Below, piece by piece: positions 1 to 21,592 of a DNA stretch of 21,592 nt. How positions within the stretch are numbered: position 1 is the first letter of the stretch; every line of letters starts with the position of its first letter. The notes below the pieces were generated by a model. That model saw only the letters and a program-made list of their open reading frames with translations. It was not told where the DNA came from and did not search any database. The position numbers and the translations under genes were made by a program. Source of the stretch: a virus; IMG/VR virus record IMGVR_UViG_3300042924_000288, positions 1-21,592 of that record, one strand, 5' to 3'.

Positions 1-13
1 AGGGAGTTAACAG

Positions 14-247
14 ATGAAACGGATATTTGAGTTCAGGTGCGTTAAAGACCACCTCACCGAAAAATTGGTCGATGATGAGGTACGCTCTATAGAGTGTCCG
101 CATTGTCGCAATGAAGCTTCTCGTATTATCTCGTCACCCCGCATCAGTCTGGAGGGCATCACAGGTGCGTTTCCTTCAGCACATGAGGCGTGGGCAAGAA
201 AGCACGAAGAAGCAACTAGAGTCGCTTATAAGAAACAGCAAGCCTGA
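14..247 (+). CDS. FmdB-like zinc-ribbon small protein
   Basis: A 77-residue protein whose N-terminal half has the layout of the FmdB/zinc-ribbon family: FEFRC near the start, then a CPHC knuckle. The metal ligands visible are C9, H13, C28 and C31. The first knuckle is therefore C-x3-H rather than the usual C-x2-C. The C-terminal half is charged and has no recognised domain. An AGGGAG Shine-Dalgarno site at 1-6 lies 7 bases before the ATG. From family knowledge, such proteins sit next to portal and scaffold genes in many podophages, but their function is unknown; nucleic-acid binding or head assembly is only a guess. The next gene downstream is the probable scaffold. The family assignment is fairly secure; the role is not. 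Confidence 0.7.
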   Translation: MKRIFEFRCVKDHLTEKLVDDEVRSIECPHCRNEASRIISSPRISLEGITGAFPSAHEAWARKHEEATRVAYKKQQA

Positions 248-299
248 TTCCAAGTGACATTTTAAAGTTCCTAGAATCCGTTGTGGACAGGAGGATAAT

Positions 300-1115
300 G
301 TGGCAGCATCTTTTACCGAAACGCAAGAAGAGTTATTTGAAGCAAGTGATATTACTCAGCAAGAGACTCAGCAAGTAGCTGAACAACCTCAGACTGAAAC
401 CGTACAGGAAGCAGTTCCTGAAGAGGATAACCTTCCAACCAAGTATAAGGGCAAGAGTCTTGATGAGATTATCAGGATGCACCAAGAGGCTGAGAAGCTT
501 ATTGGTAGACAAGCCCAAGAAGTTGGTGAAGTACGAAAGCTTGCGGATGAGCTAATCAAGCGACAACTCGACAATAAGAAAGAAGTTGAGGTCACAAAAG
601 AAGACGAGATCGATTTCTTTGAAGATCCGAAGAAGGCAGTAAACCGAGCAGTAGAATCACATCCTGCTATTCTAGAGGCAAGGCAACAAACCTTGGCTTT
701 AAAACAGCAGCAAACGCTGACAAAGTTACAACAGGAATTTCCTGACTTTCAGCAGACAGTAGCTGATCCTTCCTTTGCAGAGTGGATCAAAGCCTCACCA
801 GTGCGTATGCGGTTGTATGCTGCGGCTGATGCAGACTTTGATTTTGATTCAGCCTCTGAGCTATTGACAAGCTGGAATTATGTTAAACCTAAAGCGGTAG
901 CTCCTTCAGCTCCTGCTCCTGCGCCAGAGATTAAAGCGGCACAGAAAGCAGCAGTCAAATCAGCTACTGTAGATGTTGGCTCTAACACTGGTGCTACTTC
1001 TGCAAAGGTCTATCGAAGAGCGGATCTAATCCGTTTACAACTGGAAGACCCAGATCGTTATTACCAGCTACAAGATGAAATTATGGCTGCATACGCTCAG
1101 GGTCGAGTTAAATAA
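300..1115 (+). CDS. Capsid assembly scaffolding protein
   Basis: A 271-residue, Glu/Gln-rich, Cys-free protein predicted to be largely helical. The first 40 residues are strongly acidic. A helical, charged middle (about 55-165) could form coiled coil. An Ala/Pro linker (about 200-220) precedes a short C-terminal helical tail with basic residues (KVYRRADLIRLQ and AYAQGRVK). Acidic helices plus a basic C-terminal helix immediately before the capsid gene is the classic scaffold layout (T7 gp9, P22 gp8); the basic tail is the part that usually contacts the coat. The start is GTG at 300, supported by AGGAGG at 289-294, five bases upstream. The ATG at 298 is in another frame. The assignment rests on composition and position rather than a catalytic motif. 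Confidence 0.8.
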   Translation: MAASFTETQEELFEASDITQQETQQVAEQPQTETVQEAVPEEDNLPTKYKGKSLDEIIRMHQEAEKLIGRQAQEVGEVRKLADELIKRQLDNKKEVEVTKEDEIDFFEDPKKAVNRAVESHPAILEARQQTLALKQQQTLTKLQQEFPDFQQTVADPSFAEWIKASPVRMRLYAAADADFDFDSASELLTSWNYVKPKAVAPSAPAPAPEIKAAQKAAVKSATVDVGSNTGATSAKVYRRADLIRLQLEDPDRYYQLQDEIMAAYAQGRVK

Positions 1116-1139
1116 ACTTAATCATTTAGGAGATTTAAA

Positions 1140-2084
1140 ATGGCTCTTGGTACCGATCACGTAACAAAAACAACAGCGGATAAATTTATCCCTGAGATTT
1201 GGTCTGATGAAATCATCGCTGCTTACAAAAAGAACTTGGTTGCTGCTAACCTGTTCTCTAAAATGTCTTTCAAAGGCAAGAAGGGCGATACACTTCACAT
1301 TCCTAAGCCCACTCGTGGCGATGCTGCTGTCAAGACTGCATCCAGTCAGGTAACACTGATTGCTGCAACTGAGACAGAAGTTCAGGTTCTCATCAACAAG
1401 CACTATGAGTATAGCCGCTTGATTGAAGATATTGTCGAAGTTCAGGCTCTGTCTTCGCTGCGCCGCTTCTACACGGATGACGCTGGTTATGCGCTGGCAA
1501 AGCGTGTTGACGTTGACCTCATTCAGCTTGGTCGTACTGTCAACGGTGGTGTAGCTGGTACAAGTGACTACGCTACTGCTGCTGCTAGCACGAATGCATT
1601 CATTGGTTCGACTGGCGCAACTGTGTACAACTCCAGCACGTCTAACGCTTCTGCTCTTGGCGAGGCAGGTATTCGCCGTTCAATCCAGCGTCTTGATGAC
1701 CAAGACGTTCCGATGACGGATCGTTTCCTGATTGTTCCTCCTTCGAGCCGTAACACGTTGATGAGCATCTCTCGCTTTACGGAGCAGGCTTTCGTAGGTG
1801 AGCAGGGCGGTAACAACACAATCCGTAACGGTCAAATCGGTGACGTGTTTGGTGTTAAGGTATTTGTTACCACCAACGCCGACACTGCTGCTGGTGGTTC
1901 TGGCACAGACCGTATCTGCTTGTTAGCACACAAAGACGCATTTGTGTTAGCCGAGCAGATGGGTGTTCGTTCACAGACTCAGTACAAGCAAGAGTATCTT
2001 GGTACTCTGTTTACCAGCGATATGCTGTACGGTGTTGCTGAGTTGCGTGACGGCTCTGCTGTTGCTCTCGCAGTTCCTGCCTAA
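1140..2084 (+). CDS. Major capsid protein (HK97-fold)
   Basis: A 314-residue protein forming the icosahedral shell. N-terminal motifs typical of the P22-coat/N4-gp56-like branch of HK97-fold capsid proteins are visible: FIPEIWSDEIIAAYKKNLV, a Lys/Gly-rich turn with GDTLHIP at about 50, then the YSRLIEDIVEVQAL helix region. Downstream come Ala/Ser/Thr-rich A-domain strands and a C-terminal segment with LYGVAELRDGSAVAL. The length fits capsid proteins of small podophages (about 300-350). The start is ATG with AGGAG at 1128-1132, seven bases upstream. It follows the scaffold by 24 bases and is followed by a strong terminator, which fits a highly expressed product at the end of a transcript. The role is confident; the exact subfamily is not. 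Confidence 0.88.
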   Translation: MALGTDHVTKTTADKFIPEIWSDEIIAAYKKNLVAANLFSKMSFKGKKGDTLHIPKPTRGDAAVKTASSQVTLIAATETEVQVLINKHYEYSRLIEDIVEVQALSSLRRFYTDDAGYALAKRVDVDLIQLGRTVNGGVAGTSDYATAAASTNAFIGSTGATVYNSSTSNASALGEAGIRRSIQRLDDQDVPMTDRFLIVPPSSRNTLMSISRFTEQAFVGEQGGNNTIRNGQIGDVFGVKVFVTTNADTAAGGSGTDRICLLAHKDAFVLAEQMGVRSQTQYKQEYLGTLFTSDMLYGVAELRDGSAVALAVPA

Positions 2085-2104
2085 GGCTTTATAAGCTAGT
2101 GGCT

Positions 2105-2135
2105 CTCCTCAGCCTCACAAGGGCTGGGGAGTTTT
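2105..2135 (+). terminator. Rho-independent terminator after capsid gene
   Basis: CTCCTCAGCC (2105-2114) pairs with GGCTGGGGAG (2122-2131) to give a 10-bp GC-rich stem with one T-G wobble and a 7-base loop, followed by TTTT (2132-2135). It lies 20 bases after the capsid stop codon. This is seen directly. That it terminates transcription, fully or partly, is inferred. The fibre genes downstream show no obvious promoter of their own, so partial read-through is likely. Confidence 0.85.
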
Positions 2136-2169
2136 ACTAAGTAGATTCACGCAGTCTACTGAGTAAAAC
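2131..2169 (+). promoter_or_regulatory. Long hairpin directly after the terminator
   Basis: GTTTTACT (2131-2138) pairs perfectly with AGTAAAAC (2162-2169). Inside it AGTAGA (2140-2145) pairs with TCTACT (2155-2160), leaving one A/G mismatch (2139/2161) and a 9-base loop. Its 5' arm consumes the U-tract of the preceding terminator (2132-2135), so the two structures share bases. It ends just before the AAAGGA ribosome site (2173-2178) of the collagen-like gene. It could modulate termination, act as an RNA processing or stability element, or protect the 5' end of the fibre mRNA. No T-run follows it on either strand, so it is not itself a canonical terminator. Confidence 0.6.
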
Positions 2170-2184
2170 TACAAAGGATAACTT

Positions 2185-3252
2185 ATGGCTTTGTATCGAG
2201 GTCCCGGTGGTTCAGGTGACGCTACCAATGACGCTAATAATCAGGCTGTAGTAGCTCAGACTGCTGCTACAAACGCTGCTGCGTCTGCATCAACTGCTGC
2301 AGGTTCTGCTTCTGCTGCTGGTGGCTCTGCTGCTGCAGCTGCTTCTTCCGCTGCAAATGCTGCATCGAATGCTACTGATGCACAGTCTTATGCTACCAAC
2401 GCCAATACTTACGCAAGTAACGCAGCTTCTTCAGCTAGTGCTGCGTCTACCTCAGCAACCAATGCCGCTGCTTCAGCTGCTGCTGCACTAGCTAGCGAAA
2501 CCGCTTCAGTTAACTTAGCAACTAACTTTGCTGTTACTGCTAACACATTATCTGCTGGCTCTAGCGCCACTGCTTCATACAACTCTGGTACTTACACTTT
2601 AACTCTTGGAGTTCCTACTGGTGCAACTGGCGCTACAGGTTCAACAGGAGCTACAGGGGCCACAGGTGCTACTGGTGCAACAGGCCCTGCAGGACCAGCT
2701 AACAGCTTATCAATTGGTACAGTTACCACTGGCTCTGTAGGTTCTAGCGCAGCTGCTACGATTACTGGCACTGCTCCTACTCAGACTCTAAGCTTAACTA
2801 TCCCAGTAGGTGCAACAGGAGCTACTGGCTCTACAGGATCAACAGGGGCTGCTGGAGCTGCTGCCACGATTGCTGTAGGCACAGTAACTACTGGAGCTGC
2901 AGGTTCCTCTGCTACTGTAACGAATGCAGGAACTAGCTCTGCTGCTATCTTTGACTTCAGTATTCCTACTGGAGCAACGGGTGCTACTGGTGCTACCGGG
3001 GCAACTGGCGCAACAGGAGCTACTGGCGCAACTGGCCCAACTGGACCCGGAGTAGTTGTTGGCGGCACTGCTGGACAGTATCTAAAGAAGGTATCTAGCA
3101 CAGACTATGATACTACTTGGGAAACATTTACTACTTCTACGGTAGGACTAGGTAACGTAGAGAATACTGCATTATCAACTTGGGCTGGTTCATCTAATAT
3201 TACAACTGTAGGCACTGTAGTAACTGGAACAATTTCTGGAGGTACGTACTAA
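2185..3252 (+). CDS. Collagen-like phage fibre protein
   Basis: A 355-residue probable trimeric fibre. Domains in order: a short head ([13 protein letters not shown]) common in phage fibre proteins; an Ala/Ser/Asn/Thr repeat region (about 20-110) of the coiled fibre-shaft type; then three copies of a short beta module, each followed by collagen-type Gly-X-Y triplets (about 146-172, 209-227 and 263-289, mostly GAT); and a C-terminal segment with [12 protein letters not shown], common at fibre ends. Collagen-like blocks in phage proteins form triple helices. The start is ATG with AAAGGA at 2173-2178. The stop directly abuts the ATG of the next fibre gene, so the two are probably cotranslated. 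The last residues (GTISGGTY) recur at the end of the 71-residue protein at 10361-10576. The most likely role is a receptor-binding or capsid-decorating fibre. Confidence 0.82.
2620..3051 (+). repeat. Collagen Gly-X-Y triplet blocks (three)
   Basis: Three runs of GGN-CNN-ACN-type codons at 2620-2700, 2809-2865 and 2971-3051 encode GAT, GST, GPA and GPT triplets. Each run is preceded by a related beta segment (for example [12 protein letters not shown] and [12 protein letters not shown]) that ends in L-x-[VI]-P-x before the first Gly. The DNA repeats are imperfect, with synonymous codon changes, which would limit slippage. The antisense strand gives an open frame of PVA repeats that is only a shadow. 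Confidence 0.85.
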
Positions 3253-3738
3253 ATGGCAACTATTCTAATTAAACGCTCTGATACAGCTTCGTCTGTTCCA
3301 GCATCTGGGGCATTAACTAATTCTTCTAGTGGAGCTGAATTAGCGGTAAACACTGCTGATCGTAAGCTTTATGTTAAGAACTCTGGAGGTACTGTAGTAG
3401 ATATCTCTGGTGCTAAAGCAGACTTAACCAATACCTTTACAGCCTCACAGCGTGGCACTGTCACTACTGACAACGATGGTTCGTTTGACATGAACGTAAC
3501 TAACAACTTCAAGTGTACTCCAACAGGTTCTATAACCCTGACCTTTACTAACATCACTGCTGGTCAGTCTGGGTTTATCCTGCTAGTTAATGGAAGCAAC
3601 TACACAGTAGCTGCTCATGCTAATACCAAGGTAGCTACTGGTGCGTTGACAACTTTATCAGCTACTGGTACGTATGTCTTGTCATACTTCTCAGATGGTA
3701 CTAACGTCTATGTAGTTAACTCTGGAGCTTTAGCGTAA
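3253..3738 (+). CDS. Beta-rich phage fibre/tail protein
   Basis: A 161-residue protein. The N-terminus (IKRSDTASSVPASG, then GAELAVNTADRKLYVKN) is a segment found at the start of many phage fibre and tropism proteins. The rest is Thr/Ser/Asn-rich with alternating hydrophobic residues and no cysteine except one around 80, as expected for a beta-sandwich or beta-helical fibre tip. The motif FILLVNGSNYTV and the C-terminal YFSDGTNVYVVNSG resemble capping domains of fibres. The ATG immediately follows the stop of the collagen-like gene, with GGAGGT about ten bases upstream. The stop overlaps the ATG of the large fibre gene (TAATG). It is likely a subunit or adaptor of the same receptor-binding complex; the exact role is inferred. 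Confidence 0.7.
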   Translation: MATILIKRSDTASSVPASGALTNSSSGAELAVNTADRKLYVKNSGGTVVDISGAKADLTNTFTASQRGTVTTDNDGSFDMNVTNNFKCTPTGSITLTFTNITAGQSGFILLVNGSNYTVAAHANTKVATGALTTLSATGTYVLSYFSDGTNVYVVNSGALA

Positions 3739-6161
3739 TGGCTGTTCTACCTACTGGAATTGGTGCTGCTGCTGGTGGTGGCGGCTACAACATTGAGCGC
3801 AGTCTCAGATTCAATAGCGCAGACTCGGCGTATCTGAACCGTACCCCGGCTAGTGCTGGTAGTAGAACCACATGGACATTTTCATGTTGGGCTAAAAAAT
3901 GCAAGAACGGCTCTGGTTTGTTTTTGTTAAGCGCAGACCCATCAAATGCTTCGTACATTTATTGGACAACCACTGACATTATTAAAATTAGAAATTCAAC
4001 TGCCGAGTACGAGTCAACTCCAGTGTATCGTGACTTGTCTGCTTGGTATCATTTAGTTTGGGTTTGGGACACGACAAACGCAACCGCAGGGAATAGAACT
4101 AGGTTGTGGGTTAATGGAGTCGAGGTTAACAACTGGACTGTAGAAACACACCCATCACTAAATGAAGCCAGCGGAATAAATAATAATGTAATCCATAACA
4201 TTGGTCGTTACACAGTTACAAGCAGTTTTTATTATGACGGCTACATGACCGAAATAAACTTCATTGACGGTCAACAACTAACGCCATCAGACTTTGGTGA
4301 AACAGACTCCAACACAGGTGTATGGAAGCCTAAAGCCTTCTCAGGCACATACGGCACTAACGGCTTTTACCTCAAGTTTGCAGACAACTCAGGCACTACT
4401 AGCACGACGCTAGGCAAGGACAGTTCAGGCAACGGTAACAACTGGACGCCTAATAACTTCTCTGTAACCGCTGGCTCCGGCAATGACTCCTTAGTAGATT
4501 CGCCCACATCCTACGGAACCGATACTGGTGTTGGTGGTGAGGTGCGTGGGAATTACGCTACGCTGAATCCGTTATTTAATCCAACAGACACCACTCTTTC
4601 TAATGGAAACCTAAAAATAACAACTGGCTCTACAGACAATGGTTTGTGTTTGGCTACTATCGGGGTTTATTCTGGAAAGTGGTATTGGGAAGTATTGCTT
4701 GATGAAGTAAGTGGTGACGGAACTTTTATTGGAATTACTACTGCTGGCATACCAATCTTAAATTATCTTGGGGAATTTTCAGGAAGTTACTCTTACGCCA
4801 GTTTTAATGGTCAGAAATACAATTCTGGAAGCGGTGCGTCTTATGGTGCAACTTACGCAACAAACGACATTGTTGGAGTGGCTTTTGACGCAGATGCAAG
4901 AACGCTAACTTTCTATAAAAATGGAACAAGCCAAGGAACTGCATACTCATCAATACCAGCAGGAACGTATTTTCCCGGATATAGCGATGCGTCAACTACG
5001 GGAACGGAACAAGCAACTTTCAACTTTGGTCAAAGAGCCTTTGCCTACACCGCCCCCTCTGGCTTCAAAGCACTCTGCACACAGAATCTGCCTACGCCGA
5101 CTATCGGTGCAACTAGCACGACACAGGCGAATGATTACTTTAATACAATTCTTTATAACGGCAACGGAAACACGGGACAAACGGTAACAGGAGTTGGTTT
5201 TCAACCTAATTTTTTGTGGCTAAAAAACAGAAATCAGGCTGGTGGTTATTACCATTGCCTGTTTGACTCTGTGCGTGGTGCTGGGTATCGCCTAAAATCT
5301 AATTCCACAGACGCAGAGGCTAACGCTACCGCAATTATGTCGGCGTTTACATCTGATGGATTTACGTTCCCCGCTGGTCAAGGCAACACAATTGAAAATG
5401 ATTCTGCTGGAACCTATGTCGCATGGAACTGGAAAGCCAACGGCGCAGGCTCCTCTAACACGGCTGGCACTATAACCAGCACAGTATCTGCAAATACGAC
5501 TAGCGGGTTCTCGATTGTTCAATGGACTGGTTCCGGTGCTAATGGTACTGTTGGGCATGGACTAGGAGTTGCCCCGCAGTTTATGTTTATGAAGAACAAG
5601 ACCAATAGCGGTACTGGTTGGCCTTCATACCATGCATTTATGGATGCATCTGCGCCACAGAATTACTACATTAGCATGGCATCAACAGATGCCAAAACAT
5701 CAGCCTCTAATGCTTGGAATAACACCGCACCCACTAGTTCTGTATTTAGCGTTGGTAGTAGTTCGTTCAGCAACGGTGGAACAATGATTGCGTATGTGTT
5801 TGCACCGGTAGCGGGGTATAGCGCCTTTGGAAGTTATGGTTCAAACAATTCCCTTGACAATGCTTTTGTATATTGTGGCTTTAGACCACGCTGGATAATG
5901 ATTAAGTCAGCAACAACTGGTGGCACAAACTACGATTGGCTTATATTCGACACAGTAAGAATGTCATATAACTACATTGCCAATACTGACCTTCGAGCAA
6001 ACTTAGCCACCTCTGAAGGCGGTACTGCAAGAAATCCAAAGTTAGATATTCTTTCAAATGGCTTCAAGGTGCGTGATAGTTCAGGAGAAATTGGAAGTAG
6101 CACAACTTACATCTTTGCCGCATTTGCAGAGACACCCTTTAAGTACAGTTTAGCCCGATGA
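3738..6161 (+). CDS. Large tail fibre, LamG + SPRY + triple repeat
   Basis: An 807-residue probable receptor-binding protein. Residues about 17-215 form a LamG/concanavalin-like lectin domain (SLRFNSADSAYLNRTP, WTFSCWAKK, WYHLVWVWDTT, RLWVNGVEV). Residues about 280-435 look like a SPRY domain (GKWYWEVLLDEVSGDGTFIG, then VGVAFDADARTLTFYKNG). Residues about 465-803 hold three divergent repeats, each opening with G-[FV]-x-P-x-[FW]-[LM]-[WFI]-[LM]-K and ending in an aromatic/Ala-rich strand. These resemble units called DUF7483 in phage tail proteins; I am not certain of that name. There is no catalytic motif for a depolymerase. TAATG overlap with the upstream gene suggests coupling. A probable chaperone gene follows 15 bases later. 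Confidence 0.78.
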   Translation: MAVLPTGIGAAAGGGGYNIERSLRFNSADSAYLNRTPASAGSRTTWTFSCWAKKCKNGSGLFLLSADPSNASYIYWTTTDIIKIRNSTAEYESTPVYRDLSAWYHLVWVWDTTNATAGNRTRLWVNGVEVNNWTVETHPSLNEASGINNNVIHNIGRYTVTSSFYYDGYMTEINFIDGQQLTPSDFGETDSNTGVWKPKAFSGTYGTNGFYLKFADNSGTTSTTLGKDSSGNGNNWTPNNFSVTAGSGNDSLVDSPTSYGTDTGVGGEVRGNYATLNPLFNPTDTTLSNGNLKITTGSTDNGLCLATIGVYSGKWYWEVLLDEVSGDGTFIGITTAGIPILNYLGEFSGSYSYASFNGQKYNSGSGASYGATYATNDIVGVAFDADARTLTFYKNGTSQGTAYSSIPAGTYFPGYSDASTTGTEQATFNFGQRAFAYTAPSGFKALCTQNLPTPTIGATSTTQANDYFNTILYNGNGNTGQTVTGVGFQPNFLWLKNRNQAGGYYHCLFDSVRGAGYRLKSNSTDAEANATAIMSAFTSDGFTFPAGQGNTIENDSAGTYVAWNWKANGAGSSNTAGTITSTVSANTTSGFSIVQWTGSGANGTVGHGLGVAPQFMFMKNKTNSGTGWPSYHAFMDASAPQNYYISMASTDAKTSASNAWNNTAPTSSVFSVGSSSFSNGGTMIAYVFAPVAGYSAFGSYGSNNSLDNAFVYCGFRPRWIMIKSATTGGTNYDWLIFDTVRMSYNYIANTDLRANLATSEGGTARNPKLDILSNGFKVRDSSGEIGSSTTYIFAAFAETPFKYSLAR

Positions 6162-6176
6162 TTAACGGAGAATAAA

Positions 6177-6698
6177 ATGTTTCAACTCAATGGCAACCCA
6201 ATCTCAATAGATTCTGAAGTAACTATCAACTCAGTCCGTTACCCGCATTTGCGTGACCCCGTTCTGCGTGAGCAACTAGGTATTGTAGAGATAGCAGACC
6301 CTGAGAATTTTGACCAGAGATTCTATTGGGGCGTAGACAATCCTAAACTTTTAGATGACCGTGAAGAAGTAGACGAAGACGGAAATCCCATGTATGTCAA
6401 AGTCTTGGGTGAGGTCAACGGACAACCTGCGATGGTGGATTCTACGGAGCGTCTAGTTACCAAGGGTCTTAAGAGCCAATGGATTGCACAGATTAAGCAG
6501 ACCGCAGGTTCTATGCTTGCCCAGACCGATTGGATGGTAGTCCGCAAGGCAGAGCGCAATATAGACATACCCGCAACGGTGGTCGCAAAGCGTGCGGCGA
6601 TTGTGGCTGAGTGTGACGGGCTAGAGGCCGCGATTGCGGCTTGCACGACTGTCGAGGCTTTGATTACGGTAGTTAGCAACCAGAACTGGGGTGAGTAA
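6177..6698 (+). CDS. Probable tail-fibre assembly chaperone
   Basis: A 173-residue soluble protein. The N-terminal part (MFQLNGNPISIDSEVTI, VRYPHLRDP, LGIVEIADPENFD) is a beta-rich phage segment. The C-terminal part (about 105-170) has a helical IKQTAGSMLAQTDWMVVRKAE motif followed by helices rich in Ala, Glu and Val. A conserved Leu-x-x-Thr-Asp-Trp motif in that position is characteristic of phage tail-fibre assembly proteins and tail chaperones. It sits directly downstream of the large fibre gene, the usual place for a fibre chaperone. The stop codon overlaps the ATG of the next gene (TAATG). The fold is inferred from the motif and context; an alternative is a minor structural protein. Confidence 0.62.
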   Translation: MFQLNGNPISIDSEVTINSVRYPHLRDPVLREQLGIVEIADPENFDQRFYWGVDNPKLLDDREEVDEDGNPMYVKVLGEVNGQPAMVDSTERLVTKGLKSQWIAQIKQTAGSMLAQTDWMVVRKAERNIDIPATVVAKRAAIVAECDGLEAAIAACTTVEALITVVSNQNWGE

Positions 6699-6865
6699 TG
6701 TCAACAGTAGACCAAGTTAAAGGCCAACTTGACACCCATGAAGCAGTCTGCGCTGAACGCTATGCAGGCATCAATGCTAGACTAAAAAGACTAGAACAGA
6801 TCCTGCTCGGGACTACTGGTTTCATCGTAGTTCTACTACTCAGCTTAGTTCTTAAAATAGGTTAA
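6698..6865 (+). CDS. 55-residue coiled-coil/membrane protein
   Basis: A small protein, MSTVDQVKGQLDTHEAVCAE and onward, read from the TAATG overlap at 6696-6700 to TAA at 6863-6865. Residues about 14-35 form an amphipathic helix with the heptad-like pattern ERYAGINARLKRLEQILLG. Residues about 36-53 are a single hydrophobic membrane span (GFIVVLLLSLVL) ending in Lys. The layout resembles XhlA-type small phage proteins, with a soluble coiled coil followed by a C-terminal anchor. It lies between the fibre chaperone and a small beta-rich protein, far from the lysis genes, so a lysis role is uncertain. The overlap at both ends and the clear topology support it as real. Confidence 0.65.
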   Translation: MSTVDQVKGQLDTHEAVCAERYAGINARLKRLEQILLGTTGFIVVLLLSLVLKIG

Positions 6866-6866
6866 C

Positions 6867-7211
6867 ATGAGTAGAAAAGTATCAACCGCTAAGACTAAGA
6901 CTACTACTACTAAAGAAGTATTGTATACTGTTCCTTCTAGTAATACTGGTTTCTGGCAACTATTATATGTAATTAGTGCTGATGGAACAAACACTCCTAC
7001 TGTTTATTGGTATGACAAGTCAAAGAATACAGAGTATATAGTCTTTGCTGGTAAAAACTTAGGAGCTGGTGATTATGTATTATTTACTGATGCAGTAGTT
7101 GTAGTTCAAGGCGGGGATGAGATTAGAATATCACAGTCAGGAACTAGCACAGTTACTTTTATAGTAACTATTGAGTTAATTCAAGATTCAACTTTACAAT
7201 ATCAAGGATAA
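6867..7211 (+). CDS. Small beta-rich virion protein, hypothetical
   Basis: A 114-residue protein with a basic, Thr-rich start (MSRKVSTAKTKTTTTKEVLY) and a body of alternating hydrophobic residues (FWQLLYVISADG, YWYDKSKNTEYIVFAG, GDYVLFTDAVVVVQGGDEI, TVTFIVTIELI) that predicts a beta sandwich. The pattern GDxVxFxDxVVVxxGDxI is common in small phage proteins of the head-fibre or decoration type. It begins one base after the stop of the 55-residue membrane protein. No enzymatic motif is visible. A decoration or fibre-associated role is an inference from position inside the fibre module. Confidence 0.6.
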   Translation: MSRKVSTAKTKTTTTKEVLYTVPSSNTGFWQLLYVISADGTNTPTVYWYDKSKNTEYIVFAGKNLGAGDYVLFTDAVVVVQGGDEIRISQSGTSTVTFIVTIELIQDSTLQYQG

Positions 7212-7215
7212 TATT

Positions 7216-7383
7216 ATGCCAATGGTAGACGGAAAGAAATACCCTTACACTAAGAAGGGCAAACAAGCTGCTGCTTCTGCTAAGATTAGTAAACTTCGTA
7301 AAGAAGGAATGCCACAGAAGCAGGCAGTTGCTGTTGGCCTAGCCATGACTGGTATGTCTAAGAAGAAGAAAGCAAAGAAGTGA
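7216..7383 (+). CDS. 55-residue basic phage protein
   Basis: A very basic protein containing GKKYPYTKKGKQAAASAK and KLRKEGMPQKQAVAVGLAM, ending in a lysine run. The KYPYTxxGKxAA and KEGxPQKQAVAxAL motifs occur in many small proteins of aquatic phages, and DUF6496-type proteins look similar. AAGGA at 7204-7208 lies 7 bases before the ATG at 7216. The TGA stop overlaps the GTG of the next gene (GTGA at 7380-7383). It is the first of four small basic genes. The high Lys content suggests nucleic-acid or virion binding, which is an inference only. Confidence 0.68.
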   Translation: MPMVDGKKYPYTKKGKQAAASAKISKLRKEGMPQKQAVAVGLAMTGMSKKKKAKK

Positions 7384-7565
7384 CCAAGAAACCTAAGTCT
7401 CGTGTTAATGAGGCTGGTGTTTATACTAAGCCCACAATGCGTAAGCGTTTGTTTGAGAAAATCAAAGCTGGTAGCAAAGGTGGAGACCCCGGAGAGTGGT
7501 CAGCTCGTAAAGCTCAGTTGTTAGCTAGTGAGTACAAGAAAGCTGGCGGTGGTTATAAGTCATGA
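7380..7565 (+). CDS. 61-residue basic phage protein
   Basis: Contains VNEAGVYTKPTMRKRLFEKI followed by a Gly-rich turn and WSARKAQLLASEYKKAGGGY. This pattern recurs in small conserved proteins of many marine and freshwater phages (I think of the DUF5872 kind, not certain). The start is GTG at 7380, overlapping the previous stop by four bases; no ATG in frame lies nearer the conserved start. Its TGA overlaps the next ATG (ATGA at 7562-7565). The protein is rich in Lys and Arg, with no cysteine and no membrane segment. Function unknown. Confidence 0.7.
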   Translation: MTKKPKSRVNEAGVYTKPTMRKRLFEKIKAGSKGGDPGEWSARKAQLLASEYKKAGGGYKS

Positions 7566-7795
7566 AGAAAGACCCACAGCAATCGCTGAAGGACTGGACA
7601 GCCCAGAAGTGGAGAACCTCTGATGGTAAAGCCAGTAAAGGTAAGAAGCGTTACCTACCAGATGCAGCTTGGGATGCTCTGTCACCTGCAGAGAAAGCAG
7701 CAACTAACAAGGCTAAGGCACAGGGCAACAAGGCTGGCAAGCAGTTTGTAAAGCAACCTAAGAAGATAGCTAAGAAGACAGCGGGGTACAGATGA
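7562..7795 (+). CDS. 77-residue basic phage protein
   Basis: Contains SLKDWTAQKWRTSDGK, RYLPDAAWDALSPAEKAATN and GKQFVKQPKKIAKKTAGYR. The WT-x-QKWRT opening and the KQFVKQPKKIAKKT end are recurrent in small basic proteins of T4-like and podophages. The protein is highly basic and has no membrane span. It is translationally coupled by ATGA overlaps to the genes on both sides. The QPKKIAKK tail is typical of proteins that bind nucleic acid or acidic partners; its actual role is unknown. Confidence 0.7.
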   Translation: MKKDPQQSLKDWTAQKWRTSDGKASKGKKRYLPDAAWDALSPAEKAATNKAKAQGNKAGKQFVKQPKKIAKKTAGYR

Positions 7796-8070
7796 AAGAC
7801 TCAAGACTAACTAGGGCTGGCGTAGCAGGCTACAATAAGCCAAAGCGCACACCTAGCCACCCAACCAAGTCTCATGTGGTAGTAGCCAAGGAAGGCGATC
7901 AGGTTAAGACTATCAGGTTTGGACAACAAGGAGTCTCAGGTTCTCCTAAGAAGGCTGGAGAGTCAGAGTCATACCGTAAGCGCCGTGAGTCTTTTAAGTC
8001 TAGACACGCCCAGAATATAGCCAAAGGTAAGATGTCTGCTGCATATTGGGCAGATAAAGTTAAATGGTAG
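7792..8070 (+). CDS. 92-residue basic phage protein
   Basis: Contains SHVVVAKEGDQVKTIRFGQQ, then SYRKRRESFKSRHAQNIAKG, then MSAAYWADKVKW. The order RFGQQG, then R-K-R-R-x-S-F-K-x-R-H, then S-x-x-Y-W is a known arrangement in small phage proteins of unknown function. It resembles, at the level of layout, DUF6321-type proteins, where the His or Cys could bind metal; only one His (in SRHAQ) is present in that part here. It overlaps the previous gene by ATGA. The last gene of the basic cassette, it ends at TAG 8068-8070, directly before the -35 hexamer of the next promoter. Confidence 0.68.
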   Translation: MKDSRLTRAGVAGYNKPKRTPSHPTKSHVVVAKEGDQVKTIRFGQQGVSGSPKKAGESESYRKRRESFKSRHAQNIAKGKMSAAYWADKVKW

Positions 8071-8099
8071 TTGACAACTACTAATTTCTATGGTATAAT
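8071..8099 (+). promoter_or_regulatory. Perfect consensus sigma70 promoter
   Basis: TTGACA (8071-8076), a 17-base spacer (8077-8093) and TATAAT (8094-8099) match the sigma70 consensus at all 12 positions. The bases TGG just before TATAAT add an extended -10 (TGn). Transcription would start about seven bases after the -10, at or next to the A of the ATG at 8106, so the mRNA of the adaptor gene would have essentially no leader. It opens the tail/ejection block. It is the best promoter match I noticed in the window. Confidence 0.85.
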
Positions 8100-8105
8100 A
8101 CTACT

Positions 8106-8753
8106 ATGACTTATTTACAATTAATTAATGATGTGCTAGTCCGTCTACGTGAGAACGAGGTAGGCACTGTGTCACAGACAGCTTACGCTAAAATGATTGG
8201 TAAGTTTGTCAACGACATTAAGCGTGAGGTAGAAGACGCTTATGACTGGAATGCCTTGACAGATACCTTGACTGCTGCAACTACAGCTAATTTGTTTAAC
8301 TACGTCCTTACTGGCTCTGGGGTACGGTTTCGTGTCCTAAACGTAATTAACGATACTAGCGACTGGTTTATGGAGGTAGCTCCTAGAGCCTACTTTGACC
8401 AGCAATTCTTGATTAATAATGCTCAGGCAGGTCAGCCTTTGTACTATAACTTTAATGGCGTAGACTCCAATGGGGATACTCAGGTAGATATATTTCCTAA
8501 ACCTGATGGAGTTTATAATCTACGATTTAATATTATCAAACCTCAGGCTGCTCTGTCTTTGGCTACAGACATAATTAAGGTTCCTTCGGAGCCTGTAATC
8601 TTTGGTGCTTATGCTAAAGCCTTAGCAGAGCGTGGCGAAGACATGGGACAGAATAGCTCAGAAGCTTATGCTTTATATAAGAAATCCTTAGCTGATCATG
8701 TAGCTATTGAGTCTAGTCATTATCCTGATGAATCTATCTGGAATTTAACATAA
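8106..8753 (+). CDS. Head-tail adaptor (T7 gp11/P22 gp4-like)
   Basis: A 215-residue protein starting MTYLQLINDVLVRLRENEV, the usual N-terminus of podophage adaptors, followed by a helical section to about 50 (DIKREVEDAYDWNAL), then beta-rich segments (FRVLNVINDT, LYYNFNGVDSNGDTQVDIFP, YNLRFNIIKP) and C-terminal helices (AYAKALAERGEDMGQNSSEA). This helix-beta-helix layout and the length fit tail tubular protein A. It would form the ring between portal and nozzle. No Shine-Dalgarno site precedes the ATG, and the promoter -10 ends only six bases before it. Translation is probably leaderless. The conserved first residues argue against a downstream start. The nozzle gene follows without a gap. 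Confidence 0.78.
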   Translation: MTYLQLINDVLVRLRENEVGTVSQTAYAKMIGKFVNDIKREVEDAYDWNALTDTLTAATTANLFNYVLTGSGVRFRVLNVINDTSDWFMEVAPRAYFDQQFLINNAQAGQPLYYNFNGVDSNGDTQVDIFPKPDGVYNLRFNIIKPQAALSLATDIIKVPSEPVIFGAYAKALAERGEDMGQNSSEAYALYKKSLADHVAIESSHYPDESIWNLT

Positions 8754-10361
8754 GTGGCAAAACCTCTTAAAGCAGTATCGGTAGCAGCTCCGGGTTTTTA
8801 TGGTCTTAATACCCAAGAGTCTGGTGTTACATTACCACCTAACTTTGCCTATGAAGCTACTAACTGCGTCATAGATAAGTTCGGGCGTATTGGCGCACGT
8901 AAGGGCTGGACTAAAGTTAATGCTTCTACTAACGTAGACTTAGGTACTAATAAGATTCAGACGCTGTATGAGATTGTAAAAGAAGATGGTAACGTAGTTA
9001 TTTCTGGCGGTAACAATAAGTTATTTACTGGCAGAAGCACATTGACTACAGCTACTGTCCGTGATGCTACAGACTCAGCAGATTTAACTTATACAATTAC
9101 TGATAACCATTGGCAAATAGCGGCTCTGCCATATGATGCTGGTCTTAACGCTTCTTCTCATGCTTACTTAGTTCAAGGTAGCCATCCTACTTTAATTTAT
9201 CATAAGCTGGGAGCTACTGGTCACGCACATACTGGCTCTTATGGATTTCAAAGATTAGCAGATATTGGCACACTGCCTACTGGCTTTAGTGCTAGCACCT
9301 TCACGCCCAACTGTGCATTAGCTGCTTATGGTAGGGTATGGTATGCAGATATTACTGGTGACAAGCAAACTGTTTACTTTAGTGATTTGCTTAACGGAGA
9401 CAACCTAAGCACTGGCTCAGCTGGTAGCTTAAACATTGCTACAGTAGTTCCTAATAATGACCCAATCGTAGCACTAGCAGCTCATAATAACTTTCTTATT
9501 ATTTTCTGTAAGCGTAATGTTGTATTGTATTCAGGTGCTGATGATCCTGCAACACTATCGTTGTCAGATATAATTAAAGGTATTGGATGTATTGCTAGAG
9601 ATTCTGTACAGAACACTGGTACAGATATTATCTTTTTGTCTGACACAGGTGTTCGTAGTTTGCTTCGTGTTATCCAAGAGAAGTCTTTACCGTTTAGAGA
9701 CCTATCTAAGAATGTACGTGATGACTTGATGGGATATGTTAACTCAGAGACAGCTAAGCTTATTAAGAGTGCTTACTCTCCTAATGATGCTTTCTATGTT
9801 TTGTCTCTACCAACTAGTGGGTTAACATATGTCTTTGATATGCGTACTTCTCTAGAGGATGGTTCAGCTAGGGTAACTACTTGGAATAATATTAGTCCTA
9901 ACGCTTTATGTGTTACTGAAGCTAGAGAGTTACTTATAGGCAAGCTAGGATATATTGGTAAGTACGGTGGGTATGCTGATGATACCGCTGTCTACCGTAT
10001 GGTGTATTACACTAGCTTCTTTGATTTTAGTGAGCCTACACTAGAGAAGATTCTAAAGAAGATTAATATTGTAGTCTTTGGTGGAGCATCGCAGAGCTTT
10101 GTGACTAAATGGGGTTATGATTACGGTGGTTTAAATTATAACCAGACTCTAAGCTTGTTAAACTCCACAGTAGCTCAGTATGGTATTTCAGAGTATAACA
10201 CCACTGCTGAGTATGCTGGCTCAGAGGATATTAATTCTTTGGTAGCTAATGGATTAGGATATGGCAAGGTATTACAACTAGGATTTGAAGTAGATATTCA
10301 GAACAGTTCTATGTCTATTCAAAAGTTTGAAGTATTTGTTAAATCTGGAAGGACGATATAA
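8754..10361 (+). CDS. Tail nozzle-like protein (tail tubular B/gp10)
   Basis: A 535-residue beta-rich protein. The N-terminus (APGFYGLNTQESGVTLPPNF, then NCVIDKFGRIGARKGWTKVN) is the common opening of podophage proteins that form the tail tube or hub under the adaptor. The central part (about 200-330) contains propeller-like strands such as VVPNNDPIVALAAHNNFLII and TDIIFLSDTGVRSLLRV. The start is GTG at 8754, immediately after the adaptor's TAA. It is shorter than T7 gp12 (about 790) and near P22 gp10 (about 470). The gene order adaptor then nozzle is conserved in T7- and P22-like phages and supports the call. The stop overlaps the next ATG (TAATG). Confidence 0.72.
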   Translation: MAKPLKAVSVAAPGFYGLNTQESGVTLPPNFAYEATNCVIDKFGRIGARKGWTKVNASTNVDLGTNKIQTLYEIVKEDGNVVISGGNNKLFTGRSTLTTATVRDATDSADLTYTITDNHWQIAALPYDAGLNASSHAYLVQGSHPTLIYHKLGATGHAHTGSYGFQRLADIGTLPTGFSASTFTPNCALAAYGRVWYADITGDKQTVYFSDLLNGDNLSTGSAGSLNIATVVPNNDPIVALAAHNNFLIIFCKRNVVLYSGADDPATLSLSDIIKGIGCIARDSVQNTGTDIIFLSDTGVRSLLRVIQEKSLPFRDLSKNVRDDLMGYVNSETAKLIKSAYSPNDAFYVLSLPTSGLTYVFDMRTSLEDGSARVTTWNNISPNALCVTEARELLIGKLGYIGKYGGYADDTAVYRMVYYTSFFDFSEPTLEKILKKINIVVFGGASQSFVTKWGYDYGGLNYNQTLSLLNSTVAQYGISEYNTTAEYAGSEDINSLVANGLGYGKVLQLGFEVDIQNSSMSIQKFEVFVKSGRTI

Positions 10362-10576
10362 TGTCTAACTATACGAAGACTACCGACTTCGCAGCTAAAG
10401 ACTCTTTAGCTTCAGGTAACCCATCGAAGATTGTTAAAGGCGCAGAGATTAATACTGAGTACGATAACATTCAAACTGCTGTTAATAGTAAACTAGACGC
10501 TACTATTGCTGCTCTAAACACTTTGTTAACTGGTAATACTATCACTGACGGGACGATTAGTGGCGGTACATATTGA
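10361..10576 (+). CDS. Short fibre-associated protein, 71 aa
   Basis: Contains MSNYTKTTDFAAKDSLASGN, then KIVKGAEINTEYDNIQTAV. This segment is widely seen at the N-terminus of much longer phage fibre proteins, where it is followed by shaft repeats. Here it stops after a short helix and the tail [10 protein letters not shown]. Those last residues match the end of the collagen-like protein at 2185-3252. The protein may be a minimal attachment or adaptor unit, or a truncated fibre whose distal part has been lost. It overlaps the nozzle stop (TAATG) and, by 17 bases, the next gene. The domain is recognisable; the function is inferred. Confidence 0.66.
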   Translation: MSNYTKTTDFAAKDSLASGNPSKIVKGAEINTEYDNIQTAVNSKLDATIAALNTLLTGNTITDGTISGGTY

Positions 10577-10871
10577 TCCAGATGACAAGAAAGTTCCAGT
10601 CTGCGTTAGAGATAATTACATCATCTACATAGAAAGAGTTGGATTAGCTAACTGGATGCACGCAGATGTTATTAAGTGGACACCAGAAATATTTAGGCAG
10701 TTTGACAGGGACTTAGATTTAATATTTGAAATGCATGGTGGTCCGATGTTCATCATGATAAATAAAGAGAATAAGAAGTTGCAGAAGTTTGGTAAGATGT
10801 TTAGCTTCTGGCCTTATAAAGAAGTACAATGCTACGATGGTATTACGAGACTTGCATTTAGGAGAATGTAA
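10560..10871 (+). CDS. GNAT-like small phage protein
   Basis: A 103-residue protein. The segment DVIKWTPEIFRQFDRDLD is followed by GGPMFIMINKENKKLQKFGK and FSFWPYKEVQCYDGITRLAF, which is the pattern of the C-terminal half of small acetyltransferase-like (GNAT) proteins of T7-type phages. The usual acetyl-CoA loop Q/R-x-x-G-x-G/A is not clearly seen, so catalysis is doubtful. The only plausible start is GTG at 10560, inside the end of the previous gene; the first in-frame ATG is 33 codons later. In T7 a similar protein (gp13) is needed for virion morphogenesis. The stop overlaps the next ATG. It could simply be a conserved hypothetical protein. Confidence 0.5.
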   Translation: MAVHIDPDDKKVPVCVRDNYIIYIERVGLANWMHADVIKWTPEIFRQFDRDLDLIFEMHGGPMFIMINKENKKLQKFGKMFSFWPYKEVQCYDGITRLAFRRM

Positions 10872-11749
10872 TGGGTGACATAATTAACGCAGTATCAGAC
10901 GTATTTGGATTTGGTCCTGCGTCTAAAGCTGCTGAAGCACAAACTGACGCTGCAGGTATTGCTGCTGCAGGCTCAAAAGAAGCTGCACAGATTGCTGCTG
11001 AGGCTGCAAAGTTTAGACCATATAATGTTCGTACAGCGTTAGGCGGTGTAACCTTTGGAGATCAATCATTAAACATTGATTATGACCCAGCGCTAGCTGC
11101 GTATCGTAGCCAACTGTTCAGAGCTGCAGGAGCTGCGCTGCCTCAAGATATCCCAGCTGCTGAAGAGCAAGAGTATCAAAGACTGCGCTCTGCTGCTGCA
11201 CCGGGAGTGTCTCAGCAATACTCTCAGCTTGGCACTAATCTCTTTCGTACTGGTAGACAGGGTCTTGATATCTATGGTGCAAACCCTGAGCTACGTGCAT
11301 TCCAACAAGCACAGATTGACAAAGAGACACAGCTCAGAGAGCAGGCTAAAGCTAACGTAGCTGGAAGGATTGCCCAGTCTACAGGTCTGTTTACCTCTGG
11401 TCTTGGTGTCGAGCAGGCATTACTGCAACCTGTTGAAATGGGCGCACAGCTTGGTGGACGTGCCGCTGCTGCTGGTGCAACTGCTGGTGGTTACTTACTT
11501 AAAGGCGGTATGGAAGCTGCCTCTGCACAGGCTGCAGGCGCTCGTCAGGCTGGTCTAATCTCTGCTCAGTCTCAGCAGAACTTGTTCGGTGCTCTTCCTT
11601 CTTATAGAGAGCTAACAACCCAGCAACCTAATACTCCATATGGCACACCGTTACAGAACTTATACTACACTGGTTCTTTTGCCGGTAATCCAAATGTATA
11701 TGGGGAAAGAGCTGGAGCAGACTTTACGGCTATGAATGTTTACGGTTAA
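10871..11749 (+). CDS. Internal virion (ejection) protein, gp14-like
   Basis: A 292-residue Ala/Gln/Gly-rich protein. It begins MGDIINAVSDVFGFG, a short amphipathic segment, followed by Ala-rich helix (about 15-45). A middle section has YDPALAAYRSQLFRAAGAAL and Gln-rich helices (about 95-160). A Gly/Ala-rich stretch (about 180-230) could associate with membrane. This composition and its place between the nozzle and the large internal protein match the small ejection proteins of T7-like phages (gp14 type), which form a pore in the outer membrane. It has no catalytic motif. TAATG overlap with the upstream gene and AAGGAG before the next ATG indicate one operon. Confidence 0.66.
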   Translation: MGDIINAVSDVFGFGPASKAAEAQTDAAGIAAAGSKEAAQIAAEAAKFRPYNVRTALGGVTFGDQSLNIDYDPALAAYRSQLFRAAGAALPQDIPAAEEQEYQRLRSAAAPGVSQQYSQLGTNLFRTGRQGLDIYGANPELRAFQQAQIDKETQLREQAKANVAGRIAQSTGLFTSGLGVEQALLQPVEMGAQLGGRAAAAGATAGGYLLKGGMEAASAQAAGARQAGLISAQSQQNLFGALPSYRELTTQQPNTPYGTPLQNLYYTGSFAGNPNVYGERAGADFTAMNVYG

Positions 11750-11759
11750 GGAGTAAGGA

Positions 11760-12539
11760 ATGGCAACCCCACAACAATCTTTATTAGGTATATTCCAAAG
11801 CCCTGCTCAGGTAGAACAGGCACAACAGCAACGATTGTTTGAGCAGGCTCGTCAGTCTGCTATGATGACACCTGAGCAACAAGGTGCATTCATTGCTGCT
11901 AGGTCTGGTCAGATGACTGGGCGCTTGTTATCTGACATTGCTGGCTATGAAGACCCAGCTCTAAAGAAAGCACGAGACCTACAAGGTATTGCTAACGAAG
12001 TTAAAGCATCGATGTCTGCAGAAGACCAGAAAGATCCTGCCAAGGTATACGCTGCTATGGCTAAGCGTGCTAGCGAGATGGGCTACACTCAAGAAGCTAT
12101 GATGTTAGCTGACGAGGCTACTAGACGAAGCCTTGAAGAGCGTAAGATGTCTATCAGTGAGCGTGCTGTTAAAGTACAAGAAGAGCAAGTTCAGGTTTCT
12201 AAAGATAAACTTAAAGCAGAACTTGAGGACACAGCTCGTAAGAACAAGTTTACTGACGCACAGATTCGTGAGATTGAAGCTCGTATTGGTAACTTGAATG
12301 CTGATAAGTACAGCTTCCAGACTGTCAAGGATGCTCTGGGTAATATCACAGAGATTATTGCAATCAATAAGACTAACCCATCTGATGTTAAGAACATTAA
12401 GGTAGCTGGAGGAACAGCTCCATCTGCTCTAGACCCAGCCGCTGCAGCAAGAGCTGAGCTAGAGAAACGAAACAAAGGTAAGAAAGCCCCAGCTAGCACA
12501 CCTTCTGCACCAGAGCCTGAGCTGGGAGTTTCTCCCTAA
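11760..12539 (+). CDS. Internal virion protein, coiled-coil (gp15-like)
   Basis: A 259-residue, strongly helical protein. Residues about 10-110 are Gln/Ala-rich helices (QVEQAQQQRLFEQARQSAMM, SEMGYTQEAMMLADEA). Residues about 120-185 form a long charged coiled coil (SISERAVKVQEEQVQVSKD and so on). A short ordered segment (YSFQTVKDALGNITEIIAIN) precedes an unstructured Pro/Ala/Lys tail. AAGGAG at 11748-11753 lies six bases before the ATG. It sits between two other internal proteins, so it is probably the second ejection protein, part of the DNA-translocating tube. The TAATG at its end couples it to the large internal protein. Confidence 0.62.
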   Translation: MATPQQSLLGIFQSPAQVEQAQQQRLFEQARQSAMMTPEQQGAFIAARSGQMTGRLLSDIAGYEDPALKKARDLQGIANEVKASMSAEDQKDPAKVYAAMAKRASEMGYTQEAMMLADEATRRSLEERKMSISERAVKVQEEQVQVSKDKLKAELEDTARKNKFTDAQIREIEARIGNLNADKYSFQTVKDALGNITEIIAINKTNPSDVKNIKVAGGTAPSALDPAAAARAELEKRNKGKKAPASTPSAPEPELGVSP

Positions 12540-14110
12540 TGGCTAAGGTTAATTGGAGTTCCTTATCTACCTCTGACCTAGAAGCTATTGCAAACAACCA
12601 GTGGGAAACTGTATCAGAAGCTGGTCTAAGACTTGTAGCTGATGAAGAGTATGGTACTGGAGAGACTTTAGCAAGAGGCTTCGAGCGTGGAGTAACTTCT
12701 ACTCTGCGTGGTTTGTCACAACTATTTGGCAACGACTTAGACTTTTACAATCGTGCCTTTGGTTATCAGACAGACCTAGAGAAAGAGCAAGAGTTTCGTA
12801 CCATGATGGACACCAACACTGGTGCTGCTATCACTGGTGTCTTGGCTGGTTCTATTGCTGACCCAACTAACTTAATCCCTATTGGTAGAGCTAAGACCGT
12901 TGGTCAGTTTGTCAAGCAAGGTGCTTTAGTTGGTGGCGCGGCTGGTGTATTAGAGCCTACCTATGAGGGCGAGTTTGATGACTCAAGGCTTACTAACATT
13001 GCTGTTGGTGTTGGCTTAGGAGCTGGTATCGGTGGCGCTATAGGTAAGTTTGTCAACAAAGCCGAAGCAGCTAAGACAGCTCAGGTTGAAGGTGGTGGTC
13101 CTATAGTAAGGACTGCAGAAGAAGCAGCAGAGGCTACTGAAGAAGCAGCTGCCCCGGTTATCAATCAACAACAGTTTACTAACTTACTTGATATCCAACG
13201 TAGGATAGAAGTAGGTGACTTAGTAACACCAGCAGAGCAGAGATTCCTTAGAGACTTTGAAGACCAGTTACCTCCACTAACTGACGATGCTGTTCGTGCA
13301 TTTGAGATACAGTCTCGTATCAACGAAGGCTCTCTGATCACTCAATCAGAACAGCGTTTCCTGTCTGACTTCAATAAACTTGAGAAACCAATCTTCCAAG
13401 TTCCTCCTAGTACAACTAAGTTTGTAAGCAAAGAAGAAGCTGTAGACACGCCAATCAATAAAGCTTTTATAGAAGGCGGTAATCAAGTATCAGTTCAGAA
13501 AGCTATGTCAGAAGTAGAACAAGTAGCTAATAAGACTGGTGACTATAGAGACTTCTTTGAAACTTCTGGTACTCGTATTGCTTCTATTACTCCTACTCAG
13601 TTTGCTAGGATGATTGACCACTCTAATCCTTATCGTAATAGTAATATTAATATTCTTGCTTCTAAGGCTGCAGCAGATGCTGATATTCTATCGCAGATTC
13701 AAGGCGCTCTAGCTGGTAGGTTCAAGTATGAAAAGCAAACTGGAAAGACATGGTCTGAAACATATGAAGAAAAATTAGTACCTGAAGACATTGCTGTTGA
13801 GGCTGTGATTAATAAAAAAATTCAAGAGATTCTACCTCCAGAAGTAATGGTTCAAGTTATCAAAGCTACTCGCTCAGCTATCGAAGACTTACGTAATGCT
13901 CGTGAGTTAGCTCGTATTGCTAGAGAGCGTGGTAGTGACGAAGGATATGCAGTGCTTCAGGCTATGATGACTAAAGCCTCTGGGTTACTTGCAGCAGTAG
14001 AAGGAAACGCTAGTAACTTAGGCAGAGCTTTGAACTTTCAGAAAGCATTGCAGAAGGTAATTAAAGAAAACGGAAACATTGCTCCGTTCTTGGGCGGGAG
14101 ATCCTGTTGA
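12539..14110 (+). CDS. Large internal protein, N-terminal half (gp16-like)
   Basis: A 523-residue protein. Residues 95-170 contain hydrophobic glycine-rich stretches (VLAGSIADPTNLIPIG, ALVGGAAGVLEP, NIAVGVGLGAGIGGAIG) typical of phage ejection proteins that enter membranes. An Ala/Glu linker (about 185-210) precedes two repeats (217-243 and 255-281) sharing IQ-x-RI-x2-G-x-L-x-T/V-x2-EQRFL-x-DF. The C-terminal half is helical and ends GNIAPFLGGRSC. There is no lytic transglycosylase triad. The TGA at 14108-14110 overlaps the TTG start of the next ORF. The two ORFs together (1140 residues) approach the length of single-chain gp16-type proteins, so this is likely the N-terminal half of a split protein. 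Confidence 0.68.
   Translation: MAKVNWSSLSTSDLEAIANNQWETVSEAGLRLVADEEYGTGETLARGFERGVTSTLRGLSQLFGNDLDFYNRAFGYQTDLEKEQEFRTMMDTNTGAAITGVLAGSIADPTNLIPIGRAKTVGQFVKQGALVGGAAGVLEPTYEGEFDDSRLTNIAVGVGLGAGIGGAIGKFVNKAEAAKTAQVEGGGPIVRTAEEAAEATEEAAAPVINQQQFTNLLDIQRRIEVGDLVTPAEQRFLRDFEDQLPPLTDDAVRAFEIQSRINEGSLITQSEQRFLSDFNKLEKPIFQVPPSTTKFVSKEEAVDTPINKAFIEGGNQVSVQKAMSEVEQVANKTGDYRDFFETSGTRIASITPTQFARMIDHSNPYRNSNINILASKAAADADILSQIQGALAGRFKYEKQTGKTWSETYEEKLVPEDIAVEAVINKKIQEILPPEVMVQVIKATRSAIEDLRNARELARIARERGSDEGYAVLQAMMTKASGLLAAVEGNASNLGRALNFQKALQKVIKENGNIAPFLGGRSC
14096..14100 (+). promoter_or_regulatory. Shine-Dalgarno site deciding a TTG start
   Basis: GGGAG at 14096-14100 lies six bases before TTG at 14107 and within the last codons of the upstream gene. 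It makes re-initiation at TTG plausible and argues that the split of the large internal protein is functional and not simply a disrupted gene. Confidence 0.55.
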
Positions 14111-15960
14111 AAGTAGATGATAAATGCAAAGCAGCCATTGATGCTTTCTATCAAGGCTTAGATGATTTAGAACGAATGAATATGTTGCCGGGAGAGAAGG
14201 CCAAGGCACAGGCTAACTTTGTCAATAGCACTCTTAAAGAGCCACGCTTTAGGGACAAGGTAGCTGAGTTTGTGATTAACTCCTACATCTCTGGCTTAGG
14301 CACTATTGCCGTTAACGCCATGTCTGCTTTAGTCAAAGCACCTCTAGCTATTGGTGAAAGATTTCTATTAGGTCTTATGCCCGGAAACTCTGTACGCTTA
14401 CAAGAGTCATCTGCAATGCTGAAAGGATTCTTTGAAGGAGCTGCAGAGGGCATTCAGTTTGCTAAGGCAGGCTGGGCAGCTGGTGCGCCACTAGATACCA
14501 AAGCAAACATTGACCAGATTAAGACTGCTATCGGTGGTAGTGCAAACTCCTCAGAGCTTGAGAAAGAGTTTGGTAAGTATGTCCGTTATCCTACTCGTGC
14601 CTCTGTAGCTATTGACGAGTTCTCTAAGAGCATCTTTCGTAGGATGCACTTTAACTCAGTAGCAGAGCGTATCTCCAAGACGATACCTGAGAATAAACTC
14701 AATGGTCTTAGCAGAGAAGAGTTGTATCAGAAATTAAAACAAACAGATATAGGCAGTCTTAAGTGGCAAGAAGAACTAAGTAAGATTAATCCTTATCTTG
14801 CTGACGAGATTACAAGTTTTGCTAAGCAGCAGACCTTTCAGGCAGATCTGGGTAAGCTAGGTAACACCATGCTCAAGCTCAGGGCTGACCATCCAGAGCT
14901 AGTCTTTATTGCTCCGTTCATTAAGACACCAATCAATATCCTTAAGGACGCTCTGTCCTATACTCCTGCCAGTCTGTTCATGAAGCAGTTCAAAGGTAAG
15001 AAAGATGAAGCTATAGCACGTACTATGCTAGGTGCTGGCATTGCTTCGTTAACTGCTTACAATATAGTCAATGGAAACATGACTGGTTCTTATCCAAAAG
15101 ACCAAGGCAGACGAGAGGCCATGATAGCTGCCAACATCCCTGAGTATTCAGTAAAGCTTGGTGATACTTGGTACTCATACGCTAGGGTTGAGCCACTTGC
15201 TACTGTCATGGGTGTGTTTGCTGACTCTATAGAATCTCTCAGAGACTACTACTCCAAGCCGCAGGCAGACAGAAAGATTCAAGAGCTGGCTGTAGACGGT
15301 ACTTTAGCTATTACAAAGAACCTTACATCTAAGACCTTCTTAGAAGGTATCACTGGTGTGTTACAAGCTGCTCATGACCCAGTAAGATATGGTGGTTCCT
15401 TTGTCAACAGCTTTGCTGGCTTAGTTGTTCCTGCTGCAGTAGCTCAGTTTGCTCGTGTACCAGACCCATATCAGAGAGAAGTCAGAGACTTTGGAGATGC
15501 AGTAGCTTCTCGTATACCCGGGATGCGTGAGAATCTACCAGTTAAGAGAGACCTGCTAGGCGAACCTAAGCCTAATCTATCATACGGATTGTCTGGTGTC
15601 TTAGGCATTGCGTCTAGATCAGCAGAGCAGACACCATTGCAGGCAGAGATACAAAGCACTGGGTTTACTTATAAGCCAGTAGAAAAGTCTATCAGAGGTG
15701 TAGAGTTAAGTGCTTCTGATTATGAGAGATACGCTGCATTATCTGGAGAGCGCATCACAGCTCTGCTTAATAACCTGATTAGTACACCATTATATCAGAA
15801 CTCTAACAACTCTGTTAAAAAGATACTGCTGGAAAGGGTGTCATCAAAGGCTAGAACCACGGCTACTAATCAAATACTAGCAGAGAAGCTAAACACTGAC
15901 CCTGATTTCTATGCAGAGTATAGGAGAAAGCAGTTCCAGCGTAAAGGTATAGAAGAATAA
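14107..15960 (+). CDS. Large internal protein, C-terminal half (gp16-like)
   Basis: A 617-residue protein. The segment FVINSYISGLGTIAVNAMSA (about 55-75) and ELVFIAPFIKTPINILKDAL (about 260-280) are motifs of the large internal or 'polyvalent' phage proteins that act in DNA ejection. A hydrophobic stretch AIARTMLGAGIASLTAYNIV follows at about 300-320. The C-terminal region is helical and charged, ending YRRKQFQRKGIEE. The start is TTG at 14107, with GGGAG six bases upstream; no ATG appears in frame until about residue 20. The frame is open for only about 14 codons upstream of TTG, so the ORF cannot be much longer. It lies in the -1 frame of the previous gene. No peptidase or glycosidase motif was recognised. 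Confidence 0.68.
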   Translation: MKVDDKCKAAIDAFYQGLDDLERMNMLPGEKAKAQANFVNSTLKEPRFRDKVAEFVINSYISGLGTIAVNAMSALVKAPLAIGERFLLGLMPGNSVRLQESSAMLKGFFEGAAEGIQFAKAGWAAGAPLDTKANIDQIKTAIGGSANSSELEKEFGKYVRYPTRASVAIDEFSKSIFRRMHFNSVAERISKTIPENKLNGLSREELYQKLKQTDIGSLKWQEELSKINPYLADEITSFAKQQTFQADLGKLGNTMLKLRADHPELVFIAPFIKTPINILKDALSYTPASLFMKQFKGKKDEAIARTMLGAGIASLTAYNIVNGNMTGSYPKDQGRREAMIAANIPEYSVKLGDTWYSYARVEPLATVMGVFADSIESLRDYYSKPQADRKIQELAVDGTLAITKNLTSKTFLEGITGVLQAAHDPVRYGGSFVNSFAGLVVPAAVAQFARVPDPYQREVRDFGDAVASRIPGMRENLPVKRDLLGEPKPNLSYGLSGVLGIASRSAEQTPLQAEIQSTGFTYKPVEKSIRGVELSASDYERYAALSGERITALLNNLISTPLYQNSNNSVKKILLERVSSKARTTATNQILAEKLNTDPDFYAEYRRKQFQRKGIEE

Positions 15961-15962
15961 CT

Positions 15963-16403
15963 ATGAGCGAACCAGTCACTCAAGTAGCCAAGGCTGCTGT
16001 CGCTGGTATTAAAGAAGCGTTAGCAGTAGGTAAAGAACTAGAGTCAGTCACCAAGGACATACAAGAACTAGGCAAGGCTGACCTCCAAGCTAGGGCATCG
16101 TTTAGGCGTAAGCAAAAGCAAAGACCATCTGATACCTCTGTCTTCTCAGCGGTAGAAGAGTGGCGTGGAGTATACGAGATTAAAAAGATAGAAGACGAAC
16201 TCAAGCAAGACATCATAGCTAAGCATGGTCAGGCTGCTTGGGATGAAATCATTGTCATCAAGGACAGAATCCTAAGAGATAACAAGGACCTGACTGATGA
16301 GTACGGTAGAGACCTTAGAAAGCTAGGGCTGCTCAAGTGGTACTGCTTCCTAACTGCCTTCATACTGGTTAGCTTCTTCTATGTGCTTGGATATAAACCT
16401 TAA
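15963..16403 (+). CDS. C-terminally anchored coiled-coil protein near holin
   Basis: A 146-residue protein with an Ala/Lys/Glu-rich helical N-terminal part (about 5-45), a basic patch (RRKQKQR at about 48-54), a charged helix (about 65-120) and one membrane span at the very C-terminus (about 125-143, WYCFLTAFILVSFFYVLGY). With the anchor at the C-terminus and no signal peptide, most of the protein would be cytoplasmic. It precedes the holin and endolysin, so a regulator of lysis or an accessory lysis protein is possible. It does not look like an Rz i-spanin, which has an N-terminal anchor. Similar small proteins occur in aquatic podophages. Function unknown. Confidence 0.6.
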   Translation: MSEPVTQVAKAAVAGIKEALAVGKELESVTKDIQELGKADLQARASFRRKQKQRPSDTSVFSAVEEWRGVYEIKKIEDELKQDIIAKHGQAAWDEIIVIKDRILRDNKDLTDEYGRDLRKLGLLKWYCFLTAFILVSFFYVLGYKP

Positions 16404-16412
16404 GGACCGTCT

Positions 16413-16898
16413 ATGATTACCCTGTTTTCTACCCTTGTCTCCTTCTTGGCTGGTGGGCTACCCAAGTTCCTAGACTTTTTCCAAGATAAGTCTGATAAAA
16501 AACACGAATTAGAGCTGGCTAAATTGCAGATGGCTAGGGAATTGGAGATGGCAGAGAAGGGGTTCCTAGCTCAGGCTAGGGTGGAGGAGATTAGGACTGA
16601 CCAAATTGCAATGCAGTCTGCAGTTCAGGAGAAGGAAGCCCTTTATGCCCACGATATAGCCATAGGGCAGGGAGCCAGTAAGTGGGTCATAAACCTTAGA
16701 GCTAGCGTCAGACCAGTCATTACCTACGGTATGTTCCTAATGCTGGTAATGGTAAATGTGTTTGGATTCTTCTACGCTTGGAAGCAGAACGTCCCATTTG
16801 ATGAGGCGCTGAACCTGCTCTGGGATGAGGACTCAGCCATAATCTTCTCATCTATCATAGCCTTCTGGTTTGGGTCACAGTCTTTCAATAAGAAATGA
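16413..16898 (+). CDS. Holin, 3TM (GTA-type) family
   Basis: A 161-residue protein with an N-terminal hydrophobic segment (about 1-20, MITLFSTLVSFLAGGLPKFL), a long charged coiled coil (about 25-75, DKSDKKHELELAKLQMAREL) and two membrane spans (about 101-123 and 141-155). The segment SKWVINLRASVRPVITYG leading into the second span is characteristic of the 3TM holins described for gene-transfer agents. The holin would permeabilise the inner membrane for the endolysin. AAGGA at 16402-16406 is six bases before the ATG. The last bases overlap the endolysin start (ATGA at 16895-16898). Topology and neighbour make the call strong. Confidence 0.82.
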   Translation: MITLFSTLVSFLAGGLPKFLDFFQDKSDKKHELELAKLQMARELEMAEKGFLAQARVEEIRTDQIAMQSAVQEKEALYAHDIAIGQGASKWVINLRASVRPVITYGMFLMLVMVNVFGFFYAWKQNVPFDEALNLLWDEDSAIIFSSIIAFWFGSQSFNKK

Positions 16899-17386
16899 AA
16901 GTATCCAAAGAATGCATCGAGATGATAAAGCACCACGAGGGCGTAAGAACACGCAGTTACAGGTGTCCAGCTTTGCTGTGGACAGTAGGCGTTGGTCATG
17001 TCATAGACCCCAACCATATCAGGGTTCCTTTTGAGGAGCGTAAAAGCATCGCAATACCCAGTGGGTGGGATAGAACTCTGTCTATGGCAGAGGTTGATGA
17101 CATACTTGCCAAGGATCTCCTCACCTTTGAGAGAGGTGTACTACGACTGTGTCCTACTAATCTTACTCAGTCTAGGTTTGATGCACTCGTCAGCTTTAGC
17201 TTTAATGTTGGACTGGGTAACCTCCAGCGTAGCACAATAAGACAGAAGCATAACAGAGGTGAGTTTGAAGGGGCTGCAGAAGCTTTCATGCAGTGGACGA
17301 AAGCTGGGGGAAAAGTCCTTCCCGGCCTTGTTAAGCGCAGGAAGGATGAAAGCACACTCTATTTAAAAGTTGATAAGAATCCGTAG
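16895..17386 (+). CDS. Endolysin, GH24 muramidase
   Basis: A 163-residue T4/P22-type lysozyme that cleaves the glycan strands of peptidoglycan. The catalytic set E15, C24 and T30 has the E-8-(D/C)-5-T spacing of the family: HHEG at 13-16, C24, then WTVGVGH at 29-35. The later family motifs are also present: FDALVSFSFNVGLGNLQ, AFMQWTKAGGKVLPGLVKRR. There is no signal peptide or SAR anchor, so export depends on the holin encoded just upstream with an ATGA overlap. Its last 24 bases overlap the opposite-strand 41-residue gene. The length matches single-domain GH24 endolysins (about 150-165). Confidence 0.92.
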   Translation: MKVSKECIEMIKHHEGVRTRSYRCPALLWTVGVGHVIDPNHIRVPFEERKSIAIPSGWDRTLSMAEVDDILAKDLLTFERGVLRLCPTNLTQSRFDALVSFSFNVGLGNLQRSTIRQKHNRGEFEGAAEAFMQWTKAGGKVLPGLVKRRKDESTLYLKVDKNP

Positions 17387-17488
17387 GAACGCAAAGTCTA
17401 CTACAATATATCGTTCTTCATCATCTACAACTTCGACATACTCAAAACCAAACATCAATCCAGATATAATACATAGGTCTATATTCAT
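17363..17488 (-). CDS. 41-residue conserved-looking small phage protein
   Basis: Reads MNIDLCIISGLMFGFEYVEV, then DDEERYIVVDFAFLRILINF, from ATG at 17488-17486 to TAA at 17365-17363. It begins one base after the TGA of the ribonucleotide reductase on the same strand. The mixture of a hydrophobic start, the MFGFEY motif, an acidic turn and a hydrophobic end resembles very small proteins of aquatic podophages with FGFEY-type cores, which are often left unannotated. Its last 24 bases overlap the end of the endolysin on the other strand. The ribosome site is weak (GTGAG about 10 bases upstream). It accounts for the 103 bases between the endolysin and the reductase, which otherwise look empty. Function unknown. 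Confidence 0.5.
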   Translation of the reverse strand: MNIDLCIISGLMFGFEYVEVVDDEERYIVVDFAFLRILINF

Positions 17489-17489
17489 A

Positions 17490-19379
17490 TCAAATCTCAC
17501 AGTGACCTGCGACACACGCTAATGTCTGTGCGCCTTCGACATTATCATCTTCTTCCTTGAGGTTATCCCACAAGATATCTGTAGGCATCTTAGATAGAAG
17601 TTCTTCGTACTGCTCTTTAGTACACTCCTCATAAGGTGCTTGTCGATAAGAGCCACCATCCCAAGGAAGGAATGAGATACCACTAAGCTCATCGAAGTTC
17701 CTCCATACCCAAGCACCAACATCCATCCACTCATCTTCCTTAACAGAGATAGTCACTGAAGGCTTATGCTCACACCAGTGCCGCTGGTACATCAGCCACA
17801 GGTCTAGGTGTTGCATAGCTGTCAGGTCATCACGAGTACGAGAAGACTCTGGTGCTTTCACTGGGAAAGAAAACACAGCAGTGCTATCAGGTCTCATGAC
17901 ACAGTCCTCTGTAGGAATACCAGAGTCTGTCAGGAACTTAGTCAGCGGATCTTTCTTGTCACCACGAACACGGCGAATATAATAGTTACTATGTCTAGTA
18001 TGAATACCAGAGGCAGAATTAACAAGTTGAGAAACAGTGCCGCTAGGTTTGACACAAGTAATCGCAGCAGACACAGGGATTCCCAAGCTAGTTGCAAACT
18101 CATTGTTGGTATTAACTGAGACCTCCCGTAAGTATTCAAGAGACTGCGTAGTGCTTTCACATACCCTCCCCATCCAAGGATTATCTAAGATACCAGTTAA
18201 TGACACACCAAGTAAACGCTCATCCTCAGTGTTCTTTTGCCACACCTTACGCAGGTAAGGGAAGTGCGTCAGAGTACTCTGGAATGTGCCTAAGATTGTG
18301 GCGATGCGTACTTTCTTAGCCAAGTCTGCAACGGTATCTTCGGCCCGTACAACGACTTCTGTAAGGTTACAGAACTGGTAGGGTCGAAGTATGATTTCGC
18401 TACAGGGATTAGTTCCGAAGTCATAATTCTCATCACGTCTTCCGTTCTTTGCAGCTTGACTCTTACTTGCCTCTCGTGAGAAGATTCCCCGCTCTCCAGA
18501 ATGACTGTTGTAAAGACTTGTCCATTCTGCGAGAAACTGACCAATATCTGGTTTACAAGTGTAAGCTGCTGAGTTGTTAGCAAGTGCTCTGTGTCCATTT
18601 TGTTCCCACCAATTTCCTGATTTACAAGACCGCATACGGTCATCCTCAAGGTCAGACAAAGAAATCATTGCGCTTCGTCTAACTCCACCCACAACAACAA
18701 CTTCCCCGATCTTGCAGAGAATATCATGACATTCGATTGATGTGAGTTTGCGACCAGCTGCTCCTCTAAATTTGTTGGTAGTAAACTTAAAAAGTTCATC
18801 CAAAGGGCCGGGTCCAGAAGCCCTACCTCCGAAGGTTTTAAGCCTAGCTCCGGCAGGTCTAATTTTGGATAGGTCATACCTTGCCACTTCCCCAGAGTAT
18901 AGAAGAGCGATGAGTTGGCGAAGAGCCTTTGCCCATCCTTCTTTACTGTCCGACACCACAATAGTAGTCTCACTAGGAAACAACTGGTCCGGGACTTCAG
19001 GTAACTGATCAACATATTTATGCTCCACAGAAAAGCCTACACCTGTTCCACACAGGAGAATATACATAGCCTCATCGAATGCTTTAGGGTCATCGATAGG
19101 CAGATAACTGCAGTTATAACCAGCCGTGTTGTCACGGTCTAGTGCCTTACCTGCAGTCATGATAGCCCTCATGGATGGCATAACATCTAGGTTCTTGACA
19201 GCATTGATAAGCTCTAGGCGTAGGTCATTGTTAGGAGAGAACTTGTACTTCTCTTCCAAGTGGTTAAACATAAAAATAAAGTATCGGTCTACTGACTCTT
19301 CCCAATGCTCACGGCGATTCTTCTCAGGTAGAAACCTGCTGTAACGACTCTTTGCAATAAACTGCTGATAGTAATCCAT
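17490..19379 (-). CDS. Adenosylcobalamin-dependent ribonucleotide reductase (class II)
   Basis: A 629-residue monomeric class II reductase (RTPR type), which converts ribonucleotides (NTPs in this type) to deoxyribonucleotides using cobalamin. All expected residues are visible: C90 (YNCSYLP) and C337 (QFCNLTEV) as the redox pair, the radical C326 and E328 in NPCSEI, and the C-terminal shuttle pair C622/C627 (ACVAGHCEI). The spacings 326-337 and 622-627 equal those of the Lactobacillus leichmannii enzyme (408-419 and 731-736). The GGVRRSAMISLSD and CVKPSGTVSQLVNSASGIH motifs are also present. It is about 110 residues shorter than that enzyme. It depends on cobalamin from the host and needs no second subunit. 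The gene provides dNTPs for phage replication. Confidence 0.95.
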   Translation of the reverse strand: MDYYQQFIAKSRYSRFLPEKNRREHWEESVDRYFIFMFNHLEEKYKFSPNNDLRLELINAVKNLDVMPSMRAIMTAGKALDRDNTAGYNCSYLPIDDPKAFDEAMYILLCGTGVGFSVEHKYVDQLPEVPDQLFPSETTIVVSDSKEGWAKALRQLIALLYSGEVARYDLSKIRPAGARLKTFGGRASGPGPLDELFKFTTNKFRGAAGRKLTSIECHDILCKIGEVVVVGGVRRSAMISLSDLEDDRMRSCKSGNWWEQNGHRALANNSAAYTCKPDIGQFLAEWTSLYNSHSGERGIFSREASKSQAAKNGRRDENYDFGTNPCSEIILRPYQFCNLTEVVVRAEDTVADLAKKVRIATILGTFQSTLTHFPYLRKVWQKNTEDERLLGVSLTGILDNPWMGRVCESTTQSLEYLREVSVNTNNEFATSLGIPVSAAITCVKPSGTVSQLVNSASGIHTRHSNYYIRRVRGDKKDPLTKFLTDSGIPTEDCVMRPDSTAVFSFPVKAPESSRTRDDLTAMQHLDLWLMYQRHWCEHKPSVTISVKEDEWMDVGAWVWRNFDELSGISFLPWDGGSYRQAPYEECTKEQYEELLSKMPTDILWDNLKEEDDNVEGAQTLACVAGHCEI

Positions 19380-19384
19380 ATTTA

Positions 19385-19549
19385 TTATTCTTCCCAGTTA
19401 ACTAAGTTTTGTAATCTGTCTGCTTGGTCTTCTATTATATCATCAAATCTTTCTACTATATCTTCAGACCTTAACGCTAGTTCTTCAACTAATGTTATCT
19501 CATCCCATCTCTTAAGTCTTTCCTTAATCTCTTCTAATGTTAGGGTCAT
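19385..19549 (-). CDS. 54-residue acidic small phage protein
   Basis: Reads MTLTLEEIKERLKRWDEITL, then VEELALRSEDIVERFDDIIE, to the end VNWEE, from ATG at 19549-19547 to TAA at 19387-19385. It is a fully helical, acidic protein. The layout LTLEEIKERL...DEITLVEELxLxSEDIVERFDDxIE recurs in small proteins of podophages, where it lies in the nucleotide-metabolism cluster. It has AAGGTG about 11 bases upstream, in the end of the DUF3310 gene. It ends five bases before the reductase start. Function unknown. It explains the otherwise empty stretch 19380-19557. Confidence 0.65.
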   Translation of the reverse strand: MTLTLEEIKERLKRWDEITLVEELALRSEDIVERFDDIIEDQADRLQNLVNWEE

Positions 19550-19551
19550 AT

Positions 19552-19580
19552 ATTATATCACACCTTGTAATACTTGTCAC
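19552..19580 (-). promoter_or_regulatory. Candidate minus-strand sigma70 promoter
   Basis: On the minus strand GTGACA (19580-19575), a 17-base spacer (19574-19558) and TATAAT (19557-19552) match the consensus at 11 of 12 positions, with TGA before the -10 giving an extended TGn motif. Transcription would start near 19545, just inside the 54-residue gene, so the likely target is the ribonucleotide reductase. The -35 and spacer lie within the end of the DUF3310 gene, so the match may be chance. Confidence 0.45.
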
Positions 19581-19908
19581 CAACTTTATCATAATTTTCT
19601 ATTAAGAACTCAAGATAATGTTTGGCCTTCTCAAGGTCTTGCTTACCTGCCTTCTTACGATGACGAGCTACGTACTTGATTACATTACACGCCCAAGGGT
19701 CTAAGCCCCAGTCGAGGAAGACATCCCAAGGTTCGATGTTAGACTTGTAATGATCGCCTCCAATCTGCTTAGACTTGATGTAGTCACCCAGTGTCTTGAC
19801 ATCTACACTGGTGGCTCTGTCAAATGCTTGGTCTACATTGTGCAGATTGATTGGTTCAAGTTGCTGTACCTTATACCAGTCTGAAGGTGTTGCGTTATCA
19901 ATGCTCAT
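19558..19908 (-). CDS. DUF3310 family protein
   Basis: A 116-residue protein with the C-terminal DUF3310 domain: GGDHYKSNIEPWDVF (50-64), then CNVIKYVARHRKKAGKQDLE and KAKHYLEFLIE. This family is frequent in tailed phages and often labelled 'nucleotide kinase' without evidence; its biochemical role is not established. The GGDHY and KYVxRHxxK residues are its usual signature and both are intact. The N-terminal 45 residues are variable. The start overlaps the end of the phosphoesterase by 11 bases, with AAGGA before the ATG. Position next to a ribonucleotide reductase fits a role around nucleotide metabolism, but that is inference. Confidence 0.85.
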   Translation of the reverse strand: MSIDNATPSDWYKVQQLEPINLHNVDQAFDRATSVDVKTLGDYIKSKQIGGDHYKSNIEPWDVFLDWGLDPWACNVIKYVARHRKKAGKQDLEKAKHYLEFLIENYDKVGDKYYKV

Positions 19909-20665
19909 ACTTCTTCCTTAAGTAGTTAAGACTAACTGGCATCTCATCGAAGCTACCGTTGTTAACCTCATGCAACATCCAGATACCACGCCAGTACTTA
20001 TTACCTTGGCTACCTAGATAGTCCTCGTCATGCAGGTAGCAACATCCACTAAAGAGTCCAGTAATCTGTGAACCATCAGCACGATTAGCATAAGCTATCT
20101 GTCTATTCTGTACGTGGCCCATCACTGCAGACATATGCTTCTTAGACAGCAACGCAGCAGCAGAGGTTACAGCACGCCCCATAACGCCAGAAGTAAAATA
20201 ATGAGCGTACACAACACCATCAATGACAATAGGTTCAAGGTACGGTATAACTTCCCAACCACAATGTTCGTAGTTAAGGTCGCTGAGACCAATAGTTCCA
20301 TCCAGTTTAGGGTCTCCTTCGATAGCTCTGGAAATTCTTTCTTCATGATTTCCAAGAGTGAGTACCATTCTTGGTTTGTATTGTTTCTCCTTGTTCCGCT
20401 TTGCTCGTTCATTATATTCCTTGATTGGTGCTAGCAACATCTCCATTGCTTTGTTAGTAACATCGATGTCGGTCTTGTATCGCCTGCCTTCAAAACACTT
20501 ACGGCCTACATCGTAGCTCGACAGGCTAGGCATATCAGCAAAGTCACCAATCTGTACAATAACATCAGGCTTCTTCTCTGCAAGGTACTTACCTACCCAT
20601 GTCAGATAACTAAGGTCAACACCGTCCTTAACTTGGCAGTCAGGGATTATGGCATGAACAGTCAT
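19898..20665 (-). CDS. Calcineurin-like metallophosphoesterase
   Basis: A 255-residue protein of the metallophosphoesterase superfamily. The visible metal-site motifs are D9-x-Q11 (PDCQ), G40-D41-F-A-D44, G105-N106-H107-E108, H155 (AHYF) and G183-H184-V-Q186. The first motif is D-x-Q instead of the usual D-x-H and the last is GHxQ instead of GHxH; similar variants are common in phage members. It could act on nucleic acid ends, on a phosphoprotein or on a small phosphoester; the substrate cannot be told from the sequence. It overlaps the gene upstream by four bases (ATGA) and the DUF3310 gene downstream by 11 bases. Confidence 0.85.
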   Translation of the reverse strand: MTVHAIIPDCQVKDGVDLSYLTWVGKYLAEKKPDVIVQIGDFADMPSLSSYDVGRKCFEGRRYKTDIDVTNKAMEMLLAPIKEYNERAKRNKEKQYKPRMVLTLGNHEERISRAIEGDPKLDGTIGLSDLNYEHCGWEVIPYLEPIVIDGVVYAHYFTSGVMGRAVTSAAALLSKKHMSAVMGHVQNRQIAYANRADGSQITGLFSGCCYLHDEDYLGSQGNKYWRGIWMLHEVNNGSFDEMPVSLNYLRKKYEH

Positions 20666-20967
20666 TGTGCGTCCTTGTCTTTGTTGTCTAATGGTTCTAC
20701 TTTAACAGTAGCAATGTACTGCTCTGGGCCAATGGTCTCAAATAAACCATCAGTCTCCATACCATATGGGTCTTTGATGACAACACGCTCCATCACGCCA
20801 CTGTAACCAGAAGTCTCTAAGAACTTACAGAACTCATAAAGTACCTTGGGCCATGCTGTGAAGTCTGCGAAGTAGTGACGAACCTTGACAGTAGAAGCCT
20901 CTGGATATTCTGTAGGCTCGTCTTCCTGAAACTCAGAATCATAAATGAATCGATAAACTTTACTCAT
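20662..20967 (-). CDS. Hypothetical phage protein, 101 aa
   Basis: A 101-residue soluble protein with an acidic N-terminal region (YDSEFQEDEPTEYPEAST), a central aromatic stretch (VRHYFADFTAWPKVLYEFCK) and an acidic C-terminus. No domain is recognised. AAGGAG five bases before the ATG is a strong ribosome site. It overlaps the nuclease gene upstream by 8 bases and the phosphoesterase gene downstream by 4. Tight coupling to the nuclease and phosphoesterase suggests a role in the same replication or DNA-processing block. It has one Cys and no membrane span. Confidence 0.6.
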   Translation of the reverse strand: MSKVYRFIYDSEFQEDEPTEYPEASTVKVRHYFADFTAWPKVLYEFCKFLETSGYSGVMERVVIKDPYGMETDGLFETIGPEQYIATVKVEPLDNKDKDAQ

Positions 20968-21301
20968 ACTTACTCCTTAATAGGTTAAAGAAATACTCTG
21001 CATCTACCACAGCCAAGGGCTTATCTCTGTTTTGTTTGATGATGCAAACAGGTTCATATCCTCCTGCGTTTCCTTTGGCTTGTTCGTAATAACCGTATAC
21101 TGAGATAGCTGCTCTGGACTTGCATTCCAGACTAATTGGCAAGACCCGTCTGGCTGCTGGACTGAGTAGCAAATCCTCCCCTGACACGCCCATACTAACT
21201 GAGCGAACATCGTCTGCCTCCAGATTGAACTTGGCTAGTATTAGATCTCTTACCCACTTTTGCAGGTGTCTTCCTTTGGACTTGGCGCTGCTCGGCTTCA
21301 A
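20960..21301 (-). CDS. PD-(D/E)xK nuclease
   Basis: A 113-residue protein with the active-site pattern of the PD-(D/E)xK fold: GEDLLLSP with D43, then E59-C60-K61 in ISLECKSR, and a helix with YYEQAKGN (about 70-77). The N-terminal KSKGRHLQKWVRDLI helix is common in this phage family. It would cut or trim DNA, as a resolvase or a recombination nuclease. The start is TTG at 21301, since a stop lies two codons upstream in the same frame. AAAGGA at 21315-21310 is eight bases before TTG. It therefore overlaps the upstream gene by 107 bases. Confidence 0.75.
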   Translation of the reverse strand: MKPSSAKSKGRHLQKWVRDLILAKFNLEADDVRSVSMGVSGEDLLLSPAARRVLPISLECKSRAAISVYGYYEQAKGNAGGYEPVCIIKQNRDKPLAVVDAEYFFNLLRSKYE

Positions 21302-21551
21302 GTGTTATATCCTTTCTTACTTTAATCCACTGCTTAGGTAGATGCATACGGGCATTGCTGTTATCCATAGAGACTGTATTAGCGATGCATAGTGCGTCAT
21401 CTGTTTCATCAATAATCCACCCAATGCTGTGACAAAGGTGAACCTCTGCTTTAACATCCTCTTGCCATTCCACATCTGCTACTGCGTCAACCCATTGGAT
21501 GTACTGCAAAGGGCAGGTGACCAAATCTGGTTTTCGTTTCTTCGTATCCAT
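21195..21551 (-). CDS. Conserved hypothetical phage protein, 118 aa
   Basis: A 118-residue protein. The core VHLCHSIGWIIDETDDALCI, followed by SMDNSNARMHLPKQWIKVRK, resembles a widespread small phage protein with the pattern G[WF][LIV]I-x-E-T-x-[DE]-x-x-[VLI]-[CAV]-[IV]-A and ending in [IL]PK-x-[WC]-I-K. The function is not known. The last third (about 84-118) is basic and Ser/Gln-rich and coincides with the start of the nuclease gene in another frame, so that part may not be constrained as a domain. The start is ATG at 21551-21549. It lies near the right end of the window, and the gene before it is not contained. Confidence 0.65.
   Translation of the reverse strand: MDTKKRKPDLVTCPLQYIQWVDAVADVEWQEDVKAEVHLCHSIGWIIDETDDALCIANTVSMDNSNARMHLPKQWIKVRKDITLEAEQRQVQRKTPAKVGKRSNTSQVQSGGRRCSLS
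21310..21315 (-). promoter_or_regulatory. Shine-Dalgarno site deciding nuclease TTG start
   Basis: AAAGGA on the minus strand (21315-21310) is eight bases before TTG at 21301. It lies inside the upstream coding region and supports initiation at TTG. The TAA two codons upstream in that frame excludes an earlier start. Confidence 0.6.
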
Positions 21552-21592
21552 AACAATTGTCCATTCTCCAAGACTCTAGTTTCATCGTTGTC

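Follow-up and report, generated by a model that had tools for sequence, protein, structure and literature searches.

The window, a 21,592-nt stretch of DNA from a freshwater phage, carries a head-tail adaptor gene whose start codon (ATG, 8106-8108) is separated from the upstream stop codon (8068-8070) by 35 bp, and this gap is filled by a sequence matching the sigma70 consensus (Table 1). The adaptor ORF aligns to its Pfam family from residue 1, so both the start codon at 8106 and the name "adaptor" hold, and translation cannot begin further upstream because of an in-frame TAA at 8082. The next gene begins with a GTG that abuts the adaptor stop codon and has no Shine-Dalgarno site; it is likely to be translationally coupled to the adaptor. 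The predicted terminator that follows the major capsid gene is identical in the relative L098 and would mark off the capsid transcription unit from the tail genes beyond it. No terminator was predicted on the plus strand between 7792 and 8106.

The gene at 2185-3252 (plus strand) encodes a tail-fibre-like protein whose homologue in the related genome G001 has collagen-like Gly-x-y repeats. Rfam matches in the window (isrG, mir-880) were far below gathering scores and were rejected; the weak isrG matches fall within this gene and are probably composition artefacts.

Table 1 Features of the adaptor locus and its neighbours in the window.
Feature	Position	Strand	Basis
Upstream gene, 92 aa, stop codon directly before the -35	7792..8070	+	phrog_7595
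-35 element TTGACA (6/6)	8071..8076	+	read directly
17-bp spacer, ending in extended -10 TGG (8091-8093)	8077..8093	+	read directly
-10 element TATAAT (6/6)	8094..8099	+	read directly
6-bp discriminator ACTACT; predicted +1 at 8106 (A of ATG)	8100..8105	+	+7 modal start rule, PMC5730371
Head-tail adaptor gene, 215 aa, predicted leaderless	8106..8753	+	PF24175 SU10_adaptor match
Next operon gene, 535 aa	8754..10361	+	best PHROG matches phrog_5107 and head closure phrog_578
Predicted intrinsic terminator after the major capsid gene	2105..2131	+	11-bp stem, 7 G-C pairs, TTTT tail

A consensus promoter sequence and no ribosome site before the adaptor

The first-pass annotation had described a match to the sigma70 consensus at all 12 positions, with a 17-base spacer and a TGn extension, ending six bases before ATG 8106, and direct reading of 8071-8099 bore out each of these elements, the extension being TGG. 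This was the sole 12/12 site in the window. TTGACA-17-TATAAT was expected 0.0035 times per window on both strands under a first-order Markov model, and the TG-extended form occurred in none of 2000 simulated windows. Weaker promoter-like sites (at least 9/12) were present at chance frequency (32 found versus 31.5 expected from shuffles).

The same annotation had reported that no ribosome site precedes the ATG. We likewise found no Shine-Dalgarno motif before 8106, and the best anti-SD pairing was -2.8 kcal/mol, compared with about -5 to -10 kcal/mol for most genes in the window. Its contrast between the adaptor and the rest of the phage was borne out with one nuance: a ribosome site is missing from several other genes as well. 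Most of the 31 gene starts in the window have a Shine-Dalgarno site, and the majority of the remainder overlap or adjoin the gene before them; the adaptor stands apart in combining the absence of a Shine-Dalgarno site with a 35-bp gap. The predicted message shows no excess folding stability over shuffled sequence in its first 60 nt.

The promoter core is conserved over diverged flanks

Several hundred IMG/VR loci with related adaptors were found and the best of those were fetched for comparison. In L008-L012, whose adaptors are 77-79% identical to that of the window, all 14 core bases (-35, TG and -10) are the same, while the spacer (12-13 of 15 bases identical) and the discriminator (ATTGTT, with its length of 6 unchanged) have changed. 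Across the four-fold degenerate sites of these gene pairs agreement is only about 50%, and 14/14 core identity would arise by drift with P of about 1e-4. L013 (73%), L191 and the distant L197 and L198 keep 12-14 of the 14 core bases, placed 5-6 bp from the ATG. Across 33 non-redundant relatives with a 17-bp spacer TTGAC is invariant, in a comparison where a 5/6 match was required for inclusion and where matches to the TG and the hexamers had partly guided the selection. A terminator or operator reading of 8071-8099 was not preferred, the invariant columns being the -35, TG and -10.

The relatives with a window-type adaptor are all uncultured contigs. A tblastn search with the adaptor against 50,697 phage records gave no match, and the cultured relatives found by DNA share only the small genes upstream, which leaves the clade with no isolate or host tied to it. 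Naming a host from 84,980 bacterial and archaeal genomes was also attempted and abandoned, as the two distant MAG matches (47% and 43%) were insufficient.

The same module stands before other operons

We scanned the records of 21 relatives for the module TTGACW-N14-TGN-TATAAT, using the reversed pattern as control, and obtained 48 matches against 0 for the control, or about three per genome (G001 seems to hold two capsid-region versions, and these counts lean on the other records). The usual three positions are upstream of the terminase region, between the portal gene and the small pre-scaffold gene (the capsid-operon copy), and upstream of the adaptor; a few copies lie on the leftward, early side. 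Clades without an adaptor promoter (G017-G021) retain the module at the other sites. Although the capsid-operon and terminase promoters share the module with the adaptor promoter, which abuts its ATG, they have leaders: about 26-48 nt at the capsid operon, with a Shine-Dalgarno site ahead of the first gene in the majority, and at most about 100 nt at the terminase, in both cases where the next gene was identified. A T7-type RNA polymerase (PF00940) was absent from all 21 relatives (21/21), in a search whose T7 positive control scored E = 1e-109 and in which the window counts as a part-genome. The enzyme is then likely to be the host RNA polymerase, which would transcribe the module. Given the predicted terminator at the end of the capsid unit, a further promoter in front of the adaptor-tail genes makes sense.

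The capsid-operon leader itself comes in different forms. In L098 (8642-8720) and its equivalents in L407, L410, L412, L422 and L430, the leader behind the promoter is conserved and includes both a GTTGTAGAAATACAAC hairpin and a Shine-Dalgarno site, and L406, L418 and L420 have a different leader that contains CTCCTTGTCAAGGAAAAAGAG. G001 (46,360 bp; L096 and L098) has two capsid regions separated by about 37 kb, one matching the window at 95% identity and the other at 81%, and appears to be an over-assembled or chimeric contig.

Conservation and the sister promoters in the same phages together give strong support to the promoter proposed in the first-pass annotation, whose suggested comparison with related phages found the core and its 6-bp distance to the ATG kept at 77-79% adaptor identity. 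The element at 8071-8099 is very likely a genuine promoter.

Predicted start on the first base of the adaptor

Bacterial RNA polymerase most often starts at +7 from the -10 element, and at a model promoter positions +6 to +9 were used at roughly 3, 70, 23 and 4% (PMC5730371). At the window promoter +7 is the A of the ATG and +8 is the T. The gene has the hallmarks of a leaderless gene, in that the -10 ends 6 bp before the start, no Shine-Dalgarno site is present and the AUG has no alternative start upstream. The adaptor transcript in the window phage is thus likely to be leaderless, as judged from sequence.

The spacing varies among relatives, such that a 5-bp spacing would put the modal +7 at the U of AUG and require a start at +6, and at 8 bp the message would carry a 2-nt leader. 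On the minus strand of the window, an 11/12 site at 19580-19552 (GTGACA-17-TATAAT with TG) ends its -10 2 bp before the ATG of a conserved gene (19549-19385, minus strand; 54 aa) upstream of ribonucleotide reductase. It was rejected as a second leaderless promoter because transcription would begin within the gene and because the -35, or the entire equivalent site, is missing from several relatives; some retain the extended -10 and a 1-2 bp spacing without the -35.

Spacing and ribosome sites across the adaptor family

The best of the several hundred loci gave 182 distinct adaptor upstream regions, 85 of them with a recognisable promoter. An intact TATAAT was present in 45 distinct promoters, among which no TATAAT-ATG distance of 12-19 bp occurred. 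At 5-8 bp from the ATG (25 of the 45), all 25 regions were without a Shine-Dalgarno site. At 10-11 bp (11 of the 45), a weak AGG or AGGA was found that would be off the RNA, and at 20-24 bp (9 of the 45) all 9 regions have AGGA or AAGGA on the RNA. In 39 of 40 promoters with a variant -10 (TAGGAT, TAAACT, TAGACT and others), a Shine-Dalgarno-like site overlaps the -10 or comes immediately after it, where it can serve only read-through RNA. Where a promoter is missing, the ATG overlaps or abuts the upstream stop codon in 87 of 97 regions.

In the arrangement TTGACA-17-TAGGAT followed after 5 or 6 bp by the ATG, the AGGA that forms part of the -10 doubles as a Shine-Dalgarno site, lying 6-7 bp upstream of the ATG, so that TAGGAT is possibly a composite DNA/RNA element (carried by L133, L145, L147-L150, L169, L170, L173, L174, L176, L192, L237, L243 and L245-L247).

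Mapped on a tree of 168 proteins, the leaderless state in its strong form changes 7 times, at least 4 of them across well-supported branches. Considering TATAAT rows only, there are 2 independent contrasts of short versus long spacing, both in the expected direction (p = 0.5). The association between short spacing and loss of the Shine-Dalgarno site is clean but phylogenetically shallow, with few independent events. Leaderlessness is a lineage-specific state, since some relatives have the promoter 20-24 bp away with a Shine-Dalgarno site and others 10-11 bp away, and an ordinary leader is found in other lineages. The leaderless reading of the first-pass annotation is accordingly well supported for the clade, where +7 is the A, the spacing is kept and close TATAAT relatives have no ribosome site, but it does not extend family-wide. 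The annotation had named related phages with another distance and a normal ribosome site as evidence against its reading; such phages occur in part of the wider family, as the 9 sequences at 20-24 bp.

A model for adaptor expression and its alternatives

We consider it probable that a host sigma70 extended -10 promoter yields a transcript beginning at AUG 8106 that is translated as a leaderless message, with the next gene coupled to it. The element at 8071-8099 would be one of about three module copies driving late operons and, lying past the predicted terminator of the capsid unit, would begin transcription afresh for the adaptor and the tail genes that follow. With a -10 that stops 6 bp short of the ATG, the A of the start codon is where host RNA polymerase would most likely start, the ribosome would bind the 5'-terminal AUG directly, and the gene starting at GTG 8754 would be read by coupling to adaptor translation. 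We infer the start position, the leaderless translation and the lateness, this last from gene content.

It is exceedingly improbable that the element arose by chance in AT-rich intergenic DNA and does not act as a promoter. The chance frequency of weaker promoter-like sites in the window would fit such an origin, but the core is kept over diverged flanks, hardly any match was expected, and the identical module stands at two other late operons in most relatives, where the reversed pattern occurs in none. A genuine promoter could still start transcription a few bases off, giving a leader of 1-3 nt or losing the A of the AUG and making the mRNA near-leaderless or unproductive for the adaptor. The spread of start usage over +6 to +9 and the common spacings of 5, 8, 10 or 11 bp in relatives point that way; the coincidence of +7 with the A and +8 with the T at the window promoter argues against it, and we regard this outcome as very unlikely.

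As read-through RNA from upstream also crosses the adaptor gene, the protein need not come mainly from the leaderless mRNA. The promoter might then serve to boost the downstream tail and internal-protein genes, with the adaptor made mainly from read-through mRNA by reinitiation after 7792-8070 or by 70S scanning. This fits the lack of a predicted terminator in the interval, the variant -10 relatives with a Shine-Dalgarno site useful only on read-through RNA, and the promoterless relatives that rely on overlap with the upstream gene. In the window clade, however, the read-through RNA offers no ribosome site, the 35-nt gap from the upstream stop exceeds the overlaps used elsewhere, and the absence of a ribosome site at GTG 8754 means that the new transcript needs a translated adaptor; on balance we think this arrangement unlikely. 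Because the read-through RNA has no ribosome site, adaptor output may depend on the local promoter. Taken to its extreme, this would be a transcript-specific switch, in which only fresh leaderless mRNA is translated at the adaptor, promoter firing sets the output and changes in ribosomes or initiation factors could tune it, relatives having converted the promoter to the TAGGAT composite or to a leadered form. We hold such a switch to be distinctly doubtful. The preferred reading remains a leaderless adaptor message from the host-type promoter.

Comparison with known leaderless messages

The lambda cI gene is a lysogeny regulator transcribed from an activated, non-consensus promoter, whereas the adaptor is a structural gene with a 12/12 extended -10 promoter. 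In other respects cI transcribed from PRM resembles what is proposed here, with a host sigma70 promoter, a start that coincides with the AUG and no Shine-Dalgarno site. It is cited as a model leaderless mRNA (PMC9031893), and lambda is where such messages were discovered (PMC3160421). In the telomere phage PY54, RACE identified for cI and for cro one mRNA species each, beginning at the AUG (PMC4488713). Both have strong promoters immediately before the start codon, like the adaptor; unlike it, they are regulatory genes of a temperate-phage immunity region with no late-operon context.

Leaderless genes of the TA-led and Deinococcus-Thermus kind often have no recognisable -35 element. They are cellular, whereas the adaptor is a phage gene with a full -35 and an extended -10, but the geometry matches: the adaptor box begins 12 bp from the ATG and stops 6 bp short of it, with no Shine-Dalgarno site. 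In TA-led genes a TANNNT box sits about 12 bp ahead of the start codon (Zheng 2011; PMC3160421), and in Deinococcus the -10 box lies about 6-7 bp before the ORF (PMC12340547).

The leaderless messages documented for phages in the literature searched are those of regulators (lambda cI, PY54 cI and cro). Within its partial coverage, this open literature contained no leaderless late structural phage gene and one passing remark that phage transcripts are often leaderless (PMC5312081). If true, a conserved leaderless late structural operon would mean that phages use the leaderless route for morphogenesis genes too. The clade also offers a natural series at one gene, from leaderless through near-leaderless and leadered to promoterless with overlap, so that how and why leaders are gained and lost can be asked. 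Messages that lack a leader because they start next to a -10 box form an established class, to which the adaptor likely adds an example in an unusual place, a late structural gene of an uncultured clade.
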